Positions 1 through 64,000 of a DNA stretch of 64,000 bases are shown here, piece by piece. The stretch is from Rhizobium rhizogenes (GTDB taxonomy: Bacteria > Pseudomonadota > Alphaproteobacteria > Rhizobiales > Rhizobiaceae), in the NCBI RefSeq assembly GCF_002005205.3, contig NZ_CP019701.2, forward strand, positions 2,232,001 through 2,296,000, in the 5' to 3' direction. Positions within the stretch are counted from its first letter, which is position 1. The number at the start of each line of letters is the position of its first letter. The position numbers and the translations under genes are program-made. The notes beneath the pieces were generated by a model, which was not told where the DNA came from, ran no database searches, and saw only the letters and a list, made by a program, of their open reading frames with translations.

Positions 1-1
1 C

Positions 2-958
2 GAATCCATGGGCGCTGAGTTCGTCTATCTCGATTTCGCCGACCAGCAGCAGGACGGCGCCGCCACCGGCGGTTACGCCGCCCCCTCCTCGCCGGAATTC
101 CGCGAGAAGCAGCTGGAGAAGTTCCGCGAGCTCGCACCGCAGATCGATATCGTCATCACCACGGCGCTCATTCCGGGTCGCGACGCCCCGAAGCTGTGGC
201 TGGCCGACATGGTCGCGATGATGAAGCCCGGTTCTGTCATCATCGACCTTGCGGCCGAGCGCGGCGGCAATTGCGATTTGACGGTTCCCGACCAGCGCGT
301 CGTGTCGGACAATGGCGTCATCGTCATCGGCTACACGGATTTCCCGAGCCGCATGGCGGCGCAGGCTTCGACGCTCTATTCCACCAATATCCGCCACATG
401 ATGACCGATCTGACACCGGCTAAGGACGGCAAGGTCGTTCACAACATGGAAGACGACGTCATCCGCGGTGCGACCGTTGCCTATCAGGGTGAGATAACCT
501 TCCCGCCGCCACCGCCGAAAATCCAGGCGATCGCCGCGCAGAAGCCGAAGGAAAAGGCCAGGGAGCTGACACCCGAGGAAAAGCACGCCAAGGAACGGGC
601 CGAATTCAAGGCGCAGACGAAGAACCAGGTCGGCCTGCTCGTCGCCGGCACGGCCATCCTGCTTCTCGTCGGTCTTTATGCGCCGGCAAGCTTCATGAGC
701 CACTTCATCGTCTTCGTACTGGCCTGCTTCGTCGGTTTCCAGGTCATCTGGAGTGTCAGCCATTCGCTGCACACGCCGCTGATGGCGGTGACCAATGCGA
801 TTTCCGGCATCGTCATCCTCGGTGCGCTGCTGCAGATCGGTTCCGGTAACTGGCTGGTGGTGATCCTCGCTTCGCTTTCCGTCCTGATCGCGACGATCAA
901 CATCGTCGGCGGTTTCCTCGTGACACGGCGCATGCTCGCCATGTTCCAGAAGTCCTGA
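2..958 (+). CDS. pntA: NAD(P) transhydrogenase subunit alpha, 3' part (5' end outside window)
   Basis: PntA pairs with PntB to couple hydride transfer between NADH and NADP+ to proton flow across the inner membrane, supplying NADPH. The frame is open from the window edge, so the start lies upstream. The visible part holds the end of the soluble NAD(H)-binding domain ([15 protein letters not shown] motif), a Pro-rich and charged linker, and about four hydrophobic helices near the C-terminus (from [16 protein letters not shown] to [16 protein letters not shown] segments). This is the fused alpha-subunit architecture, as in E. coli, rather than separate alpha1 and alpha2 genes. pntB follows after 19 bp, in one operon. 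Confidence 0.93.
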
Positions 959-977
959 GCCGGGTGGGGGACATTTC

Positions 978-2411
978 ATGACCATTGGTATCGTTTCCGC
1001 GGCCTATGTTGCCGCAGCCGTTCTCTTCATCCTTTCTCTTGGCGGTCTTTCCGGACAGGAAAGTGCCAAACGCGCCGTCTGGTACGGCATAACGGGCATG
1101 GGTCTTGCCGTTGTCGCAACGGTCTTCGGGCCTGATGTCGGCATAGGCTTCATCGTCCTGTTGATGATCGCGGGTGGCTCCGTCCTCGGTTATTACGTCG
1201 CAAACCGCGTACAGATGACCGAAATGCCGCAGCTTGTGGCCGCCCTTCACTCCTTCGTTGGCCTCGCCGCCGTCTTCATCGGCTTCAACGCCCATATCGA
1301 GGAAGCGCATGTCGCCTCGCTCGATGAGGCGGCGCGCTCGCTGCTGACAGGCTTTTCCGCCATCCTCGCCCATAAAACGCCGGTGGAACTGGCGATCATG
1401 AAGGTCGAGGTCTTCCTCGGCGTCTTCATCGGCGCGGTCACCTTCACCGGCTCGGTTGTCGCCTTCGGCAAGCTTGCCGGCAAGGTGGACGGCAAGGCGA
1501 AGAAACTGCCGGGCGGACACATCCTCAATGCCGGCGCCGCGATCCTCTCGCTCGTGCTGCTCATCATGTATTGCAACGGTGCCGGCGCCTGGACGCTGGT
1601 GCTGATGACGCTTGCCGCATTCTTCATCGGTTACCACCTGATCATGGGCATCGGCGGCGCCGATATGCCGGTGGTGGTCTCGATGCTGAACAGCTATTCC
1701 GGCTGGGCGGCGGCGGCCATCGGCTTCACGCTCGGCAACGATCTCCTGATCGTCACCGGCGCGCTGGTCGGCTCCTCGGGTGCGATCCTGTCCTACATCA
1801 TGTGTAAAGCCATGAACCGCTCCTTCGTCTCCGTCATCCTCGGCGGCTTCGGCGGCACCACGGGTCCGGCGATGGAAATCGAGGGCGAGCAGGTGGCAAT
1901 CGACGCCGAAGGCGTGGCGGCTGCTCTGAATGACGCTGACAGCATCATCATCGTACCGGGTTACGGCATGGCGGTGGCACAGGCTCAAGGCGCAGTCTCC
2001 GAACTGACCCGCAAGCTGCGCGCCGACGGCAAGACCGTGCGCTTCGCCATCCACCCCGTCGCTGGCCGTCTTCCCGGCCACATGAACGTGCTCTTGGCCG
2101 AAGCCAAGGTGCCCTACGACATCGTGCTGGAAATGGACGAGATCAACGACGACTTCCCCAATACCGACGTCGTCATCGTCATCGGCTCCAACGACATCGT
2201 CAACCCGGCGGCCCAGGACGATCCGAATTCGCCGATTGCCGGCATGCCGGTACTGGAAGTGTGGAAGTCGAAGCTCGTCATCGTCTCCAAGCGCGGCCAG
2301 GGAACGGGTTATTCCGGTATCGAGAACCCGTTGTTCTACAAGGACAATACCCGCATGTTCTACGGTGACGCCAAGAAGTCGATCAACGACCTCCTGCCGC
2401 TGATCAAGTAA
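978..2411 (+). CDS. pntB: NAD(P) transhydrogenase subunit beta
   Basis: 477 residues, the usual length for PntB. The N-terminal part is a multi-spanning proton channel (about nine hydrophobic helices over residues 1-260). The C-terminal domain III binds NADP(H), shown by the [10 protein letters not shown] segment, the [21 protein letters not shown] region and [12 protein letters not shown]. It joins PntA in the inner membrane. A G-rich Shine-Dalgarno stretch precedes the ATG, and a strong hairpin lies just after the stop codon. Confidence 0.96.
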
Positions 2412-2415
2412 CGAA

Positions 2416-2447
2416 AAGGGCGTTTCCGGGAAACCGGAAACGCCCTT
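2416..2447 (+). terminator. Hairpin after pntB
   Basis: A perfect 14-bp stem (AAGGGCGTTTCCGG with its complement) with a GAAA loop starts 5 bp after the pntB stop. It has no long U tract, which is common for terminators in this group. It may serve the convergent rut operon as well. Confidence 0.7.
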
Positions 2448-2480
2448 CGAATTTCTGAGAAACGACGATACGTTTCGTCC

Positions 2481-2593
2481 GTCATGCCGGACTTGATCCG
2501 ACATCCAGCCACGGCGCGTCTGCGACGTGAGAAATAGGTCTTACGCGATCAAGGACTTGATCGCGCTGGACCCCGGATCTAGTCCGGGGTGAC
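2481..2593. repeat. Rhizobiaceae palindromic intergenic element, copy 1
   Basis: A 113-bp block running from GTCATGCCGGA to CCGGGGTGAC. It contains a perfect internal hairpin (GCGATCAAG-GA-CTTGATCGC) and a second one at its right end (ACCCCGGA...TCCGGGGT). A closely similar 111-bp block occurs at 7120-7230. Mosaic palindromic elements of this look are widespread between genes in Rhizobium and Agrobacterium; I cannot assign the exact family. Confidence 0.8.
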
Positions 2594-2658
2594 AGTGTGC
2601 GGATGCTATGGCCGCGCCAAACAGAACCGTTCCGCGGGATATTGTCGATAGACCGCCT

Positions 2659-3183
2659 TCAAAGCACCCGGTAACGCCGGTTGAAATACATCAGCGCTTC
2701 TTCGCCCTCATTGATCCTCATATCGACGACATCGCAGATGAGGATGTCATGCGTGCCACCGTCATGCGCTTCGCGGATACGGCAATCGAAGGAAACGAGC
2801 GCATCTTCGAGAACCGGGGCACCGGTTTCGAGCACGCCCCAGCTTCCGGCGGCAAAGCGTTCATCGGCGGGCGTCTTGCCACCGAAAAGCGTGCTCAGCA
2901 CCTCGTGATGTGCGGCAAGCGTATTGACGCAGATGACGCCATTGGCCTTCACCACCCTGTAGGCGGAAGCATTGCGGTTGAGGCAGACGAGAAGCGTGGG
3001 CGGATTGTCGGAAACGCTGCAAACGGCCGTCGCGGCAAAGCCCGCGCGGCCTGCCGCACCGTTGGTGGTGACGATATTGACCGCCGCACCGAGCCGCGCC
3101 ATGGCGTTTCTGTATTCGAGGCTGCGCTCCTGTGCAGTCTTCGTCTCCATTTCCGCTTCCTTTTCAAGAGACTTCATCTGCAT
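2659..3183 (-). CDS. rutF: NADH:FMN reductase, RutF
   Basis: 174 residues, flavin reductase-like domain protein (HpaC/RutF type). It supplies reduced FMN to the RutA monooxygenase. Family signs are the NIVTTNG and [21 protein letters not shown] segments, the latter being the conserved flavin-binding region. It is the last gene of the rut operon, 26 bp after rutE. The start at 3183 follows AAGGAAGG at a good distance; two further in-frame ATGs lie just downstream, so the N-terminus may be a few residues shorter. Position in a complete rut operon makes the specific name secure. Confidence 0.93.
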
Positions 3184-3209
3184 CTAACCCATCCTTCCTT
3201 AACAGGCCA

Positions 3210-3800
3210 TCAAGCCAGCACGCAGGCCTCTTCGAAGGCAAGCCGCGGCAGGCGTCCGAAAAGCTTGGACGGATCGCCATGACCGAGATTGATCAGGAAA
3301 TTGGATTTCCACGTCGTGCCCGCAAAAAACGCCGCATCCACCCTGGCCTTGTCGAAACCCGACATGGCCCCGGTATCCAGTCCCAGTGCGCGGGCGGCGA
3401 GGATGAGATACCCCGCCTGAAGCGTGGCATTGCGGAAGGCGGTTTCTTCGGCCACAGCCGGGCTGGAAGTGAACCATGAACGCGCATCGGCATGGGGAAA
3501 CAGTTCCGGCAGCTTTTCGTAAAATTCAGCGTCGATGGCGGCAATAACAGTCACCGGCGCGGCCATGGTCTTTTCCAGATTGCCGGAAGACAGCGCGGGC
3601 TTCAGCTTCTCCTTGGCTTCCGCGCTGCGCACGAAGACGAAACGCGCCGGCGAGCAATTGGCCGAGGTCGGCCCCATCTTCGTCAGGTCGTACAGCGCCC
3701 TCAGCGTTTCATCGCTGACCGGCTTGTCCGCCCAGCCATTGTGGGTGCGTGCTTCGGTGAAAAGCGTTGCCAGTGCCGCGTCATCGAGTGCTTTCGTCAT
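3210..3800 (-). CDS. rutE: Malonic semialdehyde reductase, RutE
   Basis: 196 residues, nitroreductase fold. RutE reduces malonic semialdehyde to 3-hydroxypropionate, removing the toxic end product of uracil breakdown. Visible family features are the [11 protein letters not shown]-terminal segment, the [16 protein letters not shown] flavin-binding region and the [24 protein letters not shown]-terminal region. It lies between rutD (17 bp) and rutF (26 bp) on the minus strand. Confidence 0.93.
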
Positions 3801-3817
3801 CTTGCTCTAAAATCCTG

Positions 3818-4609
3818 TCAGAATGTTCGGGTGGCCGGCAGCAGGAACTGCAGAAGCCTTGTGTTGAAAAGGTCTGTTTCGGTGATATTCACCGCATGCG
3901 CGCCGAAATCGAGAAGGCAAAGTTCGCTCTGCCGCAGGCCCTCCGCCAGCCGCAGCGAACGGGTATAAGGCACCAGAAGATCGTCCTTCGTCGCCACCAC
4001 CAGCACCGGATTGTCGATCTCGCCAAGCCGGCTATCGACATCGAAAGCCCGAAGCGCCGCAATACGCCGCAGCACATTTGCCTTGCCCTGAAAATGCGAA
4101 ACGCCATGGGCATCGTCCCGCGCCAGACGCTCCTGATGCCCCGACATCCAGGCGGCCGGATAGAGAAACAGCGGCTGGGCTTTCACGAATGCCTCGACGC
4201 CGGATTTTTCCAGAAGCTCGATCCGCACATCGAAGCAGCGCCCCGAATGCGGATCGGCCTTGCTCCAGGCATTGATAAGAACGAGCCTGTCGATCAGATC
4301 AGGCTTGCGCAGCGCGATATCGAGACCGATCAGACCGCCGAGCGCATGGCCCATGAAGTGGAATGTTTCGAGGTTCAGCGTCGAGACAATCTCCAGCACG
4401 TCATCCGCCATCGCCGATATGCCGCCCTCTGCCGGCACCTCGCCGCCGGTCCTGCCGGTTCCGCGATGGTCATAGGTGACGATGCGGAAATGGTCGGAAA
4501 GGGCATCGATCTGCGGCGTCCAGTAAGTGCCCGATCCACCCAGCCCCGAAGACAGCAATATGGTTGCCGCCTCAGGATCGGTCCGGCCATGAACCTCGAA
4601 ATGCATCAT
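3818..4609 (-). CDS. rutD: RutD alpha/beta-hydrolase fold protein
   Basis: 263 residues from the chosen start (MMHFEVHGR), 13 bp after the rutC stop. An upstream in-frame ATG at 4666 would overlap rutC and add a non-conserved tail, so it is rejected. RutD is thought to speed hydrolysis of 3-aminoacrylate to malonic semialdehyde. The fold is alpha/beta hydrolase (SSGLGGSG oxyanion region, YDHRGTGRTGG), but the nucleophile elbow reads GHALGG, with Ala where serine hydrolases have Ser. The His of the classical triad appears retained near the C-terminus (FGAHAVNITE). Confidence 0.92.
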   Translation of the reverse strand: MMHFEVHGRTDPEAATILLSSGLGGSGTYWTPQIDALSDHFRIVTYDHRGTGRTGGEVPAEGGISAMADDVLEIVSTLNLETFHFMGHALGGLIGLDIALRKPDLIDRLVLINAWSKADPHSGRCFDVRIELLEKSGVEAFVKAQPLFLYPAAWMSGHQERLARDDAHGVSHFQGKANVLRRIAALRAFDVDSRLGEIDNPVLVVATKDDLLVPYTRSLRLAEGLRQSELCLLDFGAHAVNITETDLFNTRLLQFLLPATRTF

Positions 4610-4622
4610 CTGCCGCTTCGCC

Positions 4623-5009
4623 CTATTTGCCGATATGGGCGACGGTGGCGATTTCCACCAGCGCATCGGGCTTTACGAGGCCGCACTGGATGCAATATCG
4701 CGCCGGCTTGTCGCCGGGGAAATATTCTGCATAGACCGTGTTGACGGCCTGGTAATTCGCCCAGTCGGTGATGAAGATGTGGTTCATGGTCACGTCCTCC
4801 ATCGTGCCGCCGGCGGTTTCGATGACAGACTTGATGGTTTCCAGAACATGGCGGGTCTGGGCGCTCGCATCGCCCACATGCACGACGTTATTGTCCTTGT
4901 CGAAGGGCAGCGTGCCGGACACGTAAACCACGCCGTCGGCAAGGGTTCCCGGCGAAAAGGGAGCGATGGGTTTGCTGGTACCGGCAGGCACGATAATCTT
5001 TTTCGGCAT
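4623..5009 (-). CDS. rutC: 3-aminoacrylate deaminase, RutC (Rid family)
   Basis: 128 residues, RidA/YjgF family, the usual length. It converts 3-aminoacrylate from the RutB step to malonic semialdehyde plus ammonia. The C-terminal region contains the conserved Arg ([14 protein letters not shown]) and the [10 protein letters not shown] end typical of Rid proteins. It lies 24 bp after rutB, with a GAGGAG-type Shine-Dalgarno sequence upstream. Confidence 0.94.
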
Positions 5010-5033
5010 TTCGTTCTCCTCTTGTGTTGAATA

Positions 5034-5774
5034 TCAAGCGCTGACGGGTGCGGCCTGCGAGATGACACCGCAGAAATCATTGACGGTGGCGACCCAGCCG
5101 AAAAACTTCTCGACATTGTAGACCGTCGCCTGCTGGATAAAGTCCGGACCCAGATGATGCGTGGCATCTTCCAGCATCACCCCGAAATATTCGAGGTGAA
5201 AGGCGTCGCGCAGCGAGCTTTCGACGCAGACATTGGTGGCGATGCCGACGAACACCAGATTGCGGATGCCGCGAGCGCGCAGAACGCTGTCCATATTGGT
5301 GTTGAAGAAACCGCTGTAACGCGTCTTCGGCACCAGAATATCGCCGGGCTGCGGCTGCAACTCGTCGACGATGGCATAATCCCATGTGCCTTTGGCCAAG
5401 AGCTGACCCTGCAATTCCGGGCGTTTGCGCATGGTCTTCAAGGCATTGGATTTGTGCCAGTTGGGCGAACCCGGGCCGCCCGCCTCGACATAATTCTTGT
5501 CCCAGCCATTCTGGAAATAGATGACCTGAACACCCGCTGCGCGCGCCGCATCCAGCGTCTTCTTGATGTTGGCGATGGTGCCCTTGGCCCCGGATATATC
5601 GAACCCGGCCAGATCGACGTAACCGCCCTCGGTCGAATAGGCGTTCTGCATATCGACCACGACAACGGCGGTCTCGCTGGGTTTTAGGGTAATCGGCTCC
5701 GGCCTTGCGGGAAGCGTGACGCTTTCCGAACGGCTTTCCGGCCCCTTGTAACCCGCCACAACGGCTTCGCTCAT
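5034..5774 (-). CDS. rutB: Ureidoacrylate amidohydrolase, RutB
   Basis: 246 residues, isochorismatase-like cysteine hydrolase. It hydrolyses ureidoacrylate, made by RutA, to 3-aminoacrylate and carbamate. The catalytic triad is visible: Asp41 in [10 protein letters not shown], Lys150 in [12 protein letters not shown] and nucleophile Cys183 in [12 protein letters not shown]. The spacing between these (109 and 33 residues) matches E. coli RutB as I recall it. The start overlaps the rutA stop by 4 bp, which implies translational coupling. Confidence 0.95.
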
Positions 5775-6862
5775 TCCGCTGCCTCCAGTTCAGCCTGAAC
5801 ATGCGCCCGGCTCTTCATCAGCGGCTGCACATATTTGCCGAATTTTTCGACGCCCTCGAGGAAGTCGTCGAAAGTCAGCATCACGCCGCCCGTTCCCGGC
5901 ACTTCGCTCATCTCATCCAGCATGGCCGCCACTTCCTCATAGGAACCGATCAACGTTCCCATGTTGATGTTGACCGCCGAGACGGGATTGGACATGTGCC
6001 GGACATTGGTGTCGGAGCCGGATTTGGTATCGACGGCACTTTGCAGGCCGAGCCACTTGATCGCATCCTCATCCGCACCCGCCTTGTAATGCTCCCACTT
6101 CGCCCAGGCGTCTTCGGATTTTTCCTCGGCAAGCACCATCGTCAGCACCACGGACTTGACCTCGCGGCCGGACTTTTCCGTTGCCGCCAAAAGCCGTTCA
6201 TTGGTGGGCGCGAAGGCCTTCGGTGTATTGACGCCAACACCGAAGCAGAAGCTGTAATCGGCAAACTTGGCCGAAAACGCCATGCCGGAATTGGAGGAGC
6301 CGGCGCAGATGAGCTTCACATCACCCTGCGGAACCGGCTTCATGCGGCAATCCTCCATCTGGAAGAACTTGCCCTTGTAGTCCGATTGTCCGTCTGTCAG
6401 CAGCTCTTTCAAGATGGAAGTATATTCGCCGAGATATTCGTAGCGATCACCGAAATAATCATCGCCCGGCCACAGCCCCATCTGGCTATATTCTGGACGC
6501 TGCCAGCCGGTAATCAGGTTGATGCCGAAACGTCCGCCAGAAATCGAATCGATCGTCGTTGCCATGCGCGCAACAATGGCCGGCGGCATGACCAGCGTGG
6601 CGGCTGTGCCGAAAAGCTTGATCTTGGAGGTGACGGCGGCAAGGCCTGCCATCAGCGTGAAGGATTCCAGATTGTAATCCCAGAACTCTGTCTTGCCGCC
6701 AAAGCCGCGCAGCTTGATCATCGACAGCGCAAAGTCGAAACCGTATTTCTCCGCCTTCAGTGTGATCGCCTTGTTCAAGTCGAAGCTCGGCTTGTATTGC
6801 GGCGCGTTTTCAGAAAGAAGCCACCCATTGTTCCCGATCGGGATAAAAACACCAACTTCCAT
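5771..6862 (-). CDS. rutA: Pyrimidine (uracil) monooxygenase, RutA
   Basis: 363 residues, flavin-dependent luciferase-like monooxygenase. It opens the uracil or thymine ring at N3-C4 using O2 and FMNH2 delivered by RutF. N-terminal segment [19 protein letters not shown], the [21 protein letters not shown] core and the [20 protein letters not shown] region are typical of RutA. It is the first gene of the operon, with AAGGGA upstream of the ATG. No rutG permease or rutR regulator lies next to the operon, so uptake and regulation must be encoded elsewhere. Confidence 0.95.
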
Positions 6863-6942
6863 TTTGCTGTTCCCTTTTTACGTCAGGTGTCTCCTGACTT
6901 GGCAAAAGAGTAGCAGGTTCCGTGCCAGACCAAATAAAATAA

Positions 6943-6961
6943 TTTTATCAAATGGATAAAA
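6943..6961. promoter_or_regulatory. Candidate rut operator 1
   Basis: TTTTATC-AAATG-GATAAAA is a perfect 7-bp inverted repeat about 80 bp upstream of rutA. Read as TTTATCA-AA-TGGATAA it matches 10 of 14 fixed positions of the E. coli RutR consensus TTGACCA-N2-TGGTCAA, as I recall that consensus. A sister site lies at 6998-7017. Confidence 0.5.
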
Positions 6962-6997
6962 TTTTGGGGCGCATCGAGCCTTGATCAGAAGGCAAAA

Positions 6998-7017
6998 TTT
7001 TTATCATTTGGTAAAAA
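6998..7017. promoter_or_regulatory. Candidate rut operator 2
   Basis: An imperfect palindrome whose core TTTATCA-TT-TGGTAAA (7000-7015) shares the TTTATCAWWTGG half with site 1 and matches 11 of 14 fixed positions of the recalled RutR consensus. The two cores start 56 bp apart. Between here and the heme oxygenase gene the only other recognisable item is the repeat element at 7120-7230. Confidence 0.5.
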
Positions 7018-7119
7018 TATTTGCCTGTTTATTCGGCAAATATGGAGAGCGATACGTCAAAGGCGAGCGGCCCTCACCACAATCCCAGACCGATGTGGGA
7101 AATCCGAAGGCTCTCCTTC

Positions 7120-7230
7120 GTCATGCCGGACGCGATCCGGCATCCAGCCACGACGCGTCTGCGCCGTGAATAGAGTCTTTCGTGATCAAGGACTTGATCG
7201 CGCTGGACCCCGGATCAAGTCCGGGGTGAC
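7120..7230. repeat. Rhizobiaceae palindromic intergenic element, copy 2
   Basis: A 111-bp block in the same orientation as the one at 2481-2593. Both begin GTCATGCCGGA, share the hairpin around GATCAAG-GA-CTTGATC and end CCGGGGTGAC. The two copies flank the rut operon. This one sits between the rutA promoter region and the 3' end of the heme oxygenase gene. Confidence 0.8.
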
Positions 7231-7322
7231 GGCGCTGGGGTGTTAACACTCAATCAAACGCGCACGCGCGACGGGGCACTTCTGTGCGATGAGGACAACA
7301 ATCGCGCAGCTATGCCAAAACC

Positions 7323-7934
7323 TCAACCCAGCCGCTGCTGCGCGTAGGCATGGACGGCCCGGAACGCAGCCTCGGCGCCCGCGACAACCCGCTCTTCCTC
7401 TTCAACCGTCAGCGCAATTTCATCAAGCGCTACGGTGAACGTGCGCCAGTGCAGGCCGCGTCCTTCCGGGGCGCCGGCCAGATGGCGCGCGCCGAATTCT
7501 TCGCCAAGACCGAGCTTCGCCGCATCTTTCAGCAGGAAAGCCGCACCGAGATTGGAACCTTCGACCACATAAAGCCAGCCCATCGCCTCCGGCAGATCGA
7601 ACGGCGTTTCGCCGGTGAAACGCGCAGCCTTGGCTTCCGGAATAGCAAGACCGAGATCGGCAAGGTCCTGCTCGATCATGGCAAGACGGCGGCGGCCTTT
7701 GAGATCGGGAAGCAGACCATCAAGCGTGGCGTTGGAAAAGAAAACGTCGAGGTCGCGATGGAAAAGATATTGCGTTTCAACGAATTTGCCGAAGTTCTCC
7801 CGGCTCTCGAACGGCTTCGAAGCCATGATGAAGGCATCGAGTTCACCATGCGCCTCGCGCGTCGCTGCTTTCAGTCTCTTGACGCGGCTCTGTTCGATCT
7901 CGGCTACAGGCGCTGAAGGCTCCGCAATAGTCAT
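7323..7934 (-). CDS. Biliverdin-producing heme oxygenase
   Basis: 203 residues from the chosen ATG, which has AAAGGGA 6-8 bp upstream; a longer in-frame start at 7997 lacks support. The protein opens heme to biliverdin, CO and Fe2+, either for iron recovery or as chromophore supply for a bacteriophytochrome. Family signs are the proximal-His segment TREAHGELD near the N-terminus and the distal helix MGWLYVVEGSNLGAAFL, with the glycines that let the helix kink over the heme. No heme transporter or phytochrome gene lies adjacent, so the physiological role is open. Confidence 0.85.
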   Translation of the reverse strand: MTIAEPSAPVAEIEQSRVKRLKAATREAHGELDAFIMASKPFESRENFGKFVETQYLFHRDLDVFFSNATLDGLLPDLKGRRRLAMIEQDLADLGLAIPEAKAARFTGETPFDLPEAMGWLYVVEGSNLGAAFLLKDAAKLGLGEEFGARHLAGAPEGRGLHWRTFTVALDEIALTVEEEERVVAGAEAAFRAVHAYAQQRLG

Positions 7935-7968
7935 GGTGATGGTCCCTTTATCCCTATATTCAGATTGC

Positions 7969-7997
7969 CTGATAAAAATCTTTACTCGAACAGTCAA
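7969..7997 (-). promoter_or_regulatory. Candidate sigma-70 promoter of the heme oxygenase gene
   Basis: On the minus strand TTGACT (7997-7992) and TATCAG (7974-7969) are separated by 17 bp and lie about 35-63 bp before the ATG. No clear Irr or RirA box was recognised. The rest of the gap up to 8190 shows nothing else I can name. Confidence 0.35.
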
Positions 7998-8192
7998 ATT
8001 TTATTTTCGCATTTTTTCGCAAGCCCTGACAAGGAATGTGCCCTGAGAGAAGCGGCACGAAAGGGCATCCGCTTCAATTCCCTGCGATGGCTCCATGCGT
8101 CACGGCAGGCAGACAATGCGCCACGCGATCCGAAATCCGAATCTCCCTCCGCCCGATACCTCAAACAGTCATTCTGTAATTAGATATTTACA

Positions 8193-8206
8193 ACTAACAT
8201 GTCAGT
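8193..8206. promoter_or_regulatory. Candidate operator of the GntR-regulated module
   Basis: ACTAACATGTCAGT is a 14-bp palindrome with one mismatched pair, 40 bp upstream of the lyase gene. The size and symmetry suit a dimeric GntR/FCD repressor, and such a regulator (9152-9808) is encoded one gene downstream. Confidence 0.4.
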
Positions 8207-8245
8207 ACGCTATCAATCCGTGGTCACCTTGGAGGAGCATCTTAA

Positions 8246-9130
8246 TTGACCCAGAAATTTGGCCTTTCGGCAGCCCTGACAACCCCGTTCAAGACGGACG
8301 GAACCGTCGATATCGACGCCATGATCGCTCATGCCCGCCGCTGCCTTCAAAACGGTTGTGACAGCGTGACACTGTTCGGCACCACCGGTGAGGGATGCTC
8401 CGTCGGTAGCCGCGAACGGCAGGTTATCCTCTCCCGTTTCATCGAAGCCGGTATTGCGCCGTCCCGCCTTGTCACCGGCGTTCTCGTGGATTCCATCGAG
8501 GATGCGGCGGACCAGTCGGCCGAGGCCCTGGAAGCCGGCGCCCGCAATATTCTTCTCGCCCCGCCCTCCTATTTCAAGAATGTCAGCGATGACGGCCTGT
8601 TCGCCTGGTTTTCGGCGGTTTTCGCAAAGATCGGCAAGGGCGCCCGTGACATCCTCGTCTATAACATTCCTTCCGTGACCATGGTGACACTGTCGGTCGA
8701 GCTGGTGGGAAGGCTGAAAAAGGCATTCCCCGGCATCGTCACCGGCGTCAAGGATTCCTCCGGCAACTGGAGCCATACCGAGCGCCTGCTGAAAGAGCAT
8801 GGCGACCTCGTCATCCTGATCGGCGATGAGCGCGATCTGGCGAGGGGCGTTCGCCTCGGCGGCCAGGGCGCAATCTCGGGCGTCGCCAATTTCCTGACGC
8901 AGGAAGTCCGCGCCATGGCCGTTGACGGCAAGGACGACAAGCGCATCGTCGATCTTGTTGTGGAACTTCTGAAATTTCCGGTTACGCCTGCCGTCAAGGT
9001 GCTGGTATCACACACGACAGGGGAAAATATCTGGCCGGACGTGCGCGCACCGCTCGTCGCCATTTCGCCGGAGGACCGGCGGCAGATCGAAGGCGCATTC
9101 GATGCGCTGTTTCGCAAACAGGCCGCCTGA
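8246..9130 (+). CDS. Dihydrodipicolinate synthase/N-acetylneuraminate lyase family protein
   Basis: 294 residues, TIM-barrel class I aldolase or dehydratase acting on a 2-keto acid. Visible family residues are the GTTGE motif (LFGTTGEGCS), Tyr139 in VYNIPS and the Schiff-base Lys169 in GVKDSSGNW. The start must be TTG: a stop codon lies 3 bp upstream in frame, and GGAGGAG sits 8 bp before it. The neighbours are a GntR regulator, a sugar-type ABC transporter and a PfkB kinase, so a sugar-acid catabolic role (for example cleavage or dehydration of a 2-keto-3-deoxy acid) is more likely than lysine synthesis. The exact substrate cannot be read from the sequence. Confidence 0.88.
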   Translation: MTQKFGLSAALTTPFKTDGTVDIDAMIAHARRCLQNGCDSVTLFGTTGEGCSVGSRERQVILSRFIEAGIAPSRLVTGVLVDSIEDAADQSAEALEAGARNILLAPPSYFKNVSDDGLFAWFSAVFAKIGKGARDILVYNIPSVTMVTLSVELVGRLKKAFPGIVTGVKDSSGNWSHTERLLKEHGDLVILIGDERDLARGVRLGGQGAISGVANFLTQEVRAMAVDGKDDKRIVDLVVELLKFPVTPAVKVLVSHTTGENIWPDVRAPLVAISPEDRRQIEGAFDALFRKQAA

Positions 9131-9151
9131 ACAGACCTTGAAAGGTTGAGC

Positions 9152-9808
9152 ATGGAAGAGACCGGCGAACAGACATTGCGGGAACGGGCGTATGAGAGCT
9201 TTACGCATCACCTTCTCTCGCGCGACGTTCGCCCGGGGCAATTCATCTCGCAACGCCGCCTCGTGGAATTGACGGGTCTGCCGCTAGGGGCGATCCGGGA
9301 GGCAATTCCACGGCTGGAGGCGGAAGGGCTGATCAAGACCGTGCCGCAGCGGGGCTTGCAGGTCGCCCATATCGACATCAACCTTATCCGTGAAGCATTC
9401 CAGTTCCGCATCTTCCTTGAAAAGGAGGCCGTGGCGCTGTTCACCCGCTCGGCTTCCGATGAGGCCATCGCCAAGCTTTTGAAACAGCATCGCGATATTG
9501 CCGAAGCGGCTGAAAATAGCGGAGAATCGCCGGAGCTCGATCAGCATGCCCAGCAGGTGGACTGGGGCATGCACGATGCCTTCATCGATAGTCTCGGCAA
9601 TTCGATCATCTCGAATGCCTACCGCGTCAATTCCATCAAGATGCGCCTCATCAACCAGGAGCGGTTTCGCATCGCCGGCCATGTGAAGTCGGTGATGAAG
9701 GAACATCTCGCCATTCTCGAAGCCATCGAGAAACGATCCGTGGAAGACGCCGTGGAACGGCTGACCGCCCATATCCGCAACGCAAGGGACAGGGCGCTGG
9801 CGGTGTAA
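9152..9808 (+). CDS. GntR family transcriptional regulator (FCD type)
   Basis: 218 residues from ATG 9152; a TTG two codons earlier is a poorer choice because AAAGG sits 6 bp before the ATG. The N-terminal winged helix-turn-helix contains GQFISQRRLVELTGLPLGAIREAIPRLEAEGLI, split over residues 25-60. The all-helical C-terminal FCD ligand-binding domain follows (residues 75-215). It is co-oriented with the lyase gene (21 bp gap) and the ABC transporter, and probably represses the module until its sugar-acid ligand is present. A palindrome at 8193-8206 is the candidate target. Confidence 0.9.
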   Translation: MEETGEQTLRERAYESFTHHLLSRDVRPGQFISQRRLVELTGLPLGAIREAIPRLEAEGLIKTVPQRGLQVAHIDINLIREAFQFRIFLEKEAVALFTRSASDEAIAKLLKQHRDIAEAAENSGESPELDQHAQQVDWGMHDAFIDSLGNSIISNAYRVNSIKMRLINQERFRIAGHVKSVMKEHLAILEAIEKRSVEDAVERLTAHIRNARDRALAV

Positions 9809-9912
9809 GGCAATTCCGGCAGGGTAAAAAACGGTCCTGCGCCGGGATTGCAGGAAAATAAGCAACAAGCCGGGGTGAGGAGAATTTCCGGCTAATCTGG
9901 AGGAGAACTGAC

Positions 9913-11244
9913 ATGACGCATTCATTGCTCAACCCCACGCGTCGCGCCTTTCTGGCAGGCACGGCCGCGATTGGCGGCAGCGCGATGCTCGGCATTCGCC
10001 CGGCATCGGCGGCGGTGAACTGGAAAAAACACGCCGGCACCACGCTTGAGGTCAATCTTGTCAAAAGCCCGCGCAGCGAAACGCTGATCAAATATCTCGG
10101 CGAATTCGAAGAACTGACCGGCATCAAGGTCAATGCCGAGGCAACCCCGGAACAGCAGCAGCGCCAGAAAGTCGTCATCGAGCTTTCCTCCGGCAAGCCG
10201 AGCTTCGACGTCGTGCATCTGAGCTACCACGTCCAGAAGCGCCAGTTCGAAAAGGGCAAGTGGCTCGCCGATATCAGCGGCTTCCTCAAGGACCCGTCGC
10301 TCACCGATCCGTCGCTCGTCGAAAAGGATTTCGCCGAAGCCGGCATGTTGTTTGCCAAGGATAGCGACGGCGTGCTGCGCTCGCTGCCCTTCTCGGTGGA
10401 TTACTGGATCGTTTACTGGAACAAGGAACTCTTCGAGGCCAAGGGCCTGAAATACCCTGAAACCTTCGAGGAACTGGTAACGGCGGCGGAAAAGATCACC
10501 GATCCCGCCACCAACACCTATGGTTTCGTCGCCCGTGGCCTGAAGAACGCCAATACCCCGGTCTGGACCTCGCTGATGCTGGGTTATGGCGCAAAGCCGA
10601 TCGGTGCGGATGGAAAGATCGACACCGAATCCAAGGAAGCGGTGGAAGCGGCAGCGCTTTACCAGCGCCTGATGACCAAGGCAGCCCCTCCCGGCGTCTC
10701 CGGCTTCAACTGGGCGGAAGCGCAATCGGCCTTCCTGCAGGGCAAGATCGGCATGTGGTTCGATGGCGTCGGTTTTGCACCGCCGATCGAGAACCCGGAA
10801 AAATCCCGCGTCGTCGGCAAGGTCGGTTACGGCGTCATGCCGAAAGGCCCGGCAGTTCAGGCCGCCGGCACGTTCGGCGATGGTCTCGGCGTCGTCGAAG
10901 CCAGCAGCAAGAAGGAAGCCGCTTACCTCTTCTGCCAATGGGCGATCTCACATGAAATGGGCGCGCGTCTGTTGCAGGCCGGTGCCGGCGTTCCATTCCG
11001 GCAGTCCATCCTCGAAGACCAGAAGGTCCGCGAAGGCGTGAAGATGCCGGCCGCCTGGCTGGACGCCGTTGTCGGTTCCGGCAAGGTCTCGCAGCTTGCG
11101 CTTCCCGTCATCATTCCGGTGACGGAGTTCCGCGACATCTACGGCGTCGGCCTCACCAACATGATCGGCGGCGCGGACCCGGCGGCCGAGCTGAAAAAGG
11201 CGACGGAACAGTTCGCACCCGTTCTGGCACGTAGCGAGGGATAA
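9913..11244 (+). CDS. Sugar ABC transporter substrate-binding protein (Tat signal)
   Basis: 443 residues, family 1 extracellular solute-binding protein of the CUT1 class. The N-terminus carries a twin-arginine signal (TRRAFLAGTAAIGG) ending near PASAA, so it is probably exported folded to the periplasm. The mature part has the typical lobes (LEVNLVKSPRSETLIKYLGEFE, DYWIVYWNKELFEAKGLKYP). A GGAGGAGA Shine-Dalgarno precedes the ATG. The stop overlaps the permease start by 1 bp. Ligand unknown; the context suggests a sugar or sugar acid. Confidence 0.92.
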   Translation: MTHSLLNPTRRAFLAGTAAIGGSAMLGIRPASAAVNWKKHAGTTLEVNLVKSPRSETLIKYLGEFEELTGIKVNAEATPEQQQRQKVVIELSSGKPSFDVVHLSYHVQKRQFEKGKWLADISGFLKDPSLTDPSLVEKDFAEAGMLFAKDSDGVLRSLPFSVDYWIVYWNKELFEAKGLKYPETFEELVTAAEKITDPATNTYGFVARGLKNANTPVWTSLMLGYGAKPIGADGKIDTESKEAVEAAALYQRLMTKAAPPGVSGFNWAEAQSAFLQGKIGMWFDGVGFAPPIENPEKSRVVGKVGYGVMPKGPAVQAAGTFGDGLGVVEASSKKEAAYLFCQWAISHEMGARLLQAGAGVPFRQSILEDQKVREGVKMPAAWLDAVVGSGKVSQLALPVIIPVTEFRDIYGVGLTNMIGGADPAAELKKATEQFAPVLARSEG

Positions 11245-12182
11245 TGGCCTCCGTGAGCATCGAAAACACCAAGACAGGCGTCAGTCGTAGAGAAGGGAGC
11301 AGGCCGGCAAGGCTTGCTCCCAACTACTGGCCCTTCGTCATACCGGCACTTATCGTCATTCTGGCTGTCATCGTTTTTCCATGGGTCTTTACCCTGTGGA
11401 TGAGCGTGCACCGCTGGACGCTCGGACAGGAGCAGAGCTTTATCGGTTTCGAGAACTATATCCGGCTCGCCGGCGATATCAGGTTCTGGGAATCGCTCTG
11501 GCACACGCTCATTTATACCGTGCTGTCGGTGGTCGCCCCGCTGTTCCTCGGAACATTGGCGGCACTGGTTTTCGATGCGCAGTTTCCGCTGCGCGGTTTT
11601 CTGCGCGGCGTCTTCGTCATGCCGATGATGGCGACCCCGGTCGCCATCGCGCTCGTCTGGACCATGATGTTCCACCCGCAGCTCGGCGTCCTGAACTATC
11701 TGCTGTCGCTCATCGGCATCGGGCCGCTGGAATGGATCTACAACCAGTCGACCGTCATTCCCTCGCTGGTGCTGGTGGAAACCTGGCAGTGGACGCCGCT
11801 CGTCATGCTGATCGTGCTCGGCGGGCTGGCCGCAGTGCCACGCGAACCCTATGAAAGTGCTGAAATCGACGGCGCCAATGCCTGGCAGAAATTCCGTTAC
11901 CTGACCATGCCGATGATTGCGCCGTTTCTGATGATCGCCGTCATCATCCGCTCCATCGATGCCGTCAAAAGCTTCGACATCATCTATGCGATGACTCAAG
12001 GCGGGCCCGGCACGGCATCTGAAACCATCAACATCTATCTCTATAATACGGCGTTTTCCTATTACGACATCGGTTACGGCTCGGCCATGGCCGTCGTCTT
12101 TTTCATCATCATCGTGGCGCTGTCCTTCGTGCTTTTGATGGTGCGCCAGCGCTCGCAATGGAACGAGATGGAGGATCGCTGA
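11244..12182 (+). CDS. Sugar ABC transporter permease (MalF type)
   Basis: 312 residues with six predicted membrane helices. The cytoplasmic EAA loop for contact with the ATPase reads YESAEIDGANAWQKFRYLTMP. This is the MalF/UgpA-like half of the CUT1 channel. It overlaps both neighbours by 1 bp, showing tight operon structure. Confidence 0.93.
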   Translation: MASVSIENTKTGVSRREGSRPARLAPNYWPFVIPALIVILAVIVFPWVFTLWMSVHRWTLGQEQSFIGFENYIRLAGDIRFWESLWHTLIYTVLSVVAPLFLGTLAALVFDAQFPLRGFLRGVFVMPMMATPVAIALVWTMMFHPQLGVLNYLLSLIGIGPLEWIYNQSTVIPSLVLVETWQWTPLVMLIVLGGLAAVPREPYESAEIDGANAWQKFRYLTMPMIAPFLMIAVIIRSIDAVKSFDIIYAMTQGGPGTASETINIYLYNTAFSYYDIGYGSAMAVVFFIIIVALSFVLLMVRQRSQWNEMEDR

Positions 12183-13018
12183 TGTCTGGAAAAATCCTGA
12201 AACGCAAAAACCTCGATCGCATCGGCCTTTTCTTCGTGGCACTGGTGATGATCTCGCCGGTCATCCTGTTCTTCATCTGGATGATCTCGCTCTCGCTGAA
12301 ATATGAGATCGACAACGGCGCCTATCCGCCGATCCTCATTCCCGAACGTTTCGCCTGGTCGAACTATGTGAAGGTGTTCGAGGAGAATAATTTCTTCCTC
12401 TATTTCTGGAACTCGGTCCTCGTCACCGGTGCGGCCACCATTCTGGCGCTCGTCATCGGCGTACCCGCCGGTTATGGCATCGCCCGGCTGAAGGCGGAAA
12501 AATCCGCCGTCGTCATCATGATCGCCCGCATGACGCCGGGCCTCTCATTCCTCATTCCGCTGTTCCTGCTGTTCCAATGGCTGAACCTCTTGGGCACACT
12601 CTGGCCGCAGATCATCATCCATCTTGTCGTGACGGTGCCGATCGTCGTCTGGATCATGATCGGTTATTTCGAGACCACGCCGAAGGAACTGGAAGAGGCA
12701 GCAAGCATCGATGGCGCATCCTCCTGGCAGGTGTTCCGGCTGGTGGCGCTGCCGATTGCCAAGCCCGGCATCGTCGTCTCCTTCATCCTCGCGGTCATCT
12801 TCTCGTGGAACAACTTCGTCTTCGGCATCGTGCTGGCCAGCCGTGAAACGCGCACCCTGCCGGTCGCGGTCTACAACATGCTGTCCTTCGAACAGGTCAG
12901 CTGGGGGCCGCTGGCCGCAGCCGCGCTCATCGTGACGCTGCCGGTGCTGCTGCTCACCATGTTCGCACAGAAACAGATCGTGGCGGGTCTCACCGCCGGC
13001 GCCGTCAAGGGCGGCTGA
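12182..13018 (+). CDS. Sugar ABC transporter permease (MalG type)
   Basis: 278 residues from the ATG that overlaps the previous stop by 1 bp. An earlier in-frame ATG inside the upstream gene is rejected. It is the MalG/UgpE-like half of the channel, with six helices and the EAA loop LEEAASIDGASSWQVFRLVALP. Confidence 0.93.
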   Translation: MSGKILKRKNLDRIGLFFVALVMISPVILFFIWMISLSLKYEIDNGAYPPILIPERFAWSNYVKVFEENNFFLYFWNSVLVTGAATILALVIGVPAGYGIARLKAEKSAVVIMIARMTPGLSFLIPLFLLFQWLNLLGTLWPQIIIHLVVTVPIVVWIMIGYFETTPKELEEAASIDGASSWQVFRLVALPIAKPGIVVSFILAVIFSWNNFVFGIVLASRETRTLPVAVYNMLSFEQVSWGPLAAAALIVTLPVLLLTMFAQKQIVAGLTAGAVKGG

Positions 13019-13044
13019 ATTCAAATTATAACGGGAACCAAAAC

Positions 13045-14103
<1,059 letters not shown>

Positions 14104-14123
14104 ACAGCGCAGGAGCGAAGAGA

Positions 14124-15083
14124 ATGGTAGAGGAAGCGGGCGGCAAGCATGTGCTCTGCGTGGGTGCCGCCGTGCTGGACACCCTGTTTCGTGTGCATGA
14201 CATGCCGAAGGGCGAAGGCAAGGTCCTGCCCTATGAGATGCTGCAGATCGCCGAAGGCATGGCGTCGAGCGCTGCCTATGCCGTGCATCGCATGGGCGGC
14301 CGCGCCAGCCTCTGGGGTGCGGTGGGTGATGACGAAACCGGCGCCCGCATCCTGCGCGATCTCGCCGAAAGCGGCATCGATGTTACCGGCATGACCATCG
14401 CCGCCGGCGCGCGCTCGGCCCTGTCGACGATCATCATCGATGACCGGGGAGAACGGCTGATCGTGCCTTTTTACGATCATCGTCTGCATGAGAAAAAACG
14501 CTCCTGCACACGGGAAGATATTGCCCCATTCGATGCCGTTCTGGTGGATGTGCGCTGGCCGGAACTGGCGCTTGATGTGCTCACCGTGGCGCGCGCGCTT
14601 GGCAAACCGGCCATTCTGGATGGTGATGTGGCGCCGGTGGAAACGCTGGAGAAGCTTGCGCCCGCCGCAACCCATATCGTCTTTTCCGAACCCGCCGCCG
14701 CCCGGCTGACCGGACTTGAAACGGTGAAGGACATGCTGCCGGTGCTGCATTCCCGCTACCCACAGACCTTCATCGCCGTCACCGCCGGTCCGCAAGGCTG
14801 CTGGTGGACGGAGGCCGGTGATCCCACGGTGCATTTCCAATCAACGATGCAGGTCGAGGCGGTGGACACGCTGGCGGCGGGCGATATCTTCCACGGCACC
14901 TTTGCACTGGCGATGGCTGAAGGCATGCAAAGCCGCGCCGCCATCCGCCTCTCCTCCGTAGCCGCCGCGCTGAAATGCACGATCTTCGGCGGCCGCATCG
15001 GCGCACCGACGCGCGAGGAGACGGAAGACGCGATACGCCAATGGCTGGAGCGTGAAGGCGAAGCCGCGCTACGCGCCTCCTGA
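14124..15083 (+). CDS. PfkB family carbohydrate kinase
   Basis: 319 residues, ribokinase fold. The C-terminal PfkB signature DTLAAGDIFHGTFALAMAEG contains the catalytic Asp after the anion-hole glycine. The N-terminal region has the GAAVLDTLFRVHDMP start and MGGRASLWGAVGDDETG motif. It lies 20 bp after the ABC ATPase gene, so it likely phosphorylates the imported sugar or the keto acid that the lyase gene acts on. KDG kinase and sulfofructose kinase are known PfkB members, but the substrate here is not determinable. Confidence 0.88.
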   Translation: MVEEAGGKHVLCVGAAVLDTLFRVHDMPKGEGKVLPYEMLQIAEGMASSAAYAVHRMGGRASLWGAVGDDETGARILRDLAESGIDVTGMTIAAGARSALSTIIIDDRGERLIVPFYDHRLHEKKRSCTREDIAPFDAVLVDVRWPELALDVLTVARALGKPAILDGDVAPVETLEKLAPAATHIVFSEPAAARLTGLETVKDMLPVLHSRYPQTFIAVTAGPQGCWWTEAGDPTVHFQSTMQVEAVDTLAAGDIFHGTFALAMAEGMQSRAAIRLSSVAAALKCTIFGGRIGAPTREETEDAIRQWLEREGEAALRAS

Positions 15084-15227
15084 GCGCATCCATTGCCCGC
15101 ATAAAACTATTCCATTTTTGCGATGCCGTTTCCCGGCGAAGTAGTCTAACGTCAAGTCAGAGCAAAGCTTTTCATGAAGCCGCGCCTGTTCCACCTTGAG
15201 CCTGCATTCCACAAAAGTGATCGCCCG

Positions 15228-16286
15228 ATGCATCAGACGACCCGCCCGAGACTGCGCGATATCGGTTTCCGGCCCGGCCATTTCGAGACCGGCCCACTCA
15301 ACGCCATCACCGATGTCGAAGGCGTGACCATCGGCCATTCGACCGTCATCGAAGGTGACACGATCCGCACCGGCGCAACCGCGATCCTGCCGCATGGCGG
15401 CAATCTCTTTCAGGACAAGGTGCCCGCCGCCTTTGCCGTCTATAACGGCTTCGGCAAATTTGCCGGCTCCACCCAGATCGAGGAACTCGGCGAACTCGAA
15501 ACACCTGTTATCCTCACCAATACGCTGGCGACAGGCCGGGCCATCGAGGCGATCAACCACCATACGCTGGCACAGCCGGGCAATGAGAAAGTCGTCTCGA
15601 TCAATGCCGTCGTCGGCGAAACCAACGATTCCCGCCTGAACGACATCCGCGCCGGCCGCCCGACGGTCGAGGAAATCTCGGCCGCGCTCAAAAACGCGGG
15701 CGCAGGCCCGGTGGCCGAGGGCGGCGTGGGCGCCGGAACCGGTACGGTCGCTTTCGGCATGAAAGGCGGCATCGGCACCGCATCCCGCGTCGTCACCATC
15801 GCCGGAATGACCTATACGCTCGGCATTCTTGTCCAGTCCAATTACGGCGGCCATCTGCTGGTCTGCGGCAAACCCTATGTCAGCCCTGCCCATAAGGATA
15901 AGGACGGCTCGATCGTCATCATTGTCGCCACCGACGCGCCGCTCTCCTCCCGCAATCTGAAGCGTTTGGCGGCCAGAAGCTTCGGCGGGCTGGCGCGCAC
16001 GGGTGCAGCACTCAGCAATGGCTCCGGCGATTACGCTCTGGCCTTTTCCACCGATGAGCGGCTCCGCCGCACGCCTGCGCGCCGCAAGGCCGTCGCAGAC
16101 TATCCGGAACTTTCCAACGATGCGATTTCGCCGCTCTTCGAAGCCGCGATAGAGGCGACGGAGGAGGCGATCCTCAATTCGCTCTGCGCAGCAACCACGA
16201 CCACGGGCTTCAATGCCGGCACCGGCAAGGCCTCCACGGTCGAGGCCATTTCCATCGACGCCCTTAAAACCCTTCTTTCAGCCTGA
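15228..16286 (+). CDS. P1 family aminopeptidase, DmpA-like
   Basis: 352 residues from the ATG at 15228; an in-frame ATG at 15174 would add 18 residues, and neither has a strong ribosome-binding site. DmpA-type enzymes remove N-terminal residues from peptides and accept D-alanine amides and esters. They mature by self-cleavage before a Ser that then acts as N-terminal nucleophile. That site is visible as SNGSGDYALAFSTD (Ser266 with this start), and the N-terminal PLNAITDVEGVTIGH is characteristic. It is followed by a D-amino-acid transaminase gene after 20 bp, which supports a role in D-peptide use. Confidence 0.88.
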   Translation: MHQTTRPRLRDIGFRPGHFETGPLNAITDVEGVTIGHSTVIEGDTIRTGATAILPHGGNLFQDKVPAAFAVYNGFGKFAGSTQIEELGELETPVILTNTLATGRAIEAINHHTLAQPGNEKVVSINAVVGETNDSRLNDIRAGRPTVEEISAALKNAGAGPVAEGGVGAGTGTVAFGMKGGIGTASRVVTIAGMTYTLGILVQSNYGGHLLVCGKPYVSPAHKDKDGSIVIIVATDAPLSSRNLKRLAARSFGGLARTGAALSNGSGDYALAFSTDERLRRTPARRKAVADYPELSNDAISPLFEAAIEATEEAILNSLCAATTTTGFNAGTGKASTVEAISIDALKTLLSA

Positions 16287-16306
16287 CTTTTCCAGACGGA
16301 GTTTTC

Positions 16307-17173
16307 ATGACTAGCCCATCCGGTCGCATCGTTTACGTCAACGGCGAATTCCTGCCCGAAGCGGACGCCCGCCTCTCCATCTTCGACCGCGGTTTCCTGT
16401 TTGGCGACGGCATTTATGAAGTTACCTCCGTTCTGGAAGGCAAGCTGATCGACAGCGACCTGCACATGGCCCGGCTGGAGCGCAGCGCCCGTGAAATCGA
16501 CGTGCCGCTGCCGGTCACCACGAAAGAGATCGTCGAGGCAGAACGCCGCCTGATTGCCGACAACAACCTCGTCGAAGGCATGATCTATCTGCAACTGACG
16601 CGTGGCGCCGAAGACCGCAATTTCCTGTTCTCCGCCGATCTGAAGCCGACGCTTGTCATGTTCACCCAGGCCAAGAAGCTGATCGGCACCCCGGTCGAAG
16701 AAGCCGGCATCGCCGTCAAATCCGTTCCCGACCAGCGCTGGGAACGTCGCGACATCAAGACCGTCTGCCTTCTGCCGCAGGTCATGGCAAAACGCATCGC
16801 CAAGGCCGAAGGCTGCGACGAGGCGTGGATGATCGAGGATGGTTTCGTCACCGAAGGCGCGTCCTCGACCGCCTATATCGTCACCGCCGACAAGAAGATC
16901 ATCACCCGCGGCAACAGCAACAAGACCCTGCCCGGCTGCACCCGTCTTGCCGCCCTGCAACTGGCCAAGGAAGCCGGCTTTACGCTGGAAGAACGCCCCT
17001 TCACGCTGGAAGAGGCGCTGAATGCCGACGAGGCCTGCCTGACCAGCGCCTCCAACTTCGTGGTTTCAGTCACGAAGATCGACGGCAAGCCGGTGGGTAA
17101 CGGCAAGCCCGGCCCGATGGTGAGCCGCCTGCGCGCGCTCTACCTCGAAAACGCCCGCCGCACGGCGATCTGA
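16307..17173 (+). CDS. dat: D-amino-acid transaminase
   Basis: 288 residues, class IV PLP aminotransferase. The Schiff-base Lys151 lies in RRDIKTVCLLPQVMAK. The N-terminal FDRGFLFGDGIYEV and the TEGASSTAYIVTADKKI and TLPGCTRLAAL segments are typical of D-alanine aminotransferases. It interconverts D-amino acids and 2-keto acids, so it can consume D-Ala released by the neighbouring D-specific peptidases. GGAG lies 6 bp before the ATG. An inverted repeat after the stop may end transcription. Confidence 0.88.
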   Translation: MTSPSGRIVYVNGEFLPEADARLSIFDRGFLFGDGIYEVTSVLEGKLIDSDLHMARLERSAREIDVPLPVTTKEIVEAERRLIADNNLVEGMIYLQLTRGAEDRNFLFSADLKPTLVMFTQAKKLIGTPVEEAGIAVKSVPDQRWERRDIKTVCLLPQVMAKRIAKAEGCDEAWMIEDGFVTEGASSTAYIVTADKKIITRGNSNKTLPGCTRLAALQLAKEAGFTLEERPFTLEEALNADEACLTSASNFVVSVTKIDGKPVGNGKPGPMVSRLRALYLENARRTAI

Positions 17174-17180
17174 TCGAAAG

Positions 17181-17240
17181 CGTTTTGTTTGTCGCATTTC
17201 CGGACGGAAAACCGGAACTCACTTTTCCCGGAAATGCTCT
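17181..17240. repeat. Conserved-looking intergenic inverted repeat
   Basis: GCATTTCCGG (17194-17203) pairs with CCGGAAATGC (17228-17237) around a 24-bp loop, preceded by CGTTTTGTTTGTC. I recall very similar blocks upstream or downstream of many Rhizobiaceae genes, so this is probably a dispersed element. It may act as terminator between the convergent transaminase and LysR genes. Confidence 0.5.
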
Positions 17241-18135
17241 AACCTTCGAGAACCGCCCAGATGCGCTCAACCACGGGCCGGCGGTTCTCCTTGGAACGAT
17301 AAAGTCTGATATCGACGGCAATATCGAAACTTGAATCAGCGGCGCGCACCAGAGCGCCGCTATCCAGCTCGTGCCGCATCAGGCTTTCCGGCACCCAGGC
17401 GACACCCCAGCCGGCCATCGCCATGGCTTTCAGCCCCACCGACATGCTGCCCTCATGCACCCGCTCGAATTGCGGCAACCGCGCGCTCAGGAGATCGCGC
17501 AGCAGCGGCCCGAAAAACGAGGCCTTTTCATAATCCAGATAAGCAAAGGGTTTTCGCGCATTTTCCACCAGCGCATGCAGCGGTGAACCATCTTTCGCCG
17601 GCGCGGAAACCGGAATGATGTTTTCCGCACCAAGCACGCGGAACTCGAAGGTCTGCGCATCGAGCAGCATCGGCACTTCCGGATGGGCATAGGTCAGCAG
17701 AAAATCGCTCTGCCCGTCCACCAGCGAATTGAGGTTTTCCTCCATGCTGCCAGAGTCCGGCCGCAGAACTGAAAACAGCGGTCCGGCCGTCTCGTTCACC
17801 CGTTTCAGCCAGTCGGGAAAGAAGGTGAAGGACAGGGTATGCAGCGCCGTCAGCCGAACGGTTCTGGCGTCGGCGCCCTCTTCTTGCAGCAGAGTGCGCC
17901 GTGCATGGTAAAGCTGCTTCAGTGTCTCCTGCGCCACCGGCACGAACTTCACCCCCGCTTCGGTCAGCCGGGAAGGATAGGAAGCGCGGTCGACCAGCGT
18001 CGCCCCCACCCAGGCTTCCAGCTGCTTGATGCGCCGGCTGAAGGCGGATTGCGTCACATGCCGCTCATCCGCCGCCTTCGAGAAATTGAGCGTTCCGGCC
18101 AGCGCCAGGAAATCCTCAAGCCATTTGACTTCCAA
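17239..18135 (-). CDS. LysR family transcriptional regulator
   Basis: 298 residues starting from TTG at 18135 (MEVKWLEDFLALAGT), with GGGAGA 8 bp upstream; a TTG six codons earlier has no ribosome-binding site. The N-terminal helix-turn-helix reads LNFSKAADERHVTQSAFSRR. The rest is the LysR effector-binding domain. It lies 87 bp downstream of the D-aminopeptidase gene on the same strand and convergent to the transaminase, so it is a candidate regulator of the D-peptide genes. Confidence 0.88.
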   Translation of the reverse strand: MEVKWLEDFLALAGTLNFSKAADERHVTQSAFSRRIKQLEAWVGATLVDRASYPSRLTEAGVKFVPVAQETLKQLYHARRTLLQEEGADARTVRLTALHTLSFTFFPDWLKRVNETAGPLFSVLRPDSGSMEENLNSLVDGQSDFLLTYAHPEVPMLLDAQTFEFRVLGAENIIPVSAPAKDGSPLHALVENARKPFAYLDYEKASFFGPLLRDLLSARLPQFERVHEGSMSVGLKAMAMAGWGVAWVPESLMRHELDSGALVRAADSSFDIAVDIRLYRSKENRRPVVERIWAVLEG

Positions 18136-18222
18136 GGGCCTGTTCTCCCACAAAGATGTTGTCCCGGCCTGCCGGGAACACGGGTCTTTATTAGGAGCAT
18201 TCAGGCGTCTTTGAAATCCCCT

Positions 18223-19734
18223 TTACCGCGCGCGGGAATATTCGATCATCCGCGCCCGGCTGGACACCAGCTCGATCCGGTCGTCACCCAGCCGGTTGAG
18301 GCAGACGCGCTTCGTCCAAGGCCCATCGATGAGCGTGAAAAGGAAACGGCCATTGCCGAGCGCCGTCAAGGGCATGCTCCGGCGTGTGGGGCCGATGCCC
18401 ATCGTCAGCGACGAACCGCTGATGATAAACTCCGCACCCTCATCCGAGCGCCACAAGCCCGAAAGATCACCCGGCACGACATGCTGGCCGACCGGCAGGA
18501 AGCGGCGGGCGGCGTGACCGGCCTCGCCGACAATGGCGGCACCATCCAGCCTGAGACGCATCGGAGAGGATGCGGAACGGGAGGAGACCCAGCCATCGGC
18601 ACCTTCATAAAGCGTGTCGTCGCCATCGATGAAGGTGGATGTGCTGCCCTTGATCTCCAGCCACCACGGCCCGCTTTCGGTGACATAGAGGCCTTCCGGC
18701 AGGCTGGCGGCGGGCTTGGGCAAAGGCAGGCCGGTCAAAGCCGCCATGCCTTCCAGCGCGATCTTGAAACCGTTGGTATCCTCGCGGTTCGACACCACGA
18801 CGAAGCCAGTGCCGTTTTCCGGATCAAGCAGGAAATAGGTCTTGTAGCCGGGATGCGAACCGCCGTGACCGACAAAACGCCTGTCGCCGAGATGCGACCA
18901 GCGCAGGCCGAGACCATATTCGCTCATCCGCCCATCGGCGAGCGGCCGCTCAGCCGAAAGCGCGTCAAGAATACCCGCGAAGCTTCCCTCGCCGCGCATC
19001 AGACCCTGCAACCAACGGGTAAGTGCTTCGGCGCTGCCGGCAAGACTGCCGGAAGCGGAGATATGCAGGCCGGCGGCCGAAAGCTGCCAGTTGTCTTCGG
19101 ACTTCCAGTAACCCGGCACCAGCCCGTCGACCGGATCGTTCCAGACATCCGGCGCCTTCAGAAACACGCCAAAGGGACCGGCAATCTGCGTCTGCACGAA
19201 ATCATCGAAACGGAAACCGCGACGCTCCAGCGCCGCCTCCACCAGCCGGTAGCCGGTATTGGAATAGGATACCTCACTGCCGGCAGGAAAATTCAGCCGG
19301 GTGAGCCGCGAGAGATAATCGAGAAGCGGTCCGGCCTTCGTTTCGGTATAAACGGAAAGGCCAAGCAGCGAGAGGCATTCACGCGTATCCGGCAGGCCGC
19401 CGCTCATATCCAGCGCCTGCCCCACCGTGACGTCGCGGAGCGGCGACTGCAACTCCGGCAGATGTTTGCCGAGTGGGTCATCGAGGCCGATCAGATCGGA
19501 ATGCGCAAGCACCATGGCGCAGAAGGCATGCTTGGTGACCGAGGCGTACCGGACCACGCTCTGCGGCGTGAAGGGCGCGAAGGTCGAGAGGCTTTCGACA
19601 CCGCCGGCATGGGCGAAACGGATGCCATCGAGATCAAAACCGATGACCGCCCCGCCCGGCTCATTGTCCGCCCATTGTGAGACGAAGCTTTGCGAAAGGG
19701 TTGAAGCGGCGTTCCAGTCGAATTGCTGTGACAT
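18223..19734 (-). CDS. dap: D-aminopeptidase (DAP-like serine hydrolase)
   Basis: 503 residues, penicillin-recognising serine hydrolase related to D-aminopeptidase of Ochrobactrum anthropi. The three active-site motifs are Ser65-V-T-Lys68, Tyr157-S-N and GHGGSHPG (HxG). The C-terminal part (from about residue 330) forms the antiparallel beta-barrel domains found in DAP. No signal peptide is seen, so it acts in the cytoplasm on imported peptides with N-terminal D-residues. It is last in the dpp-like operon, separated from the ATPase gene by a MITE-like element. Confidence 0.87.
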   Translation of the reverse strand: MSQQFDWNAASTLSQSFVSQWADNEPGGAVIGFDLDGIRFAHAGGVESLSTFAPFTPQSVVRYASVTKHAFCAMVLAHSDLIGLDDPLGKHLPELQSPLRDVTVGQALDMSGGLPDTRECLSLLGLSVYTETKAGPLLDYLSRLTRLNFPAGSEVSYSNTGYRLVEAALERRGFRFDDFVQTQIAGPFGVFLKAPDVWNDPVDGLVPGYWKSEDNWQLSAAGLHISASGSLAGSAEALTRWLQGLMRGEGSFAGILDALSAERPLADGRMSEYGLGLRWSHLGDRRFVGHGGSHPGYKTYFLLDPENGTGFVVVSNREDTNGFKIALEGMAALTGLPLPKPAASLPEGLYVTESGPWWLEIKGSTSTFIDGDDTLYEGADGWVSSRSASSPMRLRLDGAAIVGEAGHAARRFLPVGQHVVPGDLSGLWRSDEGAEFIISGSSLTMGIGPTRRSMPLTALGNGRFLFTLIDGPWTKRVCLNRLGDDRIELVSSRARMIEYSRAR

Positions 19735-19792
19735 TGTTCGATCTCGTCTTTCGGCTCAGTTACGGATGGACAAGCCTCGACGTTGCGGCTCG

Positions 19793-19916
19793 TTTCTTCT
19801 CCCCACCGGGGAGAAGGTGGCCCGAAGGGTCGGGTGAGGGGGCACCGTTGCCGGATTTCGAAGAGCTTGCCCCCTCATCCCGCTGCCGCGACCTTCTCCC
19901 CCTCGGGGAGAAGAAA
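19793..19916. repeat. MITE-like element with terminal inverted repeats
   Basis: A 124-bp block bounded by TTTCTTCTCCCC and its complement. Each arm also folds on itself (CTTCTCCCC-ACC-GGGGAGAAG on the left, CTTCTCCCC-CTC-GGGGAGAAG on the right). It resembles the dispersed Rhizobiaceae sequence with GGGGAGAAGGTGGCCCGAAG. It sits between two genes of one operon and could act as an attenuator or mRNA-stabilising structure. Confidence 0.75.
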
Positions 19917-19961
19917 TGCGCGGTGCCCGCTCGATCAACAGGAAGACGTACGACCCAGCCC

Positions 19962-20702
19962 TCAGGCCGGTTCTTCCAGCCGGATACTCAGGCTACGCAA
20001 CTCTTCCGTATGCGGATGTTTGGTCCGGCCATCTCGCAGATCGCCGGCACTCAGCTGCTCCACCATGTCCCCATTCAGCATCACGCCAACCTGCGGGCAC
20101 AGATGCGCAATGACCGCGAGATTGTGGCTGACGAGAATATAGGTGAGGTTGCGCGCCGCGCGCAGGTCCTGCAACAGGTTCAGGATTTCCGCCTGCACCG
20201 AGACATCGAGCGCCGAAGTCGGTTCATCGAGCAGCAGCACCTGCGGATCGGCAATCAGCGCACGCGCAATCGCCACGCGCTGGCGCTGGCCGCCGGAGAG
20301 CTGGTGCGGAAAACGGAACCGCACCGCCTGCGGCAGCGCCACATCGGATAAGGCCTGCTGGATGCGTTTTTCGATATTGTCCATGCCGTGCACCAGCGGC
20401 AATTCGCTGAGAATACGGTCGATGGTCTGGCGCGGATGCAGCGAGCCATAGGGGTCCTGAAACACCATCTGCACCTGCCGGAAGAATTCCGGCGTGCGCT
20501 TCAGCGGTGCATCCTTGCCGGCAAAGGCAATGCGCCCTTCCCAGCTTTCGTTGAGGCCGGCCATGGCGCGCAGGATGGTGGACTTGCCCGAGCCGCTTTC
20601 GCCGACGATGCCGAAGCTGCCGCCCTTCTCTACTGAAAAGGACACGCCCTTCACCACTTCGCGGTCGCCGAACTTGATACGGAGATTATCGACGTCGATC
20701 AT
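19962..20702 (-). CDS. Peptide ABC transporter ATP-binding protein (DppF-like)
   Basis: 246 residues from the ATG that overlaps the upstream stop by 4 bp (ATGA); an ATG four codons earlier is less likely. Walker A GESGSGKST, signature LSGGQRQRVAIARA, Walker B VLLLDEPTSALD and switch His LVSHNLAV are intact. It lacks the long C-terminal oligopeptide-binding extension that larger DppF/OppF proteins carry. It pairs with the second ATPase just upstream. Confidence 0.93.
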   Translation of the reverse strand: MIDVDNLRIKFGDREVVKGVSFSVEKGGSFGIVGESGSGKSTILRAMAGLNESWEGRIAFAGKDAPLKRTPEFFRQVQMVFQDPYGSLHPRQTIDRILSELPLVHGMDNIEKRIQQALSDVALPQAVRFRFPHQLSGGQRQRVAIARALIADPQVLLLDEPTSALDVSVQAEILNLLQDLRAARNLTYILVSHNLAVIAHLCPQVGVMLNGDMVEQLSAGDLRDGRTKHPHTEELRSLSIRLEEPA

Positions 20703-21529
20703 TGGCTGGACCACGCTGCATCACGGTTGAGAACGGGAAGACGCTCGCGCGGATGCGTCAGCGAGGGAATGCAGTTCAGAAGTCCCTTTGTATAGGGATG
20801 TTCGGCTTTCAGAAGCTCGGACGCCTTCAGCTCCTCCATCACCCGGCCGGAATACATCACGGCGACGCGGTCGCAGAAATGCGAAACGAGCGGCAGGTCG
20901 TGGCTAATGAGGATAAGGCCCATGCCGCGTTCCGACACCAGCTCCTCGATCAGCCGCAGGATTTCCGCCTGCACCGTGGCATCGAGTGCGCTGGTCGGCT
21001 CGTCGGCGATCAGCAATTCCGGATCGGGCGCCAGCATCATGGCGATCATCACGCGCTGGCCCATGCCGCCGGAAACCTCATGCGCATAGGACGAGGCGAC
21101 CTGACGCGGATTGCGGATCTTCACCTGATCGAGCAGGCCGATGGCCGCTTCCATGGCGGCCCGCTTGCTGCCGCCCTTATGGGCGCGCCAGGCTTCGGCG
21201 ATCTGCGCACCCATGGTCTTGACCGGGTTCAGCGAATATTTCGGGTCCTGCAGAATGAAACCCGCCCGCTTGCCGCGGATCTGGCGCATCTGCCTTTCGC
21301 TTGCGGACAGCACGTCGATGCCGTCGAAGGCGAGCTTGTCAGCGCGGATATCCGCATTGGAAGGCAGAAGCTTCATCAGCGCCCGCGCCGTCAGGCTCTT
21401 GCCCGAACCGGATTCACCGACAATGCCGAGCTTTTCAGTGCCAAGCTTCATGGAGACACCGCGCACCGCCTCGAAACGGCTGGTGCGGGTTTGGAAAGCG
21501 ATCTTCAGATTTTCGATTTCGACCAGCAT
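20699..21529 (-). CDS. Peptide ABC transporter ATP-binding protein (DppD-like)
   Basis: 276 residues. Walker A GESGSGKS, signature VSGGMGQRVMIAMMLA, Walker B LLIADEPTSALDATVQ and ISHDLPLV are present. A shortened oligo/dipeptide C-terminal segment follows (EHPYTKGLLNCIPSLTHPRERLP). It lies 3 bp after the permease gene. Confidence 0.93.
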   Translation of the reverse strand: MLVEIENLKIAFQTRTSRFEAVRGVSMKLGTEKLGIVGESGSGKSLTARALMKLLPSNADIRADKLAFDGIDVLSASERQMRQIRGKRAGFILQDPKYSLNPVKTMGAQIAEAWRAHKGGSKRAAMEAAIGLLDQVKIRNPRQVASSYAHEVSGGMGQRVMIAMMLAPDPELLIADEPTSALDATVQAEILRLIEELVSERGMGLILISHDLPLVSHFCDRVAVMYSGRVMEELKASELLKAEHPYTKGLLNCIPSLTHPRERLPVLNRDAAWSSQ

Positions 21530-21532
21530 GGC

Positions 21533-22435
21533 TCAATGTCCCTTCGGGTCGAGAACGTCGCGCAGGCCATCACCAAGGAAGTTGAAGGCGAGCGAAACAA
21601 GGAAGATGGCGATGCCGGGAATGGTGGCGACCCACCATTGTTCGAAGATGAAGCGCTTGGCCGTCGCAATCATCGCACCCCATTCCGGCGAAGGCGGCTG
21701 TGCGCCCATGCCGAGGAAGCCGAGGCTGGCGGCGGTGATGATGATCGAGCTCATGTCGAGCGTGATGCGCACGATAAGGCTCGGCACGCAGAGCGGCGCA
21801 ATGTGACGCGCAATGATGCGCCAGGCGGAAGCGCCGGTCAGCCTATAGGCCGCGACGAAGTCGCTGCCGCGCACCGTCATGGTCTCGGCGCGCGCCAGAC
21901 GCGCATAGGGCGGCCATGCGGTGAGCGCGATGGCGAGAATGGCGCTTTCAACGCCGGGCTTCAGCGCCGCGACGAAGGCGAGCGCGAGGATGAGGCGCGG
22001 GAAAGCCAGAAACACATCCGTCACCCGCATCAGCACCGTATCGACAATGCCGCCGAAATAACCGGCGATGCAGCCGATGGCGAGGCCGATGGGTGCCACG
22101 AGAACGACGACGGCAATGACCATGCCGAGCGTGACGCGGCCACCGTAAAGAATGCGCGAGAGAATGTCGCGGCCCAGCTCATCCGTGCCGAACCAGTGTT
22201 CGGCGCTGGGGAATGCCAGGCGATTGCCGAGATTCTGCGTCGCCGGATCATAGGGCGCGAGCAGCGGCGCCAGAAGCGACAGCGCGATGAACAGGACGAT
22301 GATGGTCAGACCGACCACCGCCAGCGGATTGGACTTGAGGTTGAGCCAGATGCGATACCGGTTTCCCCAGGCAGCCTGTGTGCGGGAATGCGGCGTCTCA
22401 TCCAGAGCCCAGTTTCTGAAATTAGCTAACATCAT
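21533..22435 (-). CDS. Peptide ABC transporter permease (DppC-like)
   Basis: 300 residues, BPD type with about six helices. The N-terminal OppC domain is followed by GTDELGRDILSRILYGGRVTL, split across the loop that is highly conserved in DppC proteins. It overlaps the preceding permease by 4 bp. A second ATG immediately follows the first. Confidence 0.93.
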   Translation of the reverse strand: MMLANFRNWALDETPHSRTQAAWGNRYRIWLNLKSNPLAVVGLTIIVLFIALSLLAPLLAPYDPATQNLGNRLAFPSAEHWFGTDELGRDILSRILYGGRVTLGMVIAVVVLVAPIGLAIGCIAGYFGGIVDTVLMRVTDVFLAFPRLILALAFVAALKPGVESAILAIALTAWPPYARLARAETMTVRGSDFVAAYRLTGASAWRIIARHIAPLCVPSLIVRITLDMSSIIITAASLGFLGMGAQPPSPEWGAMIATAKRFIFEQWWVATIPGIAIFLVSLAFNFLGDGLRDVLDPKGH

Positions 22436-23451
22436 CGAACGCGAGGATCCATAACTCTGTAAAGCACGTCTGCGAGCAGGTTGAGGGCGACATAGATGAA
22501 GCCGATCAACAGGGTTGCTCCGACGACCGGGTTCATGTCCGCGTTCATGAGCGAGACGGTGAGGTATTGACCAAGGCCCGGCCAGCTGAAGACGGTTTCC
22601 GTCACCACGGCACCTTCGAGAAGGCCGGCATAGGTGAGCGCCAGAACCGTGACGAGCTGCACGGCGACCGTCGGGAAGGCGTGTCCCCAGATCACGGTCA
22701 TGGCGGACAGCCCCTTGGCGCGGGCGGTGATGACATATTCACCCTTCAGCGCATCGATCATGAAGGCGCGCGTCATGCGGGTGATATAGGCCATGCTGAA
22801 ATAGGCGAGGATGCAGACGGGCTGCACCATATGGGCGATGGCGTCGTAAAAGGCGTCCCAGTCACCGGCAAGCAGCGTGTCGACCGTCATCAGGCCAGTG
22901 ACCTGCGTGATCATGCCGTCATAGATGATGTCCTGCCGGCCCGGTCCCGGTGCGACGCCAAGCGTGGCGTAAAAGACGAGCAGCGAAATCAGCGCCAGCA
23001 TGAAAACAGGCACGGAGTGACCGGCAAGGCAGACGACGCGGATCACCTGATCCGTCAGCTTGCCCTGCTTCACGGCGGCCCAGACGCCGAGCGGAATGCC
23101 GATCAGCGCGGCCAGAATGAGAGCCGCGGTGGCAAGTTCGAACGTGGCGGGGAAAACGCGCTTGATATCGATCCAGACCGGATTGCGGGTCAGGATCGAA
23201 TTGCCGAAATCGCCATGCAGGACCTGCGTGACATAGTGGAAGAACTGCACGACCAGCGGCTGGTCGAGGCCCATTTCGGCCCGCACCCGCACGATGACGT
23301 CTTCGGGCGCGTTGTCGCCGACCGCCGCGATGACGGGATCGACGGGCATGACGCGCCCGATCATGAAGGTGATGACCATCAAACCGAACAGCGTCAGGAG
23401 GACGCTGCTCAGTATCGACGATATGCTTTTAACGCGCTTGTTCAATGTCAC
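22432..23451 (-). CDS. Peptide ABC transporter permease (DppB-like)
   Basis: 339 residues with about six helices. DppB features are FMIGRVMPVDPV at the N-terminus, the DYV/EYVITARAKGL loop and ETVFSWPGLGQYLTVSL near the end. It overlaps the binding-protein stop by 4 bp. Confidence 0.93.
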   Translation of the reverse strand: MTLNKRVKSISSILSSVLLTLFGLMVITFMIGRVMPVDPVIAAVGDNAPEDVIVRVRAEMGLDQPLVVQFFHYVTQVLHGDFGNSILTRNPVWIDIKRVFPATFELATAALILAALIGIPLGVWAAVKQGKLTDQVIRVVCLAGHSVPVFMLALISLLVFYATLGVAPGPGRQDIIYDGMITQVTGLMTVDTLLAGDWDAFYDAIAHMVQPVCILAYFSMAYITRMTRAFMIDALKGEYVITARAKGLSAMTVIWGHAFPTVAVQLVTVLALTYAGLLEGAVVTETVFSWPGLGQYLTVSLMNADMNPVVGATLLIGFIYVALNLLADVLYRVMDPRVR

Positions 23452-25043
23452 GCTTTCTTCGCATCGTGGTAGGAATTGCCCTCGGAGAGAACGCCGAGTT
23501 CGAAACCGGAAACACCCTTGCGGAAGGCTGCCGTCTTCGTGGTCTGGAACATGAACACGAACGGGCTGTTTTCCATGTGCTCGCGCTGCAGGGCTTCATA
23601 AAGCTCCACGCGCTTTGCCGGGTCCTTCTCGTCACGGGCGGCTTCCGCCTTGGCGGCGAAGTCGTCGTTCTTGAAGCGCGAACGCCACAGGAAGGGCTTC
23701 GACTTGGCGTCGTCGCCATTGTCCTTGTTGATGTTGAAGACATCGGCGTTGGAATGCGGATCGAAATAATCCGTGCCCCATGCGGACAGCGCCATCTGGT
23801 GTTCGCGGGCGCGCATCTTGGTCAGAACCTGACGGTTTTCAGCCGATTGCAGACGCACCTTGATGCCGATATCGGCAAGGTTGGCCTGAATGGCCTGCGC
23901 CAGATCCGGGTAAGGCTGGGCGGAATAGTGGTCCATGCTGATCTCGAAACCGTCGGCAAGACCGGCTTCGGCCATCAGCGCCTTCGCCTTTTCGACATCG
24001 CGCTGGAACGGAATGTCGTTAACGGCGCCGGGGAAGCCCTTCGGCTCGAAGCTCTGGTGGATCTCGTGCGTCAGCGGCACGATGTTTTCCTGCATGCCCT
24101 TGTAGTCCAGCGCCCACTTGATCGCCTGCCAGACCTGTGGCTTGGCAAGGTTCTCATTGCCCTGGTTGAGCGAGATCAGCACCAGCGAGGCGATGGACTT
24201 GCGCTCCAGTTCGATATTGGCATCGTCCTTGACTGTACGCAGCTGCTCCGAGGTCAGGTCGCGGGCAATGTCGATATCGCCCTTCTGCAGCATCAGCAGC
24301 TGGGAAGACGGATCGGTGACATGGCGCAGCACGATACGCTTGATATTGCCCTTGTAAGGACCGTTCGGATTGACCGTCAGCGCGACGCTTTCGCTCGGCT
24401 TCCAGGCCTGCAGCATGAAGTCGCCGGAACCGGCGCTGTTCTTCTGCAGCCAGCCATTGCCGAGGTCTTCACCCGAAGCATTGGCAAGAACCGCCTTCTT
24501 TTCAACGATCGCACCAATATTGGCGGAGAGGCAATAAAGCAGGAAGGAGATGGCGGTCGGCTTTGCCGTCGTCAGCTTCACCGTCTTGTCGTCGGCGGCA
24601 ACGATGGTCGTCTCGGCATTGTCGGGCGTGAAGCCGAACTGGCTGATGATGAAGGCCGGGCTCTTGTTCATCTTGATGGCGCGCTGCAGCGAGAAGGCGA
24701 CGTCTTCCGCGGTCACTTTCGCACCGCTCGCGAAGGTCGCTTCGTCACCGATGACGAAGGTGAAGACCCTGCTGTCCGCATCGGCTTCCCAGGATTTCGC
24801 GATGACGGGATCAACCTTGGTGGAATCCTCGCGGTTGGCGCGCACCAGCTTCTGATACATGTTGGAGATGATTTCACCGCCGACGGCTTCGAAACCTTCA
24901 TGCGGGTCAAGGCTCGTCATATTGTCCAGCTGCTGCGCGACGACAAGAATGTCCTTCGGTGTCGCGGCAAATGCCGGAATGCGTGCATAGGACAGGAACG
25001 GAACGGCAGTGCCGGCAATCAGCAGGTTGCGTCTTGAAATCAT
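23448..25043 (-). CDS. Peptide ABC transporter substrate-binding protein (family 5)
   Basis: 531 residues, DppA/OppA-like periplasmic binding protein. The N-terminus MISRRNLLIAGTAVPF looks like a twin-arginine signal, with processing near PAFAA. It is first in the operon SBP-permease-permease-ATPase-ATPase-D-aminopeptidase. With D-specific peptidases on both sides, the likely cargo is D-residue dipeptides such as those from peptidoglycan; that is inference from context. Confidence 0.92.
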   Translation of the reverse strand: MISRRNLLIAGTAVPFLSYARIPAFAATPKDILVVAQQLDNMTSLDPHEGFEAVGGEIISNMYQKLVRANREDSTKVDPVIAKSWEADADSRVFTFVIGDEATFASGAKVTAEDVAFSLQRAIKMNKSPAFIISQFGFTPDNAETTIVAADDKTVKLTTAKPTAISFLLYCLSANIGAIVEKKAVLANASGEDLGNGWLQKNSAGSGDFMLQAWKPSESVALTVNPNGPYKGNIKRIVLRHVTDPSSQLLMLQKGDIDIARDLTSEQLRTVKDDANIELERKSIASLVLISLNQGNENLAKPQVWQAIKWALDYKGMQENIVPLTHEIHQSFEPKGFPGAVNDIPFQRDVEKAKALMAEAGLADGFEISMDHYSAQPYPDLAQAIQANLADIGIKVRLQSAENRQVLTKMRAREHQMALSAWGTDYFDPHSNADVFNINKDNGDDAKSKPFLWRSRFKNDDFAAKAEAARDEKDPAKRVELYEALQREHMENSPFVFMFQTTKTAAFRKGVSGFELGVLSEGNSYHDAKKA

Positions 25044-25148
25044 CGAAAATCCCCTTTCGGACCTTATTTTTCGGAAAACGGTGGGTTTGCCCCAATCCAG
25101 TCATTTTTTTTATGTTTTCCCGCGATTACCACGAGCAAACGAGGCCCG

Positions 25149-25222
25149 ACCAATTCCAAATTTGGCAGAGCCTATGCACGGATTGCATTTGCTCCCGCCT
25201 TGACCTTTCCTCTACCAATTCC
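25149..25222. promoter_or_regulatory. Candidate regulatory sites in the divergent dpp/dipeptidase promoter
   Basis: The 230-bp gap between the divergent genes contains the perfect palindrome CCAAATTTGG (25156-25165) and a direct repeat of ACCAATTCC (25149-25157 and 25214-25222, 65 bp apart). These could bind a shared regulator of both transcription units. The rest of the gap shows only an AT-rich stretch. Confidence 0.3.
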
Positions 25223-25272
25223 CAAAAGTCTGAATAGGCGCGCATCCGCGCCCTCCCCCTATCCGAAGGTGA

Positions 25273-26319
25273 ATGACCATGACCGATGAAAAAACCGTAC
25301 CCGTCTTCGACGGCCACAACGATGTGCTTCTGCGGTTATGGCGGTCGGGCAATGCCTCTCCCGAAACCCTGCTCATCGAAGGTGACACGGTTGGCCACAT
25401 CGACCTGCCACGCGCCAGGAAGGGTGGGTTGGCCGGCGGCCTCTGCGCCATCTACGTACCTTCGCCCAGCATGGACAAGGACGCCAACGGCGACTACCCG
25501 ACACCCGATGAGGCAGATGCGCTGAAGGCAACGCTTGCCATGGCCGCTCTTTTGTTCCGTGCCGAGAAGCAGTCGAAGGGCGCGCTGAAGGTCTGCCGCA
25601 CGGCCGCCGATATCCGCGACGCCATGGCGAAAGGCGCTTTCGCCTCCGTCTTCCATATCGAGGGCGCGGAAGCGATCGGCGCTGATCTCGATGCGCTGCA
25701 TGTGCTCTACGAGGCGGGCCTTCGCACGCTCGGACCGGTCTGGAGCCGCCCGAACATTTTCGCTTATGGCGTTCCCTTCCGTTTCCCCTCGACGCCGGAT
25801 ATCGGCCCCGGCCTCACCGATGCCGGCAAGCGGCTGATAAAGACCTGCAACGAACTGAAGATCATGGTCGACCTGTCGCACATGAATGAGCAGGGTTTCT
25901 GGGACATCGCCAGGATTTCAGACGCGCCGCTCGTCGCCTCGCATTCCAACGCCTATGCCGTGTGCAACCACAGCCGTAACCTGACGGACCGGCAGCTGGA
26001 CGCCATCCGCGATACGGGCGGCCTTGCCGGCATCAATTTCGGCGTGCTTTTCCTGCGCCAGGACGGCGTGAAGAACCCGGATACCGACCTGAGCGAACTC
26101 GTCCGCCATGTGGATTACATCGTCAACCGCATCGGCATCGAGCATGTCGCGCTCGGTTCGGATTTCGACGGCACCACCATTCCCGCCGCCATGAAGGACG
26201 CAGCCGATTTGCAATTGCTGGTCGAAGCCCTGCGCAAGGGCGGTTATGACGACGAGGCGCTTGCCAGGATTTGCCACGGCAACTGGGTCCGCGTACTCGA
26301 AAAAACCTGGGGTGCGTGA
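25273..26319 (+). CDS. Membrane dipeptidase family (M19) zinc dipeptidase
   Basis: 348 residues, renal-dipeptidase family. The metal-binding set is visible: His15-x-Asp17 in FDGHNDV, the bridging Glu in FHIEGAEAIG, the two His in ASHSNAYAVCNHSRN, and LGSDFDG. These enzymes cleave dipeptides and tolerate a D-residue at the C-terminal position. It is divergent from the dipeptide transporter operon, so it likely digests what that transporter imports. No signal peptide is seen. The start may be two codons later. Confidence 0.9.
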   Translation: MTMTDEKTVPVFDGHNDVLLRLWRSGNASPETLLIEGDTVGHIDLPRARKGGLAGGLCAIYVPSPSMDKDANGDYPTPDEADALKATLAMAALLFRAEKQSKGALKVCRTAADIRDAMAKGAFASVFHIEGAEAIGADLDALHVLYEAGLRTLGPVWSRPNIFAYGVPFRFPSTPDIGPGLTDAGKRLIKTCNELKIMVDLSHMNEQGFWDIARISDAPLVASHSNAYAVCNHSRNLTDRQLDAIRDTGGLAGINFGVLFLRQDGVKNPDTDLSELVRHVDYIVNRIGIEHVALGSDFDGTTIPAAMKDAADLQLLVEALRKGGYDDEALARICHGNWVRVLEKTWGA

Positions 26320-26337
26320 GGCATAAATTGCATTTCA

Positions 26338-26360
26338 TCTCCGGCGCAAGGCGCCGGAGA
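26338..26360. terminator. Bidirectional hairpin terminator
   Basis: A perfect 10-bp GC-rich stem (TCTCCGGCGC with its complement) and an AAG loop lie between the convergent dipeptidase gene and the small membrane protein gene. Confidence 0.65.
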
Positions 26361-26377
26361 CACGAAGCGGCAGGCCC

Positions 26378-26671
26378 TTAAGCCTTTGCCGCTTTTTTCC
26401 TGCCGCTCGCCCGGAAGGCCAGAAGCCCGGCGACGACACCGATCATCGCCCATTTCATCGGCAGCACATCCGCCGTCTCGCTGCGGATCGGCAGCACGGT
26501 CACGGTGCCCGGACGGGATTCATACCCCATCTGCCCCTTTGCCTTGGCCTCCGCAATCTGCTGCGGCGAAACGACCCATTCGGCACCGCGCATCTTGTCC
26601 ACCGCCATGTATCCGCCGCCCGCCACGAGGGCGACGACGAGCGAAAGCGCTATTCTTGTAGGCGTGTTCAT
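26378..26671 (-). CDS. Small membrane protein of unknown function
   Basis: 97 residues from an ATG with AAGGAG 6 bp upstream; two earlier in-frame ATGs overlap that site. There are two hydrophobic helices, one near the N-terminus (IALSLVVALVAGGGYMAV) and one near the C-terminus (WAMIGVVAGLLAF), joined by a hydrophilic loop. The C-terminus is basic (GRKKAAKA). I recognise no family. It is convergent to the dipeptidase gene and divergent from lpiA. Confidence 0.65.
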   Translation of the reverse strand: MNTPTRIALSLVVALVAGGGYMAVDKMRGAEWVVSPQQIAEAKAKGQMGYESRPGTVTVLPIRSETADVLPMKWAMIGVVAGLLAFRASGRKKAAKA

Positions 26672-26949
26672 CTGCATCTCCTTCAATCAAAAGGAGCGTG
26701 TAATGGCATCAAACGCCACCACCAGGCAACCGCAGCGGTCAATTTTGTCCCTTTGGGAACAATCCCCAAAATCATGCATTCTTTAGTTGCATTTCCGCCG
26801 TTAAACTGCGCGTAATTCCCGAATAACCGGAGACAAAGTTCACATCGACACTTCATGCTTTTCTGCTAATCACATTTCCTCAACCGAAACGAATTAGCGA
26901 CACATTCCTGTGGTTCGCCAAGCTTGGGAACGGGCGCTGGACAAGGCAA

Positions 26950-29550
26950 ATGGCAGACAAGAGCGAAACCACACAAATCGATGTCACGGAATCCGCGGTT
27001 GAGAGCTTTTTTGCCAGAAACCGCCCCTATCTGACTGCGATCGCCATCACGCTCGTCTTCGTGATGATGACATTTGCCATCTATCACCTGACGTCCGAAG
27101 TCCGCTACGATGACGTCATCGACGCGCTTACGCAGACCTCGGCTTCCGCCGTCCTGCTTGCCATCCTCTTCACGGCGCTCAGCTTTCTGGCGCTGATATT
27201 CTATGACGCCAATGCCATCGAATATATTGGCCGCAAGCTGCCCTTTCCGCCCATGGCGGCAACCGCCTTTGCCGCCTATGCCATCGGCAATACCGCCGGT
27301 TTCGGCCCCTTGAGCGGCGGCGCGATCCGCTTTCGCGCCTATTCGCGGCTTGGGCTGTCGCCCGGCGAGATCGCCCGCGTCATCGCCTTCGTCACCCTGT
27401 CCTTCGGGCTTGGGCTGCTTTCGGTCAGCGCCATCTCCACCTTCATCGTCGCGCCGCGCATCGCCGCCATCATCGGTGTCGACGCCCTGATCCTGCGCGG
27501 GGCGGCACTGGCCGTCATCGCGGTCCTCGTCGTGGCGGCCTATGTCGGGCGCAACGGCCACGCCATCCGGCTTGGCGCATGGCGGCTTCGCCTGCCGGAC
27601 AGCCGGACATCGTCGCGGCAGTTCCTCGTTTCCGCCTTCGACATCGCCGCCTCCGCCTCCGTGCTTTATGTGCTGCTGCCCGAGACGCATCTCGGCTGGC
27701 CGACATTCTTCGCCATCTACGCCACCGCCGTCGGCCTTGGCGTTCTCAGCCATGTGCCGGCCGGTCTCGGTGTCTTTGAAACGGTGATGGTCGCGGGTCT
27801 CGGCAATGCGATCAGCGTCGACCAGCTGCTCGGAAGCCTCGTTCTCTACCGCGTGATCTACCACGTCCTGCCGCTGCTTGTTGCCATTCTGGTGATGCTC
27901 GTTTCCGAAATGAAGCAGTTCGCGGCAAAACCCGTGGTCTCCGACATCAGCCAGCTTGCCGTGCGGCTCGCCCCGCCGCTGCTGTCAACCTTCGCGATGA
28001 TCCTCGGCACCATGCTGATCTTTTCCAGCGTGACGCCCACCCCGGACGGCAATCTGGATTTCCTGTCGAATTTCGTGCCGCTGCCGATCATCGAAGCCGC
28101 GCATTTTCTCACCAGCATTCTCGGCCTGGTGCTGGTCGTCGCCTCACGTGGTCTCGGGCAGCGGCTGGACGGCGCCTGGTGGATCGCCCTCGTCGCCGCC
28201 TCCGTGGCGCTGGTTCTCTCCATACTCAAGGCGATCGCGGTCTTCGAAGCCGCCATCCTCGGCGTCTTCATCGCCGCCCTCGCCGCCAATATGCGCAGCT
28301 TCAACCGCCATGCCTCGCTGGTGAAACAGGCGCTGGGACCAAGCTGGCTCGCCGCCATGGCCGTCATCATCGCCGGCGCGGCCACGATCCTGCTCTTCGT
28401 CTATCGCGATACGGATTACAGCCATACGCTGTGGTGGCAGTTCGAATTCTCCGAGGAAGCCCCGCGCGGCCTGCGCGCGCTTCTCGGCCTCGTGCTTGCG
28501 TCGTCCACCATCGCCATCTTCAGCCTGATGCGGCCGGTGGCCTACCGGCCGGATGCCATCAAGGCCGATGACGTCGCCAGCGCAACCGGCATCGTCATGA
28601 CACAGGATGCGGCCGACGCCAATCTGGTGCGCATGGGCGACAAGCACGTGATGTTTTCCGAAAGCGGCAACGCCTTCATCATGTACGGCATTCAGGGCCG
28701 CTCCTGGATCGCCTTCGCCGATCCGGTCGGCGATGAGGACGATTTCCCCGATCTCGTCTGGCAATTCGTGGAAGCCGCCCGTTCGGCGGGCGCACGCGCC
28801 GCCTTCTACCAGATTTCGCCTTATCTTCTGTCCCATTGCGCCGATGCGGGTCTTCGCGCCTTCAAACTCGGTGAATTGGCGCTGGTGGATCTTACCGCCT
28901 TCGAACTGAAGGGCGGCAAGCTCGCAACCCTCCGCCAGTCGCTGAGCCGTGGCGCACGCGACGGGCTGACCTTTGAAGTGGTCGAAAAAGCGCATGTGGC
29001 GGATGTTCTGGACGACCTGAAACAGGTCTCCGACGGTTGGCTCGCGCACCACAATACGCGGGAAAAACGCTTCTCGCTCGGCGCTTTCGAGCCGGACTAC
29101 ATCCTGTCGCAGCCCGTCGCCGTGCTGCGCAAGGATGGAAAGATCACCGCCTTCGCCAATCTGATGGTGACGGACACGAAAAAGGAAGCAACCGTCGATC
29201 TCATGCGTTTTTCGCCGGATGCGCCGCGCGGCGCGATGGATTTCCTCTTCGTCAGCATCATGCAATATTTGCGGGAGGCGGGCTATGAGAGCTTCAACCT
29301 CGGCATGGCGCCCATGTCCGGCATGTCGAGGCGCGACGCGGCCCCCGTCTGGGACCGCATCGGCAGCACGCTGTTCGAACACGGCGAACGTTTCTACAAC
29401 TTCAAGGGACTTCGCGCTTTCAAGGCGAAGTTCCACCCGAAATGGGAACCGCGTTATCTCGCAGTTCAGAACGGCGCGGACGCTGCTCTGGCGCTGATGG
29501 ATGCGACGGTTCTGATCAGTGGCGGTGTCAGAGGAGTGATCGGAAAATGA
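26950..29550 (+). CDS. lpiA: Lysyl-phosphatidylglycerol synthase/flippase, LpiA (MprF family)
   Basis: 866 residues, the full MprF architecture. The first 520 or so residues form about 14 membrane helices (flippase part). The C-terminal soluble DUF2156 domain transfers lysine from Lys-tRNA to phosphatidylglycerol (MFSESGNAFIMYGIQG, FNLGMAPMSGM, NFKGLRAFKAKFHPKWEPRY). Lysyl-PG lowers surface charge and protects from cationic peptides and acid. The stop overlaps acvB by 4 bp, matching the acid-induced lpiA-acvB/atvA operon known in Rhizobium and Agrobacterium. Confidence 0.95.
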   Translation: MADKSETTQIDVTESAVESFFARNRPYLTAIAITLVFVMMTFAIYHLTSEVRYDDVIDALTQTSASAVLLAILFTALSFLALIFYDANAIEYIGRKLPFPPMAATAFAAYAIGNTAGFGPLSGGAIRFRAYSRLGLSPGEIARVIAFVTLSFGLGLLSVSAISTFIVAPRIAAIIGVDALILRGAALAVIAVLVVAAYVGRNGHAIRLGAWRLRLPDSRTSSRQFLVSAFDIAASASVLYVLLPETHLGWPTFFAIYATAVGLGVLSHVPAGLGVFETVMVAGLGNAISVDQLLGSLVLYRVIYHVLPLLVAILVMLVSEMKQFAAKPVVSDISQLAVRLAPPLLSTFAMILGTMLIFSSVTPTPDGNLDFLSNFVPLPIIEAAHFLTSILGLVLVVASRGLGQRLDGAWWIALVAASVALVLSILKAIAVFEAAILGVFIAALAANMRSFNRHASLVKQALGPSWLAAMAVIIAGAATILLFVYRDTDYSHTLWWQFEFSEEAPRGLRALLGLVLASSTIAIFSLMRPVAYRPDAIKADDVASATGIVMTQDAADANLVRMGDKHVMFSESGNAFIMYGIQGRSWIAFADPVGDEDDFPDLVWQFVEAARSAGARAAFYQISPYLLSHCADAGLRAFKLGELALVDLTAFELKGGKLATLRQSLSRGARDGLTFEVVEKAHVADVLDDLKQVSDGWLAHHNTREKRFSLGAFEPDYILSQPVAVLRKDGKITAFANLMVTDTKKEATVDLMRFSPDAPRGAMDFLFVSIMQYLREAGYESFNLGMAPMSGMSRRDAAPVWDRIGSTLFEHGERFYNFKGLRAFKAKFHPKWEPRYLAVQNGADAALALMDATVLISGGVRGVIGK

Positions 29551-30917
29551 GAAAATCCACCATGCTGAGGGCAGCCCTTGCCGCCTCCGCCCTGTTCGCT
29601 TCCACCCCTGTTTTTGCGCAGGACAAGCCCGCCTATGAGACCGGCATGATCCCTGCCGAGCACATCATGGTGCCGGACGGCGATATTCGCGCCAGCGTCT
29701 TCCTGATTTCCGACGCCGACGGCTGGACAGCCGCCGACGAGACCCACGCCAAGGCGCTGGTGGAAAAGGGCGCCGCCGTGGTCGGCATCGACTTCAAGGA
29801 ATATCTGAAGGCGCTCGAGGCCGATGACGACGAGTGCATCTACATGATCTCGGATATCGAGTCGCTGTCGCAGCAGATCCAGCGCACCGCCGGTACCAGC
29901 AGCTATCGCCAGCCGATCCTTACCGGCATCGGCAAGGGCGGAACGCTGGCGCTGGCGATGATCGCGCAGAGCCCGGTCTCCACCGTGCGGGAAGCCATCG
30001 CCGTCGACCCCAAGGCAGGCCTGCCACTTGAGAAGATACTCTGCACCCCCGCCACCAAGGACAAGGTGGACGGCGAAACGGTCTATGGCCTCACCGACGG
30101 CCCGCTGCCCGCGCCGGTCAGCGTGCTGTTCACGCCCGGCGCGGATCAGAAGGGTCGCGACCACGTCAGCGCGCTCGTCAAGCTGCATCCTGACATCGAC
30201 GTGACGGACGTGGAGGACAAGGCGGACGAGGTTCTGACCCAGACCCTTTCCGACCAGATCGATGCCGCGGGTGACACCAACAGCCCGCTTGGCCTGCCGA
30301 TCAAGGTTCTGGAAACGAGCCCTGTCATGGACACCATGGCGGTGATCTATTCCGGCGACGGCGGCTGGCGCGATCTTGACGAGGAAGTGGGCGGCGCGCT
30401 GCAGAAACAGGGCATTCCCGTAATCGGCGTCGATGCCCTGCGTTATTTCTGGAAGGAAAAGCAGCCGCAGGAAGTGGCGGGCGACCTTGCCCGCATCATC
30501 GACACCTATCGCAAGCAATGGAAGGTTCGAAACGTCGTATTGATCGGCTATTCCTTCGGTGCCGATATCATTCCTGCGACCTACAACCTCCTGCCCGACC
30601 GCGCGAAATCACATGTCGTGCAGCTCACCCTCATGGGATTGTCCACGGAGGTGGATTTCGAAATCTCCGTGCAGGGCTGGCTCGGCGTTGCCGGAGAAGG
30701 CAAGGGCGGAAAGACCGTGGATGATATCGCCAAGATCGATCCGAAACTGGTGCAATGCATCTACGGCACGGAAGAGGAAGATGAAGACCCCTGCCCCGGC
30801 CTGAAGGCGAAAGGCGTGGAAACGCTCGGTATCGAGGGCGGCCATCATTTCGATGAGGATTACGAGGCACTGGCCAACAAGATCGTGGCGGCACTGAAGA
30901 CCCGGCTGCCGAAATAA
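29547..30917 (+). CDS. acvB: AcvB, periplasmic lysyl-phosphatidylglycerol hydrolase (VirJ-like)
   Basis: 456 residues starting at the ATG that overlaps the lpiA stop; a longer in-frame ORF upstream lies inside lpiA and is rejected. A signal peptide ends near TPVFAQ, so it is periplasmic. AcvB degrades lysyl-PG made by LpiA and is needed for Agrobacterium virulence. The protein looks like a tandem duplication of an alpha/beta-hydrolase-like unit. The VirJ-like C-terminal half keeps the nucleophile elbow GYSFGAD (Ser336), while the N-terminal half has GIGKGG at the equivalent place and no Ser. Confidence 0.95.
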   Translation: MRKSTMLRAALAASALFASTPVFAQDKPAYETGMIPAEHIMVPDGDIRASVFLISDADGWTAADETHAKALVEKGAAVVGIDFKEYLKALEADDDECIYMISDIESLSQQIQRTAGTSSYRQPILTGIGKGGTLALAMIAQSPVSTVREAIAVDPKAGLPLEKILCTPATKDKVDGETVYGLTDGPLPAPVSVLFTPGADQKGRDHVSALVKLHPDIDVTDVEDKADEVLTQTLSDQIDAAGDTNSPLGLPIKVLETSPVMDTMAVIYSGDGGWRDLDEEVGGALQKQGIPVIGVDALRYFWKEKQPQEVAGDLARIIDTYRKQWKVRNVVLIGYSFGADIIPATYNLLPDRAKSHVVQLTLMGLSTEVDFEISVQGWLGVAGEGKGGKTVDDIAKIDPKLVQCIYGTEEEDEDPCPGLKAKGVETLGIEGGHHFDEDYEALANKIVAALKTRLPK

Positions 30918-30939
30918 GCCTCCCTGTCCCGACAGGCTT
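30916..30939. terminator. Weak hairpin after acvB
   Basis: Overlapping short stems (CCTGTC-CC-GACAGG, or the outer AAGCCT...AGGCTT) lie directly after the acvB stop. They could end the lpiA-acvB transcript. The remaining gap to telA (to 31213) is AT-rich just before the gene and shows no other recognisable element. Confidence 0.35.
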
Positions 30940-31213
30940 CGCAGACATTTCGAAGCCGCGCGAACAATCCCGTCGGGCCTCGTCCGCGTGAACCATGGAA
31001 GCCGGCAGTATTTGGCGGCTTCCAAGCGGGCGACCCGCGCCGGAAACCCTCTCTCATGGTTTCCCGCATCACCGCCGTGCTTGCGGAATCAATTAAACTA
31101 TTATTCAAAAGAAACCGGCCGGCGGCGAATGATCATGGCATTTCCTCAACCGTGCTTCAGTTGATTGCCAACCATGGATTTTATATTTTCGGACCGGTTC
31201 AGGGAGCCGCCGC

Positions 31214-32542
31214 ATGCCCGCCTTAAAGCGAAAGACAAAAACACCCGTCCTCGTGGAACGTATCGACCAGTTTGTCGCCCGCGTCAGGGAGGCGATGAAG
31301 AGCGACGATGCGGTACGCAACAGAAAGATCCGCGACCTGTGGGACGCCGAGGTCCGCTACCATTTCGACAATGGCCGCACGGAAAAGACACTCGAACTCT
31401 ATATCATGAAATACCGTTACGCTCTGAAGGCCGAATTCGGCGTCAAGAGCACCCCGCTCGCCATCTGCAACATGAAGAAACTGCGCGAGCGGCTGAAGAC
31501 CTATATCGAGCGGGCCGACTATCCGAAAACCGGCGTCGCCACATCGATCGTCGAAAAAATCGAGCGGGCTGAATTCAACACCGCCGGCCGCAAGCCGACG
31601 GTTCTTCTGCGCATAGCGGATTTCATTGCGGCGATGAACGGCGTGGCCACGAAAGAGGAAATGCAGGCCCTGTGGAACGCCGAACTCGGCACCATGAAGG
31701 ACAGGGCGCAGACGACGATCATCTCCTACATCACCAGATATCGCAATGCGATCCGCGAAGCCTTCGGCGACGACCACCCGATGCTGAAGATCGCGACGGG
31801 CGATGCGGCGATGTATGACGACGCCCGCCGGGTCAAGATGGAAAAGATCGCCAACAAGCACGGCGCCCTGATCACATTCGAGAATTACCGGCAGGTTCTG
31901 AAGATTTGCGCCGATTGCCTCCAGTCCGCCGATCCGCTGATGATCGGCATCGGCCTGATCGGCATGACGGGACGGCGCCCATACGAGGTTTTCACCCAGG
32001 CCGAGTTTTCACCCGCCCCCTATGGCAGGGGCGTTTCCAAATGGAGCATCCTGTTCAACGGTCAGGCCAAAACGAAGCAGGGCGAAGGAACGAAATTTGG
32101 CGTGACCTACGAAATTCCGGTCCTTGCCCGGTCCGAAGCCATCCTCTCCGCCTACAGGCGCCTGCGCGAAAGCGGACAGGGAAAACTGTGGCACGGCATG
32201 TCGATCGACGATTTTTCGTCGGAAACCCGCCTGCTGCTCAGGGACACGGTTTTTAACCTGTTCGAGGATTTCTGGCCGAAGGAAGAGCTTCCCAAGCCCT
32301 ATGGCCTGCGGCACCTTTATGCCGAGGTCGCCTATCACAATTTCGCGCCACCCCACGTCACCAAGAACAGCTACTTCGCCGCCATTCTGGGGCACAATAA
32401 CAACGACCTCGAAACCTCGCTGTCCTACATGACCTACACGCTGCCCGAAGATCGCGACGATGCGCTGGCCCGCGCCAGACGCATCAACGAGCGGACATTG
32501 CAGCAAATGGCAACGGTCACGCCGGTTTCCCGCAAGGCGTGA
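31214..32542 (+). CDS. telA: TelA protelomerase (telomere resolvase)
   Basis: 442 residues, the length of Agrobacterium TelA, and near-identical in remembered stretches (AMKSDD, IRDLWDAEVRYHFDNGRTE). TelA cuts replicated telomere junctions of the linear chromosome and reseals them as hairpin ends. The tyrosine-recombinase-like active site is complete: Arg255 (GRRPYEV), Lys286 (GQAKTKQG), Arg366 (YGLRHLYAEV), His394 (ILGHNNND) and nucleophile Tyr405 (SLSYMTYT). GGGAG precedes the ATG. It follows acvB as in A. tumefaciens C58, where the gene sits on the circular chromosome. Its presence implies that the organism has a linear replicon. Confidence 0.97.
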   Translation: MPALKRKTKTPVLVERIDQFVARVREAMKSDDAVRNRKIRDLWDAEVRYHFDNGRTEKTLELYIMKYRYALKAEFGVKSTPLAICNMKKLRERLKTYIERADYPKTGVATSIVEKIERAEFNTAGRKPTVLLRIADFIAAMNGVATKEEMQALWNAELGTMKDRAQTTIISYITRYRNAIREAFGDDHPMLKIATGDAAMYDDARRVKMEKIANKHGALITFENYRQVLKICADCLQSADPLMIGIGLIGMTGRRPYEVFTQAEFSPAPYGRGVSKWSILFNGQAKTKQGEGTKFGVTYEIPVLARSEAILSAYRRLRESGQGKLWHGMSIDDFSSETRLLLRDTVFNLFEDFWPKEELPKPYGLRHLYAEVAYHNFAPPHVTKNSYFAAILGHNNNDLETSLSYMTYTLPEDRDDALARARRINERTLQQMATVTPVSRKA

Positions 32543-32545
32543 CGG

Positions 32546-32577
32546 GCGAGCCGCGGGTTTTCAGTCCCACGGCTCGC
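32546..32577. terminator. Bidirectional hairpin terminator between telA and graK
   Basis: GCGAGCCG pairs with CGGCTCGC, extended inward by GGG/CCC after one mismatch, with an 8-nt loop. It lies between convergent telA and graK. Confidence 0.65.
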
Positions 32578-32588
32578 GACTTCATTCA

Positions 32589-33875
32589 TCAAACCCGCTC
32601 GTCACCGGATGTGCGGTAAAGCAGGGTCAACACGGTCAGCAACAGACCCACCAGTGCGACCGAACCGAAAATGTAGAAATTCCACTCCGGGGCCAGCCCC
32701 CGCTGCAGGACGAGGCCGCCAATCATCGGGCCGGCAATACCGCCCAAACGACCGACCGCGAGCGAGAAACCGAGACCCGTACCGCGAATATGGACGGGAT
32801 AGAGCCGGCCGACCAGAACATTGGCAAGGATCTGGGTTCCGATGGTTCCGGCACCGGCAAGCGCGACAAAAGCATAGAGCAACGGTCCCTTATTCACCGT
32901 CAGAGCCCAGATAGAGGCCGCACCGATGGCGAACAGAACCGCAACGACCACCTTGACGTTGCCCCTGTCGGCAAAACGTCCGCCCACGAGGATGCCGATT
33001 GCCGCGCCGACATTGAGCATGACGGAAAAGCTGAGCGCCGAACTGATATCGTAACCCATCTTGTTCATGATGGTGGGCAGCCAGTTGACCATGCCGAAGG
33101 TGAGAAGCAGCGAGCAGAAGTGAATGCCCCAGGCATTCAGCGTCGAAATCAGCCGGCCTTCCGAAAACAGCGCGCCGACGCCACCCTTCTGGATTTTCGC
33201 ATGCGGCACGATGCGTTGCAGGCCGTAGCTGTCGCAGATGCCGTCTGCCTCCGCCTGCCGGCCCTTGCTTGCCAGCCATTCCGGCGATTCCGGCAGAAAC
33301 CGCATGAAGATCGGCAAAAGCACGAGCGGCAGTCCGCCGATCAGCATCAGCGGCCGCCAGCCATAGGTCTCCAGCAGAAGGATACCCATGACGCCGGAGA
33401 TGATGCCGCCGATCAGATAACCGAGGAAGGACAGGGAATTGGCCTGCGCCCTGCGCTTGGGCGGTGAAAATTCCAGCACCAGCGCCGTCACCGTCGGCAA
33501 AAGCGCGCCGAGCCCGAGACCGGCGAAGAAGCGGGTGGTTTCAAAGGCACGAAAATTCGGTGTCATGGCAGAGGCGATCATCATCGCCGAAAATCCGGCA
33601 AGGCTGATGAGGACAACCTTGCGGCGGCCGATACGATCAGCCATCGTGCCGGCGAAAAGCGCGCCGAGCAGCATGCCCACCAGCGTCAGCGCAGCGGCCC
33701 GCCCGACCATGGCGGGATTGAGCGCCCACGCCCCCTCTTTCAGCAATGCCGGCGCAACCGCGCCATAAACGACCAGATCGTAACCGTCGAACATGATCAT
33801 AAGACCGCATGTCGCGATGACGCCAGCCGGGTTCTTCGTCCGCGCCGAAGCGGCGCTCATATAATTCGTGGACAT
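32589..33875 (-). CDS. graK: MFS aromatic acid transporter, GraK
   Basis: 428 residues from the ATG with AGGGAGGAAC directly upstream; a start ten codons earlier is rejected. It has about 12 membrane helices, the AAHS-family segment FDGYDLVVYGAVAPALL in helix 1 and the MFS loop MADRIGRRKV. Related members import benzoate-like acids by proton symport, and here the likely cargo is gamma-resorcylate. It follows graE after a 219-bp gap that carries its own paired operator-like palindromes, so it probably has its own regulated promoter. Confidence 0.9.
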   Translation of the reverse strand: MSTNYMSAASARTKNPAGVIATCGLMIMFDGYDLVVYGAVAPALLKEGAWALNPAMVGRAAALTLVGMLLGALFAGTMADRIGRRKVVLISLAGFSAMMIASAMTPNFRAFETTRFFAGLGLGALLPTVTALVLEFSPPKRRAQANSLSFLGYLIGGIISGVMGILLLETYGWRPLMLIGGLPLVLLPIFMRFLPESPEWLASKGRQAEADGICDSYGLQRIVPHAKIQKGGVGALFSEGRLISTLNAWGIHFCSLLLTFGMVNWLPTIMNKMGYDISSALSFSVMLNVGAAIGILVGGRFADRGNVKVVVAVLFAIGAASIWALTVNKGPLLYAFVALAGAGTIGTQILANVLVGRLYPVHIRGTGLGFSLAVGRLGGIAGPMIGGLVLQRGLAPEWNFYIFGSVALVGLLLTVLTLLYRTSGDERV

Positions 33876-34024
33876 GTTCCTCCCTTTCACGCGTGAACGC
33901 GCCATCCGGTATGGATTGACGTCTCCCGTTCATGCGATAGCTCCGCGAGTGCCCGGCTTGCTCCACCCTGCTATGTGTCTTGCTCCTGTCAAGACACATG
34001 CCGCCGATATCACCCGTCTTCGAT

Positions 34025-34058
34025 TAAATATTGCAAATGCAATTTTTGCAAATGCAAT
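34025..34058 (-). promoter_or_regulatory. graK promoter region with two GraR-type palindromes
   Basis: ATTGCA-AA-TGCAAT (34030-34043, perfect) and TTTGCA-AA-TGCAAT (34045-34058, one mismatch) lie 15 bp apart. The same palindrome occurs in the graD promoter at 39270-39283. On the minus strand TTTGCA (34052-34047) and TATTTA (34030-34025), 16 bp apart, could be the -35 and -10. The rest of the graE-graK gap shows nothing else. Confidence 0.55.
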
Positions 34059-34094
34059 ATTGACGATTGCCAGATGCGAGACCTGGCCGAAATG

Positions 34095-34430
34095 TCAGTC
34101 AGGCTTCAGCCCGGAAATCCTCGACAATGTCGGTGCCCAGCGCAGGATACGAACCTGCCTGTAGACACCGTGAATGACAAAAGGATCGGCATCGCTGAAA
34201 GCGGTCATATCCTCGATGCAACGGGCCTCGGCGATGATGAGCGCGGCGGTGGTCTTACCGCTTTCCACCCGCATGGGACCGGAGGCCAGAATCCTGAAAC
34301 CCTCGGGCGCGGCCTTTTCATCGCGCAAATGGGCCTTGTGAGCTTCCATCTGCGCCGTGCGTTGCTCGATAGCGGCCGGATCGCTTTCGGCAAAACGCAC
34401 ATAGAGTTCCATCTGGCCACCGCTGCTCAT
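34095..34430 (-). CDS. graE: YciI-like protein of the gamma-resorcylate cluster, GraE
   Basis: 111 residues, YCII-related ferredoxin-like fold. Such proteins often accompany aromatic catabolism genes; some (muconolactone isomerase, chloromuconolactone dehalogenase) are enzymes. GraE was left without function in the characterised Rhizobium gra cluster. Visible features are a central Asp and the SDADPFVIHGVY segment typical of YciI proteins. The start overlaps graB by 4 bp, indicating coupled translation. Confidence 0.8.
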   Translation of the reverse strand: MSSGGQMELYVRFAESDPAAIEQRTAQMEAHKAHLRDEKAAPEGFRILASGPMRVESGKTTAALIIAEARCIEDMTAFSDADPFVIHGVYRQVRILRWAPTLSRISGLKPD

Positions 34431-35317
34431 CGCGCCAGCACGAAGTCGTGGTTCACCGACCAGAACCAGCCGCCGAGGAAGCCCAGATCATGCGCCTTTT
34501 GCGCATCCTCCACGCGCTGGAAATCGGCCAGCAGGCTCTCCTTCACACCAAAGACCGCATCCGAACGGATGTAGGGATCGTCGGGATCGAAAATATGCGT
34601 GACGAGCGTGCCATAACCTTCTGCCGAGACGATGTAATGCAGATGCGCCGGCCGGTAAGGATGGCGCCCCATGGCCCGCAGCAATTGCCCGACCGGGCCG
34701 TCATCCGGGATCGGATAATATTTCGGTTTCGCCGCCCGGAACCAGTAACGTCCGTCCTCGCCGGTGATGAAAACGCCGCGCAGGTTGAAATCGGGCTGGA
34801 TGCCCTTCTGCTGCACGTCGTAGAAACCTTCGTCATTGGCCTGCCAGACATCGATGCGCGCGCCGGCAACCGGTGTACCGTCGGTGTCGAGAATGCGGCC
34901 AGTCACGACCATATCCTCACCCTTGCCATCGAGGCAGATATTGGCGCCCATCGGCATTTCCGGCGCATCAGCCACATGGAAAGGCCCGAGAACAGTGGAT
35001 TCTGAAGCCCCACTCGGCTTGCGGTGGTTGATGGCGTCGACCAGCATGGAAACACCGAGAATATCGGAAAACAGGATCCACTCCTGCCGCCATTCATTGC
35101 AGATCTGGCCGACTTCGGTGAGAAAATGGATGGCTTTCATCCATTCCTCCTCGGTCGGTTCGATTTCCTTCACCGCCTCGTGCAGCTTGCGGGTAACGAC
35201 CGCCATGATCTCCTTCAGGCGCGGATCGTCACAGTCGCGCATACGGGCAATCACCGTCTCCGCCGAACGCTCCTCAACGAAATAGCCATCATCACTGGTC
35301 ATCTTCGTATCCGTCAT
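34427..35317 (-). CDS. graB: Hydroxyquinol 1,2-dioxygenase, GraB
   Basis: 296 residues, intradiol ring-cleavage dioxygenase. It cleaves hydroxyquinol (1,2,4-benzenetriol) between its vicinal hydroxyls to give maleylacetate. The N-terminal helical dimerisation domain of this subfamily is present (residues 1-100). The Fe(III) ligands are visible as the Tyr and two His in RHPYRPAHLHYI, plus an upstream Tyr (KPKYYPIP). It lies 12 bp after graC. Confidence 0.92.
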   Translation of the reverse strand: MTDTKMTSDDGYFVEERSAETVIARMRDCDDPRLKEIMAVVTRKLHEAVKEIEPTEEEWMKAIHFLTEVGQICNEWRQEWILFSDILGVSMLVDAINHRKPSGASESTVLGPFHVADAPEMPMGANICLDGKGEDMVVTGRILDTDGTPVAGARIDVWQANDEGFYDVQQKGIQPDFNLRGVFITGEDGRYWFRAAKPKYYPIPDDGPVGQLLRAMGRHPYRPAHLHYIVSAEGYGTLVTHIFDPDDPYIRSDAVFGVKESLLADFQRVEDAQKAHDLGFLGGWFWSVNHDFVLAR

Positions 35318-35329
35318 GTCTTCCTCCCA

Positions 35330-36385
35330 TCACTCCGGCCGCGCGCCGTCAAAGGCGCGCTGCAACAGGTCGCGGATCGCGGTTTTTTCGATTGGCCGCG
35401 GGCACCAATAGGGATTGGCGGTCGCAAGCTCGGCCATGGGGTCGAGATCACCCTGCTGCACACCAAGCGCTACGAGGCTCGCTGGCGCGCCGAGCCGGGC
35501 GGCAAAGTCGAAAAGCCCGGCCCCGGCCCTGCCGCCGACACGTGCGGCAAGCGGCGCGAGCAGATCGGGCACCGCCTGTTCCACATAGGCAACGGTGTGC
35601 GGCAAGAGCACCGCATGGGTTTCGGCATGTGGCAGATCGAGACTGCCGCCCAGCGTGTGGCAAAGCTTGTGATGCAGGGACATGCCGACAGCACCGAGCA
35701 CAGTGCCGCACAGCCACGCGCCATAAAGTGCCGTCTCGCGCGCCGTAATATCCTGCGGCTCGGCCTTCACGCCAGGAAGCGCCTCGACCATTGCCCGCAA
35801 TCCCTCCACCGCCATCAGGCTGGCGATGGGATTGCGATCCCGAGCATAAAGCGCCTCGGCCGCATGGGCCATGGCGTTCAGCCCACTGGTCATGCTGATG
35901 GCCACAGGCAAACCGAGTGTCAGCTCCGCATCGTAAATCACAACCTCAGGCAGGATTTCCGGGCCCCGCATGGTGGTCTTCACCCCGTTTTCCGTCTGGC
36001 CGAGAATGGGCGTCACCTCGGAGCCGGCATAGGTGGTGGGAATGACGATCTGCGCCGCATCGGTGCGCAGTGCAATCGCCTTGCCGAGACCGGTGGTCGA
36101 GCCGCCGCCCAGCGCCACGACACAATCCGCACCAGTGGCGCGATAGGCATCGACCGCCCTTTTCGTCACCTCGACCGGCGTGTGCATGGCAGCCTCGGAG
36201 AAGACACCCACGGCAAGCTGGCCGAGCCGGGCGGCGAGCGCTTCCGCATCGCCCTTCTGCTGTGGTGTGGAGAGCACCAGCGCCCGCGACAGGCCAAGGC
36301 GGCGGATTTCCTCCGCCACGCCCGCCGAGCTGCCCGCTCCGAAGACGATGCGGGCTGGAGCTGCCATGTAGACAAAGGGCTGCAT
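35330..36385 (-). CDS. graC: Maleylacetate reductase, GraC
   Basis: 351 residues, iron-alcohol-dehydrogenase-like family. It reduces maleylacetate to 3-oxoadipate with NAD(P)H, feeding the beta-ketoadipate route. The nucleotide-binding GGGSTTGLGKAIAL, the IPTTYAGSEVTPI motif and the SLHHKLCHTLGG His pair are typical. It sits 3 bp after graF and 12 bp before graB. Confidence 0.93.
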   Translation of the reverse strand: MQPFVYMAAPARIVFGAGSSAGVAEEIRRLGLSRALVLSTPQQKGDAEALAARLGQLAVGVFSEAAMHTPVEVTKRAVDAYRATGADCVVALGGGSTTGLGKAIALRTDAAQIVIPTTYAGSEVTPILGQTENGVKTTMRGPEILPEVVIYDAELTLGLPVAISMTSGLNAMAHAAEALYARDRNPIASLMAVEGLRAMVEALPGVKAEPQDITARETALYGAWLCGTVLGAVGMSLHHKLCHTLGGSLDLPHAETHAVLLPHTVAYVEQAVPDLLAPLAARVGGRAGAGLFDFAARLGAPASLVALGVQQGDLDPMAELATANPYWCPRPIEKTAIRDLLQRAFDGARPE

Positions 36386-36388
36386 GGC

Positions 36389-37372
36389 TCAGGCCCCGTC
36401 GAGCTTGAACAGGCGACGCGCATTGGTGCGGCCGATCTTCACCCGGTCGGCCTCGGCGATACTTGTCGCATTGAACCAGTCGGAGGCATGGTCGATATTC
36501 TCGAACGGCCAGTCGGTGGAAAACAGGATGCGGTCGGCACCGATTTCCAGAATGGCGTCGATCAGCGTCTGGGTACGGAAATTGCCTGACGTCGTGATGT
36601 GGAAATTCTCGTTGAAATAATCCACGAAACGGCGCTTGGCCGGATAACGCGGTGGCAGCTTCACCCAGGCATTGCGGTGGTCGATACGCCACATCATGTA
36701 AGGCAGCCCCTCACCCATGTGGCCGAGAATGATGTTGAGGCGCGGATGCTCGTCGAACAGGCCGGACGCCATGAGACGCAGCGCGTGAACAGCCGTTTCC
36801 TGTGCAAAGGCCCAGGTGGGGCCGAGCAGCCAGGGATGGCCGTCATAGATGCGCGAATCCTGCGGCAGCGGATTGCGCGGATGCAGGTAAAACGGCACGT
36901 CGAGCTTCTCGACCGCTCCCCAGAAGGGGCGATATTGCGGCAGGTCGTAATAAAGCGGCGTCTGGCCGTCGCCCTCCTGGCTGAAACCGTTGACGAGCGC
37001 ACCGACGAAACCGAGATCCTTGACGCAGCGCTGAAGTTCCTCCGTCGCCGCATCCGGGTCCTGTAACGGCAGGGCGGCGAAGCCCAGGAAACGATCCGGC
37101 CGCTTGGCGCATTCTTCGGCAAGCACGTCATTGGCGCGCTGCGCAATCTCGATCGCCTTCTTCTTATCCGGAATAGCCTGCACCGCCGGCGCATTCAGCG
37201 ACAGGATCATGGTTTCGATGCCATGCGCATCCATCAGCTTCAGGCGTGTATCCTGAATGTCGAGCAGGCGGTGCTGCAGCTCCTTCCAGTAGTCACCGGG
37301 TACGAAACCGGCCGAATCCTGAAGTGTTTCCGGGATTGCGAAATGCTCCTCGAGAGCGACCTTGCCTTGCAT
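36389..37372 (-). CDS. graF: Gamma-resorcylate (2,6-dihydroxybenzoate) decarboxylase, GraF
   Basis: 327 residues from MQGKVALEEHF, with GGAGG 7 bp upstream; an ATG nine codons earlier is rejected. The sequence is nearly the same as I recall for Rhizobium sp. MTP-10005 GraF. This amidohydrolase-fold, metal-dependent, non-oxidative decarboxylase converts 2,6-dihydroxybenzoate to resorcinol. Metal and active-site residues appear in ALEEHF (Glu8), FYLHPRNPL, LGHMGEGLPY and STDWPFE. Confidence 0.96.
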   Translation of the reverse strand: MQGKVALEEHFAIPETLQDSAGFVPGDYWKELQHRLLDIQDTRLKLMDAHGIETMILSLNAPAVQAIPDKKKAIEIAQRANDVLAEECAKRPDRFLGFAALPLQDPDAATEELQRCVKDLGFVGALVNGFSQEGDGQTPLYYDLPQYRPFWGAVEKLDVPFYLHPRNPLPQDSRIYDGHPWLLGPTWAFAQETAVHALRLMASGLFDEHPRLNIILGHMGEGLPYMMWRIDHRNAWVKLPPRYPAKRRFVDYFNENFHITTSGNFRTQTLIDAILEIGADRILFSTDWPFENIDHASDWFNATSIAEADRVKIGRTNARRLFKLDGA

Positions 37373-37417
37373 GTTGTTTCCTCCGAAATTGCTGTTCATG
37401 TGCCGCTCGATGCGCGG

Positions 37418-38647
37418 TCAATACTGGCCCTTGGGTTCCAGCCCGAGCATGCTCTGGCCGATCATCGTGCCCACGGCATCCCAGTTCATGCTGATGTGGC
37501 GGCCAACCGCATTGGCATCGCGCCAGGCCCGTTGCACGGGGTTGGCAAGATCAAGCCCGACGCCGCCGGTGGAATCGTTCAGCGCCTGCACGGCGCGTAG
37601 CGCCAGAGACACCGCAAAGGCCTGGCCACGGCGGCTCAGAAGACGGTCATCCACCGTGAATTCCGCCCGACCTTCAATCCGGGCCTGCGCCAGCACCTGC
37701 GCGCGCGCCACATCGCGCAGCAGGATTTCGCAGGCCGCATCGACGCTCGCGGCCGCTTCGGCAACGCGCAGCTGAATGGTCGGGAATTCGGCCATGCGGT
37801 TGTTGCCGCCGGCCACCGCGCCGCGCGTCACCCGGCCGCCGACATGGTCGACATAAGCGACAAGCGCACCCTTAGCCGCGCCAACGCCGGCGGCCGCAAG
37901 ACAGGAGGGAATGCCGGTCAGAAGCGGCATGTTGAACAGGCCTTCCTCGGCATAATATTGCCCGCCGGGCGTCTTGCCGCTGGTGGCGTCCGGGAAGGTC
38001 AGAACCCGATGTTTGGGAACGAAGACATCATCGAGAACCAGCGTCTTGGAGCCCGTGCCGGCCAGCCCCACCACATGCCAGGTATCTTCAATGACATAGT
38101 GGCTGGCGGGAACGAGAAGGAAGGCGGGAACCGGCCTGCCCTCGCCCTGCGGCGGCAGAATGGCGGCGCAAAGAGACCATTGCGCATTTTCGCAACCCGA
38201 GGCGAAGGCCCATTTGCCGCTGAGGCGATAACCGCCCTCGGCGACGTCAGCCTTTTTCACCGGTGCGTAGGAACCACATAGCAGCGCGTCAGGGTTTTCA
38301 CCCCAGACATCGGCCTGCGCCTCTTCCGGAAACATCGCCAGCAGCCATTGATGGGCGGAAAGCAGGCCGGCCACCCAGCCCGTCGATGCGCAGGCGGCCG
38401 AAAGCTCGATATTGGCCTCGACCAGTTCAGCGAATTCACCGCCCTTTCCGCCAAAGGCGCGGGGCTTGACGATATCGAAATAACCGATGCCGCGCAGCGC
38501 CTCGATATGGCTGGCGGGCACGCGTCGCGCCTCTTCCGTCTGGCGGGCGCTCGCCCGGAAAAGATCGGCTATGTCGGCAACACGGCCGGTGAGGCGAACA
38601 CGCGGGGTCGTTTGCGCCGGCTGTGGCGCATGGCTCATATCGTTCAT
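37418..38647 (-). CDS. graA: Resorcinol hydroxylase, oxygenase component GraA
   Basis: 409 residues, acyl-CoA-dehydrogenase-fold flavin monooxygenase (HpaB/HsaA-like group D). Using reduced flavin from GraD it hydroxylates resorcinol to hydroxyquinol. Typical segments are GYFDIVKPRAFGG near the N-terminus, CASTGWVAGLLSAHQW and the DRLLSRRGQAFAVS region. It lies between graD (51 bp) and graF (45 bp) in the published gra order. Confidence 0.92.
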   Translation of the reverse strand: MNDMSHAPQPAQTTPRVRLTGRVADIADLFRASARQTEEARRVPASHIEALRGIGYFDIVKPRAFGGKGGEFAELVEANIELSAACASTGWVAGLLSAHQWLLAMFPEEAQADVWGENPDALLCGSYAPVKKADVAEGGYRLSGKWAFASGCENAQWSLCAAILPPQGEGRPVPAFLLVPASHYVIEDTWHVVGLAGTGSKTLVLDDVFVPKHRVLTFPDATSGKTPGGQYYAEEGLFNMPLLTGIPSCLAAAGVGAAKGALVAYVDHVGGRVTRGAVAGGNNRMAEFPTIQLRVAEAAASVDAACEILLRDVARAQVLAQARIEGRAEFTVDDRLLSRRGQAFAVSLALRAVQALNDSTGGVGLDLANPVQRAWRDANAVGRHISMNWDAVGTMIGQSMLGLEPKGQY

Positions 38648-38698
38648 GATTGTCTCCTTCCGGAAGTGACTTGGCCGGGAATTATCTGGCCGGAAATA

Positions 38699-39238
38699 TC
38701 AGGCCGGCAAGCCAGCCGGACTTGCGGCGCAATATTGGGCGTTTTCGTAAAGCAGCGGCCGCGTCGTCTCGCGGACATCGGCCGAAACCACCTGCCCGAT
38801 GAACACGGTATGCGTTCCATAGGGCATCGCCGCCACCCGGCGGCAGGCGATGGCCGCGTGGGCCGTGGGCAGATAGAGGACGCCGTTTTCGTGACGTTGC
38901 CAGTCACCGTCGCGGAAACGCTCTTCCGGCGACACCTTGCCGCTGAAAGCATCCGAGAGCGCGGCCTGATCCTGCGTCAGCACGTTGACGATGAAATCGG
39001 GCCGGCACAGCAGCAGTTCATGCAGCAGCGTGCGGTTGTTCAGGCAGACCAGAAGCGATGGCGGTTCCATGGAAACCGAGGTAACGGCGGTGACGGTCAT
39101 GCCGTGATCGCGCTGATCACCGGAAGCGCAGGCAGTGATAACCGTCACGGTGGCCGGAAAACGGCGCATCGTCGTGCGGAAAGTCTGGCCGACGCCTTCC
39201 GGCGCAAGGCTGTTCGGGGCGAACAATGCTGATGTCAT
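38699..39238 (-). CDS. graD: Resorcinol hydroxylase, flavin reductase component GraD
   Basis: 179 residues, HpaC-like NAD(P)H:flavin reductase. It supplies reduced flavin to GraA. The conserved TAVTSVSMEPPSLLVCLN segment and FIVNVLTQDQAALSDAFSGK region are visible. It is the first gene of the graDAFCBE operon. GGGAGGATCTC precedes the ATG, and a good sigma-70 promoter with an embedded palindrome lies 25-55 bp upstream. Confidence 0.92.
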   Translation of the reverse strand: MTSALFAPNSLAPEGVGQTFRTTMRRFPATVTVITACASGDQRDHGMTVTAVTSVSMEPPSLLVCLNNRTLLHELLLCRPDFIVNVLTQDQAALSDAFSGKVSPEERFRDGDWQRHENGVLYLPTAHAAIACRRVAAMPYGTHTVFIGQVVSADVRETTRPLLYENAQYCAASPAGLPA

Positions 39239-39263
39239 GAGATCCTCCCAAATCCTGCATTCC

Positions 39264-39300
39264 TATTTATTTGCATTTGCAATGTTTGTCAATGCAAATG
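39264..39300 (-). promoter_or_regulatory. graD promoter with embedded GraR-type operator
   Basis: On the minus strand TTGACA (39292-39287) and TAAATA (39269-39264) are spaced by exactly 17 bp. The palindrome TTTGCA-TT-TGCAAT (39270-39283) fills this spacer, ideal for repression by steric block. A wider inverted repeat, CATTTGCA (39274-39281) and TGCAAATG (39293-39300), overlaps it. Related palindromes occur upstream of graK. Confidence 0.65.
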
Positions 39301-39443
39301 TTTTTTGTCATTTTATCCAACGGGGAAACCTGCCACTCCCCGGCCTTCTGGAGCGAAGCTATTGAAACGAATGGATTGTGCCGGTACAGCCGATAGGCGC
39401 ACATCAGCATCTGCGCAGATGGTTCTCAAACGGGGATTTGCTC

Positions 39444-39875
39444 GTGTCTTATCAGTTCACCGACTCGGTACCCTACCTGCTCAACTGGGTGGGCGTTCGG
39501 CTTGGCGAGCGTTTCTCGCTGAGACTGGTATCCTATGACATCACCCTGCCGATGTACCGCGTGCTGGCGACACTGAGACAGCAGGAAAGCAAGACGCTGA
39601 CCGAACTTTCGGACATGGTGTCGGTGGAGATTTCCACGCTGTCCCGCCTGGTGGGGCTAATGGTCCGGCGCAACCTCGTCAGCCGCGAGCGGCCGGCTGA
39701 CAATGCCCGCATCGTGCGTATCACGCTGACCGCAAAGGGCGAGGAACTGGCCGACGAACTCATGCCCATCGCGGCAATGTTTGAAAAAACCGCCATCGAA
39801 GGCCTCGATCCCGCCGAAGTGAAACTGTTCAAAAGCATCCTGCGCCATATCGGCCGCAACATTGCCGGTCTCTGA
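39444..39875 (+). CDS. graR: MarR family regulator, GraR
   Basis: 143 residues from GTG 39444, which has CGGGGA about 8 bp upstream; another in-frame GTG at 39378 would add 22 residues and cannot be excluded. The MarR winged helix is clear: YRVLATLRQQESKTLTELSDMV, split, then EISTLSRLVGLMVRRNLVSRE and the wing PADNARIVRITLTAKGEEL. It is divergent from graD, as in the characterised gra cluster, and probably represses the operon until gamma-resorcylate is present. Confidence 0.88.
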   Translation: MSYQFTDSVPYLLNWVGVRLGERFSLRLVSYDITLPMYRVLATLRQQESKTLTELSDMVSVEISTLSRLVGLMVRRNLVSRERPADNARIVRITLTAKGEELADELMPIAAMFEKTAIEGLDPAEVKLFKSILRHIGRNIAGL

Positions 39876-39998
39876 CAGCGGCAAAGGACATCGGACGCGC
39901 GGCTATCCGCAGCTCGCCGCACAGTTTTCCGGTGCAATGTACTTGCAATGACCTGTTCCTATCCCTGCGGAAATTCACCGCAGCTGAAAGGAATTCCC

Positions 39999-40388
39999 AT
40001 GTCCGACAGGTCATCACTTGCAGTCCCGGCAGCGATCATCCTCATCGCCGCCGCATCGATTGTGCTCACAGCCTGCGCATCGACCGTCATGAAAAGCTAT
40101 ATCGGCGCGCCCATCACCAGCGTGATGCTGGACTATGGGCCGCCGGACAATGTCTACAGCCTGGGCCCCGGCCAGCAGGCCTATCAATGGCGCAAGAACA
40201 AGACGCAGGTGGTGGCCGGATCATCAAGCGGTGAAGTACGCTCGACACGGCACGGCGAACGTTACGAAGTGTCCGAAACGCCGGGTTATGTCGAGCGCAT
40301 CGATTGCTATTATACTTTCTACACCCGCAGCTCCGGTAACGACTGGTATGTGACGAGCTTCCGGCAACCCTCGCTCGAATGCGAATGA
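39999..40388 (+). CDS. Putative lipoprotein of unknown function
   Basis: 129 residues from an ATG with AAAGGA 7 bp upstream. A signal peptide ends in the lipobox VLTAC, so the mature protein is lipid-anchored. The mature part begins MKSYIGAPITSVMLDYGPP, resembling small SmpA/OmlA-type envelope lipoproteins in which a short repeat compares DYGPPD and YQWRK motifs. Two further Cys (ERIDCYYTF and SLECE) could form a disulfide. It stands alone downstream of graR. Confidence 0.75.
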   Translation: MSDRSSLAVPAAIILIAAASIVLTACASTVMKSYIGAPITSVMLDYGPPDNVYSLGPGQQAYQWRKNKTQVVAGSSSGEVRSTRHGERYEVSETPGYVERIDCYYTFYTRSSGNDWYVTSFRQPSLECE

Positions 40389-40503
40389 TCCTCTTATCGT
40401 CCCGCCGCCCGTTCAATGCCATTCCCCGCTTGCCGCCGCCCTGGTCCTGAAAGCGGCGGCATTGTTTGGATTTTCTTTTCCGGCATCTATCAGGGCGGCC
40501 GGA

Positions 40504-41130
40504 TCAGAAACGATAGTTCAGGCCGGCCTTGATGACGTGATCGCTGACATCTGTCTTCGATCTGCCGCTGGAGGTCGTCGTCGACACATTTCCCGTGTTC
40601 ACATAGTTATATTCAAACTTGGCCGACAGACCGCCGCCGAAACTCTGTTCGACGCCCGCTCCCACCAGATAACCCCGCTTCCAGTCATCCGGCCCTGTAA
40701 CGCCGTTTCCATCCTTGAACTTCGTCGTGGTCAGGCCTGCGGTGCCGTAGAGAAGGGTACGGTCGAGCGCCACACCGGCCTTCAGCTTGGCGGCGCCACG
40801 GAAACGCTCTCTCAGGCGGCCATTCGGCACGCGCGCATCGTTGCCGAGATAGGAGCCTTCGAGTTCCGCCCCGACGACACCGGAGCCGAACTGGAAATTG
40901 TAACCGGCCTGTACACCACCCGTCAGACCACGGCCACCGGCCAGAGGATTGAATCTCGGGGAGGCGACGCCGCCATGAGCGCCGATATAAGCCCCGCCCC
41001 AGGAAAAGGCCGGCGGGTTGGCATAATCGAATTGCTGGGCATTGTAGTTGGCAAGATCGGCGGAATAGGCACTGGTTGCTGCCATGACGGCGGCCGTGAT
41101 GGTAACAAGCGATTTTGCGATGAGCGACAT
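40504..41130 (-). CDS. Outer-membrane beta-barrel protein (Omp25/Omp31-like)
   Basis: 208 residues with a signal peptide ending near SAYSAD. The mature protein alternates Gly/aromatic strands (FSWGGAYIGAHGGVA, GGVQAGYNFQFGSGVVGAELEGSYLG, split) and ends in the typical C-terminal GLNYRF, with terminal Phe. This matches the eight-stranded Omp25/RopB-like family of Rhizobiales. It probably serves envelope integrity or adhesion; no specific ligand is indicated. Upstream is an AT-rich 258-bp region. Confidence 0.85.
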   Translation of the reverse strand: MSLIAKSLVTITAAVMAATSAYSADLANYNAQQFDYANPPAFSWGGAYIGAHGGVASPRFNPLAGGRGLTGGVQAGYNFQFGSGVVGAELEGSYLGNDARVPNGRLRERFRGAAKLKAGVALDRTLLYGTAGLTTTKFKDGNGVTGPDDWKRGYLVGAGVEQSFGGGLSAKFEYNYVNTGNVSTTTSSGRSKTDVSDHVIKAGLNYRF

Positions 41131-41336
41131 GAATGACTCCAGACGAAACCAGGTGCGTCACATTCTGACGCGGCAGGGTTTCCGTTCGTGTTGAAGAGCC
41201 GGAAACCGGCCCCCGTGGTCTCCTGTGCGGATGAGCGCAGCAGATACGGGCATTTTCCCCACGAGAATTACGTCTGGATTGCACGCAGATATTTTATCTA
41301 AAAATAATTGATATTTTTAATGCACTTACGCTCATT

Positions 41337-41357
41337 TTCTTAACTTAATTTTAAGAA
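41337..41357. promoter_or_regulatory. Inverted repeat upstream of the porin gene and after the kinase gene
   Basis: TTCTTAA and TTAAGAA are separated by 7 bp. It may terminate the two-component operon. Read as CTTAAC-TTAAT-TTTAAG it also matches 10 of 12 positions of the CTTAAG-N5-CTTAAG box found at 48607 and 52725. The rest of 41131-41388 holds only AT-rich sequence suited to a porin promoter. Confidence 0.35.
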
Positions 41358-41388
41358 TCTCCGCGATCCGGATTGCGCCAGAAATGAT

Positions 41389-42819
41389 TCATGGCCCAGC
41401 ACCGCTCCGTGGTGCGACGGAGCGGATCTCCAGCCGAACACAGAAGCCGGGATCGAGGTCGAGGAACAGCACCCTGCCCCGATGAAGCTCGGCCGCCTTC
41501 TGCACGAGATTGAGGCCAAGGCCGGCACCGGAGGAATTGGTGTTGATGCGATGGAACGGCTCGAATACCTGCTCGCGTTCCGCAACGGGTATGCCCGGGC
41601 CTTCATCACAGACATCTATGGTTCCGGTTGCCCCAACCCGAACGACAATTGCGCCCCTGCCGCCGCCATGATCGATGGCATTGCGGATGAGGTTGACGAC
41701 CGCCATCTCGATGATCGAGGTCTGGACCGTGAAGAGAGCCTTTCCTTCGCTCGGCTCGAAATCGAACTCATAACCGGCATCCATCGCAATCGGCGCAAGA
41801 TCGGTCGCGATGCGTTCGACGAGAACATTCAGATCCTGCTCTTCGGCAGGCAGTTCCACCGCGCCCACCGCCTGCATTTCAAGAAGCTGATGCGCGACGC
41901 GGGTGAGGCGGTCGATATCCGCCCGCAGCTGCCGGCTCAGCTCGTCATCGGGAAGAAGATCGGCCCGGACGCGCGCAATCGCAATCGGCGTCCTCAGTTC
42001 ATGGGCGGCATCGGCCAAAAAGCGGTTGCGGCGATTATAGCCCTCGTCCAGTTTCGAGAGCGCAACATTGAAGGCGTCCACCAGCGGAATGATTTCACTC
42101 GGCACCTTCGAACGATCGATCCGGGCGGAACGGTTCTCAAAATTGATCGATTGTGCCTGGGCGACCGTTTCCATGAGACCGCTCAGCGAACGGCCAACCG
42201 CACGGGGCGTCACCAGCAATGTCGCAATACCCGTCAAGAGCAGCATGGGCACAACGGCGACAAGGATGATGAAGCCCACGCCGGGCAGCACGGTCAGCCA
42301 GCGGATGGCACCATCGGCATCCTTTTCGAGATCCAGCTGCACATTGATCCACAGACTGATGCCGTCATTCGGGAAGCCTTTTTCCGTCCCGGCAATGAAC
42401 TGCAGCCGCCCGGCCGGCGTATCGCGGTTTTCCATGGTGGCCCGGACCGTTTCCCCGGCCTCCAGACGCGCTCTCTCGATGCCCCGGGGAAACACCGCTT
42501 CCAGAGCGGCCGCCGGGATATCCCCATATTGCAGCACGATTTCGTCGGCGTCCCGCACGACAAACCAGAGATCGGGATAGCGCTGCTTCAGCGCTTCCAG
42601 ATCGGGCGTCGCCGACACCTGTGCCCGACCCTGCCCATCCTTTGTCACGCTTTCCGCAATGATGCGCGCGGCCTCTTCATTGGCGCCTTCCAGCCGCGGA
42701 TCGATGATCCAGATCCAGCCGACGAGAAGAATGACGAAAAGAACGAGAAAAAATGCCTGCAAGGCGAAAAGGCGCTTCATCAGCCCCCATCGCAGGGATC
42801 GGTTGCGCTCCGGTCTCAT
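41389..42819 (-). CDS. Two-component sensor histidine kinase
   Basis: 476 residues. An N-terminal membrane helix (about residues 16-38), a periplasmic domain of about 140 residues and a second helix (about 178-205) are followed by HAMP, HisKA and HATPase domains. The phosphorylated His is in AHELRTPIAIARV, the N box is NLIRNAIDH and the G boxes are DEGPGIP and GAGLGLNLV. The start overlaps the response-regulator stop by 4 bp. The signal is unknown. Confidence 0.92.
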   Translation of the reverse strand: MRPERNRSLRWGLMKRLFALQAFFLVLFVILLVGWIWIIDPRLEGANEEAARIIAESVTKDGQGRAQVSATPDLEALKQRYPDLWFVVRDADEIVLQYGDIPAAALEAVFPRGIERARLEAGETVRATMENRDTPAGRLQFIAGTEKGFPNDGISLWINVQLDLEKDADGAIRWLTVLPGVGFIILVAVVPMLLLTGIATLLVTPRAVGRSLSGLMETVAQAQSINFENRSARIDRSKVPSEIIPLVDAFNVALSKLDEGYNRRNRFLADAAHELRTPIAIARVRADLLPDDELSRQLRADIDRLTRVAHQLLEMQAVGAVELPAEEQDLNVLVERIATDLAPIAMDAGYEFDFEPSEGKALFTVQTSIIEMAVVNLIRNAIDHGGGRGAIVVRVGATGTIDVCDEGPGIPVAEREQVFEPFHRINTNSSGAGLGLNLVQKAAELHRGRVLFLDLDPGFCVRLEIRSVAPRSGAGP

Positions 42820-43490
42820 GTCTTTGCCCGGATGAGATAACCAATGTTGCGCACGGCTCTTATCTCCACCGTCGCTTCCGCCTGCGCCAGCTTCTTGCGG
42901 ATGCGCGAGATATGCGCATCGAGCGCATTGGACTCGATCTCATCGTCGAGCGTATAAACCGCCTCGATCAGGCTCGACCGTGTCACGATGCGGTTCGGAC
43001 GCCGCATCAGCGCTTCAAGGGCCAGATATTCCCGACGCCGCAACTCGAGGACGGAACCCGCAACACTGACTTCATTGCTTTTCGGATCGATACTGAGATT
43101 TCCGAAAACCGTATATTTGTCGGAAATGGAAGGGCCGCGCCTGTGAAGGGCCCTTAGGCGGGCAAGCAATTCCTCGATTGCGAAAGGCTTGGCGAGATAA
43201 TCATCCGCCCCCGCATCCAGCCCATCGACCCGGTGATCGACGCTTCCAAGCGCCGTCAGAACCAATATCGGTACGGAATGTTTCCGGCGGCGAAGCGAGG
43301 ATACGAGGCTCAGCCCCTCGCCATCCGGCAGGCGGCGATCCAGAACCAGCACATCGTAGGAGCCATCCCGCGCAAGCGCATCGGCATCGCTGATGGTGCT
43401 GACATGATCGGCAAGCACATCACGCCGGCGCAGGGCCTCGAGCAGCGCACGCGCCATTTCGGGTTCATCCTCAAGAAGCAGGATTCGCAA
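42816..43490 (-). CDS. OmpR family response regulator
   Basis: 224 residues from TTG 43490 with a GGGGGA Shine-Dalgarno upstream; a much longer in-frame ORF to 43637 adds an unconserved tail and is rejected. The receiver has acidic pocket LLEDEPE, phospho-Asp in DVLVLDRRLPDG and Lys in LAKPF. The C-terminal winged helix includes LELRRREYLALEALM and DAHISRIRKKL. It partners the kinase encoded immediately downstream. Confidence 0.92.
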   Translation of the reverse strand: MRILLLEDEPEMARALLEALRRRDVLADHVSTISDADALARDGSYDVLVLDRRLPDGEGLSLVSSLRRRKHSVPILVLTALGSVDHRVDGLDAGADDYLAKPFAIEELLARLRALHRRGPSISDKYTVFGNLSIDPKSNEVSVAGSVLELRRREYLALEALMRRPNRIVTRSSLIEAVYTLDDEIESNALDAHISRIRKKLAQAEATVEIRAVRNIGYLIRAKT

Positions 43491-43684
43491 TGACTTTCCC
43501 CCAAAGACGAGCTCTCGCCATCTCCACCACTGTTCGGTGAAGGTTGCAGGTAGATTGCAGGCGGGCCGGCCTTCTTCTTGTAGCACCGCAACCGACGTAA
43601 TCCGACTGGCATCGCAGGCGTTTTGGTGACACCACATTACTGTCCCACGTGTCGTCCGGACATGCCGTGAACAGCGAGCGGGCG

Positions 43685-44323
43685 TCAGACCTCGGGGGCG
43701 GGCCTGTATCCGTGTCTTGCATAAAAGCGGTCAAGCTCGCGCTGCTGCGGCACCTCGCCGGTATAGATCGCGATATAGTCCGCAATCCTTCTCATCCGCA
43801 CCGCCACATCTTCCTCGACCTGCATGGAAATATAACCGATCTGCACGAGATAAGTGGTGCGGGCGCGCACATCTGCCGTATTTTCGGGGTGGCCGAAACG
43901 CATGAACATGCGCGAAAGCGCTTCCATTCTCATCTGGTCGGCTTTGCGAAGCTCGGCAAGAATATCATCAGACTGCAGCGCCCAGCTGCGAACCGCGAAT
44001 TCGAACTTGCTGTCAAAAAGCGAGGAATCCAGCCAGCAATCGAAAACATTCAGCATCGCCTCGGCCAGGGTTTCCGCATAGGCCTCCGATTGCCTGAGGA
44101 TGCTTCCCGTGTTCTTCTCGCGCCAACGGGACAACAGCGCCGCCAGCAATTCCTCCCGGTCCTTGAAGAACCAGTAGAAGCTGGTGCGCGAGAGATTGAG
44201 CTTTTTCGCCAGAGGCAGGATCTTGACGGAATCCACCCCGGATTCCAGCAGCGCCTCGTAGGCGGCCTCAAGCCAACCCTCCTGCGATCCACGCCAACCG
44301 GTTTCGTTCAATGTCGCTTCCAT
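43685..44323 (-). CDS. TetR family transcriptional regulator
   Basis: 212 residues. The N-terminal helix-turn-helix reads SVKILPLAKKLNLSRTSFYWFFKDREELL, split over residues 32-62. The C-terminal two thirds are helical and ligand-binding. It is divergent from the flavoprotein gene with a 142-bp gap that holds a perfect palindrome, so it is probably its local repressor. Confidence 0.9.
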   Translation of the reverse strand: MEATLNETGWRGSQEGWLEAAYEALLESGVDSVKILPLAKKLNLSRTSFYWFFKDREELLAALLSRWREKNTGSILRQSEAYAETLAEAMLNVFDCWLDSSLFDSKFEFAVRSWALQSDDILAELRKADQMRMEALSRMFMRFGHPENTADVRARTTYLVQIGYISMQVEEDVAVRMRRIADYIAIYTGEVPQQRELDRFYARHGYRPAPEV

Positions 44324-44387
44324 GACAATTGCGTAGCAAATCAGTCCCTGCGCGACAAGGCAAAGCGTACACTCTTGTCGAACTCAC

Positions 44388-44401
44388 AAACACCGGTGTT
44401 T
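44388..44401. promoter_or_regulatory. Candidate TetR operator
   Basis: AAACACCGGTGTTT is a perfect 14-bp palindrome 65-78 bp before the flavoprotein start and 65-78 bp before the TetR start. A second small palindrome ACATATGT (44413-44420) and a TTGACA lie nearby, suggesting overlap with a promoter. Confidence 0.5.
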
Positions 44402-44465
44402 TCTTAATTGACACATATGTACATTTTCTCTTAGCCTTGTTCCACAACCGTTTTGGAGCAGGCAC

Positions 44466-46502
44466 ATGTCGAACGATCCCCTTCTTCAGCCCTATCAGCT
44501 CAAACATCTGACGCTGCGCAACCGCATCATCGTCACCTCCCACGAACCCGCCTACCCCGAAGACGGCATGCCGAAAGGACGCTACCGCGCCTACACCGTC
44601 GAGCGGGCCAGAGGCGGCGTGGCGCTGACGATGACGGCGGGCTCTGCCGCCGTGTCGAAAGACAGCCCGCCCGTTTTCAACAATCTCTTGGCCTACAAGG
44701 ATGAAATCGTTCCGTGGATCCGGGAAATGACCGACGCCGTGCATGAGGCCGGTTCGGCGATCATGATCCAGCTGACGCATCTTGGCCGCCGCACCCGCTG
44801 GGACAAGGGCGACTGGCTGCCGGTCCTCGCGCCATCGCATCAGCGGGAAGCGGCGCACCGCGCCTTTCCGAAGAAGATCGAGGACTGGGATATCGAGCGC
44901 ATCATCAAGGATTTCGCCGACGCTGCCGAACGAATGAAGGCGGGCGGCATGGATGGCGTGGAACTGGAAGCCTATGGCCACCTCATCGACCAGTTCGTCT
45001 CACCCCTGACCAACGAGCTTGACGGCCCCTATGGCGGCTCGCTTGAAAACCGCATGCGCTTCTGTCTCGACGTCTTCAGGGCGATACGCCAACGCGTTGG
45101 CGACGATTTCATCCTCGGGGTTCGTTACACCGCCGATGAATGTCTTGAGAACGGCACCGGCAAGGCGGAAGGCATCGAAATCTCCAGACGGCTGAAGGAG
45201 AGCGGCCTGATCGACTATCTCAACGTCATCAGGGGGCATATCGACACCGATCCCGGCCTGACCGACGTCATCCCCATTCAGGGCATGGCCAGTGCGCCGC
45301 ATCTTGATTTCGCATGCGAAATCCGCGCGGCGACCAGCTTCCCCATCTTCCATGCCGCCAAGATCCAGGATGTCGCCACCGCCCGGCATGCGATTGCCGC
45401 CGGCAAGGTCGACATGGTCGGCATGACCCGCGCCCACATGACCGATCCGCATATCGTCCGCAAGATCATGGAAAAGCGGGAGGAGGACATCCGCCCCTGC
45501 GTCGGCGCCAATTATTGCCTTGATCGCATCTATCAGGGCGGCCTCGCCTTCTGCATTCACAATGCGGCAACCGGCCGCGAGGAAACCATGCCGCATGAAA
45601 TCACCCGGGCTGAGAAAAGCCTGAAGGTGGTGATTGTCGGCGCTGGCCCGGCAGGCCTTGAAGCAGCAAGGGTCTGCGCCGAGCGTGGCCATGCGGTCGT
45701 GGTCTTCGAAGCCGCCAGCGACCCCGGCGGCCAGATCCGCCTGACCGCACAGAGCGAACGCCGCCGCGAAATGATCGGCATCATCGACTGGCGCATGAAC
45801 CAGTGCGAAAAGCTCGGCGTCATCTTCCATTTCAACAGCTGGGCGGAGGCGGATACGGTTGTCTCCGAAAAACCCGACGTGGTGATCATCGCCACCGGCG
45901 GACTGCCACATACCGAGGTGCTTTCGAAGGGCAACGAGCTGGTCGTCTCCGCATGGGATATCATTTCCGGCGACGTCAAGCCGGGCACCAATGTTCTCGT
46001 CTATGATGATGCCGGCGACCACACCGGGCTTCAAGCCGCCGAATTCATCGCCAAGGCGGGCGGCAAGGTCGAGATCATGACGCCGGATCGCTCTTTCGCC
46101 CCGGAAGTCATGGCCATGAATCTCGTGCCCTATATGCGTTCGCTGCAGAAACGCGACACGACATTCACCGTCACCTACCGGCTGGAGGCGGCGGAAAGAA
46201 GCGGCAATCAGATCATCGCCCATGTCGGCAGCGATTATGGCGGCGTTTCGAAACAGCGCGTTGTCGACCAGATCGTCGTCAATCACGGCACAATCCCGCT
46301 GGACGAGCTTTATTTCGAGCTCAGGCCCGGCTCAAAGAACCTCGGCGAAATATCCTATGACGCGCTGATTGCGGGCGCGGCCCAAACCGTCGAGCGTAAT
46401 CCGACCGGCGCCTACCGGCTGTTCCGGATTGGTGATGCGGTCGCAGCGCGCAACACCCATGCGGCAATCTACGACGCACTGCGCCTCGCTAAAAACATTT
46501 GA
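44466..46502 (+). CDS. OYE-type FMN/FAD iron-sulfur oxidoreductase (DgcA/StcD-like)
   Basis: 678 residues with the trimethylamine dehydrogenase/2,4-dienoyl-CoA reductase layout: an N-terminal FMN barrel (residues 1-370), an Fe-S segment, then FAD/NAD domains (VVIVGAGPAGLEAARV near 392). Closest remembered relatives are dimethylglycine/N-methylproline demethylases (DgcA, StcD). GGAGCAGG precedes the ATG. The Fe-S segment has Cys345, Cys351 and Cys363, but Ala at 348, where trimethylamine dehydrogenase has a fourth Cys ligand. Substrate is uncertain; an N-methylated amino acid or betaine is a fair guess. Confidence 0.8.
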   Translation: MSNDPLLQPYQLKHLTLRNRIIVTSHEPAYPEDGMPKGRYRAYTVERARGGVALTMTAGSAAVSKDSPPVFNNLLAYKDEIVPWIREMTDAVHEAGSAIMIQLTHLGRRTRWDKGDWLPVLAPSHQREAAHRAFPKKIEDWDIERIIKDFADAAERMKAGGMDGVELEAYGHLIDQFVSPLTNELDGPYGGSLENRMRFCLDVFRAIRQRVGDDFILGVRYTADECLENGTGKAEGIEISRRLKESGLIDYLNVIRGHIDTDPGLTDVIPIQGMASAPHLDFACEIRAATSFPIFHAAKIQDVATARHAIAAGKVDMVGMTRAHMTDPHIVRKIMEKREEDIRPCVGANYCLDRIYQGGLAFCIHNAATGREETMPHEITRAEKSLKVVIVGAGPAGLEAARVCAERGHAVVVFEAASDPGGQIRLTAQSERRREMIGIIDWRMNQCEKLGVIFHFNSWAEADTVVSEKPDVVIIATGGLPHTEVLSKGNELVVSAWDIISGDVKPGTNVLVYDDAGDHTGLQAAEFIAKAGGKVEIMTPDRSFAPEVMAMNLVPYMRSLQKRDTTFTVTYRLEAAERSGNQIIAHVGSDYGGVSKQRVVDQIVVNHGTIPLDELYFELRPGSKNLGEISYDALIAGAAQTVERNPTGAYRLFRIGDAVAARNTHAAIYDALRLAKNI

Positions 46503-46525
46503 GAGAGAGCCGCCCGGTGGCGGCC

Positions 46526-47887
46526 TCATAACTCAAGCGATACCGCGAACCGCTGACCGAATTGCGAAAACTGCAATCGCCCGCCCAGCCGGTCGATTGC
46601 CATCTTGACGATGGCAAGCCCAAGGCCGCTTCCACCCGGTTCCGATCGCGGCGAACGGTAGAAGCGCTGCAGCACCCGTTCCTGCTCCTCCACCGCGATC
46701 CCCGCCCCTTCGTCGATGACCACCACGTTCACCTTGCCGTTTGCCAGTTCCGCCCGGCATTCCACCGTCGATCCCTTCGGCGAGTGCTGCACGGCGTTTT
46801 CCATCACGTTGCGGATCGCAAGACGAAGCAGGGACCGATCCGCCTCGATGAGGATCGTATCCGCCTCTTGCGAAAGCCGGCAGGTAATTTCAACCGCGCG
46901 TGCTCGCCTGAGCGGCTCCAGCTCCTGTATGACATCAAGGATCAGACGGGGAATGTCGACGCCGGCTTTCGTAGCCTGCGCTTCGGCGGCATCGACGGCA
47001 GCTAGGTCGATAAGCTGTTTCGCCATCCGGCTTGTCCGGTCGACGCTTTGCTCGATGCGCCGCAGCGCCTGTTGCTGCACCTCGGGATCGGTGGAGCGCA
47101 TGGCCACCTGCGCCTGCGTCTTCAGCCCGGCAAGCGGCGTCTTCAATTCATGTGCGGCATAGGTCGTGAACTCGCGTTCCCTTTCCCGCGTCGCCTGAAC
47201 ACGCGCCAGAAGGCTGTTCAGCGCATGGATCATCGGCCGAAGCTCTGATGGCGTTCCCTTGTCGGCAAAGCCGTGGAGTTCAGTCGCGTCGCGTGCTTTC
47301 ATGCCGTTTGCGAGCTTTTGCAGGGGCGCAAGCCCCCGGGAAACACACAGCCAGATAAGGCCAGCCATCAGCGGCATGATGAAAAGCGCCGGATAAAGAA
47401 GCCCCTTGATGACATCGTCAACCAGCCGGTCGCGAACCTCGACACTGTCGCCCACCAGAACCCGGACACCGAGGTCGGGTTTCACGACCGCATAGACGCG
47501 CCATTCGATGCCGTTGATGACCGTATTCTGGAAGCCCGAGGCATGATCCGAAAGGGAAGCATCCGGGGCGCTGTCCGATTTGCTGAGCAGACGGCCGCTG
47601 ATGGACCAGATCTGGCAGGCGAGCTGGCGTTCGTAGGAGGGTACCGCCGCCGCATCAGCGTTCGCGTCCTCATCATGCGTCGGTGAATGGCCGTCTATCA
47701 GGCGGATATCGACAGGGCGGTCGCCGACGAGGGATCCGACCATTCTTGCCGATTCCACCAGCCGCGCATCGAGAACATGCTCCAGCCGCGCCTTCGTGCT
47801 GGTATAGATCCACACGCAGGCCGACAGCCAGACGAGGCCCGTCATCAACAGAAGCACGGTAAACAATCTTGCCCGGATCGACATCAC
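46526..47887 (-). CDS. Two-component sensor histidine kinase (QseC-like)
   Basis: 453 residues. Membrane helices at about 8-28 and 166-188 bound a periplasmic domain containing one Cys (ERQLACQIW). The HisKA motif is AAHELKTPLAGL, the N box VMENAVQHSP and the G boxes DEGAGIA and GSGLGLAIVKM. It overlaps the response-regulator stop by 4 bp. The neighbouring dsbD and DsbA-fold genes make a redox or envelope-stress signal plausible. Confidence 0.92.
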   Translation of the reverse strand: MMSIRARLFTVLLLMTGLVWLSACVWIYTSTKARLEHVLDARLVESARMVGSLVGDRPVDIRLIDGHSPTHDEDANADAAAVPSYERQLACQIWSISGRLLSKSDSAPDASLSDHASGFQNTVINGIEWRVYAVVKPDLGVRVLVGDSVEVRDRLVDDVIKGLLYPALFIMPLMAGLIWLCVSRGLAPLQKLANGMKARDATELHGFADKGTPSELRPMIHALNSLLARVQATREREREFTTYAAHELKTPLAGLKTQAQVAMRSTDPEVQQQALRRIEQSVDRTSRMAKQLIDLAAVDAAEAQATKAGVDIPRLILDVIQELEPLRRARAVEITCRLSQEADTILIEADRSLLRLAIRNVMENAVQHSPKGSTVECRAELANGKVNVVVIDEGAGIAVEEQERVLQRFYRSPRSEPGGSGLGLAIVKMAIDRLGGRLQFSQFGQRFAVSLEL

Positions 47888-48546
47888 GCAACCCTCCCGA
47901 CGCGGTAACCGACGCCGCGCACCGTCTCGATGAAACCGGCGCCCAGCTTGGAACGAAGCTTGTGGATGTGGACCTCGATGGTGTTGCTTTCCACATCCTC
48001 CTGCCAGCCATAGAGCTTTTCTTCCAGAACCGGCTTTGAAAAAATCATGCCGGGATTCTGCATGAGGGCATGGATGATCGCAAATTCGCGGCGCGACAGC
48101 GCAATGACACTGTCATCCTTCTTCGCCACCATCTTCGCCGGATCGAGCGTTACGCCCAGCGCCGACAGCGTGCCTTCGGAACGGCCCTCGCCGCGGCGGA
48201 TGATCGCCCGCAGCCGCGCGGCAACCTCATCAAGATCGAAAGGCTTGCCCAGATAATCATCCGCGCCGGCATCGAGGCCGCAAATCTTGTCCGTGGTCGC
48301 ATCCTTGGCGGTGAGCAGGAGGATTGGTACCCGGTTGCGTTCATTGCGGGTGTGGCGCAGAAGATCGAGACCTGACCCGTCAGGCAACATCACATCAAGG
48401 ACAACGGCATCGAAACGGCAGTTCTCGAGGGCGATTTTTGCATCGCCAAGCGTCATGACGGCATCGACGGTGAAGCCGGCAAGCTGCAGCCCGACACGAA
48501 GACCATCAAGCAGGACATCATCGTCCTCGACCACCAACAGACGCAT
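47884..48546 (-). CDS. OmpR family response regulator (QseB-like)
   Basis: 220 residues from MRLLVVEDDD; an ATG five codons earlier is less likely. Acidic pocket VVEDDD, phospho-Asp in DAVVLDVMLPDGSG, Lys in LGKPF and the winged-helix segment NTIEVHIHKLRSKL are present. It is divergent from dsbD with a 142-bp gap. A CTTAAG-N5-CTTAAG box in this gap matches the binding-site style of the PmrA/QseB branch. Confidence 0.93.
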   Translation of the reverse strand: MRLLVVEDDDVLLDGLRVGLQLAGFTVDAVMTLGDAKIALENCRFDAVVLDVMLPDGSGLDLLRHTRNERNRVPILLLTAKDATTDKICGLDAGADDYLGKPFDLDEVAARLRAIIRRGEGRSEGTLSALGVTLDPAKMVAKKDDSVIALSRREFAIIHALMQNPGMIFSKPVLEEKLYGWQEDVESNTIEVHIHKLRSKLGAGFIETVRGVGYRVGRVA

Positions 48547-48606
48547 TGAGCACTCCATCATTCCGACACACGGGTATTTTGATGCGCGGGAACCTGAAAA
48601 CCGAAC

Positions 48607-48623
48607 CTTAAGGCTGGCTTAAG
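48607..48623. promoter_or_regulatory. QseB/PmrA-type response-regulator box, dsbD promoter
   Basis: CTTAAG-GCTGG-CTTAAG: two perfect hexamers spaced 5 bp, centred in the divergent promoter between the response-regulator gene and dsbD. The copy at 52725-52741 is identical at 16 of 17 positions when read on the other strand. Confidence 0.65.
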
Positions 48624-48688
48624 CTTCCAGCCGGAAGCCTGCGCCATCCATGGCTTATCCCACAAGGCCTACCCCATAAGGAAAGAGA

Positions 48689-50551
48689 ATGCGTTTCAAT
48701 TTTTCGTTCGTGCTCCTCGTTCTCATGTCCATTTGCGGACCGGCGCTCGCGCTCGGTCCGCCGATGGACATGGCGGATGCGTTCAAGCTTTCGATAGACC
48801 GCACGGGAACGGCGGCCACCTTCCGCTGGCAAGTCGCCGAGGGATATTATCTCTATCGGGAGAGCCTGCAGGCCAGCACTGAGGACGGAACGAAGCTCGA
48901 TCTCAGGACGCAGGCCGGCGAGATGAAGGATGATCCCGGCTTCGGCAACACCGAAGTCTATTTCGGGCAAGCCGCCGCCACGCTCGCCGACGCGCCGCAG
49001 ACGATGAAGCTGACATTTCAGGGATGCCAGGATGGCGGCATCTGCTATCCCTTCAGAACGGTCGCCATCGATGGGTTGCGGATCGAAGCGGAGGCGCCGT
49101 TCGGCATAAGGCCGCAGGAACCGCCCGCATTTCAGTCCTTCGCCCTGATCGCGCCGTCCGCGGAACCGGAAAAGGCTGAGCAGTCAGTACCTTCACCCGT
49201 ACCCCCGGCCGAGCCGGGCATGGTGGAAGGTTTTCTTGCCCGGGGCGGCACGGCGCTGCTTCTCGCTTCCTTCATGGGTCTTGGCGTACTCCTCGCATTC
49301 ACGCCCTGCGTATTTCCCATGTACCCCATCCTCGCGGCCACGCTTGGCCGGCAGGGCGCTTCACTGTCGCCCGGTCGCAGTTTTCTCCTGTCCTCAACCT
49401 ATGTCGTCGCGCTTGCCGCCGCCTTCAGCCTGTTCGGCATACTGGCCGCATGGCTTGGCCAGAGCTTCCAGATTGCCCTCCAGTCGCCACCGGCCATTCT
49501 CATCACCGCCGCCGTCTTTATCATTCTGGCGATCGCCAGTTTCGGCATGGTCGAGGTCCAGCTTCCGGCCGGCCTTCGCGACCGGCTGGCGCGATCGCAG
49601 CGTTCGCTCGGCGGATCGTTCGGCTCGACCGCCATTCTCGGTTTCAGCTCGGCGCTGCTGATCGGCCCCTGCGTGACGGCGCCGCTTGCAGGCGCACTTC
49701 TCTATATCGCCAAGAGCGGCAACCTGCTGCTCGGCGCAGCAGCGCTCTTTGCGCTCGGCATCGGCAAGGGCATTCCCCTCATCCTCATCGGCACCTCCGG
49801 CGCGGCATTGCTGCCGCGGGCCGGCGCATGGATGGCGCAGATACGTTGGCTGTTCGGCTTCATCTTCCTTGCCACCGCGATCTGGTATCTCGACCGGCTC
49901 ATTCCTCCATCCGCAACGCTCGCGCTTTCCGCAGCGCTGCTCGTTATCATCGGTGTTTTTTTCGGTGCTCTCGACGCGCTGCCGCAACAGGCCGGCATTG
50001 GCCGCCGGCTGATGAAATCGGCCAGCCTTCTTTCCATGCTCTACGGAGCGTTTCTCGCTTTTGGCGCGGCAAGCGGCAGCACCAGCATGCTCCAGCCGCT
50101 GCAATTCTCCGGCAGCCCGGTCGCCAGCCGCTCCCTGCCCGGCCTGACAAAGGCGAGTTTTGCAACGGTGAGTTCCAATCAAGAACTGAAAGCCGCGGTC
50201 GCTGACGCAGGAAAGCCAAGCCTCGTCTACTTCACCGCGGACTGGTGCGTTTCCTGCCGCGTCATCGAACGCTCCGTTCTGAGCGATCCACAGGTCGCGG
50301 AAAGCCTTAAGGATACGAACCTTATCTCGGTCGATCTTTCGGACATGACGTCAGACAAACAGCAATTGATGAAGGATAGCAATGTCATCGGCCCGCCGAC
50401 CATGCTGTTCTTCGACAAAAAAGGAACCGAACTCCCCTCCATCCGCATGGTGGGCGAAATTTCGGTCCGTTCACTCATCGATGCGGCCGCGCAAACGCAG
50501 CAGGCGCTTGCAAAACCGGCAATCGACAATACCGCAGGAGCCCGCCAATGA
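48689..50551 (+). CDS. dsbD: Thiol:disulfide interchange protein DsbD
   Basis: 620 residues in the three-domain DsbD order. A signal peptide ends near ALALG. The periplasmic alpha domain has the Cys113/Cys119 pair (GCQDGGICYPF). A central membrane domain of about eight helices holds the paired Cys in FTPCVFPMYP and IGPCVTAP. The C-terminal thioredoxin domain has Cys520-V-S-Cys523. It carries electrons from cytoplasmic thioredoxin to periplasmic partners. The following DsbA-fold gene overlaps by 4 bp. Confidence 0.94.
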   Translation: MRFNFSFVLLVLMSICGPALALGPPMDMADAFKLSIDRTGTAATFRWQVAEGYYLYRESLQASTEDGTKLDLRTQAGEMKDDPGFGNTEVYFGQAAATLADAPQTMKLTFQGCQDGGICYPFRTVAIDGLRIEAEAPFGIRPQEPPAFQSFALIAPSAEPEKAEQSVPSPVPPAEPGMVEGFLARGGTALLLASFMGLGVLLAFTPCVFPMYPILAATLGRQGASLSPGRSFLLSSTYVVALAAAFSLFGILAAWLGQSFQIALQSPPAILITAAVFIILAIASFGMVEVQLPAGLRDRLARSQRSLGGSFGSTAILGFSSALLIGPCVTAPLAGALLYIAKSGNLLLGAAALFALGIGKGIPLILIGTSGAALLPRAGAWMAQIRWLFGFIFLATAIWYLDRLIPPSATLALSAALLVIIGVFFGALDALPQQAGIGRRLMKSASLLSMLYGAFLAFGAASGSTSMLQPLQFSGSPVASRSLPGLTKASFATVSSNQELKAAVADAGKPSLVYFTADWCVSCRVIERSVLSDPQVAESLKDTNLISVDLSDMTSDKQQLMKDSNVIGPPTMLFFDKKGTELPSIRMVGEISVRSLIDAAAQTQQALAKPAIDNTAGARQ

Positions 50552-51156
50552 CCCTTACACGCCGACAGCTTGTCGCAATGGCCGGCCTTGCCGCCATTGC
50601 TCCCCCCTCATTTGTTTTTGCCGAGACAGACCCGACAAGCCGGGAGATGGTGCTGCACGATCCGGATGCCCCGGTCCTTGGCAATCCGAAAGGCGACGTG
50701 ACGGTGGTGGAATATTTCGACTACCAGTGTCCCTATTGCAAATCCTCCTACGGCATGGTGCGCGACGTGGTCGAACAGGATGGCAAGGTGAGGCTTGTGC
50801 TGAAAGACTGGCCGGTCTTCGGTGGCGCATCGATCATGGCCGCGCAGGCGGTGCTCGCCAGCGCCAGGCTCGGCAAATATGAAAAAACGCTCGACGCCAT
50901 GTTTCACACGCCGAACAAGCTGCAGCAGGCCGATGTCGAAAAGGCCCTCAAGAAAGCGGGCCTGACCTTCGACGGCGTCGGCAAGGCCGTCATCGAGCAT
51001 CAGGCATGGATTTCCGGCCTGCTGGACCGGAACTGGGTACAGGCCGCCGCCTTTAAATTCGTCGGCACGCCATCATTTGTGGTGGGAACGACGAGCTTTG
51101 CCGGTGTCCTCGACCGCAAGGGCCTGAAGGAAGCAATCGCCAAGGCACGGGGATAG
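50548..51156 (+). CDS. DsbA-fold thiol:disulfide protein (CPYC)
   Basis: 202 residues with a signal peptide that looks twin-arginine (TRRQLVAMAGLAA). The thioredoxin-like core carries Cys61-P-Y-Cys64 (YFDYQCPYCKSS) and the cis-Pro region FVGTPSFVVGT. It overlaps dsbD by 4 bp, so it is probably kept reduced by DsbD and works as a DsbG/DsbC-like reductase or protector rather than an oxidase. The family is DsbA/Com1-like. Confidence 0.9.
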   Translation: MTLTRRQLVAMAGLAAIAPPSFVFAETDPTSREMVLHDPDAPVLGNPKGDVTVVEYFDYQCPYCKSSYGMVRDVVEQDGKVRLVLKDWPVFGGASIMAAQAVLASARLGKYEKTLDAMFHTPNKLQQADVEKALKKAGLTFDGVGKAVIEHQAWISGLLDRNWVQAAAFKFVGTPSFVVGTTSFAGVLDRKGLKEAIAKARG

Positions 51157-51209
51157 GACGAGACGGCAAAGGGCATCGCCACTGCGATGCCCGGCCGGAA
51201 TGTTAAAGC

Positions 51210-51242
51210 GATGGTTTCAGTCCGACTGGACCTGAAACCATC
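51210..51242. terminator. Bidirectional terminator between convergent thiol-redox genes
   Basis: GATGGTTTCAG (51210-51220) pairs with CTGAAACCATC (51232-51242), with further TCC/GGA pairing inside after a one-base bulge. It separates the dsbD operon from the L,D-transpeptidase operon. Confidence 0.7.
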
Positions 51243-51254
51243 ATTCTCCGAACG

Positions 51255-51917
51255 TTAAGCCTGTTCACGCGCTCTTTTGAAAAGATCGGTAAAGGCTTCC
51301 GCGCTCTGTACCGCACCGGGGACGAGGAACTTGCCGATGATGAAAGCAGGCGTTCCCGTCAATTGCAGCGACATCGCCTGTTCATGATTGCGCGCAAGCA
51401 GATCATCGATCTCCGCCGCTTTCGACTTCATGTCGCGCTCGAGACGGGCAAAGTCGATGCTTGTCGCACGCACGGTGTCGCGCATCTCGTCGGCCTTCAC
51501 CTTCGGCGTCTTGATCGCCATCAGCGCATCATGGACGATGTGATAAGCGTCCTGATATTTCGCCGCCAGCGCCAGTCGCGCTCCCTCGACGGAGTCGGGC
51601 GTTATGATCGGCCAGTCCTTGTAGACCATCCTGACATCCCCGTCTGCCGTGACCGCATTGCTCATGGGAACGGCCGTCTTTTTGCACCAGGGGCAATTAT
51701 AGTCGAGAAAGGCGACCATGGTGAGCTTGCCGGCGGGATTGCCGGAAACGGGTGCCGCCGGATCGCGCAGGATCATCTCGAGCTTCAGACCGTTGGGCGA
51801 GGCTGCTGCCGGCGATGCGACGGCCGAGACCACCGAAATCGAGCCGAAGAGAAAGGCACGGCGTCTGAGCCCAGCAAGGGCTGAAACATCCGCGCGGTTT
51901 CGAACATCATGTGCCAT
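51255..51917 (-). CDS. DsbA-fold thiol:disulfide protein (CPWC)
   Basis: 220 residues with a twin-arginine-like signal (RRRAFLFGSISVV) ending near AAASP. The active site is Cys75-P-W-Cys78 (FLDYNCPWCKKT) and the cis-Pro loop is LTGTPAFIIGK. It is similar in layout to the CPYC protein on the other strand, so the two are diverged paralogues. It follows the L,D-transpeptidase gene by 34 bp in one operon. Confidence 0.9.
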   Translation of the reverse strand: MAHDVRNRADVSALAGLRRRAFLFGSISVVSAVASPAAASPNGLKLEMILRDPAAPVSGNPAGKLTMVAFLDYNCPWCKKTAVPMSNAVTADGDVRMVYKDWPIITPDSVEGARLALAAKYQDAYHIVHDALMAIKTPKVKADEMRDTVRATSIDFARLERDMKSKAAEIDDLLARNHEQAMSLQLTGTPAFIIGKFLVPGAVQSAEAFTDLFKRAREQA

Positions 51918-51951
51918 GGTGATGGGCCTTCTTTCTTTTCCGTACCGGTCG

Positions 51952-52680
51952 TCAGGCAGCGAGTTGCTGGCGTTTCGAGGGGTCGGGAATAACCACGATG
52001 GTGCTGCCGTCCCTCACATTGTTGAAGAGGTCGATGACATCCTGGTTCAACAGCCGGATGCAGCCGGAAGAAACCGCCTTTCCGATCGAAAAGGCCTCCG
52101 GTGTTCCGTGCAGGCGGTAAAGCGTGTCCCGGCCGCCCTGATGAATGTAGAGCGCCCGCGCGCCGAGCGGGTTCTTGAGGCCGGGCGGCATTCCGCCATT
52201 GGCGATGCTGTAGGGCTGGAGGCTGGGCTGCCGCGCCACCATCTCGTCCGGCGGGGTCCATTTCGGCCATGCCCGCTTGTAGGCGACAATCGCCCGGCCG
52301 GCCCAGGAGAAGCCGTCCCGGCCGACGCCGATCCCGTAACGGGTCGCCTTGCCGCCCGGCAGAATGTGATAGAGGAACTTGTTCGGCGTATCGACGATCA
52401 GTGTGCCGGGCTTTTCGTCGGTCGGATAATCGACGACCTGCCGCCAGTAGCGGGGGTCCACCTGCTTGATGTTCACCGCCGGGACCGGAAACGTCTCATC
52501 GGGAAGCGCCGCATACATTGCTGGCGTGGCCGGCGCAGGCGTCTCGGGCAAGGGTTCGTCGTTCCTCGACAGCGTCGCCGGCTTTGGCGGCTGACCGGAC
52601 GTGGCGCAACCCGCCAGCAGGCCCGCAAGCCCAAGGGCAAGAAGATTTCTGCGGGTGGTGAAAATCGGGATATCGTGCAT
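51952..52680 (-). CDS. L,D-transpeptidase lipoprotein (YkuD domain)
   Basis: 242 residues. The N-terminus has TRRNLLALG and the lipobox LLAGC (Cys25), so the protein is lipid-anchored in the envelope. The YkuD domain carries His191 (LHGTPEAF) and catalytic Cys207 in SSGCIRL. It makes 3-3 peptidoglycan cross-links or links proteins to peptidoglycan. Apart from the acylated Cys25, Cys207 is the only cysteine, so it is sensitive to oxidation with no disulfide partner. It leads an operon with the CPWC DsbA-fold gene. Confidence 0.92.
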   Translation of the reverse strand: MHDIPIFTTRRNLLALGLAGLLAGCATSGQPPKPATLSRNDEPLPETPAPATPAMYAALPDETFPVPAVNIKQVDPRYWRQVVDYPTDEKPGTLIVDTPNKFLYHILPGGKATRYGIGVGRDGFSWAGRAIVAYKRAWPKWTPPDEMVARQPSLQPYSIANGGMPPGLKNPLGARALYIHQGGRDTLYRLHGTPEAFSIGKAVSSGCIRLLNQDVIDLFNNVRDGSTIVVIPDPSKRQQLAA

Positions 52681-52724
52681 TCTGGGCTGTGTCTCCTATT
52701 CGGCGACACATAGCCGGTCCCCAC

Positions 52725-52741
52725 CTTAAGCCAGTCTTAAG
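52725..52741. promoter_or_regulatory. QseB/PmrA-type response-regulator box, L,D-transpeptidase promoter
   Basis: CTTAAG-CCAGT-CTTAAG lies 45-61 bp upstream of the L,D-transpeptidase start. Read on the minus strand (spacer ACTGG) it differs from the dsbD box (spacer GCTGG) at one position. No other feature was seen in the gap to 52846. Confidence 0.65.
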
Positions 52742-52846
52742 GCCACCACCCGCACGGCAATTCGTCCGGATCGACGTTACTGCGGATCATCGACAAGATA
52801 AATGACCACCCCTTGGAGCGGTCATTTTCTCTGTGTTCGATGCAGT

Positions 52847-53785
52847 TCACCAGCGGGTCAGACCAAGCAGCTTTTCACCGAGCGGGTTGAGCCTTGCGGT
52901 TTCGGCATGACGTTTCTCCCATTCACGCGGATCACCCGGAAAGGCGTCGCGCTGCGGATGATCGAGTTCCCTCCAGAGCCGAATCCGCTCCTGCCGTTCT
53001 GCCTCATTGTCGAATTCCGCCGGGTGCATGGAGATGTATTGCGCCATGCGCACGCGGCCATCGGAATGGTTGGGACGCACGCCATGGGCAAGCAGCGAGT
53101 TGAAGATCATCAGATCACCCGGTTCCATATCGATATTGACGACGGAGAGGCCAGCCATATCCGGATGCATCGGATCACGATCTTCCGGCTGCGTCTTCAC
53201 CCATTCGTCAAAATGCTCAAAAAGATAGGGCACGCACTGAAAACCGCCGACATCGCCATCCTGTTTCTGCAGGCTCAGCACGCCCTGTACGCCGATCGGC
53301 AGCGGGCGGATGGACGTATCCACATCCCAGTGGATGAAGCCGTTGGGATTGCCCTTCACCTTTTTCGGCGGATTGAGATTGGCGCGGTCGATGGTGACCC
53401 ACAGATCCTCCCGGTCCCATATGTCGACGAAGACGTCGTAGACCCGCTGCTCCACGCGATTGTCCCAGAGATACTGGTGATTATAGATCTCCAGCATGCC
53501 GGTATTGTTCAATTCCTTCATCTTGTGTTCGCGTCTTTGCGGCGCATACCACGTCGAAGCGTCGGCCGGGTCCTTCTCATCGAATTTCCAGAGCAGATCG
53601 ACAAGGCGTTCCACATTCGCCGCAGGCACCGCCTGACGGACAATGATATAGCCCCTCGTCGTCCAGTGCTGCCAGTCCGCTTCCGACAGGACGCGCAGCG
53701 GCAAGGTCTTTTTGATATCCTTGAGCTGGGTCGTGGCGGCCGTCGTCGGATGGCTGTCGCGTTTGATTGCTGCGGTGGATTGCAT
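52847..53785 (-). CDS. Phytanoyl-CoA dioxygenase (PhyH) family protein
   Basis: 312 residues, Fe(II)/2-oxoglutarate-dependent oxygenase fold. The HxD iron motif is in GFIHWDVDTS, and the distal His is in NSLLAHGVRPNHSDGRVR, with the following Arg suited to bind 2-oxoglutarate. The family hydroxylates or halogenates small molecules, and the substrate here is unknown. GGGAGAA precedes the ATG. It is divergent from an AraC regulator. Confidence 0.85.
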   Translation of the reverse strand: MQSTAAIKRDSHPTTAATTQLKDIKKTLPLRVLSEADWQHWTTRGYIIVRQAVPAANVERLVDLLWKFDEKDPADASTWYAPQRREHKMKELNNTGMLEIYNHQYLWDNRVEQRVYDVFVDIWDREDLWVTIDRANLNPPKKVKGNPNGFIHWDVDTSIRPLPIGVQGVLSLQKQDGDVGGFQCVPYLFEHFDEWVKTQPEDRDPMHPDMAGLSVVNIDMEPGDLMIFNSLLAHGVRPNHSDGRVRMAQYISMHPAEFDNEAERQERIRLWRELDHPQRDAFPGDPREWEKRHAETARLNPLGEKLLGLTRW

Positions 53786-53916
53786 GTCGTTCTCCCATCA
53801 TCATCTCCCTGACCATCAGGCGATGAAAGGAAAACTACGGCTTTCCGGGCGGACGTGTTGTCCGCAGATGGACAATACTGATACTATTCCAGCGTATAGA
53901 TCCCAAAAGGCGCGGA

Positions 53917-54789
53917 ATGAGACCACATCTCGAACATCTGCCGACATCGCCGGAGTCATCCTGGAGCAGGCTCAACCGGCGGCTTGACGACGCCATTCCG
54001 TTCGAATGGCACCACCATCCCGAGTTCGAGCTGACATTGACGCTGAATTCCCGCGGGCAGCGATTCGTGGGTAATCATGTTGCCGATTACGATCACGGCG
54101 ACCTCGTGCTCATCGGCCCGAACCTGCCGCACACCTGGGCGTCGCGTGACAAACTCGATCCGGCTGAACCCCATGTCGCCCTCGTCTTCTGGTTCAGGAA
54201 AGAATGGATCGAAGGACTGGCCGGCGGATCGGTGGAACTGGCGCCCGTCAGGCGTCTCATCCAGAACGCCGCAACTGGACTGGCGTTCGATCCCGCGCTT
54301 GGCCGGGCTCTGGCGGATGATTTTGAAGCGATATTTTCCCGTCCGCCAGTCGGGCAGCTGACCGGACTTCTGGATATTCTGGCGCGGCTGGCGGCAGAGG
54401 ACAACGGCGCGCCTCTTTCAACCGTCGTGCCGCAGCAGGTGGAAGGGGATCGCTCGCGGATTGACCGTGTCCTGATCCATCTGCACCGCCACTACCATGA
54501 GCCGCTCCGCATGGAGCAGATTGCCGCAATAGCCGCTCTCAGCGAATCCGGCCTGCACCGGATGTTCAGGAAACATACGCAGGTCAGCATGTCGGATTAT
54601 CTGATCGGCCTCCGGATCGGCGAAGCCTGCGCCCGACTTTCAGGCACCACCCAGCCAATCCGGCATATCGCTGCCGATGTCGGTTATGCCTCGCTGGCCA
54701 ATTTCAATCGCCAGTTCCTGCGTCTGCGCGGCATGACACCGCGCGACTATCGCGCCTCGTTTCACGGCAGCGGCAGGAAAATCCGATAA
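53917..54789 (+). CDS. AraC family transcriptional regulator
   Basis: 290 residues. An N-terminal cupin-like domain (FEWHHHPEFELTLTLNSRGQRFVGN, split) binds an effector. The C-terminal double helix-turn-helix comprises EPLRMEQIAAIAALSESGLHRMFRKH and IRHIAADVGYASLANFNRQF. It is divergent from the PhyH gene (131-bp gap) and probably activates it. This pairing is common for inducible uptake or catabolic genes. Confidence 0.9.
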   Translation: MRPHLEHLPTSPESSWSRLNRRLDDAIPFEWHHHPEFELTLTLNSRGQRFVGNHVADYDHGDLVLIGPNLPHTWASRDKLDPAEPHVALVFWFRKEWIEGLAGGSVELAPVRRLIQNAATGLAFDPALGRALADDFEAIFSRPPVGQLTGLLDILARLAAEDNGAPLSTVVPQQVEGDRSRIDRVLIHLHRHYHEPLRMEQIAAIAALSESGLHRMFRKHTQVSMSDYLIGLRIGEACARLSGTTQPIRHIAADVGYASLANFNRQFLRLRGMTPRDYRASFHGSGRKIR

Positions 54790-54833
54790 CGCAGCAAAGC
54801 TACCGGATTGCCCTTATGCCGCAGCGGCCTGCG

Positions 54834-55241
54834 TTACTTCGCACCCTGCCCCAGGCGGTACCTGCCGGGTCCGGTGACAAAATACAAGAACAAGCCTCCG
54901 ACGATGGCCAGGTTCTTGAAGAACTGCCCCTGCTGGGCAGAACGCGCCTCTTCCGGAAACGACCAGAACGCATGGCTGAGCAAGGTCGCGACACAGGTGA
55001 AAGCCAGCAGTATCACACTTGTTTCTCTGGCCCTTACTCCGAATATCAAGGCAGCGGCGCCGAGGATTTCCACCAAGATCACGAGGTATACGACAAGGCC
55101 GGCAAAAGGCACGCCCTTTGCAGCCAGAGACCCGGCAAAACCGGAAATTTCGAAAAGCTTGCCGACACCGGCCTGCAGGAAGAGGGCGCTGATGGAAAGG
55201 CGCGCCAGAAGGATTATCACATCGTTTATCTTTGCAGTCAT
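54834..55241 (-). CDS. DoxX family membrane protein
   Basis: 135 residues with four membrane helices. The start MTAKINDVIILLARLSISALFLQAGVGKL matches DoxX proteins, as do LVVYLVILVEILGAAALIFG and the C-terminal YFVTGPGRYRLG. DoxX proteins are associated with redox and membrane thiol homeostasis, with exact role unclear. AGGAACC precedes the ATG. Confidence 0.85.
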   Translation of the reverse strand: MTAKINDVIILLARLSISALFLQAGVGKLFEISGFAGSLAAKGVPFAGLVVYLVILVEILGAAALIFGVRARETSVILLAFTCVATLLSHAFWSFPEEARSAQQGQFFKNLAIVGGLFLYFVTGPGRYRLGQGAK

Positions 55242-55378
55242 GGGAGGTTCCTGGTGAATCTTGCTTCGGTGCTTTCGGCAAAGCTATCATCGCCGCGCAC
55301 CTCTGAAATTGACGATTGGGAGAGCGGCAGTAACGACCTGAACAACTTGTCGTGTGCATGTCTGGTAGCCACTCGATA

Positions 55379-55429
55379 CGTCACCGCGTCATCGGGATCG
55401 ATAACAGGACGCAGGCCTTCAAAATTGGC
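55379..55429 (-). pseudogene. Remnant of a YcaC-type isochorismatase gene (5' end only)
   Basis: This 51-bp stretch matches codons 5-21 of the intact isochorismatase gene at 58345-59025 at 44 of 51 bases. The encoded residues are [17 protein letters not shown] versus [17 protein letters not shown]. Similarity stops abruptly after it and no start codon remains in place. The rest of the 395-bp gap (55242-55636) holds a possible hairpin near the LysR start and nothing else recognisable. Confidence 0.7.
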
Positions 55430-55636
55430 TGTTTTATTCGCGGATATTCCTTTTCATTTGGAGGGCACGCCACCGGCTGGTGGCATTTTCGATAAAAAGC
55501 CTTTTTAATTCAGGCTCATACGAATACCGGACAGCAAGACCGGAGGCTTTTTGGGGCAGCCATTGAAAGAGTATGAGTGTTCCAATTTCAGCTCGATAGG
55601 TTGCTTTTTCGGACGCATCGTTCTAACTGGGAAACG

Positions 55637-56557
55637 ATGCGAAATTTGAATGACCTTTATTACTTCGTTCAGATCGTCGACCACGGAGGCTTTGCGCCGG
55701 CCGCACGCGCGGTTGGATTGCAGAAGTCTAAATTGAGCAGACGGCTCTGCGTTCTCGAGGATCGGCTGGGCGTCCGCTTGCTCAACCGCTCGTCACGCCG
55801 CTTCTCGGTCACTGAAGTCGGCCAGGAATATTACCGCCATTGCGTCGCCATGCTCACCCAGGCCGATGCCGCCGAACAGGCCGTTGCCGAATTTCATGCC
55901 GAGCCGCGCGGCGTCGTCCGCATGGCTTGTCCGGTTGGCCTGCTGCAATTCCAGTTCGGGGCGATAGTCGCCCGTTTTGCCCGGGCGCATCCCGCCGTCG
56001 AGGTGCATCTCAAGAGCTTCAACCGGCCGGTCGACGTTATCGCTGAGGGTTTCGATCTGGCAATCCGCGCAAGCTTTCCGCCGCTCAACGATACCGGTCT
56101 CGTCATGCGCAAGCTCGATGACAGCCACCAGTGTCTCGTCGCCAGCCCTCGCCTCATCTCCGGCGAAGTCAACACACCCGCCGATCTTCACAGCCTTCCG
56201 AGCCTCGAACAGGGCCAGTCGCGGCCGGCCTATCAATGGGAACTGGAAAACCATGAAGGGCAAACCGTCAGAGTGTCCCACAATCCCCGTATCGTCACCG
56301 ACGACCTGACGACCCTGCATCTGGCGGCGACGGATGGGCTGGGCGTCGTTCAACTTCCGACATCCCTCGTCTGGCAGGACGTCAAGGCCGGACGTCTGAT
56401 CCACCTGCTGCCGAACTGGCGACCACGATCCGCCATCGTACACGCCGTATTCGCCTCGCGGCGTGGGCTGCTGCCATCGGTTCGCGCGCTGCTCGACTTT
56501 CTCGCACAGGAATGCGCCCTTGAGAGGGGCATCACGGATCAGGCGCTTCGGTCCTAG
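55637..56557 (+). CDS. LysR family transcriptional regulator
   Basis: 306 residues from MRNLNDLYYF; an upstream in-frame ATG at 55577 adds a non-conserved 20-residue tail. Helix-turn-helix GGFAPAARAVGLQKSKLSRRL. It is closely related to the regulators at 60128 and 61097 (shared SRRFSVTEVGQEYYRHC). It is divergent from the hydrolase remnant and the DoxX gene, and convergent with the amidohydrolase gene. Confidence 0.9.
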   Translation: MRNLNDLYYFVQIVDHGGFAPAARAVGLQKSKLSRRLCVLEDRLGVRLLNRSSRRFSVTEVGQEYYRHCVAMLTQADAAEQAVAEFHAEPRGVVRMACPVGLLQFQFGAIVARFARAHPAVEVHLKSFNRPVDVIAEGFDLAIRASFPPLNDTGLVMRKLDDSHQCLVASPRLISGEVNTPADLHSLPSLEQGQSRPAYQWELENHEGQTVRVSHNPRIVTDDLTTLHLAATDGLGVVQLPTSLVWQDVKAGRLIHLLPNWRPRSAIVHAVFASRRGLLPSVRALLDFLAQECALERGITDQALRS

Positions 56558-56583
56558 TTGAGCGTGACAGCGTTTATCCGCCG

Positions 56584-58275
56584 CTAACGCCGCACCCCGG
56601 GCACGGCCATCTGGTCGTGCACGACATTGCCGTTGACGATGGTGAGAACCGAACGGATTCGGTCGATCTCTTCGGCGGGAATGGTGAGATAGGATCTATC
56701 GAGGACCGCCAGATCGGCGAGCTTGCCTTCCGCCAATGTGCCGCGGCTCTCTTCGGCAAAACTGATCCACGCGGCGTTTTTGGTATAAAGCCGCAATGCC
56801 TCCTCGCGGGTCAGCAGCTGATCCTCCGGCTTCCGGATGGCATTGCCGAGCGAACGTCCCGTTACGTGATATTCGATGGCCTGCCAAACACCGAAAACGC
56901 CGATCCGGGTCGAATCCGTCCCACCCGCAACCATTATGCCCCGGTCCAGCGCCTGCCGCGTCGGCGGCGACATCTCGACGATCTTGCGCGAATTCGCCCG
57001 CAGAATGGACGGGCCTTCGAAATAGGGGCCCATCTGCACGCTGAACGCAATATCGAGCCGCTTCATCCGATCGAGCGTCCGCAGAGAGCCCGTATTCAGA
57101 TGCGCCATTGCCCAGCGAAGGCCTTTGAGCGGATAGGTCTGATCGACCACTTCGAACACGTCCAGGATCGCGCTCGCCGCATCATCGGTATAGGCATGGA
57201 TCTCCAGCGGAATTTTCCGTTTTGCCGCAAAAGTGGCGACCCGCGCGAGTTCAAGACGGGAGGCTTGCGGCGGATTGAACCCGGACCCCATAAGCACACC
57301 GTCATTCATGCCGAACACCAGATTTTCACCCATGCCAAGGAAATTGACCATTCCCTCCGGTTGCACCGCAGGCCGGAAGGCCATGACATCGGTGAACCAG
57401 GCGGCTTCATTGCCCGGTTGCAGCGCGGGTATGCGATAACCCACGCGCAGCGTCAGCTTGCCTTGCCGCTGCAACGCGAAGACCGGTTCATAGGCCTCCG
57501 CCGGACCGGCAGATGGGTCGACGAGGCCGGTCACGCCCACCTGGTTCAGCCGCTCGAAAAAGGCCACCAGACTGGCTGTCTTCGCCTCCTCGCCGGTCCG
57601 GTCGATTGCGGCGAACAGGGCGTTGAACGCACCGATATGGCCATAGAGCTTGCCGGTGGCGACGCCTTTTTCATCACGTTCGATCCTGATACCAGGGGGA
57701 ACGGCGGGTTCGGGACTGTCGAGCTTCAGTCTTTCCATACCTTTGGTGTTCAGCAGGGCATAGTCGTAGAGATATTGCACATATGCGGGATGATCGGGCA
57801 CCGCGCGATCCAGTTCCTCGACGGCGGGCGGCCGCTTTTCATCGAACTGCTCGGGAATCCATGAGCCGCCAACGGCAACCCATGCGTCTCTTGGCCGCGC
57901 TCTTGCCGCCTGCGCAAGACGGTCCAGCGCTTCTTCAAGCGAAGACATGTCGTACCAGTAGGTCTCGAACTTGTAGGTCTGGCCACCCCGAATGGCATGG
58001 ATGTGGGTATCCACCAGACCCGGAATGACGGTTCTTCCTTCAATATCCACCAGTCGCGTGGCATCCGTTTTTAATGCCCTGACCGTCTCGTCATCACCAA
58101 TAGCGGAAATGCGGTCACCAACGATCGCCAGTGCGCTGGCGCGCGGTCTGCTGTCATCCATCGTTACGATGGCACCGTTATAGAGGATCAAATCCGGGCT
58201 TCCGGCAAGGGCCGTACCGGCCAAAAGAAACCAGCCCGCCGCCAGAAAAGCCGTTTTACCTAAAGCTTGCCTCAT
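56584..58275 (-). CDS. Exported amidohydrolase 3 family protein (YtcJ-like)
   Basis: 563 residues from MRQALGKTAFLAAGW, with AGGAGG upstream. A signal peptide ends near GTALAG, so it acts in the periplasm. The metal-dependent hydrolase fold shows GLVDTHIHAIRGG (HxH), a later His in PLEIHAYTDDA, AMAHLNTGS and the catalytic Asp in VAGGTDSTRIG. YtcJ-like enzymes hydrolyse amide or imide bonds, substrate unknown. It is followed in transcription by a 26-bp gap to the convergent LysR. Confidence 0.85.
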   Translation of the reverse strand: MRQALGKTAFLAAGWFLLAGTALAGSPDLILYNGAIVTMDDSRPRASALAIVGDRISAIGDDETVRALKTDATRLVDIEGRTVIPGLVDTHIHAIRGGQTYKFETYWYDMSSLEEALDRLAQAARARPRDAWVAVGGSWIPEQFDEKRPPAVEELDRAVPDHPAYVQYLYDYALLNTKGMERLKLDSPEPAVPPGIRIERDEKGVATGKLYGHIGAFNALFAAIDRTGEEAKTASLVAFFERLNQVGVTGLVDPSAGPAEAYEPVFALQRQGKLTLRVGYRIPALQPGNEAAWFTDVMAFRPAVQPEGMVNFLGMGENLVFGMNDGVLMGSGFNPPQASRLELARVATFAAKRKIPLEIHAYTDDAASAILDVFEVVDQTYPLKGLRWAMAHLNTGSLRTLDRMKRLDIAFSVQMGPYFEGPSILRANSRKIVEMSPPTRQALDRGIMVAGGTDSTRIGVFGVWQAIEYHVTGRSLGNAIRKPEDQLLTREEALRLYTKNAAWISFAEESRGTLAEGKLADLAVLDRSYLTIPAEEIDRIRSVLTIVNGNVVHDQMAVPGVRR

Positions 58276-58344
58276 GGTCCCGAAACCTCCTGAAAATAAA
58301 CCACAGGGGCGGCGCAAGCTGCGCCGCCCTTTTGCCTCTTGCGA

Positions 58345-59025
58345 TCAGCCGCGCTGTGAATCGAGCTGTTCGTGGTTCTTCTCGACCGCCTGCGCCTTCA
58401 TGTAGCTTTCGATCAGAAGCTGGTAGGGAGGGAAGATCTTGGTGTAGACTGCCGCCCATTCCTGGGCATCGTCGCGATGCCATGTCTTCTGCAGTTCCGA
58501 GGCAACCGCAGCCGTGTCCATCGGCACCACACCGGCCTGAACCACCCGTGCGAGGGTGATTTCCTGCGCCATCTTGGAATAGGTGCCGGAAGCATCCACC
58601 ACCGCAAACACCCGGTAGCCATCCTGAACCGCTGCAATCGCCGGGAAGGCCATGCATACGCTGGTAATGGTGCCGGCAATGATCAGCGTCTTGCGGCCAG
58701 TCGCCTTGACGGCGGCGACGAACTCCGGATTGTCCCAGGCATTGATCTCGCCACGACGCGCGACATATTGCGCATGCGGTGCATTTTCATGGATTTCCGG
58801 GATCAGCGGACCATTGGGGCCCTGCGGTACCGATGCCGTGGTGATAACGGGCATCTTCGTCAGCGTTGCCATTCTGGCAAGCGCTGTGGCGTGGTTGCGC
58901 AGAACAGGCATCGGCATGTCCGCCACCGTCTGGAACAGACCACTCTGGTGGTCGATAAGAAGCATCACCGCATCATCGGGATCGATGACAGGCCGCTGGC
59001 CGTTAAAATTGGCAGGTGTACTCAT
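58345..59025 (-). CDS. Isochorismatase-family cysteine hydrolase (YcaC-like)
   Basis: 226 residues. Catalytic Asp25 is in [10 protein letters not shown] and nucleophile Cys124 in [12 protein letters not shown]. The [10 protein letters not shown] segment is typical of the YcaC subgroup. Substrate is unknown. It is 69 bp upstream of the exported amidohydrolase and 94 bp downstream of the pirin gene on the same strand. AAGGAGA precedes the ATG. It is paralogous to the gene at 62182 and to the 51-bp remnant at 55379. Confidence 0.88.
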
Positions 59026-59119
59026 TGTAAGTCTCCTTGGTTGGTAGGCATGGACTTGTGGGCCGAAATCACTTCCGCCCGGTGAGGCCCGTGGCTCCTT
59101 GCAAAGCCACGGGAATGGC

Positions 59120-59989
59120 TCAGGCAGGAATGCCGCCGAATTTTCCGGCTCGGAAATCCATGAAGGCTTCCTGCAATTCTTCAGACGTGTTCATGACGAA
59201 CGGCCCCTGCATGGCAACCGGCTCGCCAAGCGGCGCACCACTCAGCAGAAGCACCGTTGCGTCGCTGTCAGCGGTGATCTCGAAACTGCCTCCCTCGCGA
59301 TCAAGCATGACGAACTGGACGTCCCGTGCCGATCGCGTCCCGTTGACCGTGATGGTTCCGCGGAGAACGGCAAGACCGGCGCTATGCCCTTCCGGCAGAT
59401 CGAATATCGTGCGCCCTCCCTGCGTCAGGCGCAAATCCCACACATTGATCGGCGTGAAGGTGCGCGCCGGCCCCTTGTGCCCGGCATAGTCGCCGGCGAT
59501 GACACGCACGGTTCCGGCATTGTCCGGCAGCGCCACGGCGGGAATATCGCCGTCGAGCACGGTCTGATAGGCGGGCGGCGCGGACTTGTCCCTGGCCGGC
59601 AGGTTCACCCAGAGCTGCACCATTTCCAGCGTACCGCCCTGTTTCGTAAAGGCCTGCGAATGGCGTTCCTCATGCAGGATGCCGGCAGCGGCCGTCATCC
59701 ATTGAACATCGCCCGGGCCGATCAGACCGCCACTGCCGGTCGAGTCGCGATGCTCCACCTCGCCCTGATAGACGATGGTCACCGTTTCGAACCCGCGATG
59801 CGGGTGAGCGCCGACGCCCCGTGGCGTCTTGCCCGGCGCAAACCGTTCCGGCCCGGCATAGTCAAGATGCAGGAAGGGGCTGATATGTTCGCCCTGGGTC
59901 ATGTACGAAAGCATGGAACGAACCGGAAATCCGTCCCCCACCCAATGCGGCGATGTGCTGCTGTAAATACCAAGAACCTGTCTCATCAT
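59120..59989 (-). CDS. Pirin family protein
   Basis: 289 residues, bicupin fold. Metal ligands His62 and His64 ([11 protein letters not shown]), His106 and Glu108 (GILHEERH) match the pirin iron site. Bacterial pirins may act as quercetin dioxygenases or redox-sensing partners. It is divergent from a LysR regulator (138-bp gap) and heads a probable transcript pirin-isochorismatase-amidohydrolase. AGGAGA precedes the double ATG. Confidence 0.9.
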
Positions 59990-60127
59990 AGTCTCCTGGA
60001 TGCCCTTCTTTCTTGCGAAGGGTCACTGGTGATCGTGTGAGAGCAAAATAGTTCTGGAACAAACTGGCCGGTAGATCGAAGATCAGGATATACCGTCCTG
60101 AAAACAGGACAATGAAAGGCCACCATC

Positions 60128-61054
60128 ATGACCGATCTGAACGATCTGCGCCTCTTCGTCGACGTTGTGGAACAAGGCGGGTTTTCGGCCGCCGCCAGGA
60201 AACTGGACGTACCCCGCTCACGGCTGAGCCGCCGCATCGGCCTGCTGGAGGAGGATCTTGGCGTGAGGCTGGTGCAGCGCACGACCCGGCAGTTTGCCAT
60301 TACCGAGATCGGCCAGGAATTTTACCGCCATTGTCTGGCGATGGTGGTGGAGGCCGACGCCGCGCTGGAAGTGATCGATCGCATGCGGGCAGAACCGCAG
60401 GGCACGGTGCGGGTCAGCTGCCCCGCATCGGTGATCTATTTTCAGGTCGGAGAAATGATCGCCCGCTTCATGGCCAGATATCCCAAGGTGAAAGTCCATC
60501 TGGAAAGCACCAACCGCCGGGTGGACGTCATCCGCGAGGGTTTCGACCTTGCCATCCGGGTGCGGTTTCCACCGCTCGAAGACAGCGATCTCGTCATCCG
60601 CAAGCTGGCGGAAAGTGAGCAGCGGCTGGTCGCAAGTCCAAAAATCGTCAAATCAGGCGTCACCGTTCCGGCCGATCTCGTCAATATGCCCGGCCTCGCC
60701 TGGGGTTCATCCCACAGCAGTTTCGAATGGAACCTGCTTGGTCCCAACGGTGCCTCGGCGGCCATTCCCTATCAGCCGCTGCTGATTACCGACGACATGG
60801 TGGCCCTGCGGCTTGCGACGCTCCAGGGCATTGGCGTCTGCCAGTTTCCCACCATGGTCGTCAGGGAGGATGTGGCCGCGGGGCGGCTGATCGACCTCCT
60901 GCCGGACTGGGCGCCGCGAAGCGGCATCATCCACGCCGCTTTCCCGTCCCGCCGCGGCCTGCTGCCATCAGTGCGCGCGCTGCTGGATTTTCTGGCGGAT
61001 GAATATGCGATGATTTCGGCCGAGGAGAAGACAGCGGCCGTTACCAATAAATGA
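60128..61054 (+). CDS. LysR family transcriptional regulator
   Basis: 308 residues from MTDLNDLRLFV, with AAAGG 9 bp upstream. Helix-turn-helix GGFSAAARKLDVPRSRLSRRI. It is divergent from the pirin gene, so pirin and the following hydrolase genes are its likely targets. It is similar along its length to the LysR proteins at 55637 and 61097. Confidence 0.92.
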   Translation: MTDLNDLRLFVDVVEQGGFSAAARKLDVPRSRLSRRIGLLEEDLGVRLVQRTTRQFAITEIGQEFYRHCLAMVVEADAALEVIDRMRAEPQGTVRVSCPASVIYFQVGEMIARFMARYPKVKVHLESTNRRVDVIREGFDLAIRVRFPPLEDSDLVIRKLAESEQRLVASPKIVKSGVTVPADLVNMPGLAWGSSHSSFEWNLLGPNGASAAIPYQPLLITDDMVALRLATLQGIGVCQFPTMVVREDVAAGRLIDLLPDWAPRSGIIHAAFPSRRGLLPSVRALLDFLADEYAMISAEEKTAAVTNK

Positions 61055-61096
61055 CCGCTGCGGCGCATCAGCCGGAACCTGCCCACACTGCCTCTG

Positions 61097-62035
61097 TTAC
61101 ATCGCGTCCGTTTGCCGCAGGAAAAGACTCTCATCGATTGCCTGTCGTTGCGCGGCACATTCCCGCGCCAGAAAATCGATCAGCGTGCGCACCGATGGCA
61201 GCAGACCGCGCCGTGAAGGAAAAACCGCGTGTACGATGCCCGATGCAGGGCGCCATCCCGACAGGACAGGAACCAATGTGCCGGCGGAAAGGTCCTGCCA
61301 GATCATCATCGTCGGCAATTGCACGATCCCGGCGCCGTCAAGCGCCGCATCGCGCAGGGCGGCCATGTCATCCGTGAGGAGACGGGGGCGATGCGGGATG
61401 ACCACCCGTTCACCATTCTCGCTTTCCAGCCGCCATTCGTAATTTTGCGAAGCGGATGTCCATGCAAGGCTCGGCAACCCGGCCAGATCGGCGGGCGTCG
61501 TGACAGCTGTTTTAAGGAGCCCCGGTCGCGCGACGAGATATTGCGAACTGTCGTCCAGTTTCCGCATCATCAGATCGGCCTGTTCCAGCGGCGGAAAACG
61601 CACGCGAATGGAAACGTCGAACCGTTCACCGATCACATCCACCCGGCGATTGGTGCTCTCCAGATGCAGGTCAACCTTGGGATAGGCGGTGAGAAATTTG
61701 GCGAACAGGGCGCCAAACTGGAATGAGATCAGCGCAGTGGGGCAGCTTACCCGCAAAAGGCCCCGGGGTTCGTCGTGATGCTGCGCAATCAACGCATTCG
61801 CGGCCTCCGCCTCGACCAGAACAGCCAGGCAGCGACGATAATATTCCTGCCCGATATCGGTAACGGAGAAACGGCGTGAGGAACGCTGGATCAGGCGAAC
61901 GCCCAGCCGCGCCTCCAGCAGCGTGATACGGCGGCTGAGCTTGGATTTCTGCAGGCCGATGGCGCGGCCGGCCGCGGCAAAACCGCCGTGGTCCACCACC
62001 TGCACGAAATAATAAAGATCATTCAAATCATCCAT
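61097..62035 (-). CDS. LysR family transcriptional regulator
   Basis: 312 residues from MDDLNDLYYFV. Helix-turn-helix GGFAAAGRAIGLQKSKLSRRI. It is very similar to the regulator at 55637 (both share GLQKSKLSRR and SSRRFSVT). It is divergent from the YcaC gene at 62182 (146-bp gap), its likely target, and convergent with the LysR at 60128. Confidence 0.92.
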   Translation of the reverse strand: MDDLNDLYYFVQVVDHGGFAAAGRAIGLQKSKLSRRITLLEARLGVRLIQRSSRRFSVTDIGQEYYRRCLAVLVEAEAANALIAQHHDEPRGLLRVSCPTALISFQFGALFAKFLTAYPKVDLHLESTNRRVDVIGERFDVSIRVRFPPLEQADLMMRKLDDSSQYLVARPGLLKTAVTTPADLAGLPSLAWTSASQNYEWRLESENGERVVIPHRPRLLTDDMAALRDAALDGAGIVQLPTMMIWQDLSAGTLVPVLSGWRPASGIVHAVFPSRRGLLPSVRTLIDFLARECAAQRQAIDESLFLRQTDAM

Positions 62036-62181
62036 CGTCTCACTGATAGAACGCAGCGTCGATTATGACAACCTTTTCCCGATTTTGTTGCTGATATAGC
62101 TTTAATTCATTCCACAGACGCCGACCGCAAGACCAATCATACGGGCGGCGATCCAACCTCGGCTCATGAAAGGACACGTCA

Positions 62182-62808
62182 ATGACCAAGCCATATGTAC
62201 GTCTCAACAAGGACGATGTTGCCGTTCTTCTCGTCGACCATCAGACCGGCCTGCTGTCGCTGGTACGGGATTTCGATCCGGACAAGTTCAAGAACAACGT
62301 TCTTGCACTGGGCGATCTTGCAAAATATTTCAAACTTCCGACCGTTCTCACCACCAGCTTCGAAGACGGGCCGAACGGGCCGCTGGTGCCGGAACTGAAG
62401 GAACTGTTCCCTGACGCGCCTTACATCGCCCGCCCCGGCCAGATCAATGCCTGGGACAACGAGGACTTCGTCAAGGCGGTGAAGGCGACCGGCAAGAAGC
62501 AGCTGCTGATCGCTGGCGTTGTGACCGAAGTCTGCGTGGCCTTCCCCGCATTGTCAGCCATCGAGGCCGGTTTCGACGTATTTGTCGTCACCGACGCATC
62601 AGGCACCTTCAACGAGGTCACCCGCCATTCGGCATGGGACCGCATGAGTGCAGCCGGCGTGCAGCTGATGAGCTGGTTCGGCGTTGCCTGCGAACTGCAT
62701 CGGGACTGGCGTAACGATATTGAAGGGCTGGGCGCGCTTTTCGCGAACCACATTCCCGACTACCGCAACCTGATGACCAGCTACAGCACGCTGACATCCA
62801 AAAAATAA
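62182..62808 (+). CDS. ycaC: YcaC-like isochorismatase-family hydrolase
   Basis: 208 residues, the same length as E. coli YcaC. Catalytic Asp19 (VLLVDHQTG) and Cys118 (GVVTEVCVAFPA) fall at the positions I recall for YcaC, and YIARPGQINAWDN is the family segment. AAAGGA precedes the ATG. It hydrolyses an unknown small amide or ester. It is divergent from a LysR regulator and is a paralogue of 58345-59025. Confidence 0.88.
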   Translation: MTKPYVRLNKDDVAVLLVDHQTGLLSLVRDFDPDKFKNNVLALGDLAKYFKLPTVLTTSFEDGPNGPLVPELKELFPDAPYIARPGQINAWDNEDFVKAVKATGKKQLLIAGVVTEVCVAFPALSAIEAGFDVFVVTDASGTFNEVTRHSAWDRMSAAGVQLMSWFGVACELHRDWRNDIEGLGALFANHIPDYRNLMTSYSTLTSKK

Positions 62809-62950
62809 ACCGTCGCGGCAGCAGGCGAACACGCTGAACCTGCATCGAGACCATATAAGAAGGGTTTGCCCCCTTGTTGGACGGCGCCGGGCCAAGAGCC
62901 CGGCGTTTCTGTCTTCGCAAAGCGCATTCCCGCGGATCGCAGGCCTGCCA

Positions 62951-64000
62951 TTACGGTCCCGCCTGTTTCAATATTCTCACCGCCCGCTCAAGCTCCGCTT
63001 CCCTGAGGCTGGCAAAGCCGAACCTGAAAGCTTCCGGCGGATGCGCGGGATCAAGCGCGAAGCGAAGCCCGGGAAGAATGCCAAGGCCAAGCCGGCCAGC
63101 GTTCAGCGCCCAGCTTTCAGCACTCACCCCCGGACGTATGCGCAGCCAGATGGCCAGCCCACCGGCGGGCAGCGTGAAATCCGCCACTTCGGAAAAATGC
63201 TCGGCAAGCAGGGCGGCGGCATGATCCCGGCGCGCATGATAGATTCGCCGTGCCTTGCGTGCATGACGCTTGAGCGTGCCATCGAGGATCAACTCACCAA
63301 GGGCATGTTCCAGTGGCAGGTCACCCTGCCGGTCAACCGCTTCGCGCAGATCGGCCATCCGGCGCAACAGGATCGGCGGTGCAACCGCGTAGCCGATACG
63401 GATCCCCGGTGCGATGAGCTTGGAAAGCGACCCGATATAAATAACAGGCGTTTCCGCCTCCGCTCTGGCAGCAAGCGGCAGGACCGGACGCCCATCGAAG
63501 CGATATTCATGATCATAATCGTCCTCGATGATCGTCAAACGGTGACGGCGCGCCAGATCGAGCAAACGCAATCTCCGGGAGACGCTGAGGGTGGCAGTGG
63601 TGGGATATTGATGGTGCGGCGTGACATAAATGGCTCTGAGCGTTGCGTCCCGCGCCGCGAGCTGTTCCAGCGCATCAATATCGATCCCGCCGGCATCCAC
63701 CGGCACCCCGACAGTCCGGGCTCCTGCCGCGCGGAATGCCGCCCAGGCCAGCGGATAGCCTGGATTTTCAACCGCAATGGCCGAGCCCGGCTCGACACAG
63801 GTTGCGGCAGCGAGGAAAAGCGCCATCTGGCTGCCGCGTGTCACCATGATATCGCCGGCATCCGCCGCAAGCCCACGCTCGTCCTTGAGGTAGTCAGACA
63901 GCGTACTTCGCAGATGGGCGCTGCCGCGTGGATCGCCATAACCATGATCGGCGCTGAATACGGGCGAATTCAGCGCACGGCGAAATGCCTGCGCCAGCGG
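62951..64000 (-). CDS. MocR/PdxR-type GntR regulator with aminotransferase domain (5' part outside window)
   Basis: 349 codons are visible; the frame stays open to the window edge (HLRSTLSDYLKDERGL read upstream of 63847), so the N-terminal winged helix lies outside. The visible part is a class I PLP aminotransferase-like domain. It has the MocR hallmarks ITRGSQMALFLAA (here MVTRGSQMALF), YVTPHHQYPTTATLS, EDDYDHEYRFDGRP and PLP Lys in SLSKLIAPGIRIGY. MocR proteins use PLP or a PLP adduct as effector. The target gene is unknown. Confidence 0.88.
   Translation of the reverse strand, partial: PLAQAFRRALNSPVFSADHGYGDPRGSAHLRSTLSDYLKDERGLAADAGDIMVTRGSQMALFLAAATCVEPGSAIAVENPGYPLAWAAFRAAGARTVGVPVDAGGIDIDALEQLAARDATLRAIYVTPHHQYPTTATLSVSRRLRLLDLARRHRLTIIEDDYDHEYRFDGRPVLPLAARAEAETPVIYIGSLSKLIAPGIRIGYAVAPPILLRRMADLREAVDRQGDLPLEHALGELILDGTLKRHARKARRIYHARRDHAAALLAEHFSEVADFTLPAGGLAIWLRIRPGVSAESWALNAGRLGLGILPGLRFALDPAHPPEAFRFGFASLREAELERAVRILKQAGP

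Follow-up and report, generated by a model that had tools for sequence, protein, structure and literature searches.

A two-component locus with a conserved promoter box that groups dsbD, genes of DsbA-fold proteins and an L,D-transpeptidase gene in Agrobacterium and its relatives

The DsbRS-dsbDEG system of Pseudomonas aeruginosa was reportedly described by Yu et al. in 2022, and its sensor is said to contain a copper-binding cysteine (Cys82). In Escherichia coli, DsbD together with DsbG reportedly protects the L,D-transpeptidases (LDTs) YbiS, ErfK and YnhG, a finding ascribed to Depuydt in 2009, and we know of no dedicated operon or common box that joins DsbD-DsbG and LDTs in this organism. 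Regulators of the PmrA/QseB type recognise a hexamer direct repeat with an 11-bp period, and the Scs (suppressor of copper sensitivity) proteins belong to a copper context and have a DsbD-like partner. According to the available passages of the respective papers, DsbRS senses copper and induces dsbDEG (PMC10141476); the P. aeruginosa system is also cited in PMC11195947, and that of P. fluorescens in PMC13101516. Likewise in available passages, copper is stated to inhibit LD-transpeptidases via their cysteine thiols (PMC6593411), and LD-transpeptidation is reported to be essential in Agrobacterium tumefaciens, with about 30% LD-crosslinks (PMC11527210). Against this background one may ask how an enzyme that works through a cysteine persists in a periplasm that is oxidising and exposed to copper. 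Full-text literature searches, mainly in the open literature and at abstract level, returned no report that we recognised of a two-component/DsbD/LDT regulon in Alphaproteobacteria; in the available text of PMC8224329, on Caulobacter and copper, the relevant terms occurred only in the reference list.

Here, we describe such a locus in the window, a stretch of 64,000 nucleotides from an Agrobacterium genome. The genes of a histidine kinase (HK) and a response regulator (RR) adjoin dsbD in divergent orientation, as in DsbRS-dsbDEG, and two convergent operons, dsbD-dsbA1 on the plus strand and ldt-dsbA2 on the minus strand, each contain a DsbA-fold gene, as an earlier note on this DNA had stated (Table 1). 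The dsbA1 gene overlaps dsbD by 4 bp. The RR most likely starts at an internal methionine (MRLL, 48546), 60 nt from Box 1, and the start of dsbD is 65 nt from the same box. The partner set dsbE/tlpA plus dsbG of the Pseudomonas system was not found in the window, where dsbD is instead accompanied by genes of two DsbA-fold proteins and one LDT.

Table 1 Features of the locus, in positions of the window.
Feature	Position	Strand	Basis
QseC-like sensor histidine kinase (DsbS-like)	46526..47887	-	Pfam 2CSK_N, HisKA, HATPase_c; sensor-domain Cys91 in RQLACQIW
OmpR-family response regulator (PmrA/QseB/DsbR-like)	47884..48561	-	Pfam Response_reg, Trans_reg_C
Box 1, CTTAAGGCTGGCTTAAG, divergent RR/dsbD promoter	48607..48623	+	Pattern search; footprint; equivalents at other dsbD loci
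dsbD, 620 aa	48689..50551	+	N-terminal, transmembrane and CVSC thioredoxin domains; Pfam and NCBIfam PRK00293
DsbA-fold protein 1 (dsbA1), Com1/ScsC-like	50548..51156	+	CPYC; GTP at cis-Pro motif; Pfam Thioredoxin_4, DSBA
DsbA-fold protein 2 (dsbA2), second gene of ldt unit	51255..51917	-	CPWC; GTP at cis-Pro motif; Pfam DSBA, Thioredoxin_4
ldt, lipoprotein-type L,D-transpeptidase (YkuD)	51952..52680	-	Cys25 lipobox; catalytic-type Cys207 in SSGCIRL; Pfam YkuD; tree
Box 2, CTTAAGACTGGCTTAAG on ldt strand	52725..52741	-	44 nt before ldt; pattern search; footprint

The DsbD protein scored 464.3 bits against the NCBIfam protein-disulfide reductase model PRK00293 (cut-off 330). For both DsbA-fold proteins the nearest solved structure was 3gyk, and ScsC (4gxz) was matched at E values of 9.2e-11 (protein 1) and 3.3e-14 (protein 2). 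A DsbG identity was not found for either: protein 1 reached 19.9 against the NCBIfam cut-off of 124, and DsbG was not among the matches listed for protein 2. The transpeptidase (Pfam YkuD, 69.9 bits, cut-off 23.4) has an SxGCxR-type cysteine motif and a single cysteine outside the lipobox; Cys25 and Cys207 are its only two. In a tree of cluster LDTs and six other YkuD proteins of the genome that the query had retrieved (104 rows, reduced to 51 at 80%), the cluster LDTs were never recovered as a single clade (0 of 200 bootstraps), and at least two LDT lineages therefore appear to have entered the system.

The two-component pair had been called QseBC-like. QseC and QseB are indeed the best matches, but the scores are well under the curated NCBIfam equivalog cut-offs (QseC, 252.7 vs 475; QseB, 226.2 vs 345), as are those for PmrA (220.2 vs 330) and PmrB (156.9 vs 314), and membership in either QseBC or PmrAB was rejected. 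Gene content and the sensor cysteine bring the pair closer to DsbRS. Like DsbS, the kinase has a single conserved cysteine in its sensor domain, which we take to be the equivalent of the published DsbS cysteine. It is invariant in 68 of 68 kinases, some of them close relatives, that were left of 77 matches passing a length rule after removal of those below 200 bits or identical, and also in 120 of 120 homologues among the matches listed (653 found); five QseC-like kinases that are not linked to Dsb genes lack it. The aligned cysteine is present as well in the kinase of a dsbG/RR/HK/dsbD cluster of Cupriavidus, in which a GTTAAC-N5-GTTAAC repeat has the same 11-bp period as the CTTAAG box. The nearest solved structure to the RR was BasR/PmrA (E 5.8e-48).

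The 17-bp boxes in front of dsbD and ldt, oriented towards their genes, differ at one of 17 positions, and both are real. The pattern CTTAAG-N5-CTTAAG has exactly two exact sites in the genome of 5.48 Mb, Box 1 and Box 2, which are 4.1 kb apart; one further site has one mismatch, with no protein of the system found within 1.5 kb of it, and 27 have two mismatches. The window holds the two exact matches and one with two mismatches, compared to 0.36 expected at up to two mismatches. The pattern read backwards, used as a control, also gave two exact matches in the Agrobacterium genome. Frequency alone is therefore not decisive, and position and conservation have to decide. In ten copies of the window type (seven from Agrobacterium, three from Rhizobium) 16 of the 17 columns of each box are invariant and the upstream flanks have diverged. 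The plant symbiont Rhizobium lusitanum SEMIA 4060 carries the same locus (L080). Pairs of boxes about 4.1 kb apart are present in eight of 39 genomes of the genus, including the one studied here, and rearranged versions of the system in four more. Of the 18 genomes of the genus that contain a box, six (G008, G009, G021, G028, G030 and G036) show a background of the relaxed pattern. They have 11 exact sites, several of which read CTTAAGCGCAGCTTAAG; the eight of these 11 that were inspected lie in loci of at least 3 kb, and none had a panel protein beside it. A box with a CTGCG spacer precedes the LDT gene in two Shinella loci (L056, L094). Two genomes (G013 and G025; L065 and L066) have an extra exact site near a GlxA-like gene and an autotransporter gene, named from their reading frames only.

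Because of this background, the oriented box CTTAAGNCTGNCTTAAG replaced the relaxed pattern in searches of the order, class and phylum. It occurred in 33 of 397 genomes of the order (7 for the control read backwards), in 2 of 289 of the class set (control, 0) and in 5 of 299 of the phylum set (control, 2), the genome studied here being included in the latter two counts; this rarity in the class and phylum sets marks the system as accessory. One locus each was inspected in 33 of the 35 other motif-positive genomes, and 31 of the 33 loci, found by the motif only, turned out to be the Dsb/LDT two-component system. The remaining two (L158, L162) are other PmrA/QseB-type systems with exact boxes. 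Together with the background of the relaxed pattern they are what could be said for the view that the boxes bind another regulator of this class, or that palindromic hexamers coincide; we consider this very improbable, since most loci retain the box next to the gene of the same RR, the motif-only search led to the system, and the box is nearly invariant between diverged flanks. A chance origin of the boxes was rejected on the basis of the counts, the motif-only search, the footprint and the linkage to dsbD and LDT genes.

The survey of dsbD loci covered the 80 named ones whose DsbD proteins are the closest relatives; 70 of them are non-redundant at 95% DsbD identity. All 69 testable non-redundant loci have a box before dsbD with no more than one mismatch (62 exact, seven with one mismatch; 67 by script, L081 and L122 by reading, the truncated L139 not counted). 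An LDT gene is nearby in 53 of the 70, compared to a chance of about 4% for a random stretch of 15.8 kb, given the 14 YkuD genes of the Agrobacterium genome. Altogether, 61 of 65 LDT genes are linked to a box or part of the dsbD operon: 30 lie downstream in this operon, a separate box precedes 21, the divergent dsbD box is common to 10 and dsbD, and four have neither. In one Ensifer strain, the two-component system, box and ldt are on one plasmid and box and dsbD on another; dsbG has a box of its own on four plasmids, exact on two and with one mismatch on two. TlpA is present in 68 and DsbG in 16 of the 80 named loci. In the Sphingomonas (L212) and Roseovarius (L214) records, a box with up to one mismatch was looked for at the system and not found. 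The arrangement with an LDT is not confined to the locus in the window; it is frequent in the Hyphomicrobiales loci that were examined, and two Rhodobacterales records contain it as well.

The conserved box, the genes present and the outcome of the motif-only search, all of them comparisons of sequences, strongly support that the adjacent two-component system co-regulates dsbD, the DsbA-fold genes and ldt. This part of the co-regulated unit proposed earlier stands, and its second part, in which the LDT cysteine would be maintained in reduced form, is plausible. Alternatively, the regulator could switch on the Dsb proteins and the LDT as separate, independent arms of a single response to envelope stress, and they would not be enzyme and client. 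There is a precedent in the Cpx response of E. coli, in which, in the available passages, ldtD is induced (PMC4791840) and dsbA is part of the regulon (PMC6593411), and no LDT lies within about 7 kb in 17 of the 66 named loci that have the RR (16 with Caulobacterales names and one unclassified alphaproteobacterial MAG). In the Caulobacterales-named loci the Dsb arm must serve other clients, and the DsbA-fold proteins may have clients besides the LDT. Against independent arms, the partner here is the reducing branch (DsbD, TlpA, DsbG, ScsC-like) and not DsbA/DsbB, and the LDT gene often lies within the dsbD operon itself; we regard them as possible but rather doubtful.

What the comparisons support is a common box, a link with the two-component system, the LDT as a member and a sensor cysteine, and the locus is probably an alphaproteobacterial regulon of the DsbRS type that would work as follows. 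The kinase would sense, by its one invariant sensor-domain cysteine, a thiol-attacking agent, with copper as the most likely one and oxidants or reactive sulfur as further possibilities, and phosphorylate the OmpR/PmrA-class regulator, which would then bind the two CTTAAG half-sites 11 bp apart. This would activate DsbD, which delivers electrons into the periplasm, DsbA-fold, TlpA or DsbG proteins that DsbD could reduce, and the YkuD transpeptidase. Since the LDT relies on one reduced cysteine, the stress would hit it and the repair system would have it as a client, so that induction would replace the enzyme and supply the reductant for its activity, and 3-3 cross-links or protein-wall tethers would be preserved.

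As to the signal, which had no place in the earlier note, we infer copper or thiol oxidation. Copper genes are near few loci (CopA and a multicopper oxidase (MCO) at L052, an MCO match at L054), and a Blh-like sulfur protein is matched in 27 of the 80 named loci, so that the signal may be sulfur-related; moreover, bigR, blh, TauE and YeeE genes adjoin the plasmid versions. The same regulon could then respond to reactive sulfur or sulfide in place of copper, by persulfidation of the sensor cysteine, and the Dsb proteins would reduce persulfidated or misbridged periplasmic thiols, those of the LDT included. We consider this unlikely, as DsbRS, the relative that has been characterised, responds to copper according to the available text of PMC10141476, although copper and sulfur signals do not exclude each other.

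Apparently, many relatives of Agrobacterium have one box-marked two-component switch for periplasmic thiol repair and a single-cysteine cross-linking enzyme. It is tempting to speculate, and we do so tentatively, that this could well be a dedicated cell-wall thiol-repair response of Alphaproteobacteria, with a cysteine-bearing kinase that would sense copper or thiol attack, a widely conserved box and a reductant chain induced along with a fresh single-cysteine LDT client, into which at least two LDT lineages were drawn. If so, reductive repair of cross-linking enzymes would be a selected function and not a side activity of DsbG, and the connection reported between copper and LDT activity would have a physiological explanation. 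By associating LDTs with DsbD and the partners of DsbD, a conserved regulon suggests which LDTs may be dedicated to stress and which reductases may serve them, and the promoter box offers a handle for testing the signal.

Several known systems share single traits with this locus. With PmrA/QseB it shares the OmpR-type regulator (nearest solved RR relative BasR; 8jo2, 4s04), the hexamer direct repeat and its period; the targets are different and the RR is under the curated cut-offs. Both DsbA-fold proteins also match ScsC structures, but here a canonical DsbD is combined with a two-component system and an LDT. In the Cpx response one two-component system raises a Dsb protein and an LDT (LdtD); as far as the available passages go, however, it answers general envelope stress with the oxidising DsbA and another regulator, and it is not a dedicated locus. 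DsbD-DsbG and the LDTs of E. coli combine the activities that are also present here, a reductase fed by DsbD and LDTs with a single cysteine; in the alphaproteobacterial loci these are joined by gene order and box. Closest is DsbRS-dsbDEG, which, as described in the available text, has the HK/RR genes divergent from dsbD, Dsb-fold partners, a predicted regulator site in the intergenic region and a reducing Dsb operon under the control of the kinase. The Pseudomonas operon as described there contains dsbE and dsbG and no LDT, whereas the alphaproteobacterial loci have TlpA/ScsC-like proteins, LDTs and the CTTAAG-N5-CTTAAG box. The locus is therefore best read as an alphaproteobacterial variant of DsbRS-dsbDEG that recruited LDTs.

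The system elements are listed in the table in their left-to-right order. The genome that contains them (5.48 Mb, three contigs) belongs to Agrobacterium according to its nearest named DsbD relatives, which among the matches listed are 'Rhizobium rhizogenes' GBBC3284 (98%) and A. tumefaciens UMA610 (95%). Kinase and regulator had been called QseBC-like; they do resemble QseC/QseB, and also PmrB/PmrA, but their scores are well under the respective NCBIfam cut-offs, and the name stands for a resemblance only. A second OmpR-type pair, RppA/PmrA-like, lies about 3 kb to the left (41389-43637) and is present again next to other copies in Agrobacterium; a weak box with two mismatches is found at 41339, past the stop of its kinase gene. 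For both DsbA-fold proteins the nearest solved structures in a structure-database comparison are of the Com1/ScsC branch. Thr preceding the cis-Pro is typical for DsbC/DsbG-like reduced proteins and not for the oxidase DsbA.

Elements of the system in the window
Feature	Position	Strand	Basis	Remarks
Histidine kinase	46526-47887	-	Pfam, NCBIfam	
Response regulator	47884-48561	-	Pfam, NCBIfam	
Box 1	between response regulator and dsbD		pattern search	
dsbD	48689-50551	+	Pfam; NCBIfam	score 464, curated cut-off 330
DsbA-fold protein 1	50548-51156	+	Pfam, NCBIfam	CPYC; GTP motif
DsbA-fold protein 2	51255-51917	-	Pfam, NCBIfam	CPWC; GTP motif
L,D-transpeptidase (LDT)	51952-52680	-	Pfam, NCBIfam	Cys25 (lipobox) and Cys207
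Box 2	beyond the LDT gene		pattern search	

The direct-repeat box that the earlier note had seen at both promoters is indeed exact in both, with the spacers GCTGG and ACTGG when oriented to dsbD and ldt, respectively. In the whole genome CTTAAG-N5-CTTAAG matches exactly at these two sites only; tolerating one mismatch adds one site, and tolerating two adds another 27. However, the same pattern read backwards also gives two exact matches, and frequency alone is therefore no proof of function. In ten copies of the window type (seven Agrobacterium, three Rhizobium) each box is invariant in 16 of its 17 columns, unlike the ldt upstream flank, which has diverged among two Agrobacterium subgroups and Rhizobium.

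Conservation in relatives, a check proposed in the earlier note, was followed at the loci of the best 80 DsbD relatives in named genomes among the matches listed, which are the closest relatives and not a census. A protein panel from the window and plasmid loci served to search the stop-to-stop frames of these loci, and dereplication at ≥95% DsbD identity left 70 loci. The box (≤1 mismatch) precedes dsbD in all 69 with upstream sequence (62 exact). Before dereplication the 80 loci encode the regulator in 66 cases, TlpA in 68, a DsbA-fold protein in 76, LDT in 59, DsbG in 16 and a Blh-like protein in 27; the 17 that have the regulator without an LDT are 16 Caulobacterales-named loci and one unclassified alphaproteobacterial MAG. 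An LDT occurs in 53 of the 70 dereplicated loci, and the window genome has 14 YkuD genes, so that about 4% of random stretches of equal length would hold one. The 65 LDT genes at these loci lie downstream in the dsbD operon (30), behind a box of their own (21), divergent from dsbD over one shared box (10) or in neither position (4). Gene order is shuffled while content and box are kept, which argues that co-regulation is under selection.

Within the genus, 18 of 39 genomes have an exact site of the relaxed pattern. Eight, our own included, carry the pair of boxes 4.09-4.13 kb apart; in four (G011, G015, G022, G024) the system is rearranged, with LDT, DsbA-fold and Dsb genes adjoining boxes. 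The remaining six genomes have 11 sites, and none of the 8 looked at lies at the system. In this group CTTAAGCGCAGCTTAAG recurs at L008:1501, L009:1501 and L021:1501 (G008, G009, G036), and no system protein was found within 1.5 kb. An extra exact box, CTTAAGGCTGGCTTAAG, is present in two Agrobacterium genomes (L065:9922, L066:9915), with an autotransporter-like gene adjoining it and a GlxA-like gene about 300 bp away; it is either a further regulon member or chance. The version at L061:8715-11136 is decayed: DsbD is fragmented, and a box stands ahead of what is left of it, as well as ahead of the LDT gene and of a DsbA-fold-like gene. At L067:7982-8736 (G013) the LDT frame is split in two, although the box is intact.

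A search that started from the motif instead of the genes used the oriented CTTAAGNCTGNCTTAAG in genomes drawn evenly from class, phylum and order. It matched in 2 of 289, 5 of 299 and 33 of 397 genomes (43 sites in the order), each count including our own genome; read backwards, it matched in 0, 2 and 7. Loci were inspected for 33 of the 35 other positive genomes, and system proteins adjoin the motif in 31, L178 having TlpA alone and L179 regulator and kinase alone; at L160 the LDT gene lies directly across the motif from the regulator. The two remaining loci, L158 and L162, are at other PmrA/QseB-type systems. At L158:1501 an exact box precedes a glycosyltransferase-like gene that follows a PmrAB-like pair; this looks as though the half-site were common to regulators of the PmrA class.

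In a midpoint-rooted YkuD tree of 51 dereplicated rows (45 cluster LDTs, six other LDTs of the window genome) the cluster LDTs split in two deep groups, both mixed with other LDTs of that genome, and none of 200 bootstrap trees unites them in a single clade. The window LDT lies within a 20-row group of cluster LDTs alone (support 99/99); finer placement is unsure because of long branches.

As the earlier note had read from the sequence, Cys207 is the only cysteine of the window LDT besides that of the lipobox. LDTs such as YbiS are protected by DsbG and DsbD. A review counts YbiS among the small number of periplasmic proteins whose thiol is reduced (PMC9144841), and LDTs are reported to be inhibited by copper through their cysteine thiols (PMC6593411). 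The kinases carry a cysteine as well, mostly in the motif RQL[SA]CQ[IL]W (Cys91 in the window): it is present in 68 of 68 distinct box-system kinases, is their sole sensor-domain cysteine common to at least 30%, and is found in all of the best 120 of 653 homologues. It is absent from QseC of PDB 2kse and the QseC-like kinases L208 and L210, without Dsb genes in the stretches read, and from the kinases of L158 and L162, whose 3 kb loci have no Dsb genes. In the most likely scheme this cysteine would serve to sense an attack on thiols, with copper as the most probable agent; the regulator would bind the two CTTAAG half-sites, and the cell would be supplied with electrons through DsbD, with reductases and with a new LDT as replacement. 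Alternatively, Dsb and LDT genes may be parallel outputs of one regulator. Cpx is such a case: it raises ldtD (PMC4791840) and has dsbA in its regulon (PMC6593411).

The thiol-attacking signal could also be sulfur, not copper. Four Rhizobiaceae plasmids have the order HK-RR / dsbD-tlpA-ldt-dsbA-ldt with bigR/blh/TauE/YeeE-type genes (annotation varies) and dsbG nearby, the latter with its own box (exact on two, one mismatch on two); on one of the plasmids genes for a copper ATPase and a multicopper oxidase lie about 10 kb off. In Ensifer sp. PDNC004 the system is split: on one plasmid the two-component system and an LDT gene lie opposite each other with an exact box in between, and dsbD-tlpA-dsbA is on another, where its box has one mismatch and no regulator of this type adjoins it. 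Three LDT genes stand side by side on both strands next to its two-component system (L205:3657-6232). The LDT gene is inside the dsbD-tlpA operon in the Rhodobacterales Paracoccus aminophilus and Roseovarius indicus. No box with ≤1 mismatch was found at the system in the Sphingomonas and Roseovarius loci, and the 18.7 kb read at the Sphingomonas and Indioceanicola loci show no LDT.

A literature search, by titles and abstract openings, gave no report recognised as a two-component/DsbD/LDT regulon in Alphaproteobacteria. A word search of an Agrobacterium LDT study (PMC11527210) gave no match to Dsb, disulfide, thioredoxin or copper, and one of an LDT review (PMC12729407) none to Dsb.

A Cupriavidus kinase encoded between dsbG and dsbD has a cysteine aligned with that of the box-system kinases. 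The 10.7 kb read of its locus contain a GTTAAC-N5-GTTAAC repeat, equal in period to the CTTAAG box, and neither that box itself nor a match to an LDT. Cysteine, flanking genes and repeat make it a bridge to DsbRS of Pseudomonas, whose sensor reportedly uses Cys82. The DsbRS kinase is described as copper-binding and induces dsbDEG (PMC10141476, PMC11195947), and a predicted DsbR site is located between dsbR and dsbD (PMC13101516). We file the box system as a probable, widely conserved variant of the DsbRS kind, alike in regulatory architecture but with LDT as a new class of target.
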